From NCBI RefSeq assembly GCF_004365355.1, contig NZ_SODP01000001.1:2053473-2117472 (forward strand): 64,000 nt of DNA. Reading direction: 5' to 3'. Under the pieces are notes generated by a model. The model was not told the origin of the DNA and made no database searches. It saw only the letters and a list, made by a program, of their open reading frames with translations. A program made the translations under genes and the position numbers. Each line of letters opens with the position of its first letter. The stretch's first letter is position 1. Positions 1 to 64,000 of the stretch are shown one piece after another. This stretch comes from Kribbella pratensis (GTDB lineage Bacteria; Actinomycetota; Actinomycetes; Propionibacteriales; Kribbellaceae).

Positions 1-2
1 AA

Positions 3-248
3 CTGAAGGCGTGCGGTGAGCACGTCGACGACAGGCCGCTGACCACGGCGAACGCGCGGGTGGTGCGGGTGCGGGACGGCGTACCGACGGTGACGGACGG
101 ACCGTTCACGGAAGCCAAGGAAGTGCTGGCCGGCTACTACGTCGTCGACTGCAACCTGGAGCGTGCGACCGAGATCGCCGCCCGGCTGCCGGAAGCGCCC
201 TACTCCCCCATCGAGATCCGCGAGTTCACCGATCCGACGGAGCGCTGA
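3..248 (+). CDS. YCII-family protein, 5' end outside window
   Basis: This is the C-terminal part (about 81 codons) of a YCII/DGPF-family protein; the reading frame is open to the left edge, so the start lies outside. The segment from 'TTANARVV' through 'TDGPFTEAKEVLAGYYVVDC' to 'RLPEAPYSPIEIRE' matches the full-length paralogue at 3963-4316 almost residue for residue, with one residue missing after the DC. YCII proteins are small ferredoxin-like-fold proteins that in actinobacteria often sit beside ECF sigma factors; their reaction is mostly unknown. Synonymous changes against the paralogue show this is not a very recent copy. It is followed 10 bp later by a hairpin also found behind the paralogue. 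Confidence 0.85.
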   Translation: MKACGEHVDDRPLTTANARVVRVRDGVPTVTDGPFTEAKEVLAGYYVVDCNLERATEIAARLPEAPYSPIEIREFTDPTER

Positions 249-258
249 CCGTCCAGGG

Positions 259-298
259 ACTTGCCGGCCTCAGCTGGGCGTTGACACCTGAGACCGGC
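259..298. repeat. 40-bp hairpin repeat, copy 1
   Basis: A 40-base sequence beginning ACTTGCCGGCCTCAG and ending CTGAGACCGGC recurs exactly at 4371-4410. It folds as a stem: GCCGG/CCGGC, one C-A mismatch, then CTCAG/CTGAG, with a 14-nt loop. In this copy the stem extends by three more pairs (CTTGCCGG/CCGGCAAG). It lies just past the stop codon of a YCII gene, so a transcription terminator or 3' UTR element is likely, but no U-tract follows. Confidence 0.8.
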
Positions 299-377
299 AA
301 GCTCCTCCCCGGCCCGCCGGAGACCAGGTGGCGCGCCTTCAGGGAGCAAACACGGGTGTAGTTGCCTGGAGCCCGGT

Positions 378-3300
378 TCACGCACGCATGAGGAGCAGGA
401 CCTCTGAGGGCAGGCTGGGATCGTCGGGACGGGCGTCGAGGCAGGTGAGGCTGCTGTGCAGTCCGCGAAGGCTTTGTGCGATCGCGGCGTCGGTGAATCG
501 GTCCGCGACGCAGGTCGCTGCGAGCAAGCCGAGCCGGATCGCCCGGCTGCTGGTGTGCGGCGCAGCGGGGTGGTGGACTGTCGTCGCGAGCGTGGACGCG
601 GACACGACGACGATCCGCCGGGCCAGGATCCGCCAGCATTGCTCGTCGCGGACCGAGTCGGCTCCCGCGAAAGTCGACCCACTGCTCCAGGTTGCATTGA
701 GCAACAACGGCTCGAGCCCGCGCAGGACACCTTCGACCTCGTCAGGAATGGCCGGCGTCATTTCGCTCGACGCCGGGAACAGGTCGACAAGGAACCGCTC
801 GAACTGCAGCCATCCCTGGTCGTGGCGGTATTTCGTCTTGTGCGGTTCCCAGAGCGACAGCAGCACGCTGAGCGCCACTACCGTGAGCTCGAACTGGTCG
901 CGATGAATGCGCGGAGGGGCCCATTGCAGCACGGTTCGGCCCGTCGGCGCGGTGGTGGGCAACGTCGCCGGATCCTGCAGCTCCTGGACAAGCATCGACA
1001 CGTCGTCGGACATCAACGAGTGCGTCAAGATGATGTCGAGCGCCTGACTGATCGCTTCGTCGACGGCGCGCCCCCGACGGAGGGTACGCCGGAACTCGCG
1101 CACCAGCACGGGCGGGACGGGGAAGTCCGTGACCGCCGTCAAACCATCAGCCAGATCCCTGAGGCGGTCGAGCCGCCGGTGCAGGTCGCGATCCTGCGAC
1201 AAGTCTCCGCCACGACTCCGCGCCAGCGCCCGATCCACGTGGATCGCGTCCTTGACCAGCGCCGGCGTCATGCTGTGGTTCAACAGATCGAGCCGGTCGA
1301 GGGTCGCCTTGAAGTCTCGGGTCCGGGCCCGCTCCAGATCCCGCTCGAGAGCAAGGCTCAGTACATAAGGAAGCGCACCGACGACGGAGCGCAGATCGCG
1401 CCGGATGGTCTCCGCGAGCAGGTCGGCGCTCGCGACGTACGGATGCGAGACCCCTGGTGGCACGAACAGCCGTGGTCCGGCGTATCGCTTCCGGGTGCGG
1501 ACCGCGGGCAGGGGATCCGCTCCCGCCGGCGTGACCGCGAGCGGGTCCTCGGCGTACCACACGGTCCGGCGGGTCAGGTCGACGATGACGCCGGTGATCG
1601 GATCGGCGAGCTCGCGGCGTACCGGCAGCCGGTAGGCGGTGCCGTCGTCGAACAGGCCGTTGACCCACATCACGACCTTCTCGACCTCGGCGGCCGAGAC
1701 CCCGACCGCCTCCGCATTGTCGTCCTTCGCGGGCTTGCGAACCAAACCGCCCGGATCGCCCGACAAGTCGACGTACAGGCGATACAGCGACTGCGGGAAA
1801 GGCTGTGCGCACGCCACGGCGCCATTGCTGAGGGTCACGGTGTGACGAAGGCTTCGCGACACGCGAACCGCGGCCATCAGCCGGCGATGCGCGTCACGTG
1901 CCAGGACATCGGATGCCGGCGGATCCGAGTACAGCGTCGCGTCGAGGCGTTCGACGAGATCCACGTCGACCTCGCGGGCTTCGTCGGCACAGTCGAAGCC
2001 CAGCGCCAGTGCGCCGACCGTGCCTGACTTCAGGCATGCCTCGACAACGGGCGACGCGTCCGCGTTCGCCGCCCACAGGAGGATCGTCTCGCGCCACCAG
2101 TCGTTGTCGACCATCGTCGCCAGAGCGTTCACCTCGGGATGATCACGGATCTCCGCGGCCGCGAGGTACTCCTGCAGGGTCTGATGCGCGAACGCGTACA
2201 TCCCGACCTCGCGTTCGACGAACAGACCACTCGTGGTGAGCTCGGCCAGAAACACATCGGCCGTCGCGGCACGCGGGATCCTCGCCAGCGTCGGCCCGAC
2301 GATGTCACTCGCGGACTCCCGCGTCACGTCGCGAACCTCGCGGGTCATCATCGCCAGCGCCAACTTGCGCACCACCTTGGCCCGCTGTTCGGCCTTCGGA
2401 CCTGATCCCGCGGACAGGTTCTTGGCCTCCTGCCGCCGGTGCAGCAGCAGATCGCACATCTCGCCGTACAAGGCCGAGCGGCTGCCGGGCAGCGCGCCGA
2501 GGTACTTGTGCACGTTGGCGATCATCGTCAGCAGCATCGGGTTGGCCGCCAGGTCGTACAGGGCCGGCTGCAGGCGCATCCGACGGAGGAGATCGGTGGC
2601 ATGATCCTTCGCGATCGCCCGGGTTCGCTCGCCGGTCTCGCCGGTGCTGCGGCACTCGATGGCGTAGTACCACCTGTGCACGAACCTGAAGATCTGATCG
2701 CTGGTGAACCGCCGGACCTGCAGTACGTCGGCGCCCCGCACCGGATTCGATTGATAGCCATGCGGCCGCGACGTCAGGATGAAATGGTTCGCCGGATAGC
2801 GCGCGACCTGGTCCTGTACCCACGTGGATGTCAGCCGCCGTTGTTCCTCGACTGCGACCTCGTCCAAACCGTCCAGCATGACGACACAGCGGCCTTTCGT
2901 CAGGCCGCGCTCGAACCAGTCCGCCGTGACCGTACCTTTCAACCAGGTAACGCTCGCGATCAGTTCGGGAATCGACACCCCGGGATCGCGGATGATCTCC
3001 TGGACATGGTCGCGCAGGTAAAGGATCACCGGCAGCCCGCGTTTGTGCCGGCGCCGCTCTCCCAGTGTGATCGCCGTCCGGCGTAGGAGGGTCGTCTTAC
3101 CCGAACCGGGGCCACCGATCACCGCGAAGACCCGCGGCTGACGGCTGTCCAGGAACGAGTCCAGCGACCGGCGCTCACCGGCCGGAATCTCGGCTCCGAC
3201 GAACGGCGCGTGCGTCGCCGTCTGCAACGGCGACGGCGCCAGGCTGACGTCGACATAAACATGCCGGAGCTGGAGCGAGAACTCTCCCTGGGTGGCCATG

Positions 3301-3659
3301 CCGAGCAATTCGACATCACGCACGCCGGCGAGCAGCTGGCTCAGATAACGCGCGCGGTAGCCCTTCAGGAACGCACTCACCCTCCGGTCGACGGCCGCGG
3401 CGGTCCGGGGAATCCACAAATCCCCGACCTCACGGCCGACCCGGAAGACGAATCGTACGACCGCGACCAGGAACCAATAGCCCATCAGAACGACGATGCT
3501 GACCACCGGATTCTGCTGAACCTTCGACCACAACCAGCCGCTGACAGCCACCGGTGGCCCGAAAGCCACCAGGATCGGAACGATCCTCGCCACGATCCCG
3601 GCGTCCGGGAAGTCCCCTGGCCGGTCGGCATTGTTCACCATTCGGCGCGCCCCCAACAC
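378..3659 (-). CDS. Membrane-anchored NACHT-family NTPase
   Basis: A 1093-residue STAND-type ATPase. Two hydrophobic segments lie at about residues 22-43 and 51-73, so the protein is probably membrane-anchored with the rest in the cytoplasm. The NACHT core follows: Walker A GGPGSGKTT (182-190), Walker B VVMLDGLDEV (259-268), a sensor-like FILTSRP (293-299), the winged-helix marker 'NPMLLTMI' (373-380) and 'AHQTLQEYLAA' (491-501). Residues about 650-705 contain 'YRLPVRRELADP', resembling a decayed SUMF1/formylglycine-enzyme motif (YRLPTEAEWEYA). The last ~350 residues are unrecognised. The GTG start is backed by GAGGTGAG five bases upstream. Bacterial NACHT proteins are known phage-defence or signalling ATPases; that role here is inference. 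No partner gene on the same strand is adjacent; YCII paralogues flank it. Confidence 0.85.
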   Translation of the reverse strand: MLGARRMVNNADRPGDFPDAGIVARIVPILVAFGPPVAVSGWLWSKVQQNPVVSIVVLMGYWFLVAVVRFVFRVGREVGDLWIPRTAAAVDRRVSAFLKGYRARYLSQLLAGVRDVELLGMATQGEFSLQLRHVYVDVSLAPSPLQTATHAPFVGAEIPAGERRSLDSFLDSRQPRVFAVIGGPGSGKTTLLRRTAITLGERRRHKRGLPVILYLRDHVQEIIRDPGVSIPELIASVTWLKGTVTADWFERGLTKGRCVVMLDGLDEVAVEEQRRLTSTWVQDQVARYPANHFILTSRPHGYQSNPVRGADVLQVRRFTSDQIFRFVHRWYYAIECRSTGETGERTRAIAKDHATDLLRRMRLQPALYDLAANPMLLTMIANVHKYLGALPGSRSALYGEMCDLLLHRRQEAKNLSAGSGPKAEQRAKVVRKLALAMMTREVRDVTRESASDIVGPTLARIPRAATADVFLAELTTSGLFVEREVGMYAFAHQTLQEYLAAAEIRDHPEVNALATMVDNDWWRETILLWAANADASPVVEACLKSGTVGALALGFDCADEAREVDVDLVERLDATLYSDPPASDVLARDAHRRLMAAVRVSRSLRHTVTLSNGAVACAQPFPQSLYRLYVDLSGDPGGLVRKPAKDDNAEAVGVSAAEVEKVVMWVNGLFDDGTAYRLPVRRELADPITGVIVDLTRRTVWYAEDPLAVTPAGADPLPAVRTRKRYAGPRLFVPPGVSHPYVASADLLAETIRRDLRSVVGALPYVLSLALERDLERARTRDFKATLDRLDLLNHSMTPALVKDAIHVDRALARSRGGDLSQDRDLHRRLDRLRDLADGLTAVTDFPVPPVLVREFRRTLRRGRAVDEAISQALDIILTHSLMSDDVSMLVQELQDPATLPTTAPTGRTVLQWAPPRIHRDQFELTVVALSVLLSLWEPHKTKYRHDQGWLQFERFLVDLFPASSEMTPAIPDEVEGVLRGLEPLLLNATWSSGSTFAGADSVRDEQCWRILARRIVVVSASTLATTVHHPAAPHTSSRAIRLGLLAATCVADRFTDAAIAQSLRGLHSSLTCLDARPDDPSLPSEVLLLMRA

Positions 3660-3962
3660 ACTTTCTCACCTCTATTACAGACGGTACTGCATAAAACCGC
3701 TTAAGTGACACCTTTTGCCCGTAAGAGAACTTCTCCGCCATTACGGAACGCCAAAGACTTGATATTGGCAGAACACCGCACGTCCCTAGATTTTGCTCTA
3801 GGTTTCGCTGGTCCCGAGCAGCGCCCGGTTGCCTTCCACAAGCACCAGCTAATGCCGACCAAAGACCTCTTTCAGAGAATTCGCCCGAGATTGATGTTGC
3901 CCGCAGCAACTTGACCTGACCCGCGGTACGGGCAGCGACGTTCCGGGTGAATGGAGGCTGGT
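3660..3962. other. AT-richer intergenic region between NACHT gene and YCII gene
   Basis: About 300 bases with no convincing gene, visibly richer in A/T than the surrounding coding DNA. It holds the NACHT ribosome-binding site (GAGGTGAG on the minus strand, near 3665-3672), with TAATAG directly upstream as a possible -10 box. A small inverted repeat CCTAGA-N6-TCTAGG lies at 3785-3802. GGAGG at 3954-3958 is the ribosome-binding site of the YCII gene. The composition suits a divergent promoter region and might mark acquired DNA. Confidence 0.5.
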
Positions 3963-4316
3963 ATGAAGTACATGCTGCTGATCTACGGGAACGACGAGAC
4001 GTGGAACACCCTGCATGCCAACGGCATCGACGAGGTGATGGAACAGCACCGCAAGCTGACCGCGGAGCTCGAGGCGAGCGGCGAGTTCATCGACGGCCTC
4101 GGCCTCACCACCACGAACGCGCGGGTGGTCAGGGTGGTCGACGGGGTGCCGGCGGTCACGGACGGTCCGTTCACCGAGGCCAAAGAGGTGCTGGCCGGGT
4201 ACTACGTCGTCGACTGCGCCGGACTCGAGCGGGCGGCCGAGATCGCCGCGCGGCTGCCGGAGGCGCCGTACTCGCCGATCGAGATCCGGGAACTCATGGA
4301 GCCGATGCCTGACTAG
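3963..4316 (+). CDS. YCII-family protein (DGPF domain)
   Basis: A complete 117-residue YCII/DGPF protein starting MKYMLLIYG, the usual beginning of the family, with the signature 'TDGPFTEAKE'. The start at 3963 is preferred over an in-frame ATG 12 bases earlier because that ATG is part of the GGAGG ribosome-binding site (3954-3958). Family members are small ferredoxin-like-fold proteins; many actinobacterial ones are encoded beside ECF sigma factors, but none is present here. The partial gene at the left edge of the window is a close paralogue, and both are followed by the same 40-bp hairpin. Biochemical function is unknown. Confidence 0.9.
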   Translation: MKYMLLIYGNDETWNTLHANGIDEVMEQHRKLTAELEASGEFIDGLGLTTTNARVVRVVDGVPAVTDGPFTEAKEVLAGYYVVDCAGLERAAEIAARLPEAPYSPIEIRELMEPMPD

Positions 4317-4370
4317 ATCGCGCTGCCGGGTGCGGTCGGCAGGGATTCGATCGTGCGGGCGGCTCGAACA

Positions 4371-4410
4371 ACTTGCCGGCCTCAGCTGGGCGTTGACACC
4401 TGAGACCGGC
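4371..4410. repeat. 40-bp hairpin repeat, copy 2
   Basis: Exact second copy of the 40-base element at 259-298, here 54 bp after the YCII stop. The core stem (GCCGG-C-CTCAG / CTGAG-A-CCGGC) and 14-nt loop are identical, while the extra outer pairs seen in copy 1 are lost on the 3' side. Full identity, including the loop, contrasts with the diverged coding sequences upstream. Confidence 0.8.
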
Positions 4411-4970
4411 GAGTCGCTGACTCAGACTGTTGACGTCCGGACAAGCCCGCTGGACGCGAGGATGACCCCACCTGAGGCAGGCTGGTCACCCATGCCCCGG
4501 CCACCTTGGACGAAAACAGTGCTACCAGGCGCAGGCAGCGTGACACCCTCGCCGAGTCGCAGCGTGGTCGTCATTCCATTGCTCAACCTGAGCATCGCCA
4601 CGCGTCGCGGTCGCACGGGGCTGATCGACGAGCTCACCTCGTGGATGCCGGTGCAGACCGCCGGTTGGATCGCAGCTCGTCCGAGCCCCGCGTTGCCGTG
4701 ACTCCTCACATCACGGCACTGCTCGGCGAGCCTTCTCATCGCTGACACACTTCCCCCTTCTCATCGTGAACTGTCCCCGAGTGGCGGTGGACGCGGTCGA
4801 ACGACCGCACACTTCCCCGTCCTCCCCGCACCCGGAAACGACGCGGAAGTGATCAGGCAACCCTTGCTGAGAGTGACGACGTTTTCAAGGGATCGTGATC
4901 GGAATCCCGAGTACCGGAACTTTTGTCCACACCTTGTTCTGCAGGGGAACTACCACCGACTACCAATCAC
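4411..4970. other. Intergenic region, no confident gene
   Basis: About 560 bases between the second hairpin repeat and the sugar transporter operon. Short open frames exist on both strands (for example about 110 codons on the minus strand at 4422-4748) but show weaker third-position bias than neighbouring genes, no convincing ribosome-binding site and no family resemblance I recognise. It may hold decayed coding sequence. The 3' untranslated end of the transporter operon would fall at its right edge. Confidence 0.4.
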
Positions 4971-5864
4971 CTACTGACCACCGAAGCCAGTGGTAGCAAT
5001 GCCTTTGATGATCTGACGCTGGAAGAACAGGAACACCACGACCAACGGCAACGCCGCCAGGATCGCGGACGCCATGTTCTGCGCGTACTGCAACCCGTAA
5101 GCACTCTTGACGGTCTGCAGCCCGACCGGCAGCGTCATCAGGTGCGCGTCGGTCGTGACGATGAACGGCCACAGGAAGTTGTTCCACGCACCGATGAACA
5201 CGAAGATCGCCACCGCGGCAAGGATCGGCCGTGACAGCGGCAGCACGATCGACCAGAACACCCGCAGCCGGCCCGCGCCGTCGACCCGCGCCGCCTCCTC
5301 CAGCTCGACCGGGATCTGGTCGAAGAAACGCTTGAGAATCAGCACCATCGCGGGCGCGAACGACTGCGGCAGGATGATTCCCCAATACGTGTCGACCAGG
5401 TTGAACGCGAGCATCTGCCGGAACAGCGGCACGATCAGCAGCTGCGGCGGGATGATGATCGCCGCGATGATCGCGGCGTACAACCAACGTTTGCCCTTGA
5501 AGTTCACCCGCGAGAACGCGTACCCGGCCAGGGCCGACGTCGCGACCGTGATCAGCGTGATCGCGACCGACGTGATCAGGCTGTTCCAGGCCCACGATGG
5601 GATGTCACCCGCTGACAACACCTTGCGGTAGGCATCGAAGCTGAAGCCGTCCGGCGGGTTCAGGGTGATCTGCGACGCACCGGCGTCGGCCTCACTCTTC
5701 AGCGACGTCACGACGGCCCACGCGAACGGCACCAGCCAGGTTGCGGCCAGGACCGCAAGAACCAGCAGCGCGGCGATTCGGGACACGCTCCAGGGGTTCT
5801 CGCCTGGCTTGTGCGTTTGTTTGACGGTGCCCCGGAGGTTGCGGGCCAGGGTGTAGGTGCTCAT
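4971..5864 (-). CDS. Sugar ABC transporter permease (MalG/CUT1 type)
   Basis: A 297-residue inner-membrane permease of the carbohydrate uptake (CUT1) class, second of two permeases. It has six predicted membrane helices and the EAA loop 'EEAARVDGAG...VLPLSRP' that contacts the ATPase. The start at 5864 (MSTYTLARN) overlaps the stop of the upstream permease by four bases (ATGA), showing translational coupling. A much longer open frame continues upstream in this frame but runs antisense-like through the neighbouring permease and has no homology. No ATPase is encoded here; CUT1 systems of actinobacteria often share a distant MsiK-type ATPase. Confidence 0.92.
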   Translation of the reverse strand: MSTYTLARNLRGTVKQTHKPGENPWSVSRIAALLVLAVLAATWLVPFAWAVVTSLKSEADAGASQITLNPPDGFSFDAYRKVLSAGDIPSWAWNSLITSVAITLITVATSALAGYAFSRVNFKGKRWLYAAIIAAIIIPPQLLIVPLFRQMLAFNLVDTYWGIILPQSFAPAMVLILKRFFDQIPVELEEAARVDGAGRLRVFWSIVLPLSRPILAAVAIFVFIGAWNNFLWPFIVTTDAHLMTLPVGLQTVKSAYGLQYAQNMASAILAALPLVVVFLFFQRQIIKGIATTGFGGQ

Positions 5865-6799
5865 GCGGCGCTCCTGCGGTTGATCAGCTTGTACTGCGCC
5901 AGCGACACCAGGACGATGAGCGCGAAGAACAGGTACGAGATGGCTGAGGAGTAACCGAACCGGTAACCGGTGAAGCCGGATTCGTAGATGTACTGCACGA
6001 TCGAGCGCGTCTTGCCGGCCGGTCCGCCGTTGGTGAGCATGTAGATCTGGTCGAAGACCTTCAGCGACGCGAGGATCTGCAACGTCACGATCAGCGCCGT
6101 GGTCGGCGTCAGTTGCGGGATCACGATCGAGAACAGCTGCCGCCACTTGCCGGCGCCGTCGATCGCCGCCGCCTCGAACTGTTGCTCGGGAATGTTCTGC
6201 AGCGCCGCCAGATAGAGCAGGAAGTTGAACCCGATCGTCCACCACAGCGTGGTGATCACGACCGAGATCATCGCCACCTTCGGATCCTGCAGCCACGCCA
6301 CGGGCGCCGCGCCGAACTTCGCCAGGACGCCGTTGATCAACCCGAGCGTCGGGTTGTACATCCAGCTCCAGAACATCACCACGACGGTCGAGGCGAGCAG
6401 GTACGGCAGGAAGAACGACAGGCGCCACAACCAGCGGCCCGGGAGGCCCAGGTTCACGAGCAATGCGAGAGCGAGCGACAGTACGACGAGCGGGATCGTG
6501 CTCAGCGCCGTGAACCACAACGTGTTGCCGAGCGACTTCCACATGTCCGGGTCGCGCAACGCGTCCGCATAGTTGGCGAAGCCGACCAATCCGCTGCCCG
6601 AACCGGTCAGCGTCTCACCGGTGAAGCTCAGATACAGGCCGTACAGCGCAGGTACGACGAGGAAGAGCCCGAACAGTACGGCGAACGGCGCCGCGAACGT
6701 CCAACCGGTGAGGTTCTCCCCGCGCTTGGCCCGGGCCTTGCCTTGGGCACTGACTTCTTTCTCCGCTGCCGTGGCCGGAGTGTCGATGGCAGTCGTCAT
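5861..6799 (-). CDS. Sugar ABC transporter permease (MalF/CUT1 type)
   Basis: A 312-residue permease, the MalF-like partner of the downstream gene. A charged N-terminal tail of about 30 residues precedes the first helix (WTFAAPFAVLFGLFLVVPAL). The EAA loop 'FEAAAIDGAGKWRQLFSIVIPQ' is present and six helices are expected. The ATG at 6799 is preceded by GGAGAG at a good distance. It sits 13 bases behind the binding-protein gene and overlaps the next permease by four bases, so binding protein, MalF and MalG form one transcript. Confidence 0.92.
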   Translation of the reverse strand: MTTAIDTPATAAEKEVSAQGKARAKRGENLTGWTFAAPFAVLFGLFLVVPALYGLYLSFTGETLTGSGSGLVGFANYADALRDPDMWKSLGNTLWFTALSTIPLVVLSLALALLVNLGLPGRWLWRLSFFLPYLLASTVVVMFWSWMYNPTLGLINGVLAKFGAAPVAWLQDPKVAMISVVITTLWWTIGFNFLLYLAALQNIPEQQFEAAAIDGAGKWRQLFSIVIPQLTPTTALIVTLQILASLKVFDQIYMLTNGGPAGKTRSIVQYIYESGFTGYRFGYSSAISYLFFALIVLVSLAQYKLINRRSAA

Positions 6800-6812
6800 C
6801 TTGTCTCTCCTC

Positions 6813-8102
6813 TCACACCGGCTGCGGACGGTCGAGCAGCTTGTTCAGCCGGGCAACGAACCCGTCGAACCCAGCCCCCGGGTCACCACTGCCGAGGAAC
6901 ACGTTCTGCACGTTCTCGGCGAAGTAGTTCTGGAAGTCGCTGCCGGCGCCGGTGAACCAGGCGTCCGGGTCGTAGTTCACGTAGGCCGGAATGCCCGCGT
7001 AGTTCGACTGCGGTTTCAGAGCCTGGTACTCCGCACTCTTAGCGACCGGCTGGAACGCCGGGATGTGGCCGCCGCCGGCCCACTTCACCGACCGCTTCAA
7101 GATCTCCGCGACCATCGTGTACACGTGCTTGCGGCGCTCCGGCGACACCTTCGACTGCCGCGGCAGCACGAATGTGTGCGAGTCCGCGTACGCCGCCTGC
7201 GTCCCGAACAACGTCGGAATCGGGACCGCGTCAACGGGCATCTTGGCGTCCTTGAGCACCGGCAGCTCCCACACGCCGCCGAAGAACATCCCGCTCTCGC
7301 CGTGCAGGAACTCGCTGGTCGCCGTACCGCCGTCGCCGCTGCGCGAGGCGATCGTGTCGTTGAGCAACGACTGGATGAAGGTCAGGGTCTTGACCGCGGC
7401 ATCCTTGTCCACCTGCGCCTGCTGCCCCGGCACGAGCTTCATGTCGGCGCCGGTCTGCCGGTAGAGCGTGTAGAACAGCCGCCACATCTGCGAACCGTCA
7501 CCGAGATAGCCGTACGACAGGCCGTGCTTACCGGTCACCTTCTGCAGCTTGTTCGCGACCTCGGTGAACTCCTCCGGGCTCTGCATGCTCCGCAGCGCGT
7601 CCGTGACACCGGCCTTCGAGGCGTGCTCGGTGTTGTAGTACAGCACGAACGGGTGGGTATCGAGCGCGATCGCGTAGAGCTTCCCGTCGTACTGACACTT
7701 CTCCCAGACGCGGACCGGGAAGTCGCTCTCGTGCAGGCCGACCTCGGCGAGCAGGTCGAGGTCCCACGGCTCGAGCAGACCGCCGGGGGCGTAGCCGGCG
7801 ATCCGGGACGCGTGCATGATCGCGACGTCCGGAGCCCGGCCGCCGGCCGAGGCCATCGCCAGTTTCGTGTAGTACGGCGGTCCCCAGGCGAGCACCGTCT
7901 GGGTCGTGTGGAAGCCGAGGTTCGCGCCGTTGACGGCGTCCACCAGGCCGGCCATCACGGTGCCGTCACCGCCGGTCAGAAGGTGCCAGTAGCTCAGGTC
8001 GGTCGTCTTCCGCGACGCTCCGGGCGCGCAGCCGACAAGCAACCCGGCACCGGCGAGCGCGGCCGCTGTTTTCAGCAGGCCGCGCCGGGAGAGGTCAGTC
8101 AT
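6813..8102 (-). CDS. Sugar ABC transporter substrate-binding lipoprotein
   Basis: A 429-residue extracellular solute-binding protein (family 1). The N-terminus carries twin arginines (SRRGLLKTAA, R6-R7) and a lipobox LVGC with the lipidated cysteine at residue 25, so it is probably exported by Tat and anchored outside the membrane. Aromatic-rich stretches such as 'YWHLLTGGDG' near the mature N-terminus are usual for sugar-binding members. AAGGAG lies just upstream of the ATG. It is first gene of the operon with the two permeases and faces the LacI gene immediately upstream on the same strand; substrate cannot be told from sequence. Confidence 0.9.
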   Translation of the reverse strand: MTDLSRRGLLKTAAALAGAGLLVGCAPGASRKTTDLSYWHLLTGGDGTVMAGLVDAVNGANLGFHTTQTVLAWGPPYYTKLAMASAGGRAPDVAIMHASRIAGYAPGGLLEPWDLDLLAEVGLHESDFPVRVWEKCQYDGKLYAIALDTHPFVLYYNTEHASKAGVTDALRSMQSPEEFTEVANKLQKVTGKHGLSYGYLGDGSQMWRLFYTLYRQTGADMKLVPGQQAQVDKDAAVKTLTFIQSLLNDTIASRSGDGGTATSEFLHGESGMFFGGVWELPVLKDAKMPVDAVPIPTLFGTQAAYADSHTFVLPRQSKVSPERRKHVYTMVAEILKRSVKWAGGGHIPAFQPVAKSAEYQALKPQSNYAGIPAYVNYDPDAWFTGAGSDFQNYFAENVQNVFLGSGDPGAGFDGFVARLNKLLDRPQPV

Positions 8103-8131
8103 TCGGTCTCCTTACGAGAGGCGAACCGAAA

Positions 8132-8159
8132 ATTACATCGTTAGAATGGCCGAAGACAA
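8132..8159 (-). promoter_or_regulatory. Probable promoter of the sugar transporter operon
   Basis: On the minus strand TTGTCT (8159-8154) and TGTAAT (8137-8132) stand 16 bases apart, a good match to a housekeeping -35/-10 pair, about 30 bases upstream of the binding-protein ATG at 8102. Confidence 0.55.
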
Positions 8160-8183
8160 GACTCCGATGTGGGTTTTTGTGGA

Positions 8184-8195
8184 AACGTATCCGTT
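8184..8195. promoter_or_regulatory. Candidate LacI-family operator
   Basis: The palindrome AACG-TATC-CGTT overlaps the last codons of the lacI-type gene and lies just upstream of the transporter promoter; a related half-site TAACGATGTAA overlaps the -10 region. The position fits repression of the transporter by the neighbouring regulator. Unproven. Confidence 0.4.
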
Positions 8196-9252
8196 AGCGT
8201 TCGGTGCTGGCGCGCTCGACGATGCGGTGTGGGATCATCACCCTGCGTGGCGGCGCATCCTTGTCGGCCATCCGCTCGGCGAGCAGATCCAGCGCGGCCG
8301 CGACGAACGCGCGCCGGTCGAAATCGATCGTGGTCAGCGGCGGGATCATGAACTGGCTCTCGAGGATGTTGTCGAACCCGGCGACCAGCGTCTGTTGTGG
8401 TACGGCGATACCTGCGCCCCACAGCGCGGCCAGCGCGCCCGAGGCGAGCGAGTCGGTGAAGCAGAAGAACGCGTCGGGCAGTTCGTGGTCGGCCAGATAC
8501 TTCCCGACGACGGTCGCCGCACCCTCCGGCCGCCAACGGTCGAGGCTGATCTCGAGCGACGGATCGATCGGTACGCCGGCCTCCTCGAGCGCCTGGCGGT
8601 ACCCGGTCGTCCGGAGCCGCGATGCCGCCGTACCGGGGCCCTCGGCCGATCCCGCGAGCACGCCGGCGCCCGACGATCCGCGCGGGATCTCCGGCGTACC
8701 GACGGCTGCGATCCGGCGGCAGCCGCGGGACAGCAGGTGCTTGGTCATGTCACGCGCGGCGGCGACGTTGTCGATCGCCACCTGGCTCACGACGTCCTGG
8801 TCGACGTCGCCGATCAGCACGACAGGCGGCAGCGGACCGGCCGACATGACCGCACTGTCGTCGAGATTGACCGGGTTCAGGATCAGGCCGTCGACGAGGT
8901 ACGCGCGGGCCTTCGAGAGCAGCTCGAACTCGCGCTTGGGCTCGGCCGCGGTCTGCTCGATCTGCACGCCCCAGCCCCGCTCGTGGGCCAGCTCGACGAC
9001 CAGGTGGACGATCTCGGCGGAGTACGGCCGGAGCAGGTCGGGCAGCGCGAGGGCGATCATGCCGGAGCGGCCGTTGCGCAGCCCGCGAGCGCTCATGTTC
9101 GGCACGTAGTCGAGCTCGACCAGGGCGCTCTCCACCCGGGCGCGGGTCTCGGGGCGCACGAAGACGACACCGTTGATCACGTTCGACACCGTCTTCGGCG
9201 ACACCCCGGCCAGCTTGGCCACATCTTTGACGGTGGGACGCATGTCGCCCAT
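8194..9252 (-). CDS. LacI-family transcriptional regulator
   Basis: A 352-residue repressor with an N-terminal helix-turn-helix (TVKDVAKLAGVSPKTVSNVIN) and a periplasmic-binding-protein-like sugar sensor domain ending 'LTTIDFDRRAFVAAALDLL'. It most likely controls the ABC importer immediately downstream in response to the imported sugar. Start is uncertain among GTG 9258, ATG 9252 and ATG 9243; ATG 9252 is chosen because CCAGGTG sits six bases upstream. Residues about 205-220 carry a Gly/Ser/Ala-rich insertion (GSSGAGVLAGSAEGPGTAA) in the sensor domain that many relatives lack. Confidence 0.9.
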   Translation of the reverse strand: MGDMRPTVKDVAKLAGVSPKTVSNVINGVVFVRPETRARVESALVELDYVPNMSARGLRNGRSGMIALALPDLLRPYSAEIVHLVVELAHERGWGVQIEQTAAEPKREFELLSKARAYLVDGLILNPVNLDDSAVMSAGPLPPVVLIGDVDQDVVSQVAIDNVAAARDMTKHLLSRGCRRIAAVGTPEIPRGSSGAGVLAGSAEGPGTAASRLRTTGYRQALEEAGVPIDPSLEISLDRWRPEGAATVVGKYLADHELPDAFFCFTDSLASGALAALWGAGIAVPQQTLVAGFDNILESQFMIPPLTTIDFDRRAFVAAALDLLAERMADKDAPPRRVMIPHRIVERASTER

Positions 9253-9280
9253 TGTCACACCTGGCCTACGTTGTCATGTA

Positions 9281-9988
9281 TCAGCGCGTAATCAGCGCAC
9301 CGCCGTTCACGTGCAGTACCTGACCGGTGAGGTGCCGGGCCGCGGGCGACGCGAGGAAGTGGATCGTGCCGGCGATGTCCTCCACCTGCCCTTCGCGCTT
9401 GGTCAACGTTGCCTGGAGCAACGTCTGGCGGCGCTCGTCGGTGAGGCGTCCGCGGAAGAATTCGGTGTCGGCGGTGAAGCCGGGCGCGACGACGTTCGAG
9501 GTGATCCCGCGCGGGCCGAGCTCGGCGGCGATGTCGGCGTTCCACAGCGCGAGCGCGGCTTTGGAAGCGCCGTACGAACCGGGTCCGCGGGCTCCGGCGA
9601 TCGAGCCGAGGTGGACGACTGCGGTGGTGAGTCGCGGGGCGAGCGCGGTGGTGGTGAGGACGGCGCTGATCAGGTTCGCCTCCAGGTTGGCGAGCCAGTT
9701 GGCCTTCAGTTGCTCGAGATCCCCGTCCGGCCGGCCGAAGTCGGTGTTGCCGCCGGCGTTGTTCACGAGGACGTCGACCTGCTCGGGCAGCTCGTGGAGC
9801 AGTCGCTCGATCTGGACCGGATCCGTCGCGTCGCAGACTACTCCCCTGACCCCCAGATCAGCAGCCGTCTTGGCGAGTACGTCGGCGCGGCGGCCGGTGA
9901 TCACCACCTCGTCGCCGTCCGCGCGGAACCGTTCCGCGGTCGCCCGCCCGATCCCGGTCGCGCCGCCGGTCACCACGATCGTCCTCAT
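9281..9988 (-). CDS. SDR-family oxidoreductase
   Basis: A 235-residue short-chain dehydrogenase/reductase with the Rossmann glycine motif TGGATGIG (about residues 7-14), 'NNAG', the catalytic YGASK and the C-terminal 'GQVLHVNGG'. The first M (MRTIVVTGG) at 9988 is the right start: GAGGTG stands upstream, and longer in-frame extensions run into the divergent MarR gene. It probably uses NADP(H) (Arg residues follow the second strand: TGRR). It is transcribed divergently from a MarR regulator across a 45-bp region containing a clear palindrome, so it is the likely target; substrate unknown. Confidence 0.9.
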   Translation of the reverse strand: MRTIVVTGGATGIGRATAERFRADGDEVVITGRRADVLAKTAADLGVRGVVCDATDPVQIERLLHELPEQVDVLVNNAGGNTDFGRPDGDLEQLKANWLANLEANLISAVLTTTALAPRLTTAVVHLGSIAGARGPGSYGASKAALALWNADIAAELGPRGITSNVVAPGFTADTEFFRGRLTDERRQTLLQATLTKREGQVEDIAGTIHFLASPAARHLTGQVLHVNGGALITR

Positions 9989-9998
9989 CGCACACCTC

Positions 9999-10030
9999 AC
10001 GTTTAGCTCTAAATATTTAGGCCTAAACGT
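9999..10030. promoter_or_regulatory. MarR-type operator between SDR and MarR genes
   Basis: An 8-bp perfect inverted repeat ACGTTTAG...CTAAACGT spans the divergent promoter region. Inside it are two smaller palindromes, TTTAGCTCTAAA (10002-10013) and TTTAGGCCTAAA (10016-10027), suggesting two adjacent dimer sites. The last one ends just before the MarR ATG. Confidence 0.75.
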
Positions 10031-10033
10031 ACC

Positions 10034-10570
10034 ATGGGTCTCGTGGCCGACAACTACCCGCTCGATTCCCCGAGTCCTTACCCCGCGGCGGAGATCGCCC
10101 GCGCCTGGCAACGAGAACGCCCCGGTACGCCGACCGACTCGATCGAGATCGTCACTCCGTTGTGGCGGCTGGCCAAGCTGTTCGCGGACGATCGGCGCCG
10201 GGTGCTTGCGGATGCCGGTGTGGATCCGGCGACGCTGGATCTGCTGAGCGTGCTGCGGCGCGCGGGATCGCCGTACGAACTGACCACCCGCGAGCTCTCC
10301 CGCCGGACCCTGGTCACCGCCGGCGCCATCTCCCAGCGGGTCGCGCGGGCCGAGGACAGCGGACTGGTCACGCGCCGTGGAGCCGACGACGGAACTCGTG
10401 CGGTCGTCGTCGCGCTCACCGCTACCGGCCATGACCTCATCGAACGAACTGTCGACCAGGTCCTCACCCGCGAATCCGAGCTCGTCGCCTCCCTCTCCCC
10501 CACGGCCCGCACCCAACTAGCCGCCCAACTCCAGAAGCTCCTGAACGAAGTCACCAAGGCAACCAGCTAG
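10034..10570 (+). CDS. MarR-family transcriptional regulator
   Basis: A 178-residue winged-helix regulator. The reading head is 'LTTRELSRRTLVTAGAISQRVARAEDSGLVTRR', followed by the wing 'DDGTRAVVVALTATG', typical of MarR. There is no clear ribosome-binding site before ATG 10034, which lies four bases after the operator, so the transcript may be leaderless; GTG 10043 is an alternative start. It probably represses itself and the divergent SDR gene and is released by a small (perhaps phenolic) ligand, as is usual for the family. Confidence 0.88.
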   Translation: MGLVADNYPLDSPSPYPAAEIARAWQRERPGTPTDSIEIVTPLWRLAKLFADDRRRVLADAGVDPATLDLLSVLRRAGSPYELTTRELSRRTLVTAGAISQRVARAEDSGLVTRRGADDGTRAVVVALTATGHDLIERTVDQVLTRESELVASLSPTARTQLAAQLQKLLNEVTKATS

Positions 10571-10584
10571 CCCGTCGACCGCCT

Positions 10585-11400
10585 TCAGCTGGACAGCTCG
10601 GCGGCCAGCGCCTCGATGTGGTCGTGCCAGGCCGCCTGGTGGTCTGCCGTGGAACCCTTGTGGGTCAGGTGGAGGCGGGCTCCGCCGTTGCCGTCCCGGA
10701 GGGTCCAGGTGACCTCTCCGTCAGCGGTGCCGTAGGTCAGGTGGGTTGGTTCCTCGACCGCAGTTACCTTGCCGGGATTGATGCCCTTGGCAACGAAGCC
10801 GGGCGGGGGTGGCGTCCCAGGGGTGGCAGGTTGCGGTCCGGTCAGAAGGTGCCAGACCTTTTCCTTCGGCTGGACCAGCTGGCGTTCGAAGTGGAGGGTG
10901 CCGTCGTCCGAAACGGCGCCTTGGTCCAGGCCGAAGGCTTTGACGAAGTGTTCGTGGAGCTCGCGGTAGTCGCGTTCCGGGACCGTGTCGCCCAGCACGC
11001 GCTCGAGGGCGTCGAAGCAGAGGGTCCAGCCCCCGGCGAAGCTGGCCGAGCCGGCGCGGTCGTCGTACGTCGCCGTGAGGTGGAGGGTGCAGCCGGCTGG
11101 GGTCGGGTGGAGCTCCCAGCGCAGGACCTCGTCGCCCCACGTGTACTCGATCAGGTGGGGCGGCTCGTACGCGCGGATGACGCCGCTGCTCTGCTCGTCG
11201 ACGGGCGCTCCCGGGTCCTGTTCGAAGGTGAACTTCACCGGGCCGTCGAGCCTGAGGTCCAGCTCGACCGCAGCCGGGAACCACCCGGCCAGCTGGGTCG
11301 GGTCGGTGATTGCTCGCCAGACCTTCTCTGCCGGATGCCGCAGGTCGCGCCGCATCCGCAGGACGGTCCGGCCGTTCTCAGAGCTCAGCGTCTCGGTCAT
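10585..11400 (-). CDS. Tandem SRPBCC (AHSA1-like) domain protein
   Basis: A 271-residue protein made of two START/Bet v1-like ligand-binding domains of the Aha1 type: one from about residue 15 ('HPAEKVWRAITDPTQLAGWFP') to 140, the second from about 165 ('VQPKEKVWHLLTGP') to the end. The start at 11400 (MTETLSSENG) is supported because a TATATATA tract lies 5-12 bases upstream, a plausible -10 box for a leaderless message; longer extensions run through the next gene. Such proteins bind hydrophobic ligands or act as accessory factors; the function is unknown. It ends 15 bases from the convergent MarR gene. Confidence 0.82.
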   Translation of the reverse strand: MTETLSSENGRTVLRMRRDLRHPAEKVWRAITDPTQLAGWFPAAVELDLRLDGPVKFTFEQDPGAPVDEQSSGVIRAYEPPHLIEYTWGDEVLRWELHPTPAGCTLHLTATYDDRAGSASFAGGWTLCFDALERVLGDTVPERDYRELHEHFVKAFGLDQGAVSDDGTLHFERQLVQPKEKVWHLLTGPQPATPGTPPPPGFVAKGINPGKVTAVEEPTHLTYGTADGEVTWTLRDGNGGARLHLTHKGSTADHQAAWHDHIEALAAELSS

Positions 11401-11432
11401 GGATCTATATATACCCGCTCCGGCATATACGA

Positions 11433-12437
11433 TCAACCGGCGAAGCGGGCCAGGTCCTTCAGCTCGGCGGAGAGGTCCGGCCGGCCGTCGAACACGTCGA
11501 CCGACAGGTCGGCGTGCGTCCACGACCCGATCGCACGGCCGGCCTCGATGACGGCCGGTCGGAGCATGCCGCCGCCGGGGAAGATCGCGGCGGGTAGTTG
11601 CTGGAAACGGTTCTGATAGCCGAGGAGATACGCGTCGAACTCCCCCAGCATCCGGACGTCCCGACAGCCAGGTAGATCGTCGACCGCAGCCAGCTCCACG
11701 GAATCGACGTCGAAGGACTTCGTGGCGACCGCCTCGACGGCGCGGCGGGCGGCGGGCACGGGCAGCCCGGACCACGTCGCGAAGTCACGTGCCGTCGCGG
11801 GGCCGTAGGCGCTCAGGTAGCGGCGGGCCAGATCCTCGACGTCGCCCGCCAGGTCAAACGGCTTCCCGAGCCAGTCCCGCACGGCGACCCAGGTCTCTCC
11901 CGGCCCGTAACACAACCGGCCGAGCAACCCGGCATACCGGATCAGCGCGTAGACAGCCTGTCCCTTCGGCTCCGCGATCAGGTCCGCCGCAACTAGGAGT
12001 TCGGCCAGCTCGGCGCGGTTGGACGGACCGTTCGCCAGCAGGTGCTCTTCGAGTACGTCGGCCGCGCGGGCGCGGATGCCTGCCGGCAGCCCGAGTTCGC
12101 CGTACCGGCGTTCCGTGTCCTTAATCAACTTCGGACCGAGCAGGCCCAGCAGCGGACCGGCGTCCTCGACCGCGACCAACTGCAGCGTTCCGCGCATGAA
12201 CCAGCCGCGGACGACCGAGCGGTCGGTCTCCTGGGCGTGTGTGACGTCGGCGAGCGTGGTCGCGGTGGATCGGGCACGGACGGCGTACGCGGCGCCGCGC
12301 CACGTCTGCGCCTGGAGGCCCCCCGTCCGGCGTACGACGTCGGCCACCCCTCCGGGGCCGGCCTCGTTCACCGGACGCGCCAAATAGTTCGCCTGCATCC
12401 TGGCCGCCAGTAACCAGTCAACAGTCCTCCGCGCCAC
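11433..12437 (-). CDS. AlkZ-like winged-helix DNA glycosylase (HTH_42)
   Basis: A 334-residue member of the HTH_42/AlkZ family, DNA glycosylases that unhook bulky or cross-linked bases and are often found in producers of DNA-alkylating natural products. The catalytic Q-x-Q motif is intact (LQAQTW, Q42 and Q44 counting from GTG 12437). Later marks include 'GPATARDFATWSGLP' and 'RMLGEFDAYLLGYQNR'. The start is uncertain: GTG 12437 is chosen because it begins the conserved VDWLLAAR segment; ATG 12398 or 12500 are alternatives. No biosynthetic cluster is visible nearby, so a general repair role is more likely than self-resistance. Confidence 0.82.
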   Translation of the reverse strand: MARRTVDWLLAARMQANYLARPVNEAGPGGVADVVRRTGGLQAQTWRGAAYAVRARSTATTLADVTHAQETDRSVVRGWFMRGTLQLVAVEDAGPLLGLLGPKLIKDTERRYGELGLPAGIRARAADVLEEHLLANGPSNRAELAELLVAADLIAEPKGQAVYALIRYAGLLGRLCYGPGETWVAVRDWLGKPFDLAGDVEDLARRYLSAYGPATARDFATWSGLPVPAARRAVEAVATKSFDVDSVELAAVDDLPGCRDVRMLGEFDAYLLGYQNRFQQLPAAIFPGGGMLRPAVIEAGRAIGSWTHADLSVDVFDGRPDLSAELKDLARFAG

Positions 12438-12490
12438 TCCAGCATGACACCACGAACCGGACGAGTCCGCATCCCGAAATCGTCCCCGCC

Positions 12491-12571
12491 TGGTGGGCAT
12501 ACCAACGAAATGAGGGGTTGGCCACCCTGATTCCGGGTGGCCAACCCCTCATTCGGTGGGTATACCCACCA
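12491..12571. terminator. Very long inverted repeat behind the SGNH lipase gene
   Basis: A perfect 19-bp stem (12509-12527 with 12535-12553, 7-nt loop) contains TTGGCCACCC/GGGTGGCCAA. Flanking arms at 12491-12508 and 12554-12571 continue the pairing with a few mismatches, giving roughly 37-bp arms. The right flank is itself a 16-bp perfect palindrome (GGTGGGTATACCCACC). It starts seven bases past the lipase stop, so termination is the likely job. Confidence 0.8.
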
Positions 12572-12577
12572 AACGCA

Positions 12578-13363
12578 TCAGAGCGCGGGCTGGACCAGGT
12601 CGGCGAACGCCGCCTGGCCGGTGACGTTCGGGTGGTACGACTCGCTGACCGGGTTCGACAGGCCGTTGATCCACTCGGGGCTGCCGCACACGGAGTGACC
12701 GATGAACTTGCTCGTCGGGTTGACGAACGTGAACCCGGCCGCGCTTGCCGCGGCCGAGATCTTGGAGTTGAGCAGGTCGGCGGTCGCGTTCAGCCGGGTC
12801 ATCTCGTCGGGGCTGAAGAACGTGCCGGCGTTGCAGTCAGTGCCGTTGAACAGTCGCGGGTACCCGACGACCACGACGTGCGCCGCCGCGGCGCGGCTCC
12901 GGATCGAGGAGTACAGCGTGTTGAGCCGGCCGGGCAGCGTGTTGTTGATGATGGTCTGGGCGCCGGCGACGGCGCTCGTGCAGTCGCCGAGCCACGACGG
13001 CTTCGCGCACTCGGTGATGACCGACGAGAAGCCGGCGTCGTTGCCGCCGACCTGCACCGAGACGATGTTGGTCGAGCTGGTCACCGACGGCAACTGGTTC
13101 GCAGTGACGTCGGCGACCTTCGCTCCGGAGCAGGCCACGAACGTCAGGTTGGCGCCGATCCGGGCCGCGTCGATGTACGAGTACGCCTTGGTGGACCGCT
13201 GGCAGGACCCGCTGCTGGTGATGTAGGTGCGGGTCCCGACACCGGAGGCGTACGAGTCACCGAGTGAGACGTAGTTCGGAGCCGCCGCGTGCGCGACTCC
13301 CGGGCTGAGGAGCATCGCTGCGCCGAGGGCCGCAGCGGACAGCAGACTGGCGATGGACTTCAT
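12578..13363 (-). CDS. Secreted SGNH/GDSL lipase-esterase
   Basis: A 261-residue secreted hydrolase of the Streptomyces-type GDSL lipase group. A Sec signal peptide (hydrophobic core ASLLSAAALGAAMLL, cleavage near AHA-A) precedes block I GDSYASG with the nucleophile serine. Block III is GGND and the C-terminal block is SYHPN with the catalytic histidine. Six cysteines in the mature part suit the three disulfides known in this group. It probably cleaves lipid or aryl esters outside the cell. It is monocistronic, with a very strong hairpin directly after the stop. Confidence 0.92.
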   Translation of the reverse strand: MKSIASLLSAAALGAAMLLSPGVAHAAAPNYVSLGDSYASGVGTRTYITSSGSCQRSTKAYSYIDAARIGANLTFVACSGAKVADVTANQLPSVTSSTNIVSVQVGGNDAGFSSVITECAKPSWLGDCTSAVAGAQTIINNTLPGRLNTLYSSIRSRAAAAHVVVVGYPRLFNGTDCNAGTFFSPDEMTRLNATADLLNSKISAAASAAGFTFVNPTSKFIGHSVCGSPEWINGLSNPVSESYHPNVTGQAAFADLVQPAL

Positions 13364-13488
13364 GGGCGGACCGCCTTTGGACGCGAGGGGTGGCGATTGA
13401 AGTACTCAACGTCACCTTCGCTGACCGACGAGTAACACACAAGGTCCTGGTAACAAATTCACCGTGGATTCCCGGTGCCAGTCACCAA

Positions 13489-14535
13489 CTAGCCGTTCCA
13501 GGAGGACAGACCCGGCCCCGGCGGCAGCGGGTAGCAACCGTCGACGAGCTCGACCCTCCCGTCTTCAGGCAGCAGACCGCTCTCCACGTAGATCGTGTTC
13601 GGCAGCGCGGCGAGCACGTGGATGTGCGCTCCCCCGCCGTGCGACGCGTACGGCACCCCGAACCCGGCCGCCATCAACCCGATCTCCAGACAGTCCGTCA
13701 ACCCACCGGCCCGCCGCAGATCGGGTTGTACGACGCCGACGCCACCCCGCGCGATCAAGTCCCGGAAGGCTGCCTGCCCGTACCGGTTCTCCCCCGTTGC
13801 GATCGGGATGTCGAGCTTCTCGGCCAGCCGCACATGAGCATCGGTGTCGCCGGCCGGCAACGGCTCCTCGAACCACCGGCAGTCGAGCTCCTCGTACACC
13901 CGGCCGCGTCGCAGCGCCTCGGAGTACCCGAAGGCCTGGTTCGCGTCGACCATCAGCGGCGCGTCGGGCCCGATGATGTTGCGGACAGCCTTGATCCGCT
14001 GCACATCCTCGGTGAGCGGTCCGCCGCCGACCTTCATCTTGACGCCGCGGAAGCCCTGCTCCATCGCCCTCGCCGACACGCTCTCCAGACCCGCGACGTC
14101 CAGCTCGAGCCAGCCGACCATCGCGTACGTCGGAATCGCGGACCGCTGGGCTCCGAGCAGCTTCCACACCGGGACGTCGAGCGACTTGCCGAGCAGGTCC
14201 CACAACGCCAGGTCGATCGCCGAGATGCCGTACGACGACAGCCCGGCGGTCCCCTGGTAATCGGTCAGCGTCTGGAGCTTCTGCCGGATCCCGCGGATCA
14301 GCGTGGGATCCTCCCCCACGATCGCCGGCGCCAACTGGTCGGTGATCAGGTGGGCCAGCACCGCGGGCGAGCTCTCGACCCGGCCGAAGTACGTCGTACT
14401 GACGCCGCTCACGCCCTCGTCGGTGTCGATCCGGACGCGGGTCTGGCCGTTGCGGTCGAGCAACTGGATCGCGTCGCGGACCGCGTGTGCCTTCGGTTCG
14501 GAGGTGACTTCGACGCTGATATCGGTGATCTTCAT
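13489..14535 (-). CDS. Enolase-superfamily enzyme, MR subgroup (KxK)
   Basis: A 348-residue mandelate racemase/muconate lactonizing-type enzyme. Visible active-site residues are K166-x-K168 (GVKMKVGG), metal ligands D197 (VDANQ), E223/E224 (FEEP) and E249 (TGEN), the D272 partner (QPD) and H299 (SHGG), giving the two-base set of the MR subgroup. The chemistry is proton abstraction next to a carboxylate, hence racemase, dehydratase or cycloisomerase of an acid substrate. It is the last gene of an eight-gene operon, four bases after the binding-protein gene. A second, only distantly similar enolase-superfamily enzyme is encoded upstream, so the two probably act on different acids in one pathway. 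Confidence 0.88.
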   Translation of the reverse strand: MKITDISVEVTSEPKAHAVRDAIQLLDRNGQTRVRIDTDEGVSGVSTTYFGRVESSPAVLAHLITDQLAPAIVGEDPTLIRGIRQKLQTLTDYQGTAGLSSYGISAIDLALWDLLGKSLDVPVWKLLGAQRSAIPTYAMVGWLELDVAGLESVSARAMEQGFRGVKMKVGGGPLTEDVQRIKAVRNIIGPDAPLMVDANQAFGYSEALRRGRVYEELDCRWFEEPLPAGDTDAHVRLAEKLDIPIATGENRYGQAAFRDLIARGGVGVVQPDLRRAGGLTDCLEIGLMAAGFGVPYASHGGGAHIHVLAALPNTIYVESGLLPEDGRVELVDGCYPLPPGPGLSSWNG

Positions 14536-14539
14536 CCGG

Positions 14540-15862
14540 TCATCCCTTGCCTGCGAGAACGTCTTCGACCTTCTGCTTGACGCTACCCAGCGCCGCTTCG
14601 GCGGTCTTCTTACCGCTCCAGACGTCGTCGAGCACCGGCCGGTAGATGGTCCGGGCACGTTCGATGTAGCGGCTGAAGTTCTCGTTGACCGCGTTGCCGA
14701 GCGCCTGCGTCACCAGCGCAAGGTTCGACGGCGACTTGTCGTCGGGCACGAACAGCGCTGACGAGCTCTTCGCCACCGGCATGAACCCGCGCGACTGCGC
14801 GAGCAGCTTCGCGGCCTCCGCGCCGGCGGCGTACTTCAGGAAGCTCCACGCGGTGTCGGGGTCCTTCGAGGCCTTCGGAACCGCGAGCACGGTCAGCGTG
14901 TTGACCGTCGTCCGGCGGACCTTCATCGGCGTCGGGAAGATGTCCCACTTCACCTTCGCGTTCTTGCGCAGGTACGGGATGCCGCTGGTCAGGCCGAGCA
15001 GCATCGCGACCTTGCCGGTGCCGAGCTGGGCCAGCGCCCAGTTCGGGGTCTGCCGGCCGGCGGTGACGGTGGCGAAGTCCGGGTGCACCTTGTGGACCAG
15101 AGCGAGGTCGGCGACCCACTGGACCGCCTCGGTCCCCTGCGGTTCGGCCAGCGTGAACCGGGTCGCGTCCTTCGAGTAGATGCCGTCGCCGCCGTTGCTC
15201 ACGGGGAAGACGGTCTCGAGCGAGGAGTCGGGGAAGATCAGTGCGCCCCAGCGCTCGCCGTTCGGCTTGGTCAGCTTCTTGGCCGCCTCGACGAAGTCGT
15301 CCCACGTCCAGCCGCTCTTGGCCCAGTCCTTCGGCGGCAGCTCGACCCCGGCCTCCGCGAACGCGTCGGTGTTGCAGTACAGCACGCCGGGGTTGGTCAT
15401 GATCGGCCAGGCCGCGTGCGCGCCGTCGGGCTGCTTGGCGAAGTTGTAGGCGACCGGGAAGTAGTCGTCGGGCTTGATCCCGTCCTTCTCCAGGTACGGG
15501 CGCAGGTCGAGCAGCGAACCCTCCGCGTAGTACCCGCGGACGTAGTCGTCGTTGATCCGGATCGCAGTCGGCGCCGCGCCGGAGGACAGCACGGTCCGGA
15601 GCTTGGTGTCGTAGTCGTCACCGGGGATCGACTGGATGTCGAGGGTCTTGCCGGCCTGCTTGGCCCAGTTCTGCGCCATCGTGTACATCGGGGTGCCGCT
15701 CTCGGTGTCCCAGGTCATCCAGGAGGCATTACCGCCACCGCCTCCACTTCCGCCGCTGCCGTTGCTGCCGCAGGCGGCGAGTGGGAGTCCGGCGGCGAGC
15801 GCGCCGCCGCCGATGCCGAGGGCCCGGAGTACCGACCGGCGGGAGATCTCTGATGCGGGCAT
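14540..15862 (-). CDS. Sugar or sugar-acid ABC transporter binding lipoprotein
   Basis: A 440-residue extracellular solute-binding protein (family 1). The N-terminus has twin arginines (ISRRSVLRAL, R8-R9) and the lipobox LAAC with C31, so Tat export and lipid anchoring are expected. It is followed by a Gly/Ser-rich linker. It lies 21 bases behind one enolase-superfamily gene and 4 bases before the other, unusually downstream of its own permeases. The substrate is likely the sugar acid or oligosaccharide metabolised by the surrounding enzymes; this is inferred from context only. Confidence 0.9.
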   Translation of the reverse strand: MPASEISRRSVLRALGIGGGALAAGLPLAACGSNGSGGSGGGGGNASWMTWDTESGTPMYTMAQNWAKQAGKTLDIQSIPGDDYDTKLRTVLSSGAAPTAIRINDDYVRGYYAEGSLLDLRPYLEKDGIKPDDYFPVAYNFAKQPDGAHAAWPIMTNPGVLYCNTDAFAEAGVELPPKDWAKSGWTWDDFVEAAKKLTKPNGERWGALIFPDSSLETVFPVSNGGDGIYSKDATRFTLAEPQGTEAVQWVADLALVHKVHPDFATVTAGRQTPNWALAQLGTGKVAMLLGLTSGIPYLRKNAKVKWDIFPTPMKVRRTTVNTLTVLAVPKASKDPDTAWSFLKYAAGAEAAKLLAQSRGFMPVAKSSSALFVPDDKSPSNLALVTQALGNAVNENFSRYIERARTIYRPVLDDVWSGKKTAEAALGSVKQKVEDVLAGKG

Positions 15863-15883
15863 GGTCGTTCCTGTTCTCTGAAG

Positions 15884-16966
15884 TTAATTGGTCCGCAGTT
15901 TGGCGACCGCGTCGTCGTCCAGCTCGATGCCCAGGCCGGGCAGGTCCCACGGCGTGATCTCGCCGTTCACCGGGACGAGCGGGTTCTTCCAGATCGGTAC
16001 GTCGTCGAGGATCGGGTTGTGCTCGATGTTGTACTCCTGCGGGTAGACGCACGACGGCGTACTGACCCATAGGTGCGCATGTGCCGACGTACCGATCGTC
16101 TGTTGTGTGTTGTGCACGGTGATCGGCTTGGTGAAGGTGTCGGCGAGCACCGCGATCTTCTTGAACTCGGTGATGCCGCCGCACTTGATGACGTCGGGCT
16201 GCAGGATGTCGACCCTGCCGTCCAGGATCAGGTCCCGGAACTGCCAGGTGGTGTACTCCTGCTCGCCCGCCGCGATCGGGATGTCGACCGCGTCGGCCAG
16301 CCGTCCGTACGCCGCATAGTCGTGGGCGGCGAGCGGTTCCTCGAAGTGCCACACGCCGAGGTCCTCCAGCGCGTGGGCCAGCTTGATCGCGGTGTGTTCG
16401 TAGTACGCGTTGTTGACGTCGACCAGGATCGGGAAGTCGTCCCCGACGAGCTTGCGAACCGCGGTCACGGTGGCGATGGTCTGGTCGAAGCCGTCGTCGT
16501 GCATCCACGGCGTCGACGAGTGGATCTTGTAGCCGTGGAATCCCTTCTCCTGGAAGGACTGCGCGCGCTCGGCCTCCTGGTCCGGTGTCATGCTGCGCGA
16601 CATCGAGCTCGCGTAGACCTTCGCGCTCTGTCGGTACTTGCCGCCGAGGAGCTGGTACGTCGGCAGCCCGGCCGCCTTGCCGAGCAGGTCCCACAGGGCG
16701 ATGTCGATGCCCGCGATCGCGTTCAGCTGCGCGCCGCCGGGGCCGAGCTTGTACGGCTTGGTGTAGAGCCGGCGCCAGAGCCGCTCGATATCGGTCGCCT
16801 CCTCGCCGATGAGCAGCGGCGCCAGCGCCTGCTCCACGACGCTGTGCGAGACGTGCGCGTTCATCGGGCTGACCTCGCCGACACCGACCAGGCCCTCGTC
16901 GGTGTGCACCTTCACGATGTGCAGCTTGTCGAGCAGGATGATCGACTCGATGTTCGTGATCCGCAT
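15884..16966 (-). CDS. Enolase-superfamily acid dehydratase-like enzyme (KxH)
   Basis: A 360-residue MR-subgroup enzyme. Catalytic residues are K147-I-H149 (GYKIHSS), D183 (LVDVNN), E209/E210 (FEEP), E235 (AGEQE), D258 (QPDVIKCGG) and H285 (VHNTQ). The K-x-H variant and 'HNTQ' differ from the K-x-K/'SHGG' pattern of the other enzyme in this operon, pointing to a different substrate or stereochemistry. Sugar-acid dehydratases that make 2-keto-3-deoxy acids are the commonest relatives. It begins two bases after the upstream permease stop. The exact substrate cannot be read from sequence. Confidence 0.88.
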   Translation of the reverse strand: MRITNIESIILLDKLHIVKVHTDEGLVGVGEVSPMNAHVSHSVVEQALAPLLIGEEATDIERLWRRLYTKPYKLGPGGAQLNAIAGIDIALWDLLGKAAGLPTYQLLGGKYRQSAKVYASSMSRSMTPDQEAERAQSFQEKGFHGYKIHSSTPWMHDDGFDQTIATVTAVRKLVGDDFPILVDVNNAYYEHTAIKLAHALEDLGVWHFEEPLAAHDYAAYGRLADAVDIPIAAGEQEYTTWQFRDLILDGRVDILQPDVIKCGGITEFKKIAVLADTFTKPITVHNTQQTIGTSAHAHLWVSTPSCVYPQEYNIEHNPILDDVPIWKNPLVPVNGEITPWDLPGLGIELDDDAVAKLRTN

Positions 16967-16968
16967 AC

Positions 16969-17847
16969 TTATCCTTTCAGGCCGGACATCGTGATGCCCT
17001 GGACGAAGTACTTCTGGGCCAGCAGGAACAGCAGCAGCGGCGGCAGGATCGTCAGCGTCGCGGCGGCCATCATGAGATTGGTCTGGGTGAAGTACTCACC
17101 CTTGAACAGCGCGAGCGCGATCGGCATGGTCTGCAGCCGCGTCGAGTTGAGGAAGATCAGCGGGCCGAAGAGGTCGTTCCACGAGCCCATGAAGGTCAGT
17201 GCGCCGACCGCGGCCAGGGCCGGCTTGACCTGCGGGAGCATGATCCGCCAGAAGGTGCCGAAGATCGACGCGCCGTCGAGCTTGGCGGCCTCCTCCAACT
17301 CGATCGGTACGCCGCGGAAGGCCTGCCGGAGCAGGAACGTGCCGAACACCGGCGTCAGCACGTTCGGGACCCAGAGCGGGTAGTGGGTGTCGATCCAGCC
17401 CATCTGGCGGAACAGCATGTACTGCGGAACCAGGTAGACGATGCCCGGGATCATTGCCGTTGACAACAACAGCGCGAAGGCGAGGTTCTTGAAGGCGAAG
17501 TTCAGCCGCGCGAACCCGTAGCCGGCCAGCGACGCGAACAGCAGCAGGAAGCCGACGTTGAGCGCCGCGAGCTTGCAGCTGTTCAGGAAGAACGGCAGCA
17601 GGCCGTGGCCGGCTTGCGAGTAGTTGCCCCACTGGAACTCCGACGGCAGGAACGTCGGCGGCGACTGCAATACTTCGTTCTCGGGTTTGAGCGATGCGCT
17701 GATCATCCAGAGCAGCGGCATCGCGAACACCACGGCGAAGAACAGCAGGACGACGATCAGCACGACGCGGCGCGGGATGTGCCGGGGCGGCCGGTTTAAG
17801 ACTCGGACGGCCCCAGTTATCGCCTCGGTTGTCGCCTCAGTTGTCAT
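16969..17847 (-). CDS. Sugar ABC transporter permease (MalG/CUT1 type)
   Basis: A 292-residue inner-membrane permease with six expected helices and the EAA loop 'LEEAAKLDGASIFGTFWRIMLPQ'. It overlaps the MalF-type permease upstream by 11 bases and is two bases from the following enolase-superfamily gene, so it is translationally coupled in the operon. No ATP-binding subunit is encoded nearby; a shared MsiK-like ATPase elsewhere is expected for CUT1 systems. Confidence 0.92.
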   Translation of the reverse strand: MTTEATTEAITGAVRVLNRPPRHIPRRVVLIVVLLFFAVVFAMPLLWMISASLKPENEVLQSPPTFLPSEFQWGNYSQAGHGLLPFFLNSCKLAALNVGFLLLFASLAGYGFARLNFAFKNLAFALLLSTAMIPGIVYLVPQYMLFRQMGWIDTHYPLWVPNVLTPVFGTFLLRQAFRGVPIELEEAAKLDGASIFGTFWRIMLPQVKPALAAVGALTFMGSWNDLFGPLIFLNSTRLQTMPIALALFKGEYFTQTNLMMAAATLTILPPLLLFLLAQKYFVQGITMSGLKG

Positions 17848-18790
17848 AGTGCACCCACCGTTTCTCCGTCCGCCACTGGATCGCGGTGACGACGCCGACG
17901 ATGACGAACAGCACCCAGCCCATCGCGGAGGCGTAGCCCAGCCGGCCGTGCCCGAAGGCGGCCTCGTAGATCTGGAAGATGAACACCGAGGTGGCGTTGT
18001 TCGGGCCGCCGGACGTCATCACGTAGATGATCCCGAACACCTGGAACGAGGTGATGAACTGCGTGATCGTCAGGAAGAACAGGCTCGGGGTCAGCAGCGG
18101 GAAGACGACCGACCAGAACCGCCGCCAGGCCGACGCCCCGTCCATGGTCGCTGCTTCGATCAGCGACTGGTCGATGCTCTGCAGCCCGGCCAGCAGGATC
18201 ACCATCGGGTAGCCAACGCCTTGCCAGAGCGCGACGATCATCACCGCGATCAGCGCGGTCTTGGTGTCGGACAGCCACGCCGGTCCGTGGATGCCGAGCG
18301 TCTTCAGCGTGGAGTTGAACAAGCCGTTATCGGGGTTGTACAGCCAGAACCATACGAAGCCGATCGCGACGACGTTGGTGACCGCGGGCGAGTAGTACAG
18401 CGTCCGGAAGATCCCGATGCCCTTGATCTTCTGGTTGCACAGGACGGCGAGTCCGAGACCGATGAAGATGGTCAGGACGACGACGACCAGGGTGAAGATC
18501 ACGGTGTTCTTCAGTGACGGCCAGAACGTGTCGTCGGCGGTGAACAGCTCCTTGTAGTTGCCCAGGCCGAGGAACTTCGGCGAGTTCAGCCCGGTCCAGT
18601 TGGTCAGTGACACCACCAGGGAGGCTGCCACCGGCGCGAGCTGGAAGAACAGGACCCCGAAGATCACCGGGCCGACGAACAGCCAGCCGGCCAGGTTCTG
18701 CCGCTTGGGCTTGACCTTCGGGCGTTTGCGCGTCGCGGACGGACCGTCGACCGCCGGCGGAGACACGGTGGGCAGTACGGCGTTCGCCAT
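17837..18790 (-). CDS. Sugar ABC transporter permease (MalF/CUT1 type)
   Basis: A 317-residue permease whose first helix follows a basic N-terminal tail (TRKRPKVKPKRQNLAGWLF). The EAA loop is 'IEAATMDGASAWRRFWSVVFPLL'. It starts three bases after the aldehyde dehydrogenase stop and overlaps the second permease by 11 bases, consistent with one polycistronic message running from the Ldh2-family gene to the last enolase-superfamily gene. Confidence 0.92.
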   Translation of the reverse strand: MANAVLPTVSPPAVDGPSATRKRPKVKPKRQNLAGWLFVGPVIFGVLFFQLAPVAASLVVSLTNWTGLNSPKFLGLGNYKELFTADDTFWPSLKNTVIFTLVVVVLTIFIGLGLAVLCNQKIKGIGIFRTLYYSPAVTNVVAIGFVWFWLYNPDNGLFNSTLKTLGIHGPAWLSDTKTALIAVMIVALWQGVGYPMVILLAGLQSIDQSLIEAATMDGASAWRRFWSVVFPLLTPSLFFLTITQFITSFQVFGIIYVMTSGGPNNATSVFIFQIYEAAFGHGRLGYASAMGWVLFVIVGVVTAIQWRTEKRWVHYDN

Positions 18791-18793
18791 GGG

Positions 18794-20221
18794 TCACACC
18801 TCGATTCCGATGTACTTCTCCTCGAGGAATTCGAGGATTCCCTCGGAGCTGCCTTCGCGGCCGAGACCGGACTGCTTGGTCCCGCCGAACGGCGCCGCCG
18901 GGTCGCTGAGCACGCCCCGGTTGACCGCGACCATCCCCGAGTCGATCCGCTGCGCCACCGCGAGCGCCTGCGCGGGATCGCCGTACACGTAGGAGATCAG
19001 GCCGTAGATGGTGTCGTTGGCCATCGCGACGGCCTCGTCGACGTCGCTGAAACCGACGATCGCGGTGACCGGTCCGAAGATCTCGGTCTGGTTGATCTCG
19101 CTGCCGTGCTTGACGTCGGTGAGCACTGTCGGCGGATAGAACGCGCCACCTTCGGGCGTCTCACCGCCCAGTGCGAGGTTGGCGCCTTCGGCAACGGCTC
19201 GGTCCACCAACCCGGCGACCTTGTCGCGCTCCTCCGGCGACACCAGGGCACCGAGGTCGTTCGACCGGTCGGCGCCGGGTCCCATCGTGACGGCCTTCAT
19301 CGCCGCGGTGATGCGGGTGCTGAACTCTTCCACCAGCGAGTCGTGGACGTAGAACCGGTTGGCCGCGGTACAGGCCGATCCGCCGTTGCGCATCTTCGCG
19401 ACCATCGCGCCCTCCACCGCGGCGTCGACATCGGCGCCGGGCAGGACGACGAACGGCGCGTTCCCGCCCAGCTCCATCGACGAGCTGACGACCTGGTCGG
19501 CCGCCTCGTGCAGCAGCACCCGTCCGACCTCGGTCGAGCCGGTGAACGACAGCTTGCGTACGGCGGGATGGTGCAACATCGCGCTCACCGCGGGACCTGC
19601 CGGCACCGGCGTCACCAGGTTGACGACACCGGCCGGTACGCCGACGCGTCGCAGCACGTCGACGACGTACGCCGCGGTGAGCGGGGTCTGGCTGGCCGGC
19701 TTCAGTACGACGGAGCAGCCGGCCGCCAGTGCGGGCGCGATCTTGCGGGTGGCCATCGCGGCGGGGAAGTTCCACGGGGTGACGAGAATCGCGACGCCGA
19801 TCGGATCCCGGCGTACGACGATGGTCTTGTCGCCGGACGGTGAGAGGCGGAAGTCGCCGCCGATCCGGACCGCTTCCTCGGCGAACCAGCGGAAGAACTC
19901 GGTCGCGTAGGCCGCCTCGCCGATCGCGTCGGCGTACGCCTTGCCGTTCTCGGCGGTGATGAGCGCCGCGAGCTGCTCGCGTTCCTCGGTCAGTACGTCG
20001 AAGGTCGCGCGGAGCAGCTCGGAGCGCTGCCGCGGCGGGGTGGCCGACCACCCGGCCAGGGCATCAGCGGCTGCGTCGACCGCCGCGAGGCAGTCCGCCT
20101 CGGTGGCCGCGGCGAACTGGGCCAGCTCGGACCCGTCGGCGGGATCGTGGACTGGGAAGCGCCGGCCGTCGGCGGCCGGGCGCCACTGTCCGTCGATGAA
20201 CAGATCGTGCGGAGAAGTCAT
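18794..20221 (-). CDS. NAD(P)-dependent aldehyde dehydrogenase, SSADH-like
   Basis: A 475-residue aldehyde dehydrogenase. The catalytic set is complete: N151 (TPWNFP), E250 (MELGGNAP) and nucleophile C284 (GGSACTAANR), with the cofactor motif FTGSTEVG. Overall features resemble succinate-semialdehyde and related omega-semialdehyde dehydrogenases. The operon context suggests it oxidises an aldehyde made in a sugar or sugar-acid pathway, such as an alpha-ketoglutarate semialdehyde, or an aldose itself. The substrate is inference. The gene begins just after a short 10-bp tandem repeat and is followed within three bases by the permease genes. Confidence 0.9.
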   Translation of the reverse strand: MTSPHDLFIDGQWRPAADGRRFPVHDPADGSELAQFAAATEADCLAAVDAAADALAGWSATPPRQRSELLRATFDVLTEEREQLAALITAENGKAYADAIGEAAYATEFFRWFAEEAVRIGGDFRLSPSGDKTIVVRRDPIGVAILVTPWNFPAAMATRKIAPALAAGCSVVLKPASQTPLTAAYVVDVLRRVGVPAGVVNLVTPVPAGPAVSAMLHHPAVRKLSFTGSTEVGRVLLHEAADQVVSSSMELGGNAPFVVLPGADVDAAVEGAMVAKMRNGGSACTAANRFYVHDSLVEEFSTRITAAMKAVTMGPGADRSNDLGALVSPEERDKVAGLVDRAVAEGANLALGGETPEGGAFYPPTVLTDVKHGSEINQTEIFGPVTAIVGFSDVDEAVAMANDTIYGLISYVYGDPAQALAVAQRIDSGMVAVNRGVLSDPAAPFGGTKQSGLGREGSSEGILEFLEEKYIGIEV

Positions 20222-20240
20222 GGGATGGCTCCGGGTATCA

Positions 20241-20290
20241 GAACTGGTCGGAACGGGTCAGGACTGGTCAGGGCTGGTCAGAACGGGTCG
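20241..20290. repeat. Five 10-bp tandem repeats between two dehydrogenase genes
   Basis: Five imperfect units of exactly 10 bases (consensus GRACKGGTCR, for example GAACTGGTCG, GGACTGGTCA, GAACGGGTCG) lie between the alcohol dehydrogenase stop and the aldehyde dehydrogenase start; the stop codon itself is built into the fourth unit. Confidence 0.75.
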
Positions 20291-21507
20291 GTTCGGTCGC
20301 CGGCGTACGCGGCGCGCGTGATCTCGAGCAGCGCGTCGACATCGAGCGGGCGGGGGTTGTTGTCGATCAGCCGGGCCGACTGCAGGCCCAGTTCGGCGAC
20401 GTACTCGAGCTGGTCCTCGGCGAGGCCGAGCTCCTTCAAGGTCGGCGGGATGCCGATACGGTCCAGCAGCCCGTCGACGGCCTCGATCCCGGCCAGTGCC
20501 TGCTGCTGGGTGTTACCTGCTTTCGGTACGCCGAAGAGCTTGGCGATCTCGGCGAACTCCTCGACACGGGCGGGAGCGTTGTAGCGCATGACGTACGGCA
20601 GGAGTACGCCGACCCCGACGCCGTGCGGGGTATGGGTCAGAGCCCCGAGCGGGTACTGCAGCGCGTGTGCGGCCGCGGTGCCGGCGACTCCTAGCGCGTA
20701 GCCGCCGGCATTCGCGGCGAGCATGACCGCGGCTCGCGCCTCCTGGTCGTGCGGGTGCTCGAAGGCGATCGGGAGTGCGGTCGCGAGGAGCCCGAGACCC
20801 CAGCGGGCGTAGGAGTCGCTGATGACGTTCTTGCCGATGAACACGCGACCCTCGGCGAGTGCCGACGGCGGGCGCTGGATGGCGGTGAACGACTCGACCA
20901 GGTGCGAGACCGCGTCCGCTCCGGCACTCGCCGTGAGGCTGGGCGGACAGGAGTAGGTCAGCTCGGGGTCGCAGACCGCGACCGACGGGATCAGGTACGG
21001 CGAGGAGATGCCGGCCTTGAGTTCTCGACGGCTGTCGCTCAGGACGCAGACCGGCGTGACTTCGGAGCCGGTGCCTCCGGTGGTCGGTACGGCGATGATC
21101 GGGAGCACCGGGCTCGGTACGGCGTTCTCCCCGTAGTACTGATCGATCGGGCCGCCGTGGGTGAGCATCAGCGCGACGGCTTTGGCGAGGTCCAGGCAAC
21201 TGCCGCCGCCGATCCCGATGACGACGTCGATGCCGGCGTACTCCATCGCGTCGAAGCAGGCGTCGATGTCCGACATCGGCAGCTCCGGCGAGGTGTCGCT
21301 CCAGACGTGAACCCTGAGGCCGTTGTCCTCGAGATCCGTGAGCAGCTGCGCGAACTCGGGCGACGCGGCCAGCCGTTGATCGGTGCAGACGAGCGCTGAG
21401 CTGCCGTACTCCGCGGCGTAGCGTCCGAGCAGGGCGCGCTGGCCGGCGCCGAAGACAACCGTGCGCGGTGCTCGTTGCACGCCGAAGGCTGGGGCGGTGA
21501 TCGTCAT
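20278..21507 (-). CDS. Iron-containing alcohol dehydrogenase
   Basis: A 409-residue group III alcohol dehydrogenase. It shows the nucleotide motif GGGSCLD (100-106), the family signature PTTGGTGSEVTP (141-152) and the four metal ligands D198, H202, H281 and H295 with the spacing seen in FucO-type enzymes. Such enzymes interconvert short diols or hydroxy-aldehydes and alcohols with NAD(H). In this operon it lies between an Ldh2-family gene (31 bases upstream) and the aldehyde dehydrogenase, so the three oxidoreductases may handle consecutive steps. Its direction and substrate are unknown. Confidence 0.9.
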   Translation of the reverse strand: MTITAPAFGVQRAPRTVVFGAGQRALLGRYAAEYGSSALVCTDQRLAASPEFAQLLTDLEDNGLRVHVWSDTSPELPMSDIDACFDAMEYAGIDVVIGIGGGSCLDLAKAVALMLTHGGPIDQYYGENAVPSPVLPIIAVPTTGGTGSEVTPVCVLSDSRRELKAGISSPYLIPSVAVCDPELTYSCPPSLTASAGADAVSHLVESFTAIQRPPSALAEGRVFIGKNVISDSYARWGLGLLATALPIAFEHPHDQEARAAVMLAANAGGYALGVAGTAAAHALQYPLGALTHTPHGVGVGVLLPYVMRYNAPARVEEFAEIAKLFGVPKAGNTQQQALAGIEAVDGLLDRIGIPPTLKELGLAEDQLEYVAELGLQSARLIDNNPRPLDVDALLEITRAAYAGDRTDPF

Positions 21508-21538
21508 ATTCGTGTCCTTGTCCGGTCGTCGGGCGGGA

Positions 21539-22591
21539 TCAGTCGGCCAGAACGGCTTCGCGCCGGCCCGTATCCCGTGCGGTGTCCAGCCGGGTCAGCT
21601 CACGCCACAGGTCGTCGGCGATCTCGATGCCATCGGCAACCGACTCCCGGTATCGCGCGCGGGCGCCGTCACCGGGCACCGCCACCGGCGTGGCCGGATC
21701 GGCGCGGCGGCTGCGGCGTACCTGATCGAGGTACTCAGTGGCGGAGTGGCGGCCGCCGCTCAGCAGGATGAAAAGGTCGCCCTTGTTGCTCAGGCGGTCG
21801 TCGTCGAGCGTGCCGCCGACCGCGGTGCCGTACGCGGCCCCGGTCAGGAAGGTGACCATCGCGCCAAGGCCGAGCCCGAGGCCGTATCCCTTCGCTCCCC
21901 CGAACGGCGCGATCGATCCGTCCTTGGCCGCCACCGGGTCGACGGTCTCGTTGCCACCGGCATCCAAAGCCCAGCCCGGCTCCAGCGGTACGCCGCGCAA
22001 TGCGTGGTCATGAACCTTGCCCATCGAGACCTGCGAGGTGGCCATGTCCAGCACGAGCGGCGGCCGCGCCGGCACCGCGAGCGCCAGCGGATTGGTGCCG
22101 AGCATCGCCTCGGTCCCGCCCCACGGGTGCACCAGCGCCTCGCTGGTCGTGATGCCGAGGCAGACCAGGCCACGGTCGGCCATGCGGCCGGCGTAGTACC
22201 CGAGCATGCCGAGGTGGTTGTTGTTCGTGATCGAGCAGACCGCGACGCCGTACTGCTCGGCTGCCGGGACGATCGCTTCCAGTGCGCGGACCGCGACCAC
22301 CGGACCGAGTCCTTGCTGACCGTCGACGGACAGGTAGCAGGGGCTCATCCAGGTGTGGCAGCCGGTGCTGGTCGGGCTCGCGGTGCCGTTGCCCAACCGC
22401 CGCAGCAGTCTCGGCAGGCGCAGCAGACCGTGCGACGGCATCCCCTTCGCCTCGGCGACGACCAGGAGTTCGGCCTGCTGGGCCGCGGCGAGGTCCGGCA
22501 CACCGGCGGCGATCAGGAGTCGTTCGGCCAGTGCTTGGGCCGTGAGCAGATCTGTGTGCATGTCGACCGTCCCAGGGTGGAGTCGCTGCAT
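21539..22591 (-). CDS. Ldh2-family (malate/L-lactate/2-keto acid) oxidoreductase
   Basis: A 350-residue Ldh2-type oxidoreductase, the family of YiaK (2,3-diketo-L-gulonate reductase), AllD and malate/L-sulfolactate dehydrogenases. It shows 'MPSHGLLRLP' with the catalytic histidine, 'NNNHLGMLGYY', 'GTNPLALAVP', 'LDMATSQVSMGKV' and 'GGAKGYGLGL'. NAD(P)H use and a 2-keto or 2-hydroxy acid substrate are expected. The start is uncertain: ATG 22591 gives 10 extra residues before MHTDLLTAQ, which is the more typical family start (ATG 22561). ATG 22591 overlaps a GntR half-site, so 22561 may be the true one. It is first gene of the eight-gene operon. Confidence 0.85.
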   Translation of the reverse strand: MQRLHPGTVDMHTDLLTAQALAERLLIAAGVPDLAAAQQAELLVVAEAKGMPSHGLLRLPRLLRRLGNGTASPTSTGCHTWMSPCYLSVDGQQGLGPVVAVRALEAIVPAAEQYGVAVCSITNNNHLGMLGYYAGRMADRGLVCLGITTSEALVHPWGGTEAMLGTNPLALAVPARPPLVLDMATSQVSMGKVHDHALRGVPLEPGWALDAGGNETVDPVAAKDGSIAPFGGAKGYGLGLGLGAMVTFLTGAAYGTAVGGTLDDDRLSNKGDLFILLSGGRHSATEYLDQVRRSRRADPATPVAVPGDGARARYRESVADGIEIADDLWRELTRLDTARDTGRREAVLAD

Positions 22592-22665
22592 TCGTATTCA
22601 TCGCCCGATTTCTTGGGAGGCTAGATCAGATCGGATACGATTCGCAATGGTCTGTGAATACGAAT
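22590..22665. promoter_or_regulatory. GntR operator region between divergent operons
   Basis: ATTCGTATTCA (22590-22600) and its exact inverse TGAATACGAAT (22655-22665) bracket the divergent promoter region, and a related GGATACGATT lies between them at 22633-22642. Three copies of one motif in the space between a GntR gene and its probable target operon suggest repressor sites. Confidence 0.6.
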
Positions 22666-22695
22666 CCATGATTTCTGCCGACGGACGGACAACAG

Positions 22696-23415
22696 ATGAG
22701 CCAGCGCACCGCAGTGACCAACGGGCGTCCCGGACGGCCCCGGATGAGTGACGTCGTCTACGAACGACTCCAGGAGTTCCTGCTGGATGGCCAGATCCAG
22801 CCGGGCGAACGGATCCGCGTCGACGAGCTCAGCCGCCGGCTCGGGGTCTCGCAGACCCCGGTCCGGGAGTCGCTGAACCGGCTCGAGGCCGAGGACCTGG
22901 TCACGAAAACACATCTGATCGGATATTCCGCCACGCCAAAGCTGACCCCGCAGCGGTTCGAGGATCTGTTCGAGGCCCGGTTCCTGATCGAGCCATACTG
23001 CTCAGGCCTCGCGGCCGGCCGGCACCGCGGCGACGAGGTCGAGCAACTCGCGCAGATCGCTGCCGAGATGCGTGCCCGCTACCAGGCCGGCACGATGTCG
23101 TACGGCGCCTTCGCCCGGGCCGACGCCGACTTCCACGAGGCCGTGATCGCGGCGACCGGCAACAGCTACTTCGGCGAGATCTTCGCCAAGCTCCACTGCC
23201 ACCTGCAGCTGTTCCGCCTGCTCCGCGACTCGAGCGTCACCGAGGACGCGCTGGACGAGCACGATCTGATCGTCACGGCCATCCGCCAGCGGGACACGCA
23301 GTCCGCGGACGCCGCCATGCACGCCCACCTCACCGCCTCCCGCTCCCGCCTCCGCACCGCCTTCGAATCAACCACCCAAACGACCGCAGCCGACGACCTC
23401 TCACCGGGGGTGTGA
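22696..23415 (+). CDS. GntR-family regulator, FCD (FadR) subfamily
   Basis: A 239-residue regulator. The N-terminal winged helix includes 'PGERIRVDELSRRLGVSQTPVRESLNRLEAEDLV'. The all-helical FCD effector domain has metal-ligand candidates 'DADFHEAV' and later histidines in 'EHDLIV' and 'MHAHLTASR'. FCD-GntR proteins often sense sugar acids or carboxylates, which suits the divergent eight-gene operon of acid-acting enzymes and importer. It probably represses that operon and perhaps itself through the TGAATACGAAT sites. It is followed by a strong terminator and then a tandem repeat array. Confidence 0.9.
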   Translation: MSQRTAVTNGRPGRPRMSDVVYERLQEFLLDGQIQPGERIRVDELSRRLGVSQTPVRESLNRLEAEDLVTKTHLIGYSATPKLTPQRFEDLFEARFLIEPYCSGLAAGRHRGDEVEQLAQIAAEMRARYQAGTMSYGAFARADADFHEAVIAATGNSYFGEIFAKLHCHLQLFRLLRDSSVTEDALDEHDLIVTAIRQRDTQSADAAMHAHLTASRSRLRTAFESTTQTTAADDLSPGV

Positions 23416-23426
23416 ACACCTCCTGG

Positions 23427-23460
23427 GGACCGAGAACAGGTTATTACCTGTTCTCGGTCC
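23427..23460. terminator. Perfect 15-bp hairpin after the GntR gene
   Basis: GGACCGAGAACAGGT and its exact complement enclose a TATT loop, 11 bases past the GntR stop. It is a strong terminator for the GntR message; the array of 20-bp repeats begins immediately after it. Confidence 0.85.
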
Positions 23461-23620
23461 TCACGGGGTGTTCACGGTCCTCACGGGGTGTGCCCAGTCC
23501 CCACGGGGTGTGCCCAGTCCCCGCCGGGGTGTGCCCAGTCCCCACCGGGGTGTGCCCACTCCCCACCGGGGTTCACGGTTCCCACCGGGGTTCACGGTCC
23601 CCACCCGGGTTCACAGTTCC
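23461..23620. repeat. Tandem array of about eight 19-21-bp units
   Basis: Eight head-to-tail units follow the pattern 'CCACGGGGTGTGCCCAGTCC' with variants ending TTCACGGTCC. The first three are exactly 20 bases, later ones 19-21. The array fills the gap between two convergent genes and its last unit runs into the 3' end of the ECF ATPase gene (stop at 23611). Unit borders carry CCCC...GGGG complementarity, so each unit can pair with its neighbours. There are no spacers, so this is not a CRISPR. Confidence 0.85.
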
Positions 23621-24381
23621 GGGCCGGGGACCGAGAGGGGGTTGAAGCCGTAGGGGAGCTCCAGGCGGTGGGCCGCCATGAGGGCGGCATCCCCCAGCAG
23701 GTCACGGGTTTTGCCGTCTGCGACGATGCGGCCGGCGTCCATCAGCAGACTGCGCTCGCAGAGCTGCAGCGCGTACGGAAGGTCGTGCGTGATCATCAGC
23801 AGCGTGACGTCCAGCCCGGCGAGGATGTCCGCGAGTTCACGGCGGGCGGCCGGGTCGAGGTTGCTGGACGGTTCGTCGAGGACCAGGACCTCAGGACGCA
23901 TCGCCAGCACCGTGGCGACAGCCACGCGGCGGCGTTGACCGAAGGACAGGTGATGCGGGGCCAGGTCCGCATGGTCTTGCATCCCGACCTGGACCAGTGC
24001 CTCGTGCACCCGGTCGTCGAGCTCGGAGCCGCGGAGGCCGAGGTTCGCGGGACCGAAGGCGACGTCGTCGCGGACGGTCGGCATGAAGAGCTGATCGTCC
24101 GGGTCCTGGAAGACCAGACCGACCTTCCGGCGGATCTCGCCGAGGTGCTCACGGTGCAGGCCGGTCCCACCGATCTGGATGCGGCCGCTTCCGGTGCCGC
24201 CGGCAACCGAGCCGAGGATGCCGTTCAGATGCAGGACGAGCGTCGTCTTGCCGGCGCCGTTCGGGCCGAGCAGCGCGACCCGTTCGCCGCGCTCGACCGT
24301 GAAGTCGACGCCGAAGAGTGCCTGCCGCCCGTCCGGGTAGGCGAACACCAGCCGCTCGACCTGAATCGCAGCACCGCTCAC
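23611..24381 (-). CDS. ECF/Cbi-type transporter ATPase (EcfA/CbiO)
   Basis: A 256-residue ABC ATPase of the energy-coupling-factor class. Walker A is GPNGAGKTT, the Q-loop VFQDPDDQLF is characteristic of CbiO/EcfA, the signature is the variant LSFGQRRR (usual LSGGQ), Walker B is VLVLDEPSSNLD and the switch histidine is in ITHD. It powers metal uptake with the EcfT and CbiMN proteins encoded upstream on the same strand. The start is a GTG at 24381. Its 3' end overlaps the last unit of a tandem repeat, so the C-terminal residues NPLSVPGPEL are repeat-derived. Confidence 0.92.
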   Translation of the reverse strand: MSGAAIQVERLVFAYPDGRQALFGVDFTVERGERVALLGPNGAGKTTLVLHLNGILGSVAGGTGSGRIQIGGTGLHREHLGEIRRKVGLVFQDPDDQLFMPTVRDDVAFGPANLGLRGSELDDRVHEALVQVGMQDHADLAPHHLSFGQRRRVAVATVLAMRPEVLVLDEPSSNLDPAARRELADILAGLDVTLLMITHDLPYALQLCERSLLMDAGRIVADGKTRDLLGDAALMAAHRLELPYGFNPLSVPGPEL

Positions 24382-24409
24382 GGCCAGACCACCCTCATCG
24401 CTTGATGAC

Positions 24410-25168
24410 TCACGAGCTCACCATCCTGGCCGCGACCGCGACGACAACCGCGACCACCGAGATCGCGACTCCTTCCAGCCACTGCCCGCGCGACGCACCC
24501 TGCACACTCAGCAACGGCATCCGTCCCGTGTATCCACGCGACCGCATCGCCAGATGCACCCGCTCGCCGCGCTCGAAGCTCCGCACGAACAAGGCGCCCA
24601 CTCCCCCGGCCACCGCCTTCAGATGACCGACCCGGCCGCCCGTATATCCACGGGACTCCCGAGCCACCCGCATCCGGTGCAGGTCATCGGACACGACGCT
24701 CAGGTAGCGGACCATGAACGACAAGATCGCCACGAGCGTCGCCGGCAACCGCAGCCGTTCCAGCCCGGCCAGCAGGTCCCGGGGCGCGGTCGTTGCCGAC
24801 AGCAAGATCGCGGCGAGTACCCCGAGCGTCCCCTTCGCCAGCACGTTCCAGGCGCCGAGCACACCCGATTGCGACAGATCCAGACCCAGCACGGATACTT
24901 GCGGACCGGTGGCCACGAACGGCAGCAGCAACGCGAACACGATGAAGGGCGTCTCCACCGCGAGTCGCCTCGAGACAACGGGCACCGGCAACTTGGCGAC
25001 GACGAGAGCTGCCACGAGCATCCCAGCGTACACGCCGAAAGCCCAGAAGACGGCAGCCGGTGTCGACACCACGGCCAGCACGAAGGCGAACAGGGCGACC
25101 AGCTTCACCTGCGCCGGGATCCGGTGGACCGGGCTGTCCACCGCGACGAGGAGACCGTCGCCGGTCAC
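24410..25168 (-). CDS. ECF transporter T component (CbiQ/EcfT)
   Basis: A 252-residue integral membrane protein coupling the ATPase to the substrate-capture unit. It has several helices and the two EcfT coupling motifs with a conserved Arg, 'ARESRGYTGG' and 'AMRSRGYTGR' (the A-R-G class motif). The start GTG 25168 (VTGDGLLVAVDSPVHRIPAQVK) is supported by GGGAGG four bases upstream; the open frame continues further but without homology. It ends 28 bases before the ATPase gene start. The system is for nickel or cobalt judging by the CbiM-type partner. Confidence 0.9.
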   Translation of the reverse strand: MTGDGLLVAVDSPVHRIPAQVKLVALFAFVLAVVSTPAAVFWAFGVYAGMLVAALVVAKLPVPVVSRRLAVETPFIVFALLLPFVATGPQVSVLGLDLSQSGVLGAWNVLAKGTLGVLAAILLSATTAPRDLLAGLERLRLPATLVAILSFMVRYLSVVSDDLHRMRVARESRGYTGGRVGHLKAVAGGVGALFVRSFERGERVHLAMRSRGYTGRMPLLSVQGASRGQWLEGVAISVVAVVVAVAARMVSS

Positions 25169-25283
25169 GGGGCCTCCCGGTCTGGACTGAGGAGCGGAGG
25201 GAGCGAAGCGGCCGGAGCGACGAGGGAAGTCCGGGAGCAACAGCCCCGTGACCCGCCACGACGGAGTCGCGGCATCAGTACCG
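25169..25283. other. Polypurine low-complexity spacer between cbiMN and ecfT
   Basis: The 115-bp spacer holds a purine-rich tract (about 25184-25232) with repeated GGAGCG elements bracketed by the inverted pair GGACT/AGTCC. It could form a weak hairpin on either strand. No gene is seen. Confidence 0.4.
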
Positions 25284-26309
25284 TCACGATGCCTTGTTCG
25301 CACGCAGCGACGCGAGCTTCGCGATCGCCAGGCCGACGACGATCGTCACCAGTACGCCGATGATGCCCGCCAGCGCGCCGGACACCTGCGAGTTGCCGAT
25401 CCCGTGGACGCCGTAGTCGGCGAGCGGACTGCCCGCGACAGCCGAATCCTTCGCGGCGCCGTCGAACCCGAGCTTGGCGCCCACGAACTCCAGCCCGTCC
25501 GGATGCGCACTCGCGAACAGGCTCAGCCCGCCCGCGACGACGAGGGTGACCGCGACACCGATCCCGAGCGACCGTCCGGCCGGCTTGGCGGCGATCGGCC
25601 TGTCCGGGGACACCGTCGAGGTGTTGCCGTCGGCATCGACCAGGACGAGATCCCGCTGCAGGTGCCGAGCGGCGTACACCAGGTCCGGCCGGGTCGCGAC
25701 GACCGCGCTCAGCACGGCCGCGGTGATCACCGCCTCGCCGATCCCGACCAGGATGTGCCAACCGACCATCGCCGTCGCGAGCTTCGCGAGCGGGATGTCG
25801 ACCGCGCCACCGATCGAGTACAGCCCGGTGAACGCCAGCGCCGCGACCGGCACCGACACAAGAGCGCCGACAGTCGCCGCCGGCACGACGCTGCCCACTC
25901 GCCGCGGCATCACCTTCAACACTGCCCGCGTCAGGAAGTACCCGACCAGGACCGTGATCAGCCCCATCAACGTGATGTTCGTGCCCAGCGCGGTCAGACC
26001 GCCGTCGGCGAACAGCAACCCCTGCACGAGCAGCACCGTCGACATCACCAGTACGGCGGTCCACGGCCCGACCAGCGCGGCGGCGAGCGCTCCACCGAGC
26101 AGGTGGCCGCTCGTCCCGGCGCCGACCGGGAAGTTCACCATCTGCACCGCGAACACGAACGCCGCCGTCAGACCGGCCAGCGCCGGGCCGGTCTCACGGA
26201 GCTCCCGATTCGCCCGTTGCAGGCTGAAGCCGACCGCCCCGGCCGCGATCAGGCCGGTGGCGACGGACGTGGGCGCGTCGAAGAAGCCGTCAGGAACATG
26301 CACACGCAC
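25284..26309 (-). CDS. CbiM-CbiN fusion, nickel/cobalt ECF substrate-binding component
   Basis: A 341-residue membrane protein. The N-terminus VHVPDGF is the CbiM/NikM signature whose amino group and His2 bind the metal; histidines in 'GTSGHLLGG' and 'MVGWHILVGIGEA' are also typical. After about residue 225 there is a fused PDGLE domain (AHPDGLEFVG) with a final helix, equivalent to CbiN/NikN. Such NikMN fusions take up Ni2+ or Co2+. GTG 26309 is the longest start; GTG 26303 gives the canonical M-H-V-P-D-G-F and is preferred functionally. No ribosome-binding site is visible, suggesting a leaderless message from a promoter overlapping the Nur-like box at 26322-26340. Confidence 0.9.
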   Translation of the reverse strand: MRVHVPDGFFDAPTSVATGLIAAGAVGFSLQRANRELRETGPALAGLTAAFVFAVQMVNFPVGAGTSGHLLGGALAAALVGPWTAVLVMSTVLLVQGLLFADGGLTALGTNITLMGLITVLVGYFLTRAVLKVMPRRVGSVVPAATVGALVSVPVAALAFTGLYSIGGAVDIPLAKLATAMVGWHILVGIGEAVITAAVLSAVVATRPDLVYAARHLQRDLVLVDADGNTSTVSPDRPIAAKPAGRSLGIGVAVTLVVAGGLSLFASAHPDGLEFVGAKLGFDGAAKDSAVAGSPLADYGVHGIGNSQVSGALAGIIGVLVTIVVGLAIAKLASLRANKAS

Positions 26310-26321
26310 ATTCTTGATCTA

Positions 26322-26340
26322 GTTGCGACTGATTCGCAAC
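26322..26340. promoter_or_regulatory. Nur-like nickel-responsive operator
   Basis: A 19-bp palindrome, G-TTGCGA-CTGAT-TCGCAA-C, lies 13 bases upstream of the cbiMN start. It matches the arrangement of the actinobacterial Nur (nickel uptake regulator) box, TTGCAA-N5-TTGCAA, with one changed base per half-site and the correct 5-base spacer. This supports nickel rather than cobalt as the cargo. Confidence 0.6.
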
Positions 26341-26348
26341 AAGCTGTC

Positions 26349-27707
26349 TCACAGCGCCTTGAGCGCCTCTCCGATCGCACGGTGGAACGTCGGGTAGGCG
26401 AAGATCATCTGTCGCAGGGTGTGCACGGGCACGGCGGCGTGCACCGCGACCGCGAGCGCGCTGAGCACCTCGCCGCCGGTCGGCCCCGCACTGGTCGCAC
26501 CGACGAGCACCTTGCGGTCGGCGTCCATCACGACCTTGATGAACCCCTCGTTGCCGGCCTTGTGGATCCAGCCGCGCGTCGACGCCGGGATCGGTGTCGA
26601 GCCGGTCCGCACGTTCAGCCCCGCGTCCCGGGCCTGCTGCTCGGTCATCCCGACCGCGCCGATCTCCGGGTCGGTGAACGTCACCCGCGGCATCGCGTGG
26701 TAGTTCGCGGTCGGCGCGTCCGGCTCCTGCAGGATGTCGCGGACCGCGATGTCGGCCTGGTACATCGCGTTGTGGGTGAACACGCCGACGCCGGTGACGT
26801 CGCCGATCGCCCACACCCTGTCGGCGGCCCGGACGTGCTCGTCGACCTCGATCCGGCGGGCCTTCGGGTCGAGGCCGACCTTCTCCAGCCCGAGATCCGC
26901 CGTCGCGATCCGGCGACCCGTTGCCACCAGCAACTTCTCGGCGGTGGCCGACGCACCGTTGTCGAGCGTGACGGTGAAGTTGTCCCCGGCGTACCCGACC
27001 TGCGTGGCGTGGGCGCCGAGCAGGAACGTCACGCCGTCGCGCTGCAGCGCCTCACGCGCGAGCACGCCGGACTCGGGCTCCTCCATCGACAGCACCTCGT
27101 CGGCACCCTCGACCACGGTCACCTTCACCCCGAAGCGGGCGAACACCTGGGCCAGCTCCATCCCGATCGCGCCGCCGCCGAGGACCAGCAGCGAAGCGGG
27201 CAGCACCTCGACCTCGATCGCCTCCCGGTTCGTCCAGTACGGCGTACCGGCGAGGCCCTCGATCGGCGGGACGGACGGGACCGTACCGGTCGCGATCACG
27301 ATGCCGCGGGCCGCCTCGAACTCACGGTCGCCGGCCTTGACCGTGCTCGGTCCGGTGATCGTCGCGCGGTCCTTGATCACGGTGGCGCCCTTGCTCACCA
27401 GGCGGTCGATCGCGACCTGGTCGTTCCAGGTGTCGGTCGCCTCCTCGCGGATGCGCTTCGCGACCGGGGTCCAGTCCGGCTGCACCGTCGCCGTACCGGC
27501 CATGCCGTCGACGCGACGCGTCTCGGCGATCAGGTTCGCGGCCCGGATCATCATCTTGCTCGGGATGCACCCGTAGTACGGGCATTCGCCGCCCACCAGC
27601 CGCGACTCGATGCCGACCACCCGGAGGCCTGCCTGCGCCAAGCGTCCGGCCGTCTCCTCTCCGCCGACCCCGAGCCCCACCACGATCACGTCAACCTGTT
27701 CACCCAT
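26349..27707 (-). CDS. FAD-dependent pyridine nucleotide-disulfide oxidoreductase
   Basis: A 452-residue member of the lipoamide dehydrogenase/mercuric reductase family. The FAD motif GLGVGG, the redox-active pair in ECPYYGCIPSK (CX4C), the NAD(P) motif LGGGAIGMELA and the second FAD motif AIGDVTG are intact. The C-terminal His-Glu pair that serves as acid-base in lipoamide dehydrogenase (HPTxxE) is replaced here by 'YPTFHRAIGEAL', so it is probably not a true dihydrolipoyl dehydrogenase; the canonical one is at 34158-35555. It ends eight bases before the Nur-like box. Substrate unknown. Confidence 0.88.
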   Translation of the reverse strand: MGEQVDVIVVGLGVGGEETAGRLAQAGLRVVGIESRLVGGECPYYGCIPSKMMIRAANLIAETRRVDGMAGTATVQPDWTPVAKRIREEATDTWNDQVAIDRLVSKGATVIKDRATITGPSTVKAGDREFEAARGIVIATGTVPSVPPIEGLAGTPYWTNREAIEVEVLPASLLVLGGGAIGMELAQVFARFGVKVTVVEGADEVLSMEEPESGVLAREALQRDGVTFLLGAHATQVGYAGDNFTVTLDNGASATAEKLLVATGRRIATADLGLEKVGLDPKARRIEVDEHVRAADRVWAIGDVTGVGVFTHNAMYQADIAVRDILQEPDAPTANYHAMPRVTFTDPEIGAVGMTEQQARDAGLNVRTGSTPIPASTRGWIHKAGNEGFIKVVMDADRKVLVGATSAGPTGGEVLSALAVAVHAAVPVHTLRQMIFAYPTFHRAIGEALKAL

Positions 27708-27826
27708 GCGGACAATCTTGCAGAACGACTGGACCGGGCCAACTCTCCCCCCGGCGCGTCACGACTCCGTAAGCGCCCGCTCACTGCCGGGCACTAGCGT
27801 CCCGTACTCGTAGAAGTCTCGTAGAA

Positions 27827-28057
27827 GTGAGGACGGCGCCGAAGCTCGCGATCAACCGCGGCGACCACTTCAAGTTCCTGCTCGTACAAGTTCTGGGAGT
27901 CGAGCACGCTTACACCTACAAGGCACCGGCGGCGAAGTCGCTGACCGCCGCCCTCCTCGACTACGTGCGCTCGACCGAGACGACCTGGTTCCGTGCAGCG
28001 ATCTCCCGGCCGGCTTCTGTGGATAATCCCAGCGGGCCGCGACGATTCGGCAGATAA
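27827..28057 (+). CDS. Possible small hypothetical protein or gene remnant
   Basis: A 76-codon frame from GTG 27827. The first ~55 codons show the strong third-position G/C bias of real genes here; the last ~20 drift. I do not recognise the protein (it contains 'GDHFKFLLVQVLGVEHAYTY'). A short direct repeat, TCGTAGAAGT twice, precedes it and no clear ribosome-binding site is seen. It ends nine bases before a phosphodiesterase gene. It could be the tail of a lost gene. Confidence 0.3.
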   Translation: MRTAPKLAINRGDHFKFLLVQVLGVEHAYTYKAPAAKSLTAALLDYVRSTETTWFRAAISRPASVDNPSGPRRFGR

Positions 28058-28065
28058 TTTCAGCC

Positions 28066-28824
28066 ATGTACATCATCGCGCACCTCAGTGACCCCCATCT
28101 CGACGGCTCCGAGGAGGCACGGTCGCGGTTGCGCAAGCTCACGTCGTACTTGCGCGAGTTCCGACGGCCTGTCGACGTGGTGCTGGTCAGCGGCGACCTC
28201 GCGGACCACGGGCAGGAGTCCGAGTACGCCGAGCTCGCCGCGGAACTGAAGCTGGATGTGCCCGTGCTGGTGTTGCCGGGCAACCACGATGTCAGCGCGC
28301 CTTTGCGGGCCGGTCTCGCGGACTTCGTCGACTCGGCCGGCGAAGGGCATCCGGTGCACCAGCTGCACGACGTCGGCGGCGCACGGTTCGTCCTGCTCGA
28401 CACCTCGGTGCCCGGTGAGGACCACGGGCTTTTGTCCGCGGAATCGCTCGCCTGGCTCGACGGCGTACTGGCGGAACCGGTCGACGGCCCGTTGTTCGTG
28501 GCGTTCCACCATCCGCCGTTCGAGCTGAACCACCCCGTGCTGGATCAGTGGCTGCTCCGCTCCGGCCCCGAGCTCGAGGCCGTGCTCCGCGGCAAGCCGA
28601 TCACCGCCATCCTCGCCGGGCATGTGCACAACGGTCTCGCGACCACGTTCGCCGAGCTGCCGTTCCTGGTCGCACCGGGCGTCCGCTCGACCCCGCCGCT
28701 CCCGTTCGAGCCCCCGGCTCCCGGCGGCGGACTGGTCGACGACACCACCGCCCACCCCGGTCTGGCCCTCCACATCTACACGCCGGGCGCCCCGCTCCAG
28801 ACTCTCTTCCGCCACCCGGCCTGA
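28066..28824 (+). CDS. Calcineurin-like metallophosphodiesterase (CpdA-like), copy 1
   Basis: A 252-residue class III cyclic-nucleotide-phosphodiesterase-like enzyme. All metallophosphatase blocks are visible: SDPHLDG (D-x-H), SGDLADHG (GD), PGNHDVS (GNHD), AFHHPP and AGHVHN (GHxH). Two metal ions (Fe/Mn) are expected at the active site. Substrates in the family include cAMP and other phosphodiesters; the true one is unknown. The next gene, 16 bases downstream, is a tandem duplicate. Confidence 0.9.
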   Translation: MYIIAHLSDPHLDGSEEARSRLRKLTSYLREFRRPVDVVLVSGDLADHGQESEYAELAAELKLDVPVLVLPGNHDVSAPLRAGLADFVDSAGEGHPVHQLHDVGGARFVLLDTSVPGEDHGLLSAESLAWLDGVLAEPVDGPLFVAFHHPPFELNHPVLDQWLLRSGPELEAVLRGKPITAILAGHVHNGLATTFAELPFLVAPGVRSTPPLPFEPPAPGGGLVDDTTAHPGLALHIYTPGAPLQTLFRHPA

Positions 28825-28840
28825 CCAGTACTGTGCTGAC

Positions 28841-29593
28841 ATGTACGTGATCGCGCACCTCAGTGACCCGCATCTCGACGGTTCGGAGGAGGCGCGATCA
28901 CGGCTGCGGCGAATCACGTCGTACGTCCGTTCTTCGTCGGTGGACGTCGTGCTGGTGAGCGGGGACCTTGCCGATCACGGGCTCGAGGCGGAGTACGCCG
29001 AACTCGCCGGTGAGCTGACCTTCGACGTGCCCGTGCTGGTCCTGCCCGGCAACCACGACGTCAGTGCGCCACTGCGGGCCGGGCTCGCAGCTCTGGTCGA
29101 CTCCCCCGGCGACGGCCACCCGATCCACCAGGTGCGCGAGGTCGGCATCGCCCGGTTCGTCCTGCTCGACAGCACAGTGCCGGGCGCGGGCCACGGCCTG
29201 CTGTCCGACAAGTCATTCGCCTGGCTGGACGGCGTACTGCGGGAGCCCTTCGACGGACCGGTGTTCGTCGCGATGCACCATCCGCCGCTTGCGCTGCACC
29301 ACCCGGTGATGGACCAGTGGATGCTCGAAGAGCAGGGCGCGCTGGCCGAGGTCCTCTCCGGCAAGCCCATCACAGCAATCCTCACCGGCCACGTCCACAA
29401 CGCCATCGTCACGTCGTTCGCCGGCCACACCGTCCGCGGCGCCCCCGGCATCCGCTCCACCATCCCCCTCCCGTTCGAACCCCCCACGGCGCCCACCGGC
29501 AGCGTCGTAGACCCCACCGCCCATCCGGGACTGGCCTTTCACGTCCACGTGGACAGCGAGCCCCTCCAAACGGTCTACAGGTATCCGCGATGA
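28841..29593 (+). CDS. Calcineurin-like metallophosphodiesterase (CpdA-like), copy 2
   Basis: A 250-residue paralogue of the gene just upstream, sharing long identical blocks (HLSDPHLDGSEEARSRLR, LPGNHDVSAPLRAGL, GKPITAIL-GHVHN). All metal-binding motifs remain intact, so both copies should be active. Start ATG 28841 matches the start of copy 1; the open frame continues upstream only as an artefact. Its TGA overlaps the ATG of trmO by four bases, so the three genes are likely co-transcribed. Confidence 0.9.
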   Translation: MYVIAHLSDPHLDGSEEARSRLRRITSYVRSSSVDVVLVSGDLADHGLEAEYAELAGELTFDVPVLVLPGNHDVSAPLRAGLAALVDSPGDGHPIHQVREVGIARFVLLDSTVPGAGHGLLSDKSFAWLDGVLREPFDGPVFVAMHHPPLALHHPVMDQWMLEEQGALAEVLSGKPITAILTGHVHNAIVTSFAGHTVRGAPGIRSTIPLPFEPPTAPTGSVVDPTAHPGLAFHVHVDSEPLQTVYRYPR

Positions 29594-29997
29594 CTTTCGA
29601 ACTGCAGCAGGTAGCCCGCGTCGAGTCGAGCCTCCGCGATCTCGCCGACGCTCCACGTCAGGGCGACGAAGGCGCTCCGGACGCGTGGATCGTCTTCGAC
29701 GAAAAGGTCCGGGACGCGCTCGCTGACATCAAGACCGGCGACGAGCTCATCCTCATCACCTGGTTCGACCGCGCCGACCGCGACGTACAGAAGGTGCACC
29801 CGCGCAGCGACACCACCCGCCCGCCCACCGGCGTCTTCAGCACCCGCTCCCCCGACCGCCCGAACCCCCTCGGCCTCCACCGGGTCACCGTCCTCGCCGT
29901 CGACGACCTCCGCCTCCAGGTCAACAACCTCGAAGCCCTAGACGGTACGCCGATCGTCGACGTCAAACCCGTGCTGGGCGGAATCGACGAACGCTGA
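29590..29997 (+). CDS. TrmO/TsaA-like tRNA (N6-threonylcarbamoyladenosine) methyltransferase
   Basis: A 135-residue TrmO-fold (TsaA/VirR) protein. The family signature 'FSTRSPDRPNPLGLHRV' is complete, with 'WFDRADRD' and 'GTPIVDVKP' at the usual places. TrmO uses S-adenosylmethionine to methylate the t6A modification at position 37 of certain tRNAs. The protein is shorter than E. coli TrmO, lacking the C-terminal domain, as is common in actinobacteria. The four-base overlap with the phosphodiesterase gene indicates coupling, though a functional link is not obvious. Confidence 0.85.
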   Translation: MTFELQQVARVESSLRDLADAPRQGDEGAPDAWIVFDEKVRDALADIKTGDELILITWFDRADRDVQKVHPRSDTTRPPTGVFSTRSPDRPNPLGLHRVTVLAVDDLRLQVNNLEALDGTPIVDVKPVLGGIDER

Positions 29998-30000
29998 GAG

Positions 30001-30966
30001 TTACCGAGACGTCCTGGTCCCGGGATCCGCAACAGGGCTGAGCCCGAGCGGGTAGGTCACGCCAGTCTCTTGCTCGGACAGCTCCCAGAGACGTGCCTGG
30101 GCGTCGGTGTCGTAGGACCGCTCGCTGGATCGGACCTGAATCGGATGCCCTGTCCACTCGTTGCGGCCCTCGGGTCCGAAGTACTCACCGCCGGTCGCGG
30201 CCGGATCCACGGCGGCACGGAGCGTGGCCAAGGCGGCCGTCGACGAGTCCTGCAACAGCCACGAGGTGAGCAGTCGCAGCCTGGGTTTGGTCGCGATCCG
30301 GATGTGGAGCTGGTCGCCACCGAATGCGGTACGAGCGTTGCCGGGATGGGCTGCCACGGCGATCGTCGAGGCTCCGGCTGCCGCGAGTCGCCGCTGGAGT
30401 TCATACGTGAACAGCAGATTGGCCAGTTTGGACTGGAAGTAGGCCTGGTGGGAGCGGTACCCGTTGGCGAAGTGGGGGTCGTCGAAGTTCATCACGCCAC
30501 TCTTGTGACCGACGCTGCTGACCGTCACCACTCGCGACCCGGGGGTCTCCAGCAGTCGTTCCAGCGTCAGGCCGGTGAAAGCGAACGCTCCGAGGTGGTT
30601 GGTCGCAAAGGTCCTCTCGAACCCGTCCTCGGTGAGCTCGTAGCGGCGAATCAATGCCCCGGCGTTGTTGATCAGCAGGTCCAAACGGCGATGGTCCCGC
30701 TTCAACTGATCGGCGGCCCGGCGGACCGAGGCCTGCGAGGACAGATCCAGCTCCAGCGTGTGCAGCGACGCCGCCGGAGTTTCCGCAAGGATCCGCTCCC
30801 CGGCCTCGCCGGCCTTCCGGAGGTCGCGGCAGGCCAGCACGACCTCCGCGTTGCGGCGGGCGAAGACCCGTGCCGTTTCGAACCCGAGTCCCGAGTTCGC
30901 GCCGGTGACGACAACGGTCCGACCGCTCTGGTCGGGGACTTCCTGCTCGGTCCAGCGGGTCACCAT
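30001..30966 (-). CDS. SDR-family oxidoreductase (retinol-dehydrogenase-like)
   Basis: A 321-residue short-chain dehydrogenase of the WW-oxidoreductase/protochlorophyllide-reductase-like group. It has TGANSGLG for cofactor binding, NNAG, 'VVTVSSVGH' and the catalytic YFQSK. Residues 'ACRDLRKAG' after strand two suggest NADP(H). It faces a TetR gene across a region with two matching palindromes and is the likely target of that repressor. It ends three bases from the convergent trmO. Substrate is unknown, probably a lipophilic or xenobiotic carbonyl. Confidence 0.88.
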   Translation of the reverse strand: MVTRWTEQEVPDQSGRTVVVTGANSGLGFETARVFARRNAEVVLACRDLRKAGEAGERILAETPAASLHTLELDLSSQASVRRAADQLKRDHRRLDLLINNAGALIRRYELTEDGFERTFATNHLGAFAFTGLTLERLLETPGSRVVTVSSVGHKSGVMNFDDPHFANGYRSHQAYFQSKLANLLFTYELQRRLAAAGASTIAVAAHPGNARTAFGGDQLHIRIATKPRLRLLTSWLLQDSSTAALATLRAAVDPAATGGEYFGPEGRNEWTGHPIQVRSSERSYDTDAQARLWELSEQETGVTYPLGLSPVADPGTRTSR

Positions 30967-30994
30967 CGCGTCCTCCAGAGTTCTGCGGAATAAT

Positions 30995-31038
30995 CGGGAC
31001 GACTGTCCCGGATACGACTAAACGGGATGCCAGTCCCG
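30995..31038. promoter_or_regulatory. Two TetR operators between SDR and TetR genes
   Basis: CGGGAC-GACT-GTCCCG (30995-31010) and CGGGAT-GCCA-GTCCCG (31023-31038) are 16-bp palindromes of the form CGGGAY-N4-GTCCCG with centres 28 bp apart, placed between the divergent starts. Confidence 0.8.
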
Positions 31039-31059
31039 CTTGTCAAGAGAGGTACCGCC

Positions 31060-31617
31060 GTGACCCGATCCCAGCGCCCGATGCGGGCCGACGCCCAGCG
31101 CAATCGTGCGCACGTACTCCGCACCGCGGCCGACGCGTTTGCCGTCGAGGGACTGTCCGTACCGGTGCACGAGATCGCGAAGCGCGCGGGTGTCGGTACC
31201 GGCACGGTCAGCCGGCACTTCCCGACCAAGGAGGCGCTGTACGCCGCGGTCCTCCTCGACCGGATGGGCGAGCTCAGCGGGTACGCGGACACTCTCGCCA
31301 CCGAGCACGATCCCGGTACGGCGTTCTTCGCCCTCTTCACTCGCCTGATCCAGGAAGGCGCCACTCATCGGGGTCTGGCGGAGGCGTTGGCGGGCAGCGG
31401 ATTCGACATCGAGGCCGCGGCATCGGCTGCCGGCTGCAATGTCTCCGACCGGCTGCGCAGGCTCCTGACCGAGGCGCAGGCCGCAGGCGCTGTCGATCCA
31501 GCTGTCACCTTCGCCGACCTCAAGGCCCTCACGGCCGGCTGCCTCGCGTACGACGGCCCCGACCCCGATCGGGTCATCGAAGTCATCTGCCGCGGGCTCC
31601 GCCCGGTATCCGGCTGA
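31060..31617 (+). CDS. TetR-family transcriptional regulator
   Basis: A 185-residue repressor. The N-terminal helix-turn-helix is 'VPVHEIAKRAGVGTGTVSRHFPTKEALYAAV'; the C-terminal ligand domain resembles SbtR-type TetR_C domains. GTG 31060 is preferred because GAGAGG lies seven bases upstream; a longer frame from 31027 would read through an operator. It most likely represses the divergent SDR gene and itself through the two CGGGAY-N4-GTCCCG palindromes. Inducer unknown. Confidence 0.88.
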   Translation: MTRSQRPMRADAQRNRAHVLRTAADAFAVEGLSVPVHEIAKRAGVGTGTVSRHFPTKEALYAAVLLDRMGELSGYADTLATEHDPGTAFFALFTRLIQEGATHRGLAEALAGSGFDIEAAASAAGCNVSDRLRRLLTEAQAAGAVDPAVTFADLKALTAGCLAYDGPDPDRVIEVICRGLRPVSG

Positions 31618-31643
31618 TCGATCGCGCTACCACCAATCAGCAG

Positions 31644-31672
31644 TTGACTGGTAGCTACTTCTCTCTTACATT
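31644..31672 (+). promoter_or_regulatory. Strong housekeeping-type promoter of the MFS gene
   Basis: TTGACT (31644-31649), a 17-base spacer and TACATT (31667-31672) form a near-consensus promoter. The -35 box overlaps an inverted repeat GCTACCA (31626-31632)/TGGTAGC (31648-31654), a possible operator. Confidence 0.65.
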
Positions 31673-31693
31673 CGTCTTCGTAAAGGGATATTC

Positions 31694-31741
31694 ATGACGA
31701 TGACGCTGGAGAGCTACCGCCATCGCCCAAGACGACGGTGA
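31694..31741 (+). CDS. Candidate 15-residue leader peptide upstream of MFS exporter
   Basis: A short frame encoding MTMTLESYRHRPRRR lies between the promoter (31644-31672) and the MFS start. AAAGGGA stands six bases before its ATG and it stops 20 bases before the MFS ATG. The arginine-rich end is the kind of sequence that can slow ribosomes. Leader peptides control some drug-exporter and resistance genes by ribosome stalling; that function here is inference. Confidence 0.4.
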   Translation: MTMTLESYRHRPRRR

Positions 31742-31761
31742 AATCCGATCGAGGGGGCAGC

Positions 31762-32985
31762 ATGCGCGAACGATTCGGAAGCAAGCCGGCGATCATCACG
31801 CTGATCGCCCTCACCCTGGCGGTCTTCAGCTATGTGACGACCGAGTCACTGCCGATCGGCCTGCTCCCCTTGATCGCAGCCGACCTCGGGACCACCGAAG
31901 CGGCGGTCGGGCTCCTGGTCACGGGGTACGGCCTGATCATCGTGGCGGTGTCCCTGCCACTCACCAGGCTGACGCGCAGACTGCCTCGACGACGGTTGCT
32001 GTGCATTCTGCTCGTCGTGTTCGTCGTCGCGACCTGTCTGTCGGCGGCGGCCTGGAACTACTGGCTGCTCATGGGCGCCAGGATGGTGACCGCGCTGAGC
32101 CAGGCGCTGTTCTGGTGCGTCGTGACGCCGGCCGCCGCCGGTCTGTTCCGGGCCGAGGTGCGTGGCCGGGCGGTGTCGATCCTGTACGCCGGGGTCTCCG
32201 TCGCCGCGCTGGCCGGCATCCCGATCGGCACGTGGCTCGGGCAGCAGACCAACTGGCGGATGGCGTTCGTCCTACTCACCGGGCCGGGCGTACTCGCACT
32301 GGTCGCGGTCGCGGCCCTGCTTCCCAACACGCCCGCTGGGCAGGGCGCAGCGGACCGAGGCGTCGCGCCCGACCGCGGCCGGTACCTGTCCATCGTGGCC
32401 ACCACGGCCATCGCGGTCACCGGCGGATTCACCGCCTTCACCTACATCAGCCCGTTCCTGACCGGCTTCAGCGGTTTCGCCGCTTCGTCGCTCGGTCCAC
32501 TGCTGCTGGTACGCGGCATCGCGGGCCTGGCCGCCGTAGTCGTGGTCGGCTTCCTCGTGGACCGCCACGGCCGGCTCACCATGATCGGGCTCATCGGCCT
32601 GCAGGTCGTTGCGTTGGCCGGACAGTACGCGCTCGGCGCCTCTCAGGTCGCGGCCGTCATCACGATCGCCCTGTCCGGCTTCACGCTGGCCGGCCTGCCC
32701 GCCGTCCTCGGGTCACGGGTGCTCCGGTACGCACCGGGCGCGTCGGACATGGCGAGCGCCGGCACCTCCACCGCGTTCAACACCGGCATCACTGCTGGAG
32801 CGTTGCTCGGCAGCGTGCTGCTGGCCGGTCCGGGCGTACGGAGTACGGCACTCGCCGGGGCGCTGCTCAGCGTGCTCGCGTTAGCCGTCGTGCTGGCCGA
32901 ACCGCTCGTCTCCAGCCACCGGCGGGTTGCGGCGAGCATCCAGCCAGCAGCGTGCTGCAACCTGCGTCAGCCCGTTAGGTGGTAG
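31762..32985 (+). CDS. MFS transporter, DHA1-type exporter
   Basis: A 407-residue twelve-helix major facilitator of the DHA1/AraJ-like class. Marks include 'TTESLPIGLLPLIAADLG' in helix 1, the conserved 'RLTRRLPRRRLL' loop 2-3 and 'AAALAGIPIGTWLGQQTNWR' near helix 5 (motif C region). Such proteins export drugs, sugars or nucleosides. Start ATG 31762 is chosen for its GAGGGGG ribosome-binding site. The mRNA carries a possible leader peptide. Downstream, a CGNR regulator starts 11 bases after the stop and shares a GGTGGTAGC element with the MFS promoter, suggesting joint control. Confidence 0.9.
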   Translation: MRERFGSKPAIITLIALTLAVFSYVTTESLPIGLLPLIAADLGTTEAAVGLLVTGYGLIIVAVSLPLTRLTRRLPRRRLLCILLVVFVVATCLSAAAWNYWLLMGARMVTALSQALFWCVVTPAAAGLFRAEVRGRAVSILYAGVSVAALAGIPIGTWLGQQTNWRMAFVLLTGPGVLALVAVAALLPNTPAGQGAADRGVAPDRGRYLSIVATTAIAVTGGFTAFTYISPFLTGFSGFAASSLGPLLLVRGIAGLAAVVVVGFLVDRHGRLTMIGLIGLQVVALAGQYALGASQVAAVITIALSGFTLAGLPAVLGSRVLRYAPGASDMASAGTSTAFNTGITAGALLGSVLLAGPGVRSTALAGALLSVLALAVVLAEPLVSSHRRVAASIQPAACCNLRQPVRW

Positions 32986-32986
32986 C
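32978..32986. promoter_or_regulatory. GGTGGTAGC element before the CGNR gene
   Basis: GGTGGTAGC at the end of the MFS gene is the exact inverse of GCTACCACC at 31626-31634 in the MFS promoter. It lies 10 bases before the CGNR ATG, overlapping a possible -10 (TAGCTT). Confidence 0.35.
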
Positions 32987-32995
32987 TTGAGTCGC

Positions 32996-33685
32996 ATGCA
33001 CGCCGATCTGTCCGAGCTGCCGCTTGTCGGTGGACACCCGGCGCTCGATCTGGTCAACACGCTCGAACGCGGAGTACCAATCGACGGCGAGCCGCCGTAC
33101 GACTACCTGACCGATACGTCGGCGCTACTGCGGTGGACTGTCAGGGTGGGGCTGATCAGCGACGCGGAGGCCACGCGAGTCCGCCGGGCTTGGCGTGCGG
33201 ATACCGCCACCGCACAGGCCGGGCTGGCCGCCGTACGGGACATTCGGGAGGAACTACACCTCGCGCTGCTCGCGACGATCCCGCCGGAGCGGGGCAACGC
33301 GAACAGCCCCGCCGAAGCCGAATCGATCGCTGCCGGCGCCGCCCTGGTCGAACTCCATGGACGATGGTCCGCGGCGACCGCCCGAGCGGCACTCGTACTC
33401 GACGTAGGCGAACCGCCGAAGGTGCGGCTCGCCTACGGCACGGTGCCGGCGATGCTGATACCCGACCGGACGGCCGAGGCGACACTCGACGTACTCCTGA
33501 CAGCCGACCTGACCCGGGTACGGCGCTGTCCTGTGGACGAAGGCGGTTGCGGTTGGCTGTTCCTCGACCAGAGCCGCAACGGTTCCCGCCGCTGGTGCCG
33601 CATGGCCGACTGCGGTTCGACGGCCAAGGCGCGGCGACTCACCGAACGCCGCCGCGCCACCAGAACCGACAACCCGCCGCGCTGA
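32996..33685 (+). CDS. CGNR zinc-finger regulator (ABATE domain)
   Basis: A 229-residue protein with an N-terminal ABATE (DUF1470-like) domain, 'LVGGHPALDLVNTL', and a C-terminal four-cysteine zinc finger (RRCPVDEGGCGWLFLDQSRN...WCRMADCGSTAKARR). The usual CGNR signature reads CGST here, while the following AKARR is kept. Such proteins are presumed sugar- or drug-responsive transcription regulators. No ribosome-binding site precedes ATG 32996, so a leaderless message is likely. It probably regulates the adjacent MFS gene. Confidence 0.85.
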   Translation: MHADLSELPLVGGHPALDLVNTLERGVPIDGEPPYDYLTDTSALLRWTVRVGLISDAEATRVRRAWRADTATAQAGLAAVRDIREELHLALLATIPPERGNANSPAEAESIAAGAALVELHGRWSAATARAALVLDVGEPPKVRLAYGTVPAMLIPDRTAEATLDVLLTADLTRVRRCPVDEGGCGWLFLDQSRNGSRRWCRMADCGSTAKARRLTERRRATRTDNPPR

Positions 33686-33761
33686 CCGCCACAAGGGACC
33701 AACGGCGGCGTCGGGTGGACAATCACCTCAGCGGGGACAGTCCTAGGGGAAGGACAGCAGG

Positions 33762-34103
33762 ATGAGTGCTCAAGAGGTGGCGCCGGAGAGTCAGGGCGTG
33801 TCGGTGCAGGACCTGGCCACGGTTGAACTGGGGCCGGAGCTTCCGGGGATGGAGGGGCGGCGGCTTCGGATGCGGATGGTGACGATCGCACCGGGAGGGG
33901 TGTTCGGGCCGGTTCACGATCACGTGGGCAGGCCGGGGACCGTGTACGTCCTCGAGGGGACGATCACGGACCATCGCGACGGTGTGTCGACGGACTACGG
34001 GCCGGGACTGGGCTGGCCGGAGGACCGGAAAACCCTGCACTGGCTGGAGAACAGAGGAACCGTGCCGGCGGTGGAGATCTCGGTCGACATCGTCGGTGCA
34101 TAG
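33762..34103 (+). CDS. Cupin-domain protein
   Basis: A 113-residue single-domain cupin. The first cupin motif region reads 'GPVHDHVGRPGTVYVLEG', giving two histidines and a glutamate as probable metal ligands, and the second region includes 'TLHWLENRGTVPA'. GGGGAAGG lies upstream of the ATG. Small cupins of this type act as metal-dependent enzymes or sensors; the substrate is unknown. It is followed within three bases by a strong bidirectional hairpin shared with the convergent lpdA gene. Confidence 0.85.
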   Translation: MSAQEVAPESQGVSVQDLATVELGPELPGMEGRRLRMRMVTIAPGGVFGPVHDHVGRPGTVYVLEGTITDHRDGVSTDYGPGLGWPEDRKTLHWLENRGTVPAVEISVDIVGA

Positions 34104-34105
34104 AT

Positions 34106-34140
34106 ATCGGGCGCCGGCGGGAACCCCGCCGGCGCCCGAT
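34106..34140. terminator. 16-bp GC-rich bidirectional terminator
   Basis: A perfect 16-bp stem (ATCGGGCGCC... / ...GGCGCCCGAT) with a 3-nt AAC loop separates the convergent cupin and lpdA genes. Confidence 0.85.
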
Positions 34141-34157
34141 CGATCAAACGGTGCTGA

Positions 34158-35555
34158 TCAGAAGTTGATCATGTGGCCTTCGAGGCCGTGGAAGGCCTCT
34201 TGGAGGGCTTCGCTCAGGGTGGGGTGGGCGTGGACGTTGCGCGCCAGTTCCTTGGTGGTGAGGTCCCACTTCTGGGCGAGGGTCAGCTCGGGCAGGAGCT
34301 CGGTGACCTCGGGGCCGATCAGGTGCGCGCCGAGCAGCTCGCCGTACTTGGCGTCGCTGATGACCTTCACGAAACCGGTCGGGTCGCCGAGGCCGTGGGC
34401 CTTGCCGTTCGCGGTGAAGGGGAACTTGGCGACCTTGACGTCGAAGCCCTCCAGCCGGGCCTCTTCCTCGGTCCAGCCGAAGCTGGCGATCTGCGGCTGG
34501 CAGAACGTCGCCCGCGGGATCATCTTGTAGTCGAGCTCCATCGTCTCGTGCCCGGCGATGGTCTCGGCCGCGATCACACCCATCGCCTCGGCCGCGTGCG
34601 CGAGCATCAGCTTCGCGGTCACGTCACCGATGGCGAAGATGTTCGGCACGTTGGTCCGGCAGAAGCCGTCGATGCCGATCGCGCCGCGCTCGGTCAGCTG
34701 GACGCCGATCTTGTCCAGGCCGTAGCCGTCGACCCGCGGCTGGAACCCGATCGCCTGCAGGACCTTGTCCGCCTCGATCGTCTTCTGGGCGCCATCCTTG
34801 CCCGTCACCGTGACCTTCACCGAAGCGCCGGAGTCGTCGATCGAGTCGACCCGGGTGCCGGTCAGTACCTCGACGCCGAGCTTCTTGTACGCCTTGGCGA
34901 GCTCCTTGGAGACCTCGATGTCCTCCAGCGGCATCACCCGGTCGAGGAACTCGACGATCGTCACCTCCACGCCGTAGTTCGCCAGCACGTAGGCGAACTC
35001 GACACCGATCGCGCCGGCGCCGGCGATCACGATCGAGCCCGGCAGCTCCTCGGTGAGGATCTGCTCCTCGTACGTCACCACGCGCTCGCTGAGCTGCGTG
35101 CCGGGCAGCAGCTTCGTCGTCGCGCCGGTGGCGACGATGCAGTTGTCGAACGTGACGGTCTCCGACGAGCCGTCGTTCAGCGTGACGTCGAGGGTGTTCG
35201 CGTCGGTGAACGAGCCCCAGCCGTCGAACTCGGTGATGTTGTTCTTCTTCATCAGGAAGTGGACGCCCTTGACCCGGCCGTCCGCGACCTTGCGGCTGCG
35301 CTGCACCGCGGTGGGGAAGTCGAAGGTCACCTCGCCGCTGATGCCGAAGGTCTTCGCCTCCGTCCGGAAGATGTGCGACAGCTCGGCGTTCCGCAGCAGC
35401 GCCTTGGACGGGATACAGCCGACGTTCAGGCAGACACCGCCCCAGTACTTCTTCTCGATGATTGCGGTCTTGAGGCCGAGCTGGGCTGCGCGGATCGCCG
35501 CGACGTACCCACCCGGACCCGCGCCGAGGACAACAACGTCAAAGTGCGAGGCCAT
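34158..35555 (-). CDS. lpdA: Dihydrolipoyl dehydrogenase
   Basis: A 465-residue E3 flavoprotein that reoxidises dihydrolipoamide of 2-oxoacid dehydrogenase complexes with NAD+. FAD motif [11 protein letters not shown], redox pair [19 protein letters not shown] motif [11 protein letters not shown], second FAD motif IFAIGDVTA and the catalytic C-terminal [13 protein letters not shown] with His and Glu are all present. Unlike the diverged relative at 26349-27707, this copy has the full lipoamide dehydrogenase set, so it is the probable housekeeping enzyme. It stands alone, without E1/E2 genes, as in many actinobacteria. Confidence 0.95.
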
Positions 35556-35706
35556 GCAGTGAACTTTAATAGGTCACCCCAGCGGATCCGACACGAAGGT
35601 CGGCACTGTGGCCTGACTCATGGTCACCGTGTGTGTACCGGGGTTCCGTAAGGACCGTACGACGCCTACGCTGGGCAGGCGCCTGAGGCTATGTCATGGG
35701 GGACCG

Positions 35707-37830
35707 ATGGATCTGGGGAGACGTCGGGGGCTGCGATTCGCGGCTTTCGGCACACTGCTGGCAGCGTTCGCACTGCCGGCGTACGCCGACGACCCGACAC
35801 CCCCGCCGCCGGCCTCGGTGACCGACGTCAACCGGTCGCTCGAGCAGCTCCAGGCCGAGGCCGCCGCCGTCCAGGCCGACTTCGCCAAGGCGACCATCGC
35901 CTACACGAAGGCGCTGAAGGACGCGCAGACCGCCGAAGCGGCCGCGAAGAAGGCGGAGGCCACCGCCGCCGTTTCCAAGGGCAAGGCCGACCAGGAGCGC
36001 CGCCGGCTCGGCCTCCTGACCGCGCAGGCCTACCAGTTGGGCATCCCGACCGTGATGGGCACCGAGTCCATGCTCTGGTCGCTCGCCCCGGTCGCGGAGA
36101 ACCTCCAGGAGATCGCCGACCGGCAGACCGCGATCACGCAGCTCGGCAGCACCCAGGTCTCGCAGTACCGGACGGCGATGGAGGCCGAGTCCGAGTCGAT
36201 CCGGCTGAGGTCGGAAGCGGCCACCAAACGGCAAGCCGCGAACGACGCCGCCGGTAAGGCCCAGGACCTGAGCAAGCAGGTGCAGCAGAAGGCAGCGGAC
36301 GCGTCGGCGGCGATGGCCGACCAGACTGCCGACCTCGACGTCGCCTCCGCGCTGTCCAAGCAGTTGCAGGTGGCCCGCAACCAGCAGGCGCTCGCGCGCT
36401 GGCAGGCATACCTGGCCGAGCTGACGACCGCGAAGATCACTCCCCCGGCGGCCGCCGTACTCAAGAACCCTGCCAAGCTCCCGGCCGGGCTGGCGCCACT
36501 GACCCGCCGGGGTGCGCCGATCCCCGGTGTCGCGTCGACGGCGGTCGCCGGCCGCACCGTGCGAGTCATGTCGGCCGAGACGATCCGTGCGGTCAACCAG
36601 GCCTTCAGCCTTGTCGGCAAGCCGTACGGCGTGGCAGCCACCGGACCGGACAAGTACGGATGCCTGGGCGCGGCCCGGGTCGCGTGGCAGCCGTACACGA
36701 CGCTCCCCAACCTGGTCGGCAAGGTGTACCCCGACTACCAGGCCGTGCCGAACGCCCAGATCCAGCCGGGCGACCTGCTCGTGATGGGCAGCAAGTCGCT
36801 CGGGCTGGTCCACATCGGCATCGCGCTCGACAACGGCGAGATGATCGCCGCGGACGAGGCCAAGGGTTCGGTCGTCGTCACCACCGTCCCCGACAACCTG
36901 TACGCCGCCCTGCGTCCGACCCTCGGTGCGCCGACGAAGCCGCAGGTCGCCCCGGTCGCGACGTCCGACGCGTACGCGTTCCGCTGCGGCAACACGGCAA
37001 CGTCGTACAACGTCGGCTCGGGCGCCTGGACCTGGCCGCTGCCGGACGGAACCTACGAGATCGGTACGCCGTTCGGTCAGTCCGGGTCGGAGTGGTCGTC
37101 CGGGACCCACACCGGCCAGGACTTCCCCGCTCCGGTCGGTACGACGGTTCGCGCGGTGACGTCAGGCGTTGTCCAGGTGGAGCACCCGGCCTGGGCCGGC
37201 AACCTGGTCCGCATCGACCACGGCAACGGGCTGGAGACGCTGTACGCACACCTGAGCCGCGTCGACGTGACCGACGGGCAGCAAGTAAGGGCGGGTCAGC
37301 AGATCGGTGCTGTCGGGGCGCTGGGCAACACAACCGGTCCGCACCTGCACTTCGAGGTCCGGCTCGGCGGCGATCCGGTCAACCCGATGCCGTTCCTGGC
37401 GACCGGTTCGGCCAGCACCGGCTGGGGTGGTTACAGCAACGGCATGATCCCGGCCGGCAAACTGTGCGGGATCGGCGGCGGGCACATGCTCCGCTGCGAC
37501 GCGGCCGCGGCGTACCTGCAACTGTCCGGCGCCTACCGCGCGCAGTTCGGCAAGTCGCTGTGCATCACCGACTCCTACCGCTCGTACGCCTCCCAGGTGG
37601 ACCTGTACTCGCGCAAGCCGTCACTGGCTGCCCTCCCCGGCACCTCCAACCACGGCTGGGGCGTGGCAGTCGACCTGTGCGGTGGGATCGACAAGTACAA
37701 CACCGCCCAGTACCAGTGGATGAAGTCGCACGCTCCGAAGTACGGCTGGCTCCACCCGGCCTGGGCCGAGCAGGGCGGCAGCCGCGAAGAACCGTGGCAC
37801 TGGGAGTTCGGCAACCCGGCCAGTTCGTAG
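35707..37830 (+). CDS. Secreted multidomain cell-wall hydrolase (NlpC/P60-like, M23, VanY)
   Basis: A 707-residue exported protein. After a signal peptide (1 to about 27) comes a long Ala/Lys/Glu/Gln-rich coiled coil (about 40-250). Next is an NlpC/P60-like domain (about 288-410) with C319 (KYGCLGAARV) and H369 (LVHIGIAL). Then an M23 lysostaphin-type endopeptidase with H468/D472 (HTGQDF) and HLH 546-548. Last is a VanY/M15B D,D-carboxypeptidase with H649/D656 (SNHGWGVAVD), E695 and H698 (EPWHWEF). The P60 third catalytic position seems altered, so it may be weak or regulatory. Coiled coil plus NlpC/P60 recalls RipA-like septal hydrolases held inactive until FtsX-type activation. Start ATG 35707 has GGGGGA upstream. 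Confidence 0.9.
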   Translation: MDLGRRRGLRFAAFGTLLAAFALPAYADDPTPPPPASVTDVNRSLEQLQAEAAAVQADFAKATIAYTKALKDAQTAEAAAKKAEATAAVSKGKADQERRRLGLLTAQAYQLGIPTVMGTESMLWSLAPVAENLQEIADRQTAITQLGSTQVSQYRTAMEAESESIRLRSEAATKRQAANDAAGKAQDLSKQVQQKAADASAAMADQTADLDVASALSKQLQVARNQQALARWQAYLAELTTAKITPPAAAVLKNPAKLPAGLAPLTRRGAPIPGVASTAVAGRTVRVMSAETIRAVNQAFSLVGKPYGVAATGPDKYGCLGAARVAWQPYTTLPNLVGKVYPDYQAVPNAQIQPGDLLVMGSKSLGLVHIGIALDNGEMIAADEAKGSVVVTTVPDNLYAALRPTLGAPTKPQVAPVATSDAYAFRCGNTATSYNVGSGAWTWPLPDGTYEIGTPFGQSGSEWSSGTHTGQDFPAPVGTTVRAVTSGVVQVEHPAWAGNLVRIDHGNGLETLYAHLSRVDVTDGQQVRAGQQIGAVGALGNTTGPHLHFEVRLGGDPVNPMPFLATGSASTGWGGYSNGMIPAGKLCGIGGGHMLRCDAAAAYLQLSGAYRAQFGKSLCITDSYRSYASQVDLYSRKPSLAALPGTSNHGWGVAVDLCGGIDKYNTAQYQWMKSHAPKYGWLHPAWAEQGGSREEPWHWEFGNPASS

Positions 37831-37850
37831 CCGACCGGTAGGCTGAGGGT

Positions 37851-38309
37851 GTGGCCGAGCATGGGAGTCCCGACCGCACCGATCACAACATCACGTTGGA
37901 TGCTGCGGACGACCGGTGGGAGTGGCGCCGGAAGATTCGCGAGAATCCACGCAAGCTGATGTTCTACCGCATCGGTGTGGGCGTCCTCGGCGGCCTGCTG
38001 ATCATCGCCGCACCCCTGACCGGCTGGCTGCCGGGCCCGGGCGGGATCCCGCTGTTCATCGCCGGTCTCGCCGTGCTGGCCAGCGAGTTCGAGTGGGCCC
38101 AACGGCTGCTGTACCGGGTCCGGGACTGGGTGAAGGCGCTCACCGCCTGGACCGGCAAGCAGCCTGCCTGGCTGAAGACCCTCGGGACGCTTGCGCTGTT
38201 CCTCTGCGTGCTCGTCGCGATCTGGCTCTACCTGGCTGTGCTGGGGGTTCCGGGCTGGTTCCCGGACTCGTCGGAGTCATTCCTGCACCAACTTCCCCTC
38301 CTTGATTGA
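37851..38309 (+). CDS. TIGR02611-family small membrane protein
   Basis: A 152-residue membrane protein with a charged N-terminus, two hydrophobic segments around the typical 'LPGPGGIPLFIAGLAVLASEFEWAQRLL' block and a final helix (LALFLCVLVAIWLYLAV). This PGPGG block is characteristic of actinobacterial TIGR02611 proteins of unknown function (putative PGPGW transmembrane). It starts from GTG 37851, 20 bases after the wall hydrolase stop, so co-expression is plausible. Its end overlaps the convergent monooxygenase gene by 33 bases. Confidence 0.8.
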   Translation: MAEHGSPDRTDHNITLDAADDRWEWRRKIRENPRKLMFYRIGVGVLGGLLIIAAPLTGWLPGPGGIPLFIAGLAVLASEFEWAQRLLYRVRDWVKALTAWTGKQPAWLKTLGTLALFLCVLVAIWLYLAVLGVPGWFPDSSESFLHQLPLLD

Positions 38310-39479
38310 GTCTGTGCCGATCGAGTAGGTGGGAAGCTCAATGAGCTCGCTCATCTTCTGCGCCATCTTGATCATCTGGTTGGTGAAGAACGGGATGTCC
38401 AGGATCCGGTTCCGCGCGGTCAGCCCGAACCGGGTGGCCGGTGCCATGAACGACCCCGCCCGGCTACCGTCCTGGGTCGTCGACACGGACTTCCGCAGTC
38501 GCGCCTCGTACCGGTCGAACGCAGTGCGGAAGTCACCGTCTGCCTGCGCCAACTCCCCCGCGAGCACATAGGCGCCGACGACCGCCGTACCCGTCCCGAG
38601 GGCTCCGAACGTCGCACCGTACCCCGCGTCGCCGAGCAGCACGATCCGGTCGGTCGACCAATGATCCACGCTGACCCGGCTGATCGAGTCGAAGTACAAC
38701 TCCGTTGCCGCCGGCAACCCCTTCAGCAGCTCCGGCACATGCCAGCCCAGGCCGGTGTACTGCGCGCGCAGGATCGCCTTCTGCTGGTCGAGATCGCGCC
38801 GGTCGTAGGTCAGCTCCTTCGACCTGAACACGAACAGCGTCTGCGCCAGCCCCGGGTCGCGGCGATCCGCGCCGACGCTCGCCAGCTTCCCCGGCACGTT
38901 GTACATCAGCGTGTCCCCACTGATCCCCAGCGTGTTCGGGACCTCCCAACCGCCCACGTAGTAGTTCAGGTGGCGCTCGACGACTCGCTCCTTCGGCCAC
39001 GCGAGCCGCCGTACGACGGAATGCATGCCGTCGGCCCCGATGACCAGGTCGTAGGTGTCCTCCAGCCCGCTCTCGAACCGCACATCCACGCCGTCCGCGT
39101 GCTCTGTCAGAGTCGCGATCGAATCCCCGAAGCGGTACGTCGCCTGCGCCCGGCTGTGCTCGTACAGCACCCGCGACAGGTCTGCCCGCAGTACCTCCAG
39201 TTCTCCGCCGGCGAACTCGGCCGGCAGCCGCATCAGTTGGCGGCCCGATGCGTCGACGAACCGCATCGCGTTGCCACCGGTCTGCAGCGACCGCAGGTCC
39301 GACAGCACCCCCATCCGGTCCAGGACCGTCGTGAACACCTCGCCGCGGAAGTCCACGGCGTACCCGCCCTGCCGTAGCGCCGGGGCGATTTCGACGACCG
39401 TCACGTCGTGCCCCGCCCGACCGAGCCAGAGCGCCACCGACGGCCCCGCCACGCTCGCACCCGAAACCAGAACCTTCAT
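38277..39479 (-). CDS. FAD-dependent aromatic-type monooxygenase
   Basis: A 400-residue group A flavin monooxygenase. The N-terminal dinucleotide motif is VSGASVAGPSVALWL; the DG motif appears as 'VIGADGMHSVVRR' and the second FAD motif is 'VLLGDAGYGATFGALGTG'. Such enzymes hydroxylate phenolic or polyketide substrates with NAD(P)H and O2; some inactivate antibiotics (TetX, rifampicin monooxygenase). ATG 39479 is chosen because GGAGG stands six bases before it. It is divergent from a TetR gene across two identical-type operators and is the likely target, consistent with a drug- or phenol-inducible enzyme. Substrate unknown. Confidence 0.88.
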   Translation of the reverse strand: MKVLVSGASVAGPSVALWLGRAGHDVTVVEIAPALRQGGYAVDFRGEVFTTVLDRMGVLSDLRSLQTGGNAMRFVDASGRQLMRLPAEFAGGELEVLRADLSRVLYEHSRAQATYRFGDSIATLTEHADGVDVRFESGLEDTYDLVIGADGMHSVVRRLAWPKERVVERHLNYYVGGWEVPNTLGISGDTLMYNVPGKLASVGADRRDPGLAQTLFVFRSKELTYDRRDLDQQKAILRAQYTGLGWHVPELLKGLPAATELYFDSISRVSVDHWSTDRIVLLGDAGYGATFGALGTGTAVVGAYVLAGELAQADGDFRTAFDRYEARLRKSVSTTQDGSRAGSFMAPATRFGLTARNRILDIPFFTNQMIKMAQKMSELIELPTYSIGTDSIKEGKLVQE

Positions 39480-39501
39480 CGTCATCCTCCTGAGGAGTAA
39501 T

Positions 39502-39539
39502 TGTGTCTGCCGGACACAGTAATGTGTATGGTAGACACA
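39502..39539. promoter_or_regulatory. Tandem TetR operators between monooxygenase and TetR
   Basis: TGTGTC-TGCCG-GACACA (39502-39518) and TGTGTA-TGGTA-GACACA (39523-39539) are two 17-bp palindromes with centres 21 bp apart, two helical turns, in the divergent promoter region. Confidence 0.85.
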
Positions 39540-39574
39540 GTTCAAGTCGATTTCAGGTGGAAGAGGATCGAAGG

Positions 39575-40279
39575 ATGTCTGAGCTGCTCTGGGGCAAGCC
39601 GTCGCTGCCGAGCCGCGGCCCGAAGCCGGCGGTGACGCTGGCCGGGATCGCCGAGGCGGGCATCCGGATCGCCGACGCGGAGGGCCTCGACGCGGTCTCG
39701 ATGCAGCGGATCGCCGGCGAGCTGCCGGTGACGAAGATGGCGCTCTATCGCTACGTCCCCGGCAAGACCGAGCTGATCGCAGTCATGAGCGATCTCGCCA
39801 TGGGCGCCCCGCCAGACCGGCCAGACCTACCGTGGCGAGAGGCGCTCCACGCCTGGGCCATGGACCTGTACGACGGGTTCACGCGCCATCCCTGGCTGCT
39901 GCTGTCGACCGTCGGCCGCCGCCTGCTCGGACCGAACGAACTCGCCTGGATCGAGCGCGGCCTGGCGGCGCTGACCGGCACCGGCCTGACCGGCGGCGAG
40001 CAAATGGACTCGATTCTGGTCGTCACCAGTCACGTCCGGAACATCGCCCAGCAGTCGACGACGTTCCCCGGCCACACGACCGGTCTGACCGAAGAGGACA
40101 TGCAGGAGTCGCTGACCCAGATCCTCACCACCGAGGCCGCGCGTTTCCCCCACCTCACGACCGCACTGCGCACGGCGGCCGGCAGCGAGAACCAAGGGCT
40201 GGAGTTCGGTCTGCAGCGGATACTGGACGGTCTCGAGCTCCTGATCAGCGGTAGGAAGGCGTCGACTTCACCGCATTGA
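39575..40279 (+). CDS. TetR-family regulator with TetR_C-type domain
   Basis: A 234-residue regulator. The helix-turn-helix 'DAVSMQRIAGELPVTKMALYRYVPGKTELIAVM' and a long C-terminal domain resemble the tetracycline-repressor-like branch (PF02909 type). A basic N-terminal stretch (SLPSRGPKPAVTL) precedes it. ATG 39575 has GAGGATCGAAGG upstream. It most likely represses the divergent FAD monooxygenase and itself through the two TGTGTM-N5-GACACA palindromes. Its last 35 bases overlap the convergent araC-type gene. Confidence 0.88.
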   Translation: MSELLWGKPSLPSRGPKPAVTLAGIAEAGIRIADAEGLDAVSMQRIAGELPVTKMALYRYVPGKTELIAVMSDLAMGAPPDRPDLPWREALHAWAMDLYDGFTRHPWLLLSTVGRRLLGPNELAWIERGLAALTGTGLTGGEQMDSILVVTSHVRNIAQQSTTFPGHTTGLTEEDMQESLTQILTTEAARFPHLTTALRTAAGSENQGLEFGLQRILDGLELLISGRKASTSPH

Positions 40280-41150
40280 AACGTTGCCGATAGACCGACG
40301 CGGACAACCCGTAGTGCGACTTGAATCGGCGGGCGAAGTAGTTCTGGTCCGGCCAGCCGACCGACTCCCCGATCCGGCTGATCGGCAGCTCGGTGTGCAG
40401 CAGCCGGTCGGCCGCGAGCTCGACGCGATGACGTGACAGGTACGCCATCGGCGGCAGCCCGGTCACCGACTTGAACAATCGGACCAGATAGCCGGGCGCG
40501 AGGTGCAGTTCGCCGGCCAGGTCGGTCAGCGTCCAGTGCCGCGCCGGATCGGCCTCCATCAGCCGCATCGCGTCGAGGACGGCGGGATGTGTGTGCTCCC
40601 GCCGGTCGTCACGCTCGGTCACGGTCCGCGCGACGCAGCTCAGGTACAACGACAGCCAACCGATGATCTGGCCGCGGCTGCGGCTGAGCGGCTGATCGCG
40701 CAGCCGGCGCAATCCCTCGAGATGTCCGACGGCCTCCTCGACGGTGTCCGGATCGAGGTGCGTGGCAATCATCCCGCGACGCTGCGCGGAGAACGGCCCG
40801 GTCCACAACAGGTAACCCAGTAAGGGATCTTCGCGCGCCCAGGCCAGTTCGCGGCGGACCAGATCGGCCGAGAAGCAGCAGTTGTAGACCTCGAGCGCGT
40901 CGCAGTCGACGTATTCGTGCCAGACGCCCGGACGCAGCAGGATCGCATCGCCCGCCTCGAGTTTCTGCCGGCCGGCGAGGCTGTGGTGGACACCCTCACC
41001 GCCCGTGACCAGCAACAGCTCGAAGAAACTGTGCGTATGCAACGGGTGGGACTTTTCGTGCAGGTGTGGACCGGCGTGCACGATCGTCCCTTCGACGAAG
41101 TGCAGCACCGTCCCACGGGTCCGTACCGGCTCGTCGGCTGTGTCCGACAT
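40245..41150 (-). CDS. AraC-family regulator, cupin-sensing
   Basis: A 301-residue AraC/XylS protein: an N-terminal cupin sugar-sensing domain (HEKSHPLHTHSFFELLLVTGGEG, with histidines in the usual place) and a C-terminal double helix-turn-helix (LTDLAGELHLAPGYLVRLFKSVTGLPPMAYL ... ISRIGESVGWPDQNYFARRFKSHYGLS). Its architecture is that of RhaS/RhaR-like activators. It is divergent from the alpha-L-rhamnosidase and ABC transporter operon, so it probably activates that operon in response to rhamnose or a rhamnoside. The effector is inferred. Confidence 0.88.
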   Translation of the reverse strand: MSDTADEPVRTRGTVLHFVEGTIVHAGPHLHEKSHPLHTHSFFELLLVTGGEGVHHSLAGRQKLEAGDAILLRPGVWHEYVDCDALEVYNCCFSADLVRRELAWAREDPLLGYLLWTGPFSAQRRGMIATHLDPDTVEEAVGHLEGLRRLRDQPLSRSRGQIIGWLSLYLSCVARTVTERDDRREHTHPAVLDAMRLMEADPARHWTLTDLAGELHLAPGYLVRLFKSVTGLPPMAYLSRHRVELAADRLLHTELPISRIGESVGWPDQNYFARRFKSHYGLSASVYRQRFNAVKSTPSYR

Positions 41151-41332
41151 GGGTTCACGATACGAGCCAAGGTGCAGATCGTGCTAGACCGAGTGCACTT
41201 CGGGCTACTCGCCGGCGACTGCCGGGCACAGGATCGGGGAACAGGCGAAACGTCCCGCCGACAATCAACCGAAGAATCACCCCGCTGTGTCAGCGCACCC
41301 AATGAATCGTTTCACTCGCGACTTGGAGCCTC

Positions 41333-44125
41333 ATGTCGAACCTCGCCGCACCCACCGCCCTCCGCTTCGAGCATCGACCCGCACCCGCCGTCGGCATCGG
41401 TACCGCGACGCCCCGGATCTCCTGGCAGGTTCCGGCGGCCGACGCCGGCTACGCGCAGACGGCGTACGAGCTCGAGATCAGCACCGGCACGACGCAGGCG
41501 TTCACGGTCCAGTCGCCCGACCAGATCCTGGTCCCCTGGCCGGCCGAACCACTCGGCTCGCGTGAGTCGGCCCAGGTCCGCGTCCGCGTCCGCGGCGGGG
41601 GCGACGGGGATGACGCCGACGGCTGGAGTGAGTGGAGCGAGCCCGCGACCGTCGAGGCCGGTCTGCTCTCCGCGGACGACTGGACCGCGCGGTTCGTCAG
41701 CCCGCGGGAGAACCCGCACGGCTCCCCCGCTCCGCTGATCGCAGGCGTCTCGAACCTTCCGGAAGGCATCGTCAAGGCCCGCCTCTACGCGACGGCGTAC
41801 GGGATCTACATCCCCGAGCTCAACGGGCAGCGCGTCGGCACCGAGGAACTGGCCCCCGGCTGGACGGCGTACCAGTACCGGCTGCGCTACCAGACGTACG
41901 ACGTGACCGAGCTTGTCCAACCTGGTGAGAACAAGCTCGAGTTCCTCGTCGGCAACGCCTGGTACCGCGGCCGCATCGGCTTCATGCACCAGAAGCAGCT
42001 GTACGGCGAGCGTCTCGCCGTCCTCGCCCAGCTCGAGGTCACCACCGAGGACGGCCAGGTCCACACGTTCGGCAGCGACGGCTCCTGGACCTCTCGCGAG
42101 AGCAACGTGCTCGCCGACGACCTGTACGACGGCCAGACCACCGATCTCCGCAAGCAGCCCGGCGAACCGACACCGGTCGACGTACTCGACGCGGATCTGA
42201 ACCTGCTCGTCGCTCCCGACGGGCCGCCGGTGCGGATCACCGACGTCCTGCCCGCGATCGAGATCACCAGCTCGCCGGCCGGCAAGACCCTCGTCGACTT
42301 CGGGCAGAACCTCGTCGGCCGCGTCCGGCTCAAGGTCCGCGGCGGCGCCGAGGGCGACGAGATCGTCGTACGCCACGCAGAGGTTCTCGAGGACGGCGAG
42401 CTCGGCGTCCGTCCGCTCCGCTCCGCCAAGGCGACCGACACCTACATCCTCGCGGGTCCGGAGGAGGTCGTCCTCGACTCCCCGCTCACCTTCCACGGCT
42501 TCCGGTACGCCGAAGTCACCGGTGTGGACGCTCTCGCGAAGGAGGATCTCGAGGCGATCGTCGTCGGGACCGACCTGCAGCGGACCGGTTGGTTCGAGTC
42601 GTCGAACGAGCTGCTGAACAAGTTCCACCAGAACGTCGTGTGGGGCATGCGCGGCAACTTCGTCGACGTACCGACCGACTGCCCGCAGCGTGACGAGCGG
42701 CTCGGGTGGACCGGCGACATCCAGGTCTTCTCCCCCAGCGCGAGCTTCCTGTTCGACACGGCCGGCTTCCTCACGAACTGGCTCGCCGACCTGTCGGCTG
42801 AGCAGCAGAAGGACGGCTCGGTGCCGTACGTCGTACCGGACGTACTGCGGCACGACGCTCCGGCCACCGCGGCGTGGGGTGACGCGGCAACGATCGTCCC
42901 GTGGGTGATCTACGAGCGCAGCGGCGACGCCGGAGTACTCGCGCGGCAGCTGCCGAGCATGCGCGCCTGGGTCGACAAGATGGCCGACCTGGCCGGCAGC
43001 GACCTGCTGTGGTCCGGCGGCTTCCAGTTCGGCGACTGGCTCGACCCGACAGCCCCGCCGGAGAACCCGTTCCGCGCCAAGGCCGACCCGGATGTGATCG
43101 CGACCGCTCACCTGGCCCGCTCGGCCGAGGTGGTCGGCAAGGCCGCGGAGGTCGTCGGGCAGACCGACCTGGCTCGTGAGTACACCGACCTGGCCGCGCG
43201 CGTGCGGCAGGCGTTCGCGACCGAGTACACGACCGATGGCGGCCGTGTATTGAGCGACGCGGCAACTACTTACGCGCTCGCGCTGCAGTGGGCGCTGCTG
43301 CCGACCGAGACGCAGCGGCAGCGGGCCGGCGAACGACTCGCCGACCTGGTTCGTACTTCGGGTTTCCGGATCAGTACCGGATTCGTCGGTACCCCGCTGA
43401 TGGCCGACGCATTGGCCGATTCCGGACATCCTGACCTGGCCTACCGCCTTCTGCTACAGACAGGCTGCCCCTCTTGGCTGTACGCAGTGACGATGGGAGC
43501 CACGACGGTCTGGGAGCGCTGGGACAGCATGCTGCCCGACGGCAGCATCAACCCCGGCGAGATGACGTCGTTCAACCACTACGCGCTCGGTGCGGTCGCC
43601 GACTGGATGCACCGCCGGGTCGCCGGCCTCGCGGCGGCCGAGCCCGGCTACCGCACGATCGACGTCCGGCCGCTGTTCACCGAGCAGCTCACGAAGGCAT
43701 CCGCCAAGCACCTCACGCCGTACGGCGAGGCGTCGGTCGCGTGGACCCGCGCCGACGGCCACGTCACGCTGTCGGTCACCGTGCCGGTCGGGTCCCGGGC
43801 CAAGGTCGACGTACCGGGGCAGGGTCTCGTCGAGGTCGGGCACGGTACGCACGAGTGGACCGCTGACGACCCGTACGCCGAACTGCCCGCCCTGTCCGCC
43901 GATGCAACCATCCGGCAACTGATGGACCACGAACCGACCTGGACCGCACTCGCGACGGCGGCCGCCGAGACCGGGGTCGTCACCGACGACGCCGAACTGG
44001 CCGCCCGCCTCGAGCGGTACCTCGACCAGCCGGCCGGCGGACTGGTCGAGGCGATCAGCCCCCGCGGATTCACCCCGAGCGCCGAGGCCCTGAAGGCCAA
44101 GCTCGAAGCCCTGCTCAACCACTGA
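41333..44125 (+). CDS. Alpha-L-rhamnosidase, GH78
   Basis: A 930-residue glycoside hydrolase family 78 enzyme. It has N-terminal beta-sandwich domains (the 'ATPRISWQV' start and 'ATAYGIYIPELNGQRVGTEELAPGWTAYQYRLRYQTYDVT' block). The (alpha/alpha)6 barrel carries the acidic catalytic region (DCPQRDERLGWTGD). The C-terminal sandwich follows 'MTSFNHYALGAVADWMHR'. An extra helical tail of about 90 residues follows (from 'SADATIRQLMDHEPTW'). It lacks a signal peptide, so it should act in the cytoplasm on imported rhamnosyl oligosaccharides. GGAG precedes ATG 41333. It heads the operon with the transporter. Confidence 0.92.
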   Translation: MSNLAAPTALRFEHRPAPAVGIGTATPRISWQVPAADAGYAQTAYELEISTGTTQAFTVQSPDQILVPWPAEPLGSRESAQVRVRVRGGGDGDDADGWSEWSEPATVEAGLLSADDWTARFVSPRENPHGSPAPLIAGVSNLPEGIVKARLYATAYGIYIPELNGQRVGTEELAPGWTAYQYRLRYQTYDVTELVQPGENKLEFLVGNAWYRGRIGFMHQKQLYGERLAVLAQLEVTTEDGQVHTFGSDGSWTSRESNVLADDLYDGQTTDLRKQPGEPTPVDVLDADLNLLVAPDGPPVRITDVLPAIEITSSPAGKTLVDFGQNLVGRVRLKVRGGAEGDEIVVRHAEVLEDGELGVRPLRSAKATDTYILAGPEEVVLDSPLTFHGFRYAEVTGVDALAKEDLEAIVVGTDLQRTGWFESSNELLNKFHQNVVWGMRGNFVDVPTDCPQRDERLGWTGDIQVFSPSASFLFDTAGFLTNWLADLSAEQQKDGSVPYVVPDVLRHDAPATAAWGDAATIVPWVIYERSGDAGVLARQLPSMRAWVDKMADLAGSDLLWSGGFQFGDWLDPTAPPENPFRAKADPDVIATAHLARSAEVVGKAAEVVGQTDLAREYTDLAARVRQAFATEYTTDGGRVLSDAATTYALALQWALLPTETQRQRAGERLADLVRTSGFRISTGFVGTPLMADALADSGHPDLAYRLLLQTGCPSWLYAVTMGATTVWERWDSMLPDGSINPGEMTSFNHYALGAVADWMHRRVAGLAAAEPGYRTIDVRPLFTEQLTKASAKHLTPYGEASVAWTRADGHVTLSVTVPVGSRAKVDVPGQGLVEVGHGTHEWTADDPYAELPALSADATIRQLMDHEPTWTALATAAAETGVVTDDAELAARLERYLDQPAGGLVEAISPRGFTPSAEALKAKLEALLNH

Positions 44126-44192
44126 TCCCGATCACCCGACAAAACCCGACTCACCGCCCCGCTGCTTTGAACAACATCCTTTGGAGGTCAAG

Positions 44193-45524
44193 ATGAGGTT
44201 CCGCCCAGGAACTAGTGGACTGGCGCTTCTCGCCGCCGGTTCGCTGGTACTCACCGCGTGCAGCGCGGGCAGTCTCGGATCGAGTAGTGACTCGGGCAGT
44301 AAGGGCTCGGTCGAGATCACCTACCTGATCGGCAACCAGGATCAGGACATCAAAGAGGCCAACCAGCTGATCAAGGACTTCACCGCGAAGAACCCTGGTA
44401 TCACGATCAAGACCGAGACCCGGCCGGCCGGCACGGAGGGCGACAACATCGTCAAGACCCGGCTGTCGACCGGTGACATGCCTGATGTGTTCGGCTACAA
44501 CACCGGGTCCCTGTTCCAGGCGATCGCGCCGCAGAAGAATCTGGTGTCGATCAGCGACCAGCCGTACATCGGCAACCTGGACGACAACTTCAAGAAGACC
44601 GTGACCGCCGACGGGCAGGTCTACGGCGTGCCCGTCGGCGGCTTCATGGGCGGCGCGGTGCTCTACAGCATCCCGGTGTACCAGAAGCTGGGCCTGAAGG
44701 TGCCGAAGACCTGGGCCGAGTTCATGGCCAACAACGCCAAGATCAAGGCCCAGGACCCCGGGGTCGCCCCGGTGATCCAGACGTACGGCGAGACCTGGAC
44801 CTCGCAGCTGTTCGTCCTCGGCGACTTCCACAACGTCTCCGCCGTCGACCCGTCGTTCGCGGACGACTACACCGCGAACAAGGCGAAGTACGCGACCAAC
44901 CCGGCTGCGCTGAAGGGCTTCGAGCACACCGAGGCGGTCCACGACGCCGGCTACGAGAACAAGGACTTCGCCTCGGCCAAGCTGCCGGACGGCCTGAAGA
45001 TGCTTGCCACCGGCAAGGGTGCGCACTACCCGAACCTGTCCGGAGTGGTCGCGAACATGGTCGCCACCTACCCGGACGCGGCCAAGACCGTCGGTCTGTT
45101 CGCGCTGCCTGGTGACGACGCGAGCAAGAACGGCCTGACGCTGTGGACGCCGGGCGGGCTGTACATCCCGAAGACCACGACCGGCGACAAGCTGGACGCG
45201 GCGAAGAAGTTCCTCGCCTTCGTCGCCAGCCCGGACGGCTGTGCCTCGCAGACCACCGCCGGCGCACCGACCGGTCCGTACGCCGTGAAGGGCTGCACGC
45301 TCGGCAACGACGTACCGCAGGCGATCAAGGACATGCAGCCGTACCTGGACAAGCCGGGGGCGTCGAGCCTGGCGCTGGAGTTCCTCTCGCCGGTCAAGGG
45401 CCCGTCGCTCGAGCAGATCACCGTCGAGGTCGGCTCCGGCATCCGCAAGGCGAAGGACGGCGCCGCCCGGTACGACGAGGACGTCAAGAAGCAGGCGCAA
45501 CAACTCGGTCTGGCAGGTTGGTGA
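44193..45524 (+). CDS. ABC transporter substrate-binding lipoprotein (rhamnoside-type)
   Basis: A 443-residue family 1 solute-binding protein with a Sec lipoprotein signal (hydrophobic GLALLAAGSLVL, lipobox LTAC, C23) followed by a Ser/Gly linker. Unlike the other two binding proteins in the window it lacks twin arginines. The start at 44193 is fixed by GGAGG five bases upstream. It lies 67 bases behind the GH78 gene and ahead of two permeases, so it probably captures rhamnose-containing oligosaccharides; that specificity is inferred from the neighbour. Confidence 0.9.
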   Translation: MRFRPGTSGLALLAAGSLVLTACSAGSLGSSSDSGSKGSVEITYLIGNQDQDIKEANQLIKDFTAKNPGITIKTETRPAGTEGDNIVKTRLSTGDMPDVFGYNTGSLFQAIAPQKNLVSISDQPYIGNLDDNFKKTVTADGQVYGVPVGGFMGGAVLYSIPVYQKLGLKVPKTWAEFMANNAKIKAQDPGVAPVIQTYGETWTSQLFVLGDFHNVSAVDPSFADDYTANKAKYATNPAALKGFEHTEAVHDAGYENKDFASAKLPDGLKMLATGKGAHYPNLSGVVANMVATYPDAAKTVGLFALPGDDASKNGLTLWTPGGLYIPKTTTGDKLDAAKKFLAFVASPDGCASQTTAGAPTGPYAVKGCTLGNDVPQAIKDMQPYLDKPGASSLALEFLSPVKGPSLEQITVEVGSGIRKAKDGAARYDEDVKKQAQQLGLAGW

Positions 45525-45529
45525 GGTCC

Positions 45530-46450
45530 GTGACTGTGTCGATCACACAGGAGCGCACCAAGACCGCCCCGGTCACCTCGACGACCGGGGCCAAGGTCTA
45601 CCGGCCCTATTCGAACTGGTTCTACCTGCCGACCGCCGTCATCTACGGCGTGCTGTTCCTGGTCCCGACGTTCGCCTCGCTCTACTTCAGCCTGACCCGG
45701 TGGAGCCTGTTCGAGTCGAAGTTCATCGGACTGGACAACTTCAAGCTGTTCTTCCAGGAGCCGGCGCTGGTCAAGGGCTTCACCAACACGCTGATCTACG
45801 CCGTCATCACGTCCGGGTCGAAGGTGGTGCTCGGGCTGCTGCTCGCGGTCCTGCTGACGTCGCAGATCGTTGCCCGCGGCTACCTCCGGTCGGTGGTGTT
45901 CTTCCCGGTGCTGGTCTCCACCATCGGCGTCGGCCTGACCTTCACCGTGCTGATGAACCCGGAGAAGGGCCTGATCAACGAGTCGCTCGGACTGCTCGGG
46001 ATCAACGGTCCCGGCTGGCTGACCGATCCGAAATGGGCGCTGCTCTCGGTCGCCGCCGTCGATGTGTGGAAGGGCGTCGGTCTCGCCACCCTCATCTACA
46101 TCGCCGGCATCGTCTCGATCCCGCGTGAGTACATCGAGGCCGCCCGGGTCGACGGCGCGACCTCCTGGCAGCAGTTCTGGCGGATCGTGCTGCCGCTGTC
46201 CCGGCCGGCCACCGTCACCGTCATCATCTTGTCGCTGATCGGCGGGCTGCGGTCCTTCGACCTGATCTGGGCGATGACCCGCGGCGGGCCGGGGTTCACC
46301 TCGGACGTGATCGCCTCGGTGATCTACAAGCAGTACCAGGCCGGGTTCTACGGCCTGTCGACCGCGGGCAACGTGGTGCTGTTCGTCACCGTCACCGCGA
46401 TCATCCTGCCGTTGTCGTGGTTCCTCAACCGCAAGGAGGTGGACCTGTGA
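45530..46450 (+). CDS. Sugar ABC transporter permease (MalF/CUT1 type)
   Basis: A 306-residue permease starting at GTG 45530 with GTGAGG just upstream, five bases after the binding-protein stop. It has six expected helices and the EAA loop 'IEAARVDGATSWQQFWRIVLPLSRP'. Its TGA overlaps the GTG of the second permease (GTGA). An earlier in-frame extension overlaps the binding-protein gene and is not real. No ATPase gene is present. Confidence 0.92.
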   Translation: MTVSITQERTKTAPVTSTTGAKVYRPYSNWFYLPTAVIYGVLFLVPTFASLYFSLTRWSLFESKFIGLDNFKLFFQEPALVKGFTNTLIYAVITSGSKVVLGLLLAVLLTSQIVARGYLRSVVFFPVLVSTIGVGLTFTVLMNPEKGLINESLGLLGINGPGWLTDPKWALLSVAAVDVWKGVGLATLIYIAGIVSIPREYIEAARVDGATSWQQFWRIVLPLSRPATVTVIILSLIGGLRSFDLIWAMTRGGPGFTSDVIASVIYKQYQAGFYGLSTAGNVVLFVTVTAIILPLSWFLNRKEVDL

Positions 46451-47298
46451 GCACCGCGGAGCTCGTCAACCACCGGCCGGCGCGCAAGTGGATCCTCAGC
46501 ACGGTCGCGATCCTGGTCTCGATCGTGGTGTTCATCATCCCGTTCGCGTTCATCGTGCTCACCGCGGTGAAGGACCGGACCCAGTCCGCGGACCTGAGCT
46601 TCTCCTGGCCGCACCAGTTCCGGTTCGTGCAGAACTTCGTCGAGGTGATCAAGGCCCGCGACTTCATGCTGGTGATCGCCTTCATCAACAGCACGATCCT
46701 GACCGTGGCCAGCGTCACCGGGATGGTGGTGCTCGCGGCCATGGCCGGGTTCGTGCTGCAGCGGCGGAAGAGCCGCTGGAACGGGTTCATCAACTTCCTG
46801 GTACTGGCCGGGCTCATCATCCCGCCGGCCGTCGTACCGACGATCTGGGTGCTGCAGAAGCTCGGGCTGTTCAAGACCATGCCCGGACTGATCCTGATCG
46901 AGATCGCCTACGGGTTGTCGTTCTGCATCCTGTTGTTCCGGGCGTTCGTGGCGACGATCCCGCGGGAGCTCGACGAGGCCGCGATCATCGACGGCGCGGG
47001 GCCGTTGAAGTTGTTCTTCCGGGTCGTGTTCCCGCTGCTCAGATCGGTGATCGTGACGGTGGTCGTGGTGCAGTCGGTCAACGTGTTCAACGACTTCGTG
47101 AACCCGTTGTACTTCCTGCCCGGTGACAAGAACGCCACCGTGCAGCTGACGCTGTACAACTTCTCCAGTCAGTTCACGACGCAGTACAACCTGCTGTTCA
47201 TGGACATCCTGCTGATCACGATCCCGCCGCTGATCATGTTCCTGTTCTTCAACCGGCAGATCGTGGCCGGTCTGACCTCCGGAGCGATCAAGGGGTAG
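46447..47298 (+). CDS. Sugar ABC transporter permease (MalG/CUT1 type)
   Basis: A 283-residue second permease with EAA loop 'LDEAAIIDGAGPLKLFFRVVFPLL'. It starts at GTG 46447 inside the preceding gene's stop, with AAGGAGG upstream, so translation is coupled. The motif 'SVNVFNDFVNPLYFLPG' is typical for CUT1 MalG-type proteins. It is last gene of the rhamnoside operon; its final 11 bases overlap the convergent methyltransferase gene. Confidence 0.92.
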   Translation: MSTAELVNHRPARKWILSTVAILVSIVVFIIPFAFIVLTAVKDRTQSADLSFSWPHQFRFVQNFVEVIKARDFMLVIAFINSTILTVASVTGMVVLAAMAGFVLQRRKSRWNGFINFLVLAGLIIPPAVVPTIWVLQKLGLFKTMPGLILIEIAYGLSFCILLFRAFVATIPRELDEAAIIDGAGPLKLFFRVVFPLLRSVIVTVVVVQSVNVFNDFVNPLYFLPGDKNATVQLTLYNFSSQFTTQYNLLFMDILLITIPPLIMFLFFNRQIVAGLTSGAIKG

Positions 47299-47917
47299 CC
47301 GGCTTGCGGACGATGTGTGCCGCCTGCGCCTTGTCCTTCTCGCCGGGCATCGCCGCGCGCGTCAGGGTCGCCACCTCGGCGAACCCGGCGCCGGCGAGCA
47401 GCCCGGCGACGTCCGCGGGGTCGTAGCTGTAGACCTCGAGGTCCAGGTCGTGACCGTAGGCGTTGCTGAGGTGACGGCTGCCGCCGCCGACCTTGAAGCC
47501 GTGGACGAGGTAGCCGCCGGGCTGCAGCACGCGGTACAGCTCCGCGAACACCGCCGGCAGGTCCTCGCGGGGAGTGTGAACGAGCGAATACCACGCGAGG
47601 GCGCCGGCGAGCTCGCCGTCCTTCAGATCCAGATCGAACAGCGACCCGACCTCGAACCGCAGCTCCGGGTACTCGCGGCGCGCCACCTCGATCATCCCGG
47701 GCGTCAGGTCGACCCCGAACACGTCCAGACCGCGCCCGGCCAGGTACGTCGTGATCCGCCCGGTCCCGCACCCCAGGTCGCCGACCGGCCCACCCTCGAC
47801 CAACTGGGCGAAGTAGTCGAGCGCACCCTGCTCGAACGGGTCCTGGCGGTGGTAGTCCCGCAGGATCGCGTGGTAGTCGGCAGCGGCAGTGTTGTATGAC
47901 CCTTGGATGTCGTTCAC
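47288..47917 (-). CDS. Class I SAM-dependent methyltransferase
   Basis: A 209-residue methyltransferase with the SAM-binding motif GDLGCGTGRITTYLA, the acidic 'FGVDLTPGMIEVAR' and 'VLQPGGYLVHGF' post-motifs. The acceptor is unknown. It starts at GTG 47917, which overlaps the stop of the class V aminotransferase-like gene upstream by four bases, so the pair is co-translated. Confidence 0.88.
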   Translation of the reverse strand: MNDIQGSYNTAAADYHAILRDYHRQDPFEQGALDYFAQLVEGGPVGDLGCGTGRITTYLAGRGLDVFGVDLTPGMIEVARREYPELRFEVGSLFDLDLKDGELAGALAWYSLVHTPREDLPAVFAELYRVLQPGGYLVHGFKVGGGSRHLSNAYGHDLDLEVYSYDPADVAGLLAGAGFAEVATLTRAAMPGEKDKAQAAHIVRKPATP

Positions 47918-49050
47918 GCGAGGACTCTAGAGAGCCCTTCGGACAGTTTCTGGTAGTCCGCGACCGAGTTGTAGGCGTGCGCCGACAACCGGATGAACTT
48001 GCGGTCCTCGAAGCCGGTGAACGTGATCTCGGCCTTCAGCTCGCGCGAGATCCGCATCTTCAGCGCGTCGCCGCCGGACAGGTCGACCGAGGACGGCAGC
48101 TCGACCAGGCGCATCGTCGTCGGCGGGTGGACGACCTCCGCGACACCGGTGCCCAGCGACTTCGCCACGATCCGCGCGCCCTCCTCGACCAGCGCGGTCA
48201 GCTGGGGACGCCGGGTCGGCCAGTCCAGGTCGGCCAGGACACGCAGCGACTCGGGCGCGGCGATCCACGGCACGTAGTCGTACGTGCCCTGCATGTCGAA
48301 ACGCTCCGGCATCCGCTCGTCGTACTCCGACCAGGAGACGATCAGCGGCATCGTTGCCGTGCGCCACCGTTCCGCGACCACCAGCCCGGCGGTCGCGCGC
48401 GGCGCGGCCGGCCACTTGTGGAAGTTGCCGGTCCAGAAGTCGGCGCCCGAGGCGGCCGGCGCATCGATCAGCGCCGGGGCGTGCGCGCCGTCGACCACGA
48501 TCGGTACGCCGTGCGCGTGCGCCGCCTCGACCAAGGCGTCGACCGGCAGCACCTTCGCCGTACCGGAGGTGATCTGGTCGACGATCAGCACGGAGGCGTT
48601 GTCGAGGCGTTCGGCGATCAGCGAGACCACGGTGTCGTCGTCGGCCTCGAGCGGGATGTGGACGATGACGATCTCGGCCTGGTGTGCCTTGGCGAACCGC
48701 TCGGCGGCGTACCGGACCGCGCCGTAGGTGTGGTCGGTGAGCACGATCCGGCTGCCTGCCGGGATCGGCAGCGTGGCGAGCGCGACGGTGACGCCGGCGC
48801 TCGCGTTCGGGACCAGGGCGAATCCGGCCGGGTCCGTCTCCAGGAACGCGGCCAGCGCCAGCCGGCTGGTGGTCAGCCGGTCGGCGACCGTGCGAAACCA
48901 GACCATCGGGTTGGCGTCCATCTCTATCCGGAGGGCGGCCATCACGTCCTGGGTCCGGCGCGGCACAGCGCCGTACGAACCGTGGTTGAGGTGGAGGACG
49001 CCCGGGTCGAGGGTCCACAGGTCGGGGCGGGGGCTGAGTACCGTCACCAC
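47914..49050 (-). CDS. Class V aminotransferase-fold PLP enzyme (isopenicillin-N-epimerase-like)
   Basis: A 378-residue PLP enzyme of the class V group closest in layout to isopenicillin N epimerase and related cysteine-desulfurase-like proteins. Marks include the start 'LHLNHGSYGAVPRRTQ', 'DHTYGAVRYAAE', the PLP-binding aspartate region 'PIVVDGAHAP' and the Schiff-base lysine in 'TGNFHKWPAAPRATAGL'. No beta-lactam genes are nearby, so a racemase, lyase or transaminase role on an amino acid is more likely. It is coupled to the following methyltransferase and divergent from the GDPD gene. Confidence 0.85.
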   Translation of the reverse strand: MVTVLSPRPDLWTLDPGVLHLNHGSYGAVPRRTQDVMAALRIEMDANPMVWFRTVADRLTTSRLALAAFLETDPAGFALVPNASAGVTVALATLPIPAGSRIVLTDHTYGAVRYAAERFAKAHQAEIVIVHIPLEADDDTVVSLIAERLDNASVLIVDQITSGTAKVLPVDALVEAAHAHGVPIVVDGAHAPALIDAPAASGADFWTGNFHKWPAAPRATAGLVVAERWRTATMPLIVSWSEYDERMPERFDMQGTYDYVPWIAAPESLRVLADLDWPTRRPQLTALVEEGARIVAKSLGTGVAEVVHPPTTMRLVELPSSVDLSGGDALKMRISRELKAEITFTGFEDRKFIRLSAHAYNSVADYQKLSEGLSRVLA

Positions 49051-49073
49051 CCAAACGGTACATACTTCCAGTC

Positions 49074-49826
49074 GTGTATCCCTACCTCGACCATGTCGGC
49101 CCGATCGCGATGGCTCATCGAGGCGGCGCGAAACACCCCGACAACATCGGCTTCGAGAACTCGCTGCACGCGTTCCAGAACGCGGTCGACCTCGGGTACA
49201 CCTACCTCGAGACCGACCTGCACGCCACCAGCGACGGCGTGGTGATCGCGTTCCACGACGACAAGCTCGACCGAGTCACCGACCGGACCGGGGTGGTCGC
49301 GGAGCTGCCGTGGTCGGAGGTCAGCAAGGCCAAGATCAACGGCCACGAGCCGATCCCCCGCCTGGACGAATTGCTCGAGCACTTCCCGCAGATCCGGTTC
49401 AATCTCGACATCAAGGCCGAAGGCGGGCTGGAGCCGGCGGCCCGCGTGCTCACGGCCGCGAACGCGGTCGAGCGGGTCTGTGTCTCGTCGTTCTCCCAGT
49501 CCCGGGTACGCCGGATCCGCAAGCTGCTCGGTCCGCGGCTGTGCACGGGGTACGGCGAGTTCGAGATCGTGCCGATCCGGTTCCTCCCGTTCGCGCTGCC
49601 GTCGGCCGGCGCCTGCCTGCAGATCCCGCAGGCGTACGGACCGCTGCGGGTCCTCACGCCGGGGTTGATCCGACGAGCGCATGCCAGGGGCAAGCAAGTG
49701 CACGTCTGGACCGTCGACGATCCCGCGGAGATGCGGCGAATGCTCGATGCCGGGGTCGACGGCATCATCACCGACCGCACCGATCTGCTCAAGGACGTCC
49801 TGGTCGAACGGGGCCAGTGGCCATAA
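49074..49826 (+). CDS. Glycerophosphodiester phosphodiesterase
   Basis: A 250-residue TIM-barrel GDPD enzyme. The general acid-base histidines and metal ligands are visible: AHRGGAKHPDNIGFENS (HRG...EN), 'LETDLHATSDGVVIAFHDD' (E-x-D, HDD) and 'NLDIKAE' (D-x-K). It hydrolyses glycerophosphodiesters to glycerol-3-phosphate and an alcohol. No signal peptide is seen. It starts from GTG 49074, 23 bases from the divergent class V gene, and is followed 64 bases later by an MFS gene that may share its transcript. Confidence 0.92.
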   Translation: MYPYLDHVGPIAMAHRGGAKHPDNIGFENSLHAFQNAVDLGYTYLETDLHATSDGVVIAFHDDKLDRVTDRTGVVAELPWSEVSKAKINGHEPIPRLDELLEHFPQIRFNLDIKAEGGLEPAARVLTAANAVERVCVSSFSQSRVRRIRKLLGPRLCTGYGEFEIVPIRFLPFALPSAGACLQIPQAYGPLRVLTPGLIRRAHARGKQVHVWTVDDPAEMRRMLDAGVDGIITDRTDLLKDVLVERGQWP

Positions 49827-49890
49827 CGGGCACTGAAGTGTTATCCGCGGGTACCCCGGATCGTCCCGCGAACCTGACACACTGCCGCGC

Positions 49891-51264
49891 ATGGGACTTC
49901 TCTCCGCCCCGGCCGCGGTGGACAAGCGTGAGTACTGGGGGTTCAGCCTCTACGACTGGGCGAACTCCGGCTATGTCACCACGGTCGGCACCGTCCTGTT
50001 CGCGCCGTACCTGACCTCGGTCGCGGAGACCGCCGCCTGCGGGTACTCCGGGACGACGGACCACCCGTGCCGCACCAACCTCGACGTACTCGGGCTCGGG
50101 ATCTCCCCCGGATCGCTCGCGTTCTACGTCGTGACCGTGGCGACGCTGGTGTCGGCGCTGTTCCTGCCGGTGGTCGGCGCGATCGCGGACCGGATGGCCC
50201 GCAAGAAGCTGCTGATGTGCGCGTTCGCGTGGGCCGGTGCGCTGGCGGCCTGCTGCATGGTGTTCGTCGGCGGCGGCCGCTGGGGACTCGGTGCGCTGCT
50301 GCTGTTCATCGGCAATCTGTGCCTGGGCTCGTCGTTGGTCGTGTACGACTCGATCCTGATCGACATCGCACCACCGGATCAGCGCGACGCGGTCTCGTCC
50401 CGTGCCTGGGCGTTCGGGTACGCCGGCGGGTTCATCCTGCTCCTCGTCAACCTGGCCGTGGTCACGGCGCACGACGCACTCGGGATGAGTCAGGGCACTG
50501 CGGTGCGCCTGAGTCTGCTCAGCGCGGGGCTGTGGTGGGGCCTGTTCACGTTCTTCCCGTTCCTGCGGCTACGAGATCGTCCACCGACCAGCGTCGTACA
50601 GGTCCGCAGCGGCAGCCTGGTGCGGCAGAGCTTCGGTCAGCTTGCGGCGACGCTGAAGCACCTGCGCAGCTATCCGATGACGATGCTGTTCCTGATCGCG
50701 TACCTGTTCTTCAACGACGGCATCCAGACGGTCATTTCGGTCTCCTCGACGTATGGCGAGAAGCAGCTCGGGTTCGAGACGCAGGTGCTGATCGCGACGA
50801 TCCTGATGGTGCAGTTCGTGGCGTTCTTCGGCGCGATCGTGTTCGGGCGGGTGGCGGCGCGGTACGGCGCTCATCGCACGATCACCGGCGGGCTGGTGAT
50901 CTGGATGCTGATCGTGATCGCCGGGTTCTTGTTGCCGGCGCATCAGATCGTGCCGTTCCTTGCGATGGGTGCGGCGATCGGGATCGTGCTGGGCGGGACG
51001 CAGGCGCTGTCGCGGTCCGCGTTCAGCCAGCTGATCCCGAAGGGCCGCGAGGCGGAGTACTTCTCGCTGTATCAGGCAGGCGAGCGCGGTACGTCGTGGC
51101 TGGGCACGCTGGTCTTCGGTCTGGTCCACCAGATCACCGGGTCCTACCGCCCGGCGATCGTGGCGCTCGGCCTGTTCTTCGTGATCGGCCTGGTGCTGCT
51201 GGTCCGCGTCGACATGCGTCGCGGCATCACCGAGGCAGGCAACGCTCAGCCGAGCATCGTCTAG
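49891..51264 (+). CDS. MFS transporter, UMF1/Atg22-like family
   Basis: A 457-residue twelve-helix transporter of the UMF1 (Atg22-like) branch. It is recognised by the N-terminal 'YWGFSLYDWANSGYVTTVGTVLFAPYL', the 'YDSILIDIAPPDQRDAVSSRAWAFGYAGGF' block and 'GGTQALSRSAFSQLIPKGREAEYFSLYQ'. In yeast Atg22 exports amino acids from the vacuole; bacterial substrates are unknown. Its stop overlaps the convergent TetR stop by four bases. Confidence 0.88.
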   Translation: MGLLSAPAAVDKREYWGFSLYDWANSGYVTTVGTVLFAPYLTSVAETAACGYSGTTDHPCRTNLDVLGLGISPGSLAFYVVTVATLVSALFLPVVGAIADRMARKKLLMCAFAWAGALAACCMVFVGGGRWGLGALLLFIGNLCLGSSLVVYDSILIDIAPPDQRDAVSSRAWAFGYAGGFILLLVNLAVVTAHDALGMSQGTAVRLSLLSAGLWWGLFTFFPFLRLRDRPPTSVVQVRSGSLVRQSFGQLAATLKHLRSYPMTMLFLIAYLFFNDGIQTVISVSSTYGEKQLGFETQVLIATILMVQFVAFFGAIVFGRVAARYGAHRTITGGLVIWMLIVIAGFLLPAHQIVPFLAMGAAIGIVLGGTQALSRSAFSQLIPKGREAEYFSLYQAGERGTSWLGTLVFGLVHQITGSYRPAIVALGLFFVIGLVLLVRVDMRRGITEAGNAQPSIV

Positions 51265-51833
51265 ACCACCGAGGCCACGAAGGCCCGTACTTCGTCGGTT
51301 GTCGGACGGACGCCCGTGCGGTCCGCGAAGAGCAGGTGGGCGGAGCCGATGAGCGTGAGGCCGAGGGAGTTCAGGTCGGCGTCGGCGCGAATCCGGCCGA
51401 GGTCCTGCTCTGCGGTCAGGTAGTCGAGGATGATGCGACCGGCATCGGTGAGGATCGGTACGCCGGTCGGCACGGCTTCCCGGAGCCGGGCCCGCAGGCC
51501 GTCGCGCGAGATCGTCAGACTCACGATCGCCACCGCGACCGAGCCGAAGAGGTCGGTCAGCATCGTCGTCAGGTTGTCGACGACAGTCCCCTGCCCAACG
51601 GCGTTCCGCAGTGCCTGCGCCTGGTCGTCGAGGCGGCGGATCCGGTCCAGGACGAGCTCGGCGAGAAAACCGTCGAAGTCGGTGAAGTGCTTGTGCAGGA
51701 CGCCCTTCGCGCACCCGGCCTCGGTCGTCACCGCGCGGCTGGTCAGCGCCTCGGGGCCGTCGCGCAGCAACACCCGCTCCGCGGCGTCGAACAACTGCTC
51801 CCGCGCATCCCGCATCGCCACACCGGTCGGCAA
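51261..51833 (-). CDS. TetR-family regulator (TTG start)
   Basis: A 190-residue repressor with helix-turn-helix 'TSRAVTTEAGCAKGVLHKHFTDFDGFLAEL'. The start is most likely TTG 51833, because AAGGGAG stands five bases before it; ATG 51815 (MRDAREQ) is an alternative. A longer frame reaching 51938 would run through both operators and the divergent methyltransferase start, so it is rejected. It should repress the divergent methyltransferase and itself through two RGTGGGC-N4-GCCCACY palindromes. Confidence 0.83.
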   Translation of the reverse strand: MPTGVAMRDAREQLFDAAERVLLRDGPEALTSRAVTTEAGCAKGVLHKHFTDFDGFLAELVLDRIRRLDDQAQALRNAVGQGTVVDNLTTMLTDLFGSVAVAIVSLTISRDGLRARLREAVPTGVPILTDAGRIILDYLTAEQDLGRIRADADLNSLGLTLIGSAHLLFADRTGVRPTTDEVRAFVASVV

Positions 51834-51843
51834 CTCGTCTCCC

Positions 51844-51888
51844 TTGACATAAGTGGGCACTCGCCCACTACCGTGGGCGCATGCCCAC
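51844..51888. promoter_or_regulatory. Promoter and two TetR operators overlapping a methyltransferase start
   Basis: TTGACA (51844-51849) is a consensus -35 box for the methyltransferase. AGTGGGC-ACTC-GCCCACT (51852-51869) and GTGGGC-GCAT-GCCCAC (51873-51888) are palindromes with centres about 20 bp apart; the second contains the methyltransferase ATG (51881), suggesting repression at a leaderless start. Confidence 0.8.
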
Positions 51889-52738
51889 TCTACCCTCAGA
51901 ACCATCGCAGGAGCGGTCACAGGAGCCGCCTGCCGCACCCGAGGCGCCCGACGGGCGCGATCCGCATCGGCACCGGGAGATGGCTGAGTCGTTCGGGGCC
52001 GATCCGGGGCTGTACGACCGAGCCCGGCCTCGCTACCCCGACGCTCTGATCGAGGCGGTTGTTGCTTCCTCGGCCGGCCCCTCGCTGCTCGACGTCGGGT
52101 GTGGGACGGGGATCGCCGCGCGGCAGTTCCAGGCCGCCGGTTGCCAGGTGCTCGGCGTCGAGGTGGACGAGCGCATGGCCGCGTTCGCCCGCCGTACCGG
52201 TGTCGAGGTCGAGGTGTCGTCGTTCGAGAGCTGGGATCCGGCCGGTCGCACGTTCGACGCTCTCGTCGCGGGTATGACTTGGCATTGGATCGACCCGAGT
52301 GCTGGCGCCGCGAAGGCAGCCGAGGTTCTCAAGCCAGGCGGCCGGTTCGCGGTCTTCTGGTCCGTGCTGCAGCCGCCGCCCGAGCTAGGCGCCGCCTTCG
52401 CCGCGGTCCACCGCGACGTGCTTCCCGACAGTCCGGTCAACTCTCGGGTCGCCGCCTCGCCACTTGGCGCCTACGAGCATTTCCTCGACCGCGCCGCCGA
52501 CAGCCTGACCGCGATCGGTGCCTTCAGAGACCTCGAGCGGCCGACGTACCCCTGGAGTCGCGTCTACACCCGCGACGAATGGCTCGACCAACTTCGTACG
52601 AGCGGAATCGCCAAACCCCTCGCCGACGCCGGCAAACTCGACGAGATGCTCGTCCGGACCGGAGCTGCCATCGACGCTGCAGGCGGCAGTTTCACCCTCG
52701 ACTCCACGGCCGTCGCCCTGACCGCGACCCGCAACTGA
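51881..52738 (+). CDS. Class I SAM-dependent methyltransferase, TetR-controlled
   Basis: A 285-residue methyltransferase with SAM motif LLDVGCGTGIAARQF, 'VLGVEVDERMAAFAR', 'WHWIDP' and 'VLKPGGRFAVFW'. The block beginning 'FGADPGLYDRARPRYPDALI' is typical of UbiE/COQ5-like small-molecule methyltransferases. The ATG at 51881 has no ribosome-binding site and sits about 10 bases past the likely -10 region, so the message is probably leaderless; ATG 51981 is an alternative start. Acceptor unknown; control by the divergent TetR suggests response to a small compound. Confidence 0.85.
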   Translation: MPTLPSEPSQERSQEPPAAPEAPDGRDPHRHREMAESFGADPGLYDRARPRYPDALIEAVVASSAGPSLLDVGCGTGIAARQFQAAGCQVLGVEVDERMAAFARRTGVEVEVSSFESWDPAGRTFDALVAGMTWHWIDPSAGAAKAAEVLKPGGRFAVFWSVLQPPPELGAAFAAVHRDVLPDSPVNSRVAASPLGAYEHFLDRAADSLTAIGAFRDLERPTYPWSRVYTRDEWLDQLRTSGIAKPLADAGKLDEMLVRTGAAIDAAGGSFTLDSTAVALTATRN

Positions 52739-52746
52739 GCGCGGAC

Positions 52747-52778
52747 GTGCGCCCGGCCGGGGTGCTGGCCGGGCGCAC
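52747..52778. terminator. 12-bp hairpin after the methyltransferase gene
   Basis: GTGCGCCCGGCC (52747-52758) pairs perfectly with GGCCGGGCGCAC (52767-52778) around an 8-nt loop, nine bases after the methyltransferase stop. Confidence 0.8.
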
Positions 52779-52810
52779 GGACTGTGGTGGTTCCCAGGCG
52801 GTCCTCAGCC

Positions 52811-52899
52811 GGATCCCCAGGCCATCACAACGTGTCGCGTCCGCTGGGCGCCGCGCTTACGCACGTGCCGCGACCGCGATTGTGGTGGCTTGGGGATCC
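52811..52899. other. Structured ~90-nt element at the 3' end of the export operon
   Basis: 52811-52830 (GGATCCCCAGGCCATCACAA) pairs over 20 bases with 52880-52899. On the plus strand the two non-Watson-Crick positions are both G-U wobbles, so the RNA stem is continuous; on the minus strand they become A-C mismatches. A 6-bp inner stem GTCGCG/CGCGAC (52834-52839 with 52869-52874) lies in the loop. It abuts the DUF5666 gene stop at 52900. Confidence 0.55.
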
Positions 52900-53481
52900 T
52901 CAGCGCGACGAGGGCGTCGCGCCCGGGTTGCGGAAGCCGCCGCCGAAGCCGCCGAAGCCGCCTTGGCGGACGCTGTTCGCGGTGATGGTTCCGTTCGCGT
53001 TCTGGCCGGTGACGACGACCTGCTCGCCGGTCTTGAGATCGGCAGCGGTCCCCTTGGAGGTGATCTCGTAGGTCGTGTCGCCGTTGAGCTTCACGGTGAC
53101 GTTGCCGCTCTGCGTCTTCACGACCAGCTCGGAACTGTTCGCCGAGACGACGGTGCCGACGGTGCCGCCACCACCCGGGAACTGCCGCTGGCCCTGTCCG
53201 TTGCCCTGCCCGTTCTGGCCGGCGCCTCCCCCGCCGTTCTGCCCGCGGAATCCGCCGTACCCGCCGGCACCACGCCCGGCCTGCGGCTGGTTCGAGGAGC
53301 TGTCGGAAGCGAACGCCGCATGCAGGCCGGCCCCACCGGCGAGGCCGACGGCGAGTACGACGACGCCGGCCAGGATCGCCGTCGCCAGCGGCAGTGCGAG
53401 CGTCTTCTTCGGCTTCAACGCCGCGTCGACCTCCTCGTCGGACCCGATCTGGGCGAACTCGTCGGGCGTCTGGTTGCTCAT
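52900..53481 (-). CDS. DUF5666-domain membrane-anchored Gly-rich protein
   Basis: A 193-residue protein: a cytoplasmic N-terminus (MSNQTPDEFAQIGSDEEVDAALKPKK), one membrane helix (LPLATAILAGVVVLAVGLAG), then an extracellular Gly/Gln/Asn-rich linker. A small beta domain follows (VGTVVSANSSELVVKTQSGNVTVKL...GEQVVVTGQ), the DUF5666 repeat with an OB-like pattern, and a Gly-rich tail. The ATG at 53481 is 11 bases after the permease stop, so it is the fourth gene of the MacAB-type operon. Function is unknown; the location suggests an envelope partner of the exporter. Confidence 0.82.
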   Translation of the reverse strand: MSNQTPDEFAQIGSDEEVDAALKPKKTLALPLATAILAGVVVLAVGLAGGAGLHAAFASDSSSNQPQAGRGAGGYGGFRGQNGGGGAGQNGQGNGQGQRQFPGGGGTVGTVVSANSSELVVKTQSGNVTVKLNGDTTYEITSKGTAADLKTGEQVVVTGQNANGTITANSVRQGGFGGFGGGFRNPGATPSSR

Positions 53482-53491
53482 GCAAGAACCT

Positions 53492-54723
53492 TCATTCGTG
53501 TCGTAGTGCGTCGATGGGACGGAGTCCGGCGGCTCGGTGCGCCGGCATGCTGCCGAAGAACAGGCCGACCGCCGCGGACACGCCGAGCGCGAGTCCGATC
53601 GACGACGGCACCAGCGCCGGCTGCACACCGGCCAGCTGGAAGCGGGTGACGATCAGCGCGACCCCGACGCCGACCGCGCCGCCGAGCAGGCTGAGCAGCG
53701 TCGCCTCGATCAGGAACTGCCCGAGGATCGTGCGCCGCCGGGCACCGAGCGCCTTCCGGATCCCGATCTCGCGGGTCCGCTCGGTGACCGTGACCAGCAT
53801 GATGTTCGTGACGCCGATCCCGCCGACGACCAGGCTGATCGCGGCGACCGTCGCCAGCAGCGCGGTGAACGTCGCAGCGGTGTCCTGGCTAGTCTGCAGG
53901 ATCTGCGCCGAGTTCGTGATCCGGAACGGCGACGTCTGATCCGCCGGCACCTGGTGGCGAGCGGTCAGCAACTGCGTGACCTCCGCCTGTGCGGTGTCGA
54001 CCCGATCGGTGGCCTTGGCCTGGACGACGATCTGGCTGAGTGCGCCGTACCCCGCCTGGGTCGCGCGGAGCGTGCTGATCGGCACGATCGCGATCGCGTT
54101 CGGGTCGTTGAACCCGGTGCTGTCCTTGCTGGCCAGCACCCCGCGGACGACGAAGTCCACGGCGCCGAGCTTGATCGTCTGGCCGACGGCGCTCGCCGGC
54201 CGGGTGAACAACTCGGTCGCGGTCGTCTGCCCGAGCAGGATGACGCGCTGCGACGTGTCGACGTCCTCCTGGGTGAAAGATGTCCCGATCCCGACCGGCG
54301 TGTTGGTGGCCGGCAGGTACGCCGGCGTCGTACCGATCACCTGGTTGACGGTGTAGCTGGTGTCGCCGTTGGTCGCCGTACTCCCGCTGCTCGTCATCAC
54401 CGGGGCGACCGAGGAGACATCCGGGGCAAGGCGCGCGTCGGCCAACGCGGCCGCATCGTCGAGGGTCAGGCTGTACTGCTGGGACGCCGGTCCGGCCTGG
54501 CCACGCTGGAAGCCGCCACCGCCGCCAGTCGTGGAGACCGTGAGCAGGTTGGTACCCATCGCCTCCAGCCGCGCCTGCACGGCCTTGCCCGACCCGTTGC
54601 CGACAGCAACCAGCACGATGACCGCGCCGACCCCGATCGACACGCCGAGCACGGTCAGCAGGGACCTGAGTTTGTTCGCCGTGAGGCCGCGGAGTGCGGC
54701 GCCCATCAGGTCGCGTGGTGACA

Positions 54724-54724
<1 letters not shown>
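53492..54724 (-). CDS. MacB-type ABC exporter permease (FtsX fold)
   Basis: A 410-residue permease with the MacB_PCD plus FtsX layout: first helix (LLTVLGVSIGVGAVIVLVAVG), a periplasmic-type extracellular domain of about 220 residues, then three C-terminal helices beginning 'TALLATVAAISLVVGGIGVTNIMLVTVTERTREIGIRKALGARR', the hallmark of the family. Works with the ATPase encoded directly upstream (one-base overlap, TGATG). Such systems transmit ATP-driven force to export peptides, lipids or drugs, or to envelope signalling. It is followed by the DUF5666 gene. Confidence 0.92.
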
Positions 54725-55405
<681 letters not shown>

Positions 55406-55416
<11 letters not shown>

Positions 55417-56800
55417 GGAAGCCACCGCCACCCGCACCGCCGGCACCAGCACCGCCTCCGCCGCCACCGAAGCCGGCCGGGAACTGTCCGGTGCCGCCAC
55501 CCAGCCCCTGCCGGCCCTGGCCGTTCTGGGTGCCGGTGTTCCCGATCGCGCCCTGCAACAGCTCGATCTGGTCGCCCTCGTTCAGGCCCGACGTGATCTG
55601 GGTGAAGCTGCCACCGCGTACGCCGACCTTCACCTCCCGCGTCCCGCTGCCGTCAGCCATCGTCACGGTGTACGTCGTACCGCTCGTGGCGATCGCCGTA
55701 CTCGGGACGTAGAGGGCATTGGCGGCCTTCGCGGTCTGGACCGTGACGTTCGCGGTCTGGCCGATCCGGGCGTTCGCGGGGAGCTTGGCGAGGCTGAAGG
55801 TGGCCGAGTACGACACGACGCCGTTGGTCGTGGTCGGGGTCGGCGACACCGACGCCAGCGACGCGGTGAGCGTCGTACCGGGCTCGGCGTTCAGGGTCAC
55901 GGTCGCGGACTGGCCGGCCTTGATCTTGACCGCGTCCGCCTCGGCGAACGCGGCGATGACCTGGAGGGCCTTCAGGTCGGCGATGTCGACGAAGCCGGTG
56001 CCGGACGCGGACGAAGTGCTCGAGCTTGACCCTGTACCTGAGGTTGAGCCTTGACCGCCGCTGCTACCGCTCCCCGAGGCACTGCCTGAACCCGAGCTCG
56101 ACCCGCCGGTGACCGAGCCGACCGCGCCGTTGATGGCTGTGATGGTGCCGGCGATCGGCGCCTTCAGCGTGGTCGCGTCGACCGCTGCCTGGGCGGCCTC
56201 GACGTTCTGGTCGGCCTGTTCCTTGTCCGCCTTCGCCTTCGCCAGGCTCGCCTCGGCGTTGCTGACGGCAACTTGCGGACTCTGACCCTGACCTTGACCT
56301 TGAGACTGGGACTGCTGCTGTTGCTGTTGACCGTTAGTCGCGGTCGGAGTCGGCGACGGGGAGGCGGAGGCCTCCTCGGCGGCGTCGAGCGCGTCCTCGG
56401 CCTCGCTCAGTGTCTCGTCGGCCGCGCTGACCGAGTTCTCCGCGGCGATCTGGTTCTGCTGGGCGATCACGAGCTGGCGATTGGCGTCCGACGGGTCGAT
56501 CTTCGCGATCGCGGCCCCCTTGGCCACCACCTGACCGACCTTGACCAGGACCTGGGTGACCGTGCCCGAGGTCTCGAACTGCGGCGACGCCGTCTGCGAG
56601 CTCTGCAGAGTGCCACTGGAGCTGACGCTCGCGGTGACCTCTCCGCGCTGGACCGCCACCGTGGGCCGGGTCGCGCTGGCAGCCGGCGGATCCTTCTTGA
56701 AGAACAGGAAGTAGGCGGTGATGGCGATGACGAGCACGATGGCGACCAGCGCCACGTTCACGAAACTGAGGCCACGGAGCTTGTGGCGGGGTAGCACCAT
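55406..56800 (-). CDS. HlyD/MacA-like membrane fusion (adaptor) protein
   Basis: A 464-residue adaptor with an N-terminal helix (FVNVALVAIVLVIAITAYFLFF). A lipoyl/barrel-sandwich domain is split by an alpha-helical hairpin rich in Ala/Glu/Gln (about residues 120-215, including a QQQQQQSQSQGQGQGQ run). A Ser/Gly-rich linker follows, then beta-barrel domains ('ALYVPSTAIATSG...VKVGVRGG') and a very Gly-rich tail. ATG 56800 is used; in-frame upstream codons have no support. In a monoderm organism such adaptors sit outside the membrane and work with MacB exporters. First gene of the four-gene operon. Confidence 0.9.
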
Positions 56801-57000
56801 GGATGCAGACGTTAAGGACAGATGCTGAGGAGGAGATCCTCGATTCCTGGCAACCGGCTGTGAACCGGATATCGATTTGGTGCGTCGTACGTCGGGCGGT
56901 TCGCGACACACCGTGATCTGTGAACACCTGACGACAGCCGGTCACAACGGCAGCATCACGGGCCGTCAGGTGCGTACATATGGCTCGGACATGCCAAAAT

Positions 57001-57027
57001 GGGAATGATCCGGGCCGGCCGACCGTT
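57001..57027 (+). promoter_or_regulatory. SigR-type promoter of rbpA
   Basis: GGGAAT (57001-57006), exactly 18 bases, then GTT (57025-57027) matches the disulfide-stress sigma factor SigR/SigH consensus GGAAT-N18-GTT. It lies 30 bases before the rbpA start, so the message has a short 5' leader with CGGAGG. rbpA is a known SigR target in Streptomyces coelicolor. Confidence 0.85.
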
Positions 57028-57056
57028 GGCACGGATGACGATCTCGGAGGTTTGAC

Positions 57057-57428
57057 ATGTCTAATCGCGTACTGCGTGGTTCGGGGCTGGGTGGGGTCAG
57101 CTTCGAGGATGACCGTGGTGTTGAGTTCGCTCCCCGCCAGATGATCACGTACGACTGCCCCCGCGGCCACGTGGTCGAGGTCACCATGGCGCACGACGCC
57201 GAGGTGCCCGCGGTCTGGGAGTGCCCCCACTGCGGCAGCGAGGCCGCCCGGTCCACCGGTGAGAAGCCGGAGCCGAAGCAGGAGAAGCCGGCCCGTACGC
57301 ACTGGGACATGCTGCGCGAGCGCCGGAGCATCTCGGAGCTCGAGGAGCTGCTGGCCGAGCGGGTCGAGTTGCTCCGCAAGGGCGAGATCGGCCCGGCGCA
57401 CCTGCACCGGACCAAGCGCACGGCCTGA
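57057..57428 (+). CDS. rbpA: RNA polymerase-binding protein RbpA
   Basis: A 123-residue RbpA, an essential or near-essential actinobacterial transcription activator that binds the principal sigma factor and RNA polymerase and stabilises the open complex. It begins MSNRVLRGSGLGGVSFEDDRG-like. The zinc-binding core 'YDCPRGHVVEVTMAH...VWECPHCG' has C-x3-H and C-x2-C ligands, followed by the basic linker and the sigma-interaction domain 'ARTHWDMLRERRSISELEELLAERVELLR'. CGGAGG precedes ATG 57057. Its SigR-type promoter implies induction by disulfide stress. It is monocistronic, with an intrinsic terminator after the stop. Confidence 0.96.
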   Translation: MSNRVLRGSGLGGVSFEDDRGVEFAPRQMITYDCPRGHVVEVTMAHDAEVPAVWECPHCGSEAARSTGEKPEPKQEKPARTHWDMLRERRSISELEELLAERVELLRKGEIGPAHLHRTKRTA

Positions 57429-57440
57429 CCCGATGTGAGA

Positions 57441-57468
57441 GCCCTCACCGCAACGGCGCGGTGAGGGC
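57441..57468 (+). terminator. Intrinsic terminator of rbpA
   Basis: GCCCTCACCG and CGGTGAGGGC form a 10-bp stem with an 8-nt loop, followed by TTCTTTCT, a clear U-rich tract and the most classical intrinsic terminator in the window. Confidence 0.9.
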
Positions 57469-57487
57469 TTCTTTCTGCTCCGATTTG

Positions 57488-57502
57488 CCTAAAGCCTTTA
57501 GG
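57488..57502. promoter_or_regulatory. Candidate operator upstream of TetR/esterase pair
   Basis: CCTAAA-GCC-TTTAGG is a perfect 15-bp palindrome 17 bases before the TetR ATG, in the promoter position, suggesting autorepression. Confidence 0.65.
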
Positions 57503-57519
57503 TAATTTCATAATGAGTT

Positions 57520-58086
57520 ATGGCAAGAGCAGGGTTGACCGGTGAGCGGCTGGCACAAGCGGGCGCCGAGCTGGCCGACGAGGTCGGCTTCGACCAGGTC
57601 ACCGTGTCCGCGCTCGCGCGGCAGTTCGGCGTACAGGTCGCCAGCCTCTACTCGCACGTTCGCAGCTCCGCCGACCTCAAGGCGCGGATCGCCACCGTCG
57701 CCCTCACCGAGCTTGCCGACCAGGCCGCCACTGCCGTAGCGGGCCGAGCTGGTCGCGATGCACTGTCCGTCCTGGCCGACGTCTACCGCGACTACGCCCG
57801 TAAACACCCGGGCCGGTACGCCGCAACCCGCTTCGTGCCGGGTAGCCCGACTCCTGAGCAGGTCGAAGCCGGGCGAAGGCATTCGGAGCTCGTCCGGGCC
57901 GTCCTGCGCGGATACGACCTCGACGAGCCCGCCCAGACAGACGCAGTGCGCCTGCTGGGGAGCACCATCCACGGCTACATCCAACTCGAGTCAGCCGGCA
58001 CGTTCGCCTTCACCGAGCCGAGCTCCGACGACAGTTGGCCACGCATCATCGACGCCCTCGACACCCTCCTTCGCAGCTGGAGCTGA
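57520..58086 (+). CDS. TetR-family regulator (WHG-type C-terminal domain)
   Basis: A 188-residue regulator with a short N-terminus and helix-turn-helix 'VTVSALARQFGVQVASLYSHVRSSADLKARI'. The C-terminal part (ALSVLADVYRDYARKHPGRYAATRF...LLGSTIHGYIQLESAG) is the WHG-type ligand-binding domain. Leader sequence is very short. The stop is two bases before the start of a GDSL-type esterase gene, so regulator and enzyme form one operon controlled by the CCTAAA-GCC-TTTAGG palindrome upstream. Confidence 0.87.
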   Translation: MARAGLTGERLAQAGAELADEVGFDQVTVSALARQFGVQVASLYSHVRSSADLKARIATVALTELADQAATAVAGRAGRDALSVLADVYRDYARKHPGRYAATRFVPGSPTPEQVEAGRRHSELVRAVLRGYDLDEPAQTDAVRLLGSTIHGYIQLESAGTFAFTEPSSDDSWPRIIDALDTLLRSWS

Positions 58087-58088
58087 CC

Positions 58089-59237
58089 TTGATCACCACC
58101 CCCATCACCATCGACCTGCTCCGCGGCGCGCTCGAGCTCGAAACGACCGGTCGCGGTGTGCTGCCCCACCGCCTCCCCGCCTGGGCACGCGCGCAGTACG
58201 ACGACGCCCAGATGACGATGGTCGAGGCCCAGCCCTCCGGTGGCCGCCTCGTCTTCTCCACCCGGGCGACGGTCGTCGAACTCGACACGCTGCCCACGAA
58301 GCGCGATTACACCGGCGCTCCCCCGCGCCCGGACGGTGTGTACGACGTACTCGTCGACGGCCGGCTGGTCACCCAGCTGACCGCAACGGGCGGCGACGTC
58401 ATCACGATCGACCTGATGACCGGCTCCACCGAGACCCGTGAGGGCACCCCGCAGACCCTGCACATCGCGGGACTGTCCGCAGCGGCGAAGACCGTCGAGA
58501 TCTGGCTGCCGCACGACGAGACCACCGAACTCGTTGCCCTGCGCACCGACGCGCCGGTCGAGCCGGTCCCGGCCGCGGGCCGCGTCTGGCTGCACCACGG
58601 CAGCTCGATCAGCCACGGCTCGAACGCGACTCATCCGACCGGCACCTGGCCGGCCCTCGCCGCGGCCCAGGCCGGGGTGGAGCTGGTCAACCTGGGCTTC
58701 GGCGGCAGCGCGTTCCTCCAGCCATTCATCGCCCGGACGATCCGCGACACGCCCGCCGATCTGATCAGCGTCAAGCTCGGCATCAACATCGTGAACGCGG
58801 ACAACCTCCGCCTCCGCTCGTTCACACCCGCCGTCCACGGCTTCCTCGACACCATCCGCGACGGCCACCCCGACACACCGCTCCTGGTCGTCTCCCCCAT
58901 CCTCTGCCCGATCCACGAGGACACTCCGGGCCCGACCGGTTGGGATCTGTCCGCGCTGGCCGCCGGCGAACTCCGCTTCGTTGCCACCGGCAACCCTGAC
59001 GAGATCCCGGCCGGCAAACTGACCCTGTCGGTCATCCGCGCCGAACTCGCCCGCATCACCGCCCAGCGCGCCGCCTCAGACCCCAACCTCCACTACCTCG
59101 ACGGCCGCACGCTGTACGGCGAAGCCGACAACGCCGAGCACCCCCTTTCCGACGATCTGCATCCCGGCCCGGAGACCCACGAGAGCATGGCGGCTCGCTT
59201 CACCGAGCACGTCTTCAAGGACGCGTTCAGCGACTGA
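58089..59237 (+). CDS. SGNH/GDSL hydrolase with SsfX3-like N-terminal domain
   Basis: A 382-residue cytoplasmic esterase-like protein. The N-terminal ~160 residues form a beta-rich domain as in SsfX3-type GDSL acyl hydrolases ('LLRGALELETTGRGVLPHRLPAWARAQ...'). The SGNH catalytic domain follows: block I region 'HHGSSISHGSN', Gly block 'NLGFGGSAFLQP', Asn block 'KLGINIVNADN' and the C-terminal 'SDDLHPGPETHESMA' with D-x-x-H. Start is TTG 58089, two bases behind the TetR stop and with GGAG upstream. Substrate is unknown; co-transcription with a TetR suggests a response to the acylated compound it hydrolyses. Confidence 0.82.
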   Translation: MITTPITIDLLRGALELETTGRGVLPHRLPAWARAQYDDAQMTMVEAQPSGGRLVFSTRATVVELDTLPTKRDYTGAPPRPDGVYDVLVDGRLVTQLTATGGDVITIDLMTGSTETREGTPQTLHIAGLSAAAKTVEIWLPHDETTELVALRTDAPVEPVPAAGRVWLHHGSSISHGSNATHPTGTWPALAAAQAGVELVNLGFGGSAFLQPFIARTIRDTPADLISVKLGINIVNADNLRLRSFTPAVHGFLDTIRDGHPDTPLLVVSPILCPIHEDTPGPTGWDLSALAAGELRFVATGNPDEIPAGKLTLSVIRAELARITAQRAASDPNLHYLDGRTLYGEADNAEHPLSDDLHPGPETHESMAARFTEHVFKDAFSD

Positions 59238-60039
59238 CTGTGGCGATCGCCTGGACGGCGCGGACCCGGCCGTCGGTCAGGGCCTCGGTCAGGTGCGTCA
59301 CGCGCTCGCGGAACGTCGGAACGAACGCGTGCAGCCCGAGCGGGCTCGGTGGCTGAGACTGGATCATCCGCATCATGGAGCCAACCTGGTCGGTGAGATC
59401 TGCCCAGTGCGTGAAGGTGAAGCCGGCTCCCTCGATCTCGGTGCGTACGACGCTCGGCGGGACGAGGAAGCTGTGATCACTGTCGTCCGCCCAAGGCAGG
59501 GGGTAGTCGAGCTCACGGCCGTCGCCGGCCATGATGTCCCAGAGCGCGAGCCGCCCGCCGTCCCGTAGTACCCGGTTGGCCTCTTGGTAGAGCAGGTCCT
59601 TGCGCGACACGTTCATCTGCACATGCTGGCTGAACACGACGTCGACGGACCCGTCATCCAGTGGCAGCGAGGTCACGTCTCCCTGCCGTACGACGATCTT
59701 GTCGTCCAGGCCGACGAGCCGGTTGAGCCAGTGGGCGGTCTCGCAGTACTCGTCGGACAGGTCTACTGCGGTCACCGCGCACCCGAACCGGTCCGCCAGG
59801 TATCGCGCCGTACCGCCGATACCCGAGCCGTCGTCGAGCACCTCGCTGTCCGGCGTCAGCTCGAGCAGGTCCACTAGCTGGACGGTCGCCAGCCGACCGC
59901 CGGTGTGGTAGTCCTCGACCAGCGCGAGATCGGCTGGCTTCAGCCCGTCCAGATCCTTGCCCGCAGCAACCAGAGCTGCGGTGATGCCGTCCCGCACTCT
60001 GCCGGTCGCGTACTGCGCGGGAACGGTTGAGTCGTTCAT
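59227..60039 (-). CDS. Class I SAM-dependent methyltransferase
   Basis: A 270-residue methyltransferase with SAM motif VLDDGSGIGGTARYLA (the usual DxGxGxG), 'VTAVDLSDEYCETA' and 'SQHVQMNV...DLLYQEANRVLRDGGRLALWDI'. The layout matches glycine-sarcosine/phosphoethanolamine-type and polyketide C-methyltransferases. AAGGAGG is well placed before ATG 60039. Its last 11 bases overlap the convergent esterase gene. Acceptor is unknown. Confidence 0.87.
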   Translation of the reverse strand: MNDSTVPAQYATGRVRDGITAALVAAGKDLDGLKPADLALVEDYHTGGRLATVQLVDLLELTPDSEVLDDGSGIGGTARYLADRFGCAVTAVDLSDEYCETAHWLNRLVGLDDKIVVRQGDVTSLPLDDGSVDVVFSQHVQMNVSRKDLLYQEANRVLRDGGRLALWDIMAGDGRELDYPLPWADDSDHSFLVPPSVVRTEIEGAGFTFTHWADLTDQVGSMMRMIQSQPPSPLGLHAFVPTFRERVTHLTEALTDGRVRAVQAIATVSR

Positions 60040-60093
60040 ACCAATGCCTCCTTGAGTAATGTATGGCGATCCGGCAGCACGGTGCTGCGCATG

Positions 60094-61134
60094 TCAGGGT
60101 GGCTCCTCGACGCCGTGCCGGCCGGCGAAGCGGGCGATCGCGTCGGCGAGAAGCCGAGGCTGTTCACTGGTGGTCAGATGACCGCCGGGGAAGGTGATGA
60201 TCTCGGCTTCAGGGACGCGTTCGCGCGTGGCGTCGACCTGCCGGTGCTCGTACGGGTCCTCAACGCTGCCACCGACTGCAAGGGCAACAGAGCCCTTCAG
60301 CTCGCGGGCAATCGCGGCGAAGTCCCAGCGACCCGCAGTGCGGCGGTGTTCCTTGACGAAGCCCGCGCCCTCGTGCAGGAACCGCGCGCCATCGCGCCGC
60401 ACCAGGGCCGACCACACCTCGGCCATTTCCGCCTCATCCGGCTCGTTGCCCTGCGAGTACAGCCGCGCCTGCTTGAAACCCTGTGCGAGCATGGTCGGCG
60501 ACTTCTGCGAGCCCTTGGCGACGAACGCCCCGAGCGGCGACCTGAGCAGCGGCGTGCCCCGCCACGGATGGGAGTGGGCGTCGGCGTACAGACCGCCGTT
60601 GATCATGAACGCGGCGGTAATCACAGGTCCGCCCGGCCGTTCCAACTGCCGGCGCAACAACTCGAGCAGCGCCAGCGAGGTGTAGTCGAACGTGACCACG
60701 ACGGTACGACGTACCCCGTGGTGCCGCCACCATGCTCCGATCAGATCGGCACGCTCGACGGTCGAGTACGCATAACCCCGCGGCTTGTCCGAGTCGCCCT
60801 GTCCCACCGGTTCGACGTACAGCCGTGGACCGAGACCGGCCGGCAAGAGCCGATCGACCTGCGCCCAGCCGTACGAGCCCTCGGGGAATCCGGGCAGCAT
60901 CGTCAGCCACACCGCATCCGGACTCGCCACGCCGGTAGTTCGGCCGAAGACCCTGATCAACCCGGTCCGCGCCTCACCCTCTGCGCGGGGCAGCAGACGA
61001 GCCGCCGCCGCGTCGTACCAGCGGCGCTCACCGCCGCCGAACCACTCCTCCGCCGTCACCCACGCCTTGCCCTTGTTCTCGCCCTTGTTCTTGTCCAGTT
61101 GCCGCCCTGGTTCCGCGACTGTGTTCCCGTCCAT
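60094..61134 (-). CDS. Alpha/beta hydrolase with Asp nucleophile (epoxide hydrolase/dehalogenase-like)
   Basis: A 346-residue alpha/beta hydrolase. The nucleophile elbow reads VVVTFDYTSLALLELL: the usual G-H-D-W-G of epoxide hydrolases and haloalkane dehalogenases appears as T-F-D-Y-T with Asp150 kept. The oxyanion segment 'MLPGFPEGS', 'YVEPVGQGDSDKPRG' and the C-terminal 'FPGGHLTTSEQP' histidine also fit. The N-terminus is charged and longer than usual. ATG 61134 has GGGAGG six bases upstream. It lies downstream of two palindromes and divergent from a broken TetR gene, whose repression it may have escaped. Confidence 0.82.
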   Translation of the reverse strand: MDGNTVAEPGRQLDKNKGENKGKAWVTAEEWFGGGERRWYDAAAARLLPRAEGEARTGLIRVFGRTTGVASPDAVWLTMLPGFPEGSYGWAQVDRLLPAGLGPRLYVEPVGQGDSDKPRGYAYSTVERADLIGAWWRHHGVRRTVVVTFDYTSLALLELLRRQLERPGGPVITAAFMINGGLYADAHSHPWRGTPLLRSPLGAFVAKGSQKSPTMLAQGFKQARLYSQGNEPDEAEMAEVWSALVRRDGARFLHEGAGFVKEHRRTAGRWDFAAIARELKGSVALAVGGSVEDPYEHRQVDATRERVPEAEIITFPGGHLTTSEQPRLLADAIARFAGRHGVEEPP

Positions 61135-61152
61135 CGGACGCCTCCCTCTTTC

Positions 61153-61195
61153 GTGGACACTGTCCACATTAGCGCCCGTGGTGGACGGTGTCCAC
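61153..61195. promoter_or_regulatory. Two TetR-type operators
   Basis: GTGGACACTGTCCAC (61153-61167) and GTGGACGGTGTCCAC (61181-61195) are near-identical 15-bp palindromes with centres 28 bp apart, in the divergent region between the hydrolase and the TetR relic. Confidence 0.8.
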
Positions 61196-61212
61196 ATTGC
61201 TGTCCTGAGCGC

Positions 61213-61467
61213 GTGACGACGGCCGATCCAGCACCGGAAGCTCCGCCCCGACGACGGCGCCCCCGCGGCGATGTCCGCGCGGGCCTGGTCGCGGCCGGCG
61301 TCCTAGCGCCGGAACGCCGCGAGGGCATCGAGTACCCGATCTGGGCCACGGTCCACGGCACAGCGACCCTCACGACCCACAGGCCGCTCCGCGATCTCAT
61401 CGAGTCGCAGCTCTGTCAGGTCGAAGCGCAGACCCCGGCCTTCATCGGCGACAGCCTCACGCAGTAG
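61213..61467 (+). pseudogene. TetR-family regulator with large internal deletion
   Basis: From GTG 61213 an 84-codon frame reads like the two ends of a TetR regulator. It has a basic N-terminal arm (PPRRRRPRGDVRAGLVAAG) that normally leads into the helix-turn-helix, then directly the C-terminal helices ('YPIWATVHGTATLTTHRPLRDLIESQL') typical of TetR_C/WHG domains. The DNA-binding recognition helices and most of the ligand domain are absent, so roughly 100 or more codons seem lost in frame. The paired GTGGAC...GTCCAC operators remain upstream. A functional micro-protein cannot be excluded. Confidence 0.65.
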
Positions 61468-63709
61468 CGGTCTGGTCAGCAGCTGTCTGGTCGGCCGCGG
61501 TCGTCAGCCCCGGCTGGAGGCGTCGTACGACTTCGAGGTGGTCGGCGGTCCACAGCATGCGGATCGCAGTCGGCGTTGCACGGCCGTCCGCGTCGTACAG
61601 GTCGCGGCGAACCGCCTCGACCAGGCGGTGCTTCGTCTCGTGGTCGTACGCGAGCGGCTCAGGGATCCGGCCTTGTACGTCGAGGGCGGCCGCCAGGGTC
61701 GTGTACCAGTCGAGCAGGCGGTCAGCCAACACGAGCAAGGCCGACTGGGCGGCGGCACGGTCCTCGGACGGCGGTTGGCCATCGGCAGACCGCTCCCACA
61801 ACTCCAGTACGGCATCCGCGGCCAGGCGGACCGCGACGACGCCCGTAACGAGTGCTGTCATCTCGCTGAGCGGGATCGGCTTCGGGCCGCGTTCGGCGAG
61901 GTACGTGCGGAAAGCATCGTCGAGTCGACGGGCTGCCGCCGCGGCTCGGCGGCTGTCTTGTGGTGTGCTTGGGCGTGACCCGGGTACGCAGCAGGACACG
62001 GCGTACCCGACGGCGCCGACCAGGTAGTTCACGCTGTCGACGTACGCCTCCGACAGTGCCTTCCCGACAGCGGCGGATGCTCCTCGTGGCCAGAACAAGA
62101 GCCCGACGAGGACGCTGACGGCACAGCCGAGGGCGATGTCCTCGATGCGGAAAAGGATCAGCGACCAGCCTTCCGGCGCGGCGATGTTGAACAGGATCAC
62201 CAGCGTGACGGTGAACGCTGCCTGACCGGCTGCGAACGAGACCGCGGCCGGGACGATGCCGGCGAACAGCACGGCAATCGGCAGCAGGATCCACAACGCG
62301 ATCCGGTTCTCGCCGATGAGAGCCAGGAGACCCGCACCCAGGACCGAGCCGACGACTGTGCCGCCGATCGCGCGGTAGGCGTTCTGGCCGGTGTTGAGCG
62401 CGTTCGAACGGAGTACCGACAGCGCGCCGAGGATGACCCAGAAGCCGTGCGCGACGCCGGTGAAGTTGGCGACGCCGACCGCGATCGCCAGTCCGACCGC
62501 GCCGCGGATGCTGTTGTGCAGCCAGACCGAGTGTGGCTCGAGGTGCGCGGCGGCGCGTTCGGCGGCGCTGGCGAAGGGCGCTGTCAGCGACTTCGGCTCG
62601 CGGCCGAGCAGACGGTCCGTCCAGCCACGCTGGTCCGCGACGCGAGCGGTCTCGACGTTCTGCCCGATCAGCAGGACGCCGAACGCGAGCTCCTGCGCTC
62701 GGAACGACACGTTCAGGGCGCCGAAGAAGCTCGCCATTCCCGTCACCGGGCCGACCGGGAGTCGGGCGACCGCGCCCTTTTCGAGCGCGGTGACGGCATC
62801 GCGGAGCTCTGCGGTCGCGGCGGTCAGTTTGTCCGGTGCGAGGGCCGGGTCTTCCAGTAGCTCGGCGCTGAGCTCGAGTACGGTCGCCGCGGCGAGGTGG
62901 ACTGCCGACGAGTCCGGGTCGTCGCCGGCTCCGCGGGCGGCGGCCGGGCCGGCCTCGTTGAGGATCGTGGTCAGCCAGGTGAGCTCGTCGACGAGTCGGA
63001 CGAGTGCTCTGGAGCCGGTGGAGAGGCCGGTGGGCCGATACGGCGTCGCAGTGAACGTACGACGGAGCTCGTGGATGAGGGCTGTCGTCTGCTCGGTCCG
63101 CAGCGTGCAGACCTCGACGGTGTCACCGGCCTCGGCACGCAGCTGCATCGCCGCGGCTCGGCATACTCGCGCCGCCGGTAGGCCCAGCGGGTCGACTGCG
63201 GCTCGGGGCCACAGCAGCAAGACCGCAAGGACGGACGCCAGACCTGCAATCGCAACGCCGGCGAGTCGGTCCGACAGCATCGACACCGGCGTCGGTGTTG
63301 CCACCGAGAGGATGAACGCCAGCAGCAACGAAGTACTCGCGCCGGCCAGCACCGAGCTGACGACACCGGCGAACAGTACGGCGAAAGCTACGACGACCGT
63401 GCCGACGATCGCTGACCAGGCGGACTGGCCGGCCAACGTACCCAGAGAGACCAGCACAAGCCAGGCGATCGCGAGCTGGACCTGTGCCCGCAGGCGCTGA
63501 ATGGTGCTCCCCGTGAAGTCGACGAGCAACAACATCGCAAACGCCCCGAACGCAGCGAACGTCGCCACGACAGGCGCCCGGAGAACCTCCGCGCAGAACG
63601 CGAACAGCGTAGGCATCACCAACGCCGTCCGCCCCGCCCGCCGAGTAGCGGCCAGCCCGGAATCCCGCCGGCGCAACCACGCCACCACCCGCCCGACCGT
63701 CGTCACCAC
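61457..63709 (-). CDS. FUSC-family membrane protein (aromatic acid exporter-like)
   Basis: A 750-residue membrane protein with two similar halves. Each has a cluster of about five to six hydrophobic helices (around residues 25-170 and 410-540) followed by a long cytoplasmic helical region, the layout of the FUSC/YccS/AaeB superfamily. The second cluster carries 'HGFWVILGALSVLRSNALNTGQNAYRAIGGTVVGSVLGA', the family's best motif. Relatives export aromatic carboxylates; the substrate here is unknown. Start: GTG 63709 is preferred since GGGGGAG lies six bases upstream. Its 3' end overlaps the TetR relic by 11 bases. Confidence 0.88.
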   Translation of the reverse strand: MVTTVGRVVAWLRRRDSGLAATRRAGRTALVMPTLFAFCAEVLRAPVVATFAAFGAFAMLLLVDFTGSTIQRLRAQVQLAIAWLVLVSLGTLAGQSAWSAIVGTVVVAFAVLFAGVVSSVLAGASTSLLLAFILSVATPTPVSMLSDRLAGVAIAGLASVLAVLLLWPRAAVDPLGLPAARVCRAAAMQLRAEAGDTVEVCTLRTEQTTALIHELRRTFTATPYRPTGLSTGSRALVRLVDELTWLTTILNEAGPAAARGAGDDPDSSAVHLAAATVLELSAELLEDPALAPDKLTAATAELRDAVTALEKGAVARLPVGPVTGMASFFGALNVSFRAQELAFGVLLIGQNVETARVADQRGWTDRLLGREPKSLTAPFASAAERAAAHLEPHSVWLHNSIRGAVGLAIAVGVANFTGVAHGFWVILGALSVLRSNALNTGQNAYRAIGGTVVGSVLGAGLLALIGENRIALWILLPIAVLFAGIVPAAVSFAAGQAAFTVTLVILFNIAAPEGWSLILFRIEDIALGCAVSVLVGLLFWPRGASAAVGKALSEAYVDSVNYLVGAVGYAVSCCVPGSRPSTPQDSRRAAAAARRLDDAFRTYLAERGPKPIPLSEMTALVTGVVAVRLAADAVLELWERSADGQPPSEDRAAAQSALLVLADRLLDWYTTLAAALDVQGRIPEPLAYDHETKHRLVEAVRRDLYDADGRATPTAIRMLWTADHLEVVRRLQPGLTTAADQTAADQTATA

Positions 63710-63785
63710 GACAGTCTCCCCCACCGGCGCCCGGCCTGGTAGCCATCTGGCGAGAGACCCGTGGAAGAGCCCCGCGCGGTCGGGC

Positions 63786-64000
63786 CTACGTCTTGTCCGG
63801 GTCGATGACCTCGCCCTGGATCACATCGTCGGAGGAGGACTGACGTGGTGGAGTCGGGCCCCCGCCAGGCCCAGGGATGAAGCCTCCCAGACCCGCAGTA
63901 CCGAGTTGTGTGTTGAAGCGGCGCGTGAAGAACGACGACATGGCCCGGCGAGCGAGCGGTCGGGTGAACGGGAGGACGAAGAAGAAGCCGAAGATGTCGG
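63786..64000 (-). CDS. fxsA: FxsA-family membrane protein, 3' end only
   Basis: The last 71 codons of a minus-strand gene that begins outside the window. The segment 'DIFGFFFVLPFTRPLARRAM', a Gly/Pro-rich stretch and the ending 'VIQGEVIDPDKT' are typical for actinobacterial FxsA, a small inner-membrane protein named for suppressing F-plasmid exclusion of phage T7. The reading frame is open to the right edge. It ends 61 bases upstream of the FUSC gene's longest possible start on the same strand. Confidence 0.78.
   Translation of the reverse strand, partial: DIFGFFFVLPFTRPLARRAMSSFFTRRFNTQLGTAGLGGFIPGPGGGPTPPRQSSSDDVIQGEVIDPDKT

Follow-up and report, generated by a model that had tools for sequence, protein, structure and literature searches.

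Organization of the NACHT Locus

How a single NACHT ATPase gene came to lie between two copies of a YCII gene, each followed by the same hairpin, and what its product might do, are the questions raised by the left end of a 64,000-nucleotide stretch of DNA (the window), which was taken from contig C1 (genome size, 8.37 Mb) and whose nearest named proteins come from Kribbella. The gene order is CMD (AhpD-like), YCII1, hairpin 1, the NACHT gene on the opposite strand, an AT-richer leader, YCII2, hairpin 2 and a small convergent ORF, to the right of which follow genes that we take to encode a sugar ABC transporter and then a LacI-type regulator. The CMD, xylose-isomerase-like, YCII and NACHT labels are based on Pfam. 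The features are listed below in window positions, position 1 being position 15001 of the longer stretch L003, which is used for everything outside the window.

1-248, forward strand: 3′ part of YCII1 (complete gene L003:14898-15248, 116 aa, of which the window lacks the initial 103 bases)
259-301, forward strand: hairpin 1 (its 40-nt core equals the core of hairpin 2; the end of the right arm runs into the relic below)
297-361, forward strand: 3′-terminal relic of a presumed glycosyltransferase gene (DNA homology 297-346; frame ...LLPGPPETRWRAFREQTRV-stop)
378-3659, reverse strand: NACHT STAND ATPase, 1093 aa (two predicted membrane helices, NACHT core, FGE-like module, helical C-terminus)
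3660-3935, unstranded: AT-richer leader (52.9% GC)
3936-3958, forward strand: right copy of a 23-bp direct repeat (the left copy precedes the window at L003:14870-14892, 4,066 bp away)
3951-4316, forward strand: YCII2 (homologous start 3963; PF03795)
4371-4413, forward strand: hairpin 2 (at the genus-conserved position that separates YCII from the small ORF convergent with it)
4422-4748, reverse strand: small ORF, 108 aa (convergent with YCII; present in 34 of 35 relatives' loci)

These coordinates and the Pfam matches confirm the arrangement named in the original prediction, a NACHT gene on the opposite strand between two YCII genes and identical 40-nt hairpins. PF03795 is matched by the full YCII1 protein (2.7e-11, 44.2 bits) and by YCII2 (6.4e-16, 59 bits), both against a cut-off of 24, and PF05729 (NACHT) by the ATPase (2e-12, 47.7 bits, curated cut-off 26.7), while the 108-aa small ORF matched no Pfam family up to 0.1. 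The start of the NACHT gene is, from comparison with the orthologues P0001 and P0002, more likely the ATG at 3641-3639 (1087 aa). The AT-richer region that had been noticed upstream of this gene is also borne out: GC content is 68.0% in the window and 52.9% in the leader. With 67.1% GC, the NACHT gene itself is of ordinary composition. A search with the leader (query 3640-3935) found no match among the other 37 genomes of the genus.

Hairpins 1 and 2 are identical over 40 nt and differ beyond that. Their 25-nt core occurs twice in the whole genome (at most 3 mismatches), so a genome-wide repeat was rejected; 100 shuffles of the window contained 0 occurrences. Both hairpins fold better than shuffled sequences (z -2.75 and -2.48). 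With the same tolerance, one copy each of the core was found in 11 of 37 relatives, and a looser pattern search located a hairpin at the conserved place after YCII in 29/35 relatives' loci. In an alignment of 20 distinct hairpins (out of 31), 94.4% of cells are paired; 12 of the 16 pairs are invariant and thus uninformative, one position is unpaired in 15/20, and 7 sequences differ on both sides of one and the same pair, where shuffles contained as many such pairs but fewer cells (2.8). Rfam gave no match up to E 1, and neither hairpin was among the 4 terminator-like sites found when a T tract after the stem was looked for. Since such a tract is missing, it is by inference that we propose the hairpin as a possible two-way terminator between the convergent YCII gene and small ORF.

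Relatives Carry a Single YCII Gene and No NACHT Gene at This Site

YCII loci were fetched as long stretches for 35 of the 37 other genomes of the genus, those of G004 and G027 being left out because the best YCII hits there were weak. All 35 loci contain a single YCII gene and lack the NACHT gene at the site, and an HMM count accordingly returned 37 YCII genes (35 in the relatives' loci plus the two described here). Single-YCII sites without a NACHT gene had been proposed as a check of the original prediction, and they are found throughout, with the same hairpin next to YCII in 29/35; the opposite outcome, in which all relatives would carry the NACHT gene and both YCII genes, was looked at as well and is not what these loci present. 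A near full-length relative of the NACHT protein was found in 2 of the 38 genomes of the genus, namely the window genome and G030, where it lies at another locus whose flanking DNA has in common with the present one only short chance matches.

The relatives' loci vary in further respects. In G004 (L050, ~1525-1641), ~116 bp separate the end of the AhpD gene from the hairpin core and contain no match to YCII, so YCII seems to have been cleanly lost from this site and the hairpin kept. In G023 (L076, turned, ~8438-9667), a 409-aa gene, which we take to be amidohydrolase-like, lies between YCII and the hairpin, the latter still adjoining the small ORF. G037, G014, and G030 (L080, L082, L088) have two genes between AhpD and YCII, presumably TetR-like and of NAD(P)-binding type. 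In 9/35 relatives (L060, L066, L067, L072, L073, L080, L082, L088, and L095), the stretch from the small ORF to the LacI-type gene contains no match to the sugar ABC transporter genes and is thus variable too; a tenth relative (L084) has a fragment only.

Two YCII Alleles Flank the NACHT Gene

The two YCII genes share 79.9% DNA identity (dS 0.66), whereas YCII2 is 95.4% identical to the YCII gene of G019. In the YCII tree, YCII2 groups with G019 and YCII1 with G022, G029, G024, and G017 (support 1.0 each), and a tree of ten flanking genes places the window genome with G019 (support 1.0). Judged by these distances and trees, YCII1 and YCII2 are two different alleles and not the products of a simple duplication. 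The prediction that the NACHT gene is cargo between direct repeats, arisen by duplication or homologous insertion, is supported as regards homologous insertion, with empty sites at 35/35 loci, and modified as regards simple duplication.

This bears on an account in which the YCII-hairpin unit was duplicated in tandem in one lineage and the NACHT gene was inserted between the copies later. It would explain why not only the hairpins but also a 23-bp direct repeat before both YCII genes is identical in its two copies, which lie 4,066 bp apart, and why this repeat variant is seen in the window genome only: in a scan of ~1.1 kb at each of the 35 loci, the motif was recognizable in 11 relatives, at most once per locus, and in none of these 11 in the exact variant. 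However, copies that had arisen by duplication in the recent past should hardly differ, whereas YCII1 and YCII2 differ by 20% of their bases and belong to separate clades, and we regard tandem duplication as unlikely. Between AhpD and YCII1, at L003:14836-14870, there is also a strong palindrome (z -5.34) with matched changes on both arms relative to G019 that are common to G032; selection on an RNA hairpin, or a binding site, could account for it.

Which of the two alleles is the older resident can be read in two ways. YCII1 is 90.3% identical to its counterpart in G029, close to the median of 89.1 for the flanking genes (dS 0.28 versus 0.35-0.41), so that the original resident could be YCII1, with YCII2 as an allele acquired by the ancestor that the window genome shares with G019. 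The case for insertion by recombination is independent of which allele was resident.

YCII genes are, as far as gene-by-gene comparison tells, exchanged often in the genus. Over 45 close pairs of genomes (up to 11 genes; the window genome was entered once per YCII copy and the pairs are not independent), the least conserved gene was YCII in 23 and a dehydrogenase-like gene in 20, and in 15 the lowest flanking gene exceeded YCII by more than 3 points. The dehydrogenase-like gene lies upstream at L003:8227-9249, its label being our assumption. The clearest case of exchange is G026, whose flanks group with the G029 clade and whose YCII gene groups with G021/G033 (support 0.95). Comparison of G026 with G029 gave 0 mismatches both at the hairpin and over the 30 nt with which YCII begins, and 4-10 per 30 nt between; outside, one 30-nt bin before YCII has 15 differences and one after the hairpin 11. 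The raised dS of the G026 YCII gene (0.51 versus 0.11-0.20) indicates replacement and not protein selection alone. The window locus resembles allele exchange between related bacteria in its divergent gene tract between near-identical flanks and in its tree conflict, but differs from plain exchange in that the window genome holds both alleles with a further gene between them.

A Relic Next to Hairpin 1 Points to a Likely Former Neighbor

Hairpin 1 is separated from the NACHT stop codon by a relic with 50 bp in all of homology to the 3′ end of a gene that we assume to encode a glycosyltransferase. A DNA search matched the relic to this 3′ end in 6/37 other genomes. The full gene is present in 12 of the 38 genomes, and none was found in the window genome at E<=1e-100. 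When the relic was aligned locally to all 12 genomes with the gene (gaps left out), the identities obtained were those for G026 and G022 (48/50 each, a 9-bp gap left out), G029 (46/50), G017 (45/50), G024 (44/47), G007 (41/45), G035 (52/59), G032 (41/46), G011 (33/39), G021 (39/46), G033 (23/25), and G001 (24/28). In G026 and G029, the convergent neighbor of the glycosyltransferase gene is not a NACHT gene but presumably an aldo/keto reductase gene, and in no genome was the glycosyltransferase gene seen to adjoin a NACHT gene.

On balance, it appears somewhat probable to us that the NACHT gene, likely together with one YCII allele, arrived by homologous recombination with a related species and that it encodes a membrane-anchored, phage-responsive sensor ATPase, the latter being a prediction. 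This account starts from what is observed, namely the gene order, the single-YCII sites, the two allele lineages, the 23-bp repeat around a 4,066-bp unit, and the glycosyltransferase relic. In an earlier genome, the NACHT gene would have adjoined the glycosyltransferase gene of the G026/G022/G029 clade; it would then have become linked with a unit of YCII and hairpin through a short common sequence near CCGGC/GCAAG; and a crossover of the incoming DNA with the YCII unit already present, in the conserved 5′ end of the latter, would leave YCII copies on both sides of the NACHT gene. Against this history, the loop of hairpin 1 is without the extra G of the hairpins of the proposed donor clade and is the same as that of hairpin 2; it may therefore have been in the recipient that the hairpin or the junction arose. 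The flank-like distance of YCII1 to G029, the short homology of the relic (50 bp), the ordinary GC content of the NACHT gene, and the fact that glycosyltransferase and NACHT genes were seen side by side in no genome also speak against it.

A different account is transport by a mobile element that encodes a recombinase and for which the 23-bp repeat would be the attachment site or a target duplication. A short direct repeat does bracket the insertion, but the NACHT ORF leaves little of the insert to other genes, no recombinase was recognized in the insert, of which the NACHT ORF was profile-scanned, and the hairpin is already part of the empty site in relatives. Carriage by a plasmid or phage was likewise rejected, as no plasmid matched at 1e-40 and no phage at 1e-10. 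We therefore consider such an element very improbable.

Predicted Architecture of the NACHT Protein

Proteins of Kribbella sp. NPDC003505, NPDC048915, and NPDC004875 are 93, 88, and 84% identical to the NACHT protein. All 12 members of alignment A2, in which the window protein is joined by 11 homologues out of 120 listed, matched NACHT at E<=0.1. Across 68 aligned NACHT proteins (alignment A3 takes in 67 of the 120 listed homologues), P184, G185, G187-T189, and D263-E267 are invariant, blocks that we take to be Walker A and Walker B. In the homologue alignment, the core is conserved and the C-terminus diverges fast. Kyte-Doolittle windows show two hydrophobic segments near residues 20-44 and 49-75, which support the N-terminal membrane helices of the original prediction as a predicted pair; model confidence is low there, and an anchor or an effector would both fit. 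The structure model has a mean pLDDT of 76, low values being found for the N-terminus and much of 771-912, and its predicted core has the NLR-type fold.

The ~350-residue C-terminus had been called unrecognized. This description needs correction for residues 581-710, which appear to resemble an FGE/C-type-lectin fold and are followed by a helical region of about that length, with the VIA-align fold lists leaving other folds possible. PF03781 matches 9/30 homologous segments (best 5.4e-5), of which 29 of 30 usable ones, from the best 80 of 262 homologue loci, were aligned (A5; L118 left out). The window's own segment matched 0 Pfam families up to E 1, Foldseek alone gave no match below 0.001 for the 130-residue model, and a PDB sequence search with the full-length profile gave none up to 0.01.

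Comparison With Known Systems and Possible Function

Bacterial NLR-related proteins were reportedly the subject of a study by Kibby et al. in 2023. bNACHT proteins combine a central NACHT module, a C-terminal sensor region, and an N-terminal extension (PMC12169576). The window protein resembles them, e.g., bNACHT25, in joining such parts in one protein with a predicted NLR core. In contrast to bNACHT25 and bNACHT32, which carry a nuclease, it has two predicted membrane helices and an FGE-like module after the core, and its antiphage role is a prediction. NACHT/STAND proteins with C-terminal CLec/FGE domains are described as targets of DGRs, the module being a proposed antigen sensor (PMC10907252). 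Here the likeness lies in a NACHT core followed by an FGE/C-type-lectin-type module; the difference from those targets is that the module is short and that the ~350-residue helical region follows it. Similarity to EruA (NCBIfam NF058535) extends over the helical part after NACHT (best stretch 366-504, E 1.7e-13), but with 49.7 bits against the equivalog cut-off of 1000 the protein is not a member of this family.

Could the protein be an ordinary STAND signaling ATPase of development or stress rather than of phage defense? The history of the insertion would be unchanged. The EruA antiphage score just given fits such a role, as do the facts that no PADLOC profile matched over most of the protein's length, that the adjoining genes are not defense genes by what was read, and that, among the matches listed, homologues are many in actinobacteria and cyanobacteria. 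However, patchy presence (2/38) and movement, as well as a conserved core with a fast-diverging C-terminus, fit immunity better, and NACHT combined with CLec/FGE is linked to conflict systems in PMC10907252, so we rate the ordinary role as possible but rather doubtful. For the favored sensor ATPase, it is predicted that the C-terminal part, i.e., the reduced FGE-like module and the helical tail, would sense an infection cue, that the NACHT core would exchange nucleotide and oligomerize, and that the N-terminal helices would take the oligomer to the membrane or open it there, whereby the infected cell would be stopped.

A functional partnership between YCII and NACHT, whose recurrence had been suggested as a new association, was not supported. 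A first contig scan with the single NACHT protein found no relative; a second with the A2 alignment yielded 262 loci, of which the best 80, all outside the genus (1.43 Mb), contained a YCII gene in 0 cases, many of these loci being ended by contig ends and the closest orthologues P0001-P0004 not being among the neighborhoods read. As controls, the YCII search recovered the two window copies along with three YCII paralogues of distant kinship. We regard YCII and the hairpins as likely features of the landing site and not as partners of NACHT. Defense-island neighbors, also suggested, were not found among the genes adjoining the insertion site (CMD and xylose-isomerase-like by Pfam, sugar ABC transporter and LacI-type presumably). 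A literature search found no paper combining NACHT and YCII, EruA and NACHT, or YCII and Kribbella, and for Kribbella and NACHT none that was on the subject as judged by title.

Since one defense-like cargo occurs here and unrelated additions are present in four relatives, the AhpD-YCII-hairpin site may be a recurrent one. We tentatively suggest, as a conjecture of rather low probability, that it is a natural allele-exchange slot, a recombinase-free landing site driven by homology that spreads defense genes between chromosomes. The slot would be edged by the palindrome and ribosome-site sequence on the left and the 40-nt hairpin on the right; species would swap the YCII frame between these edges, and an occasional misfired swap would capture cargo, here an immune NLR.

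The NACHT protein itself belongs to a known kind, and what is unusual is its readable history and the possible recurrent landing site. A bacterial NLR-type gene is seen here after it has moved, with the empty sites, the parentage of the alleles, and the relic of a likely former neighbor still legible. If this reading is true, NLR-type genes can travel without a recognized mobile element, by recombining at conserved housekeeping edges. For work in laboratory actinomycetes, the locus also offers a specific NLR-type protein to test, one that combines predicted membrane helices with an FGE-like module.
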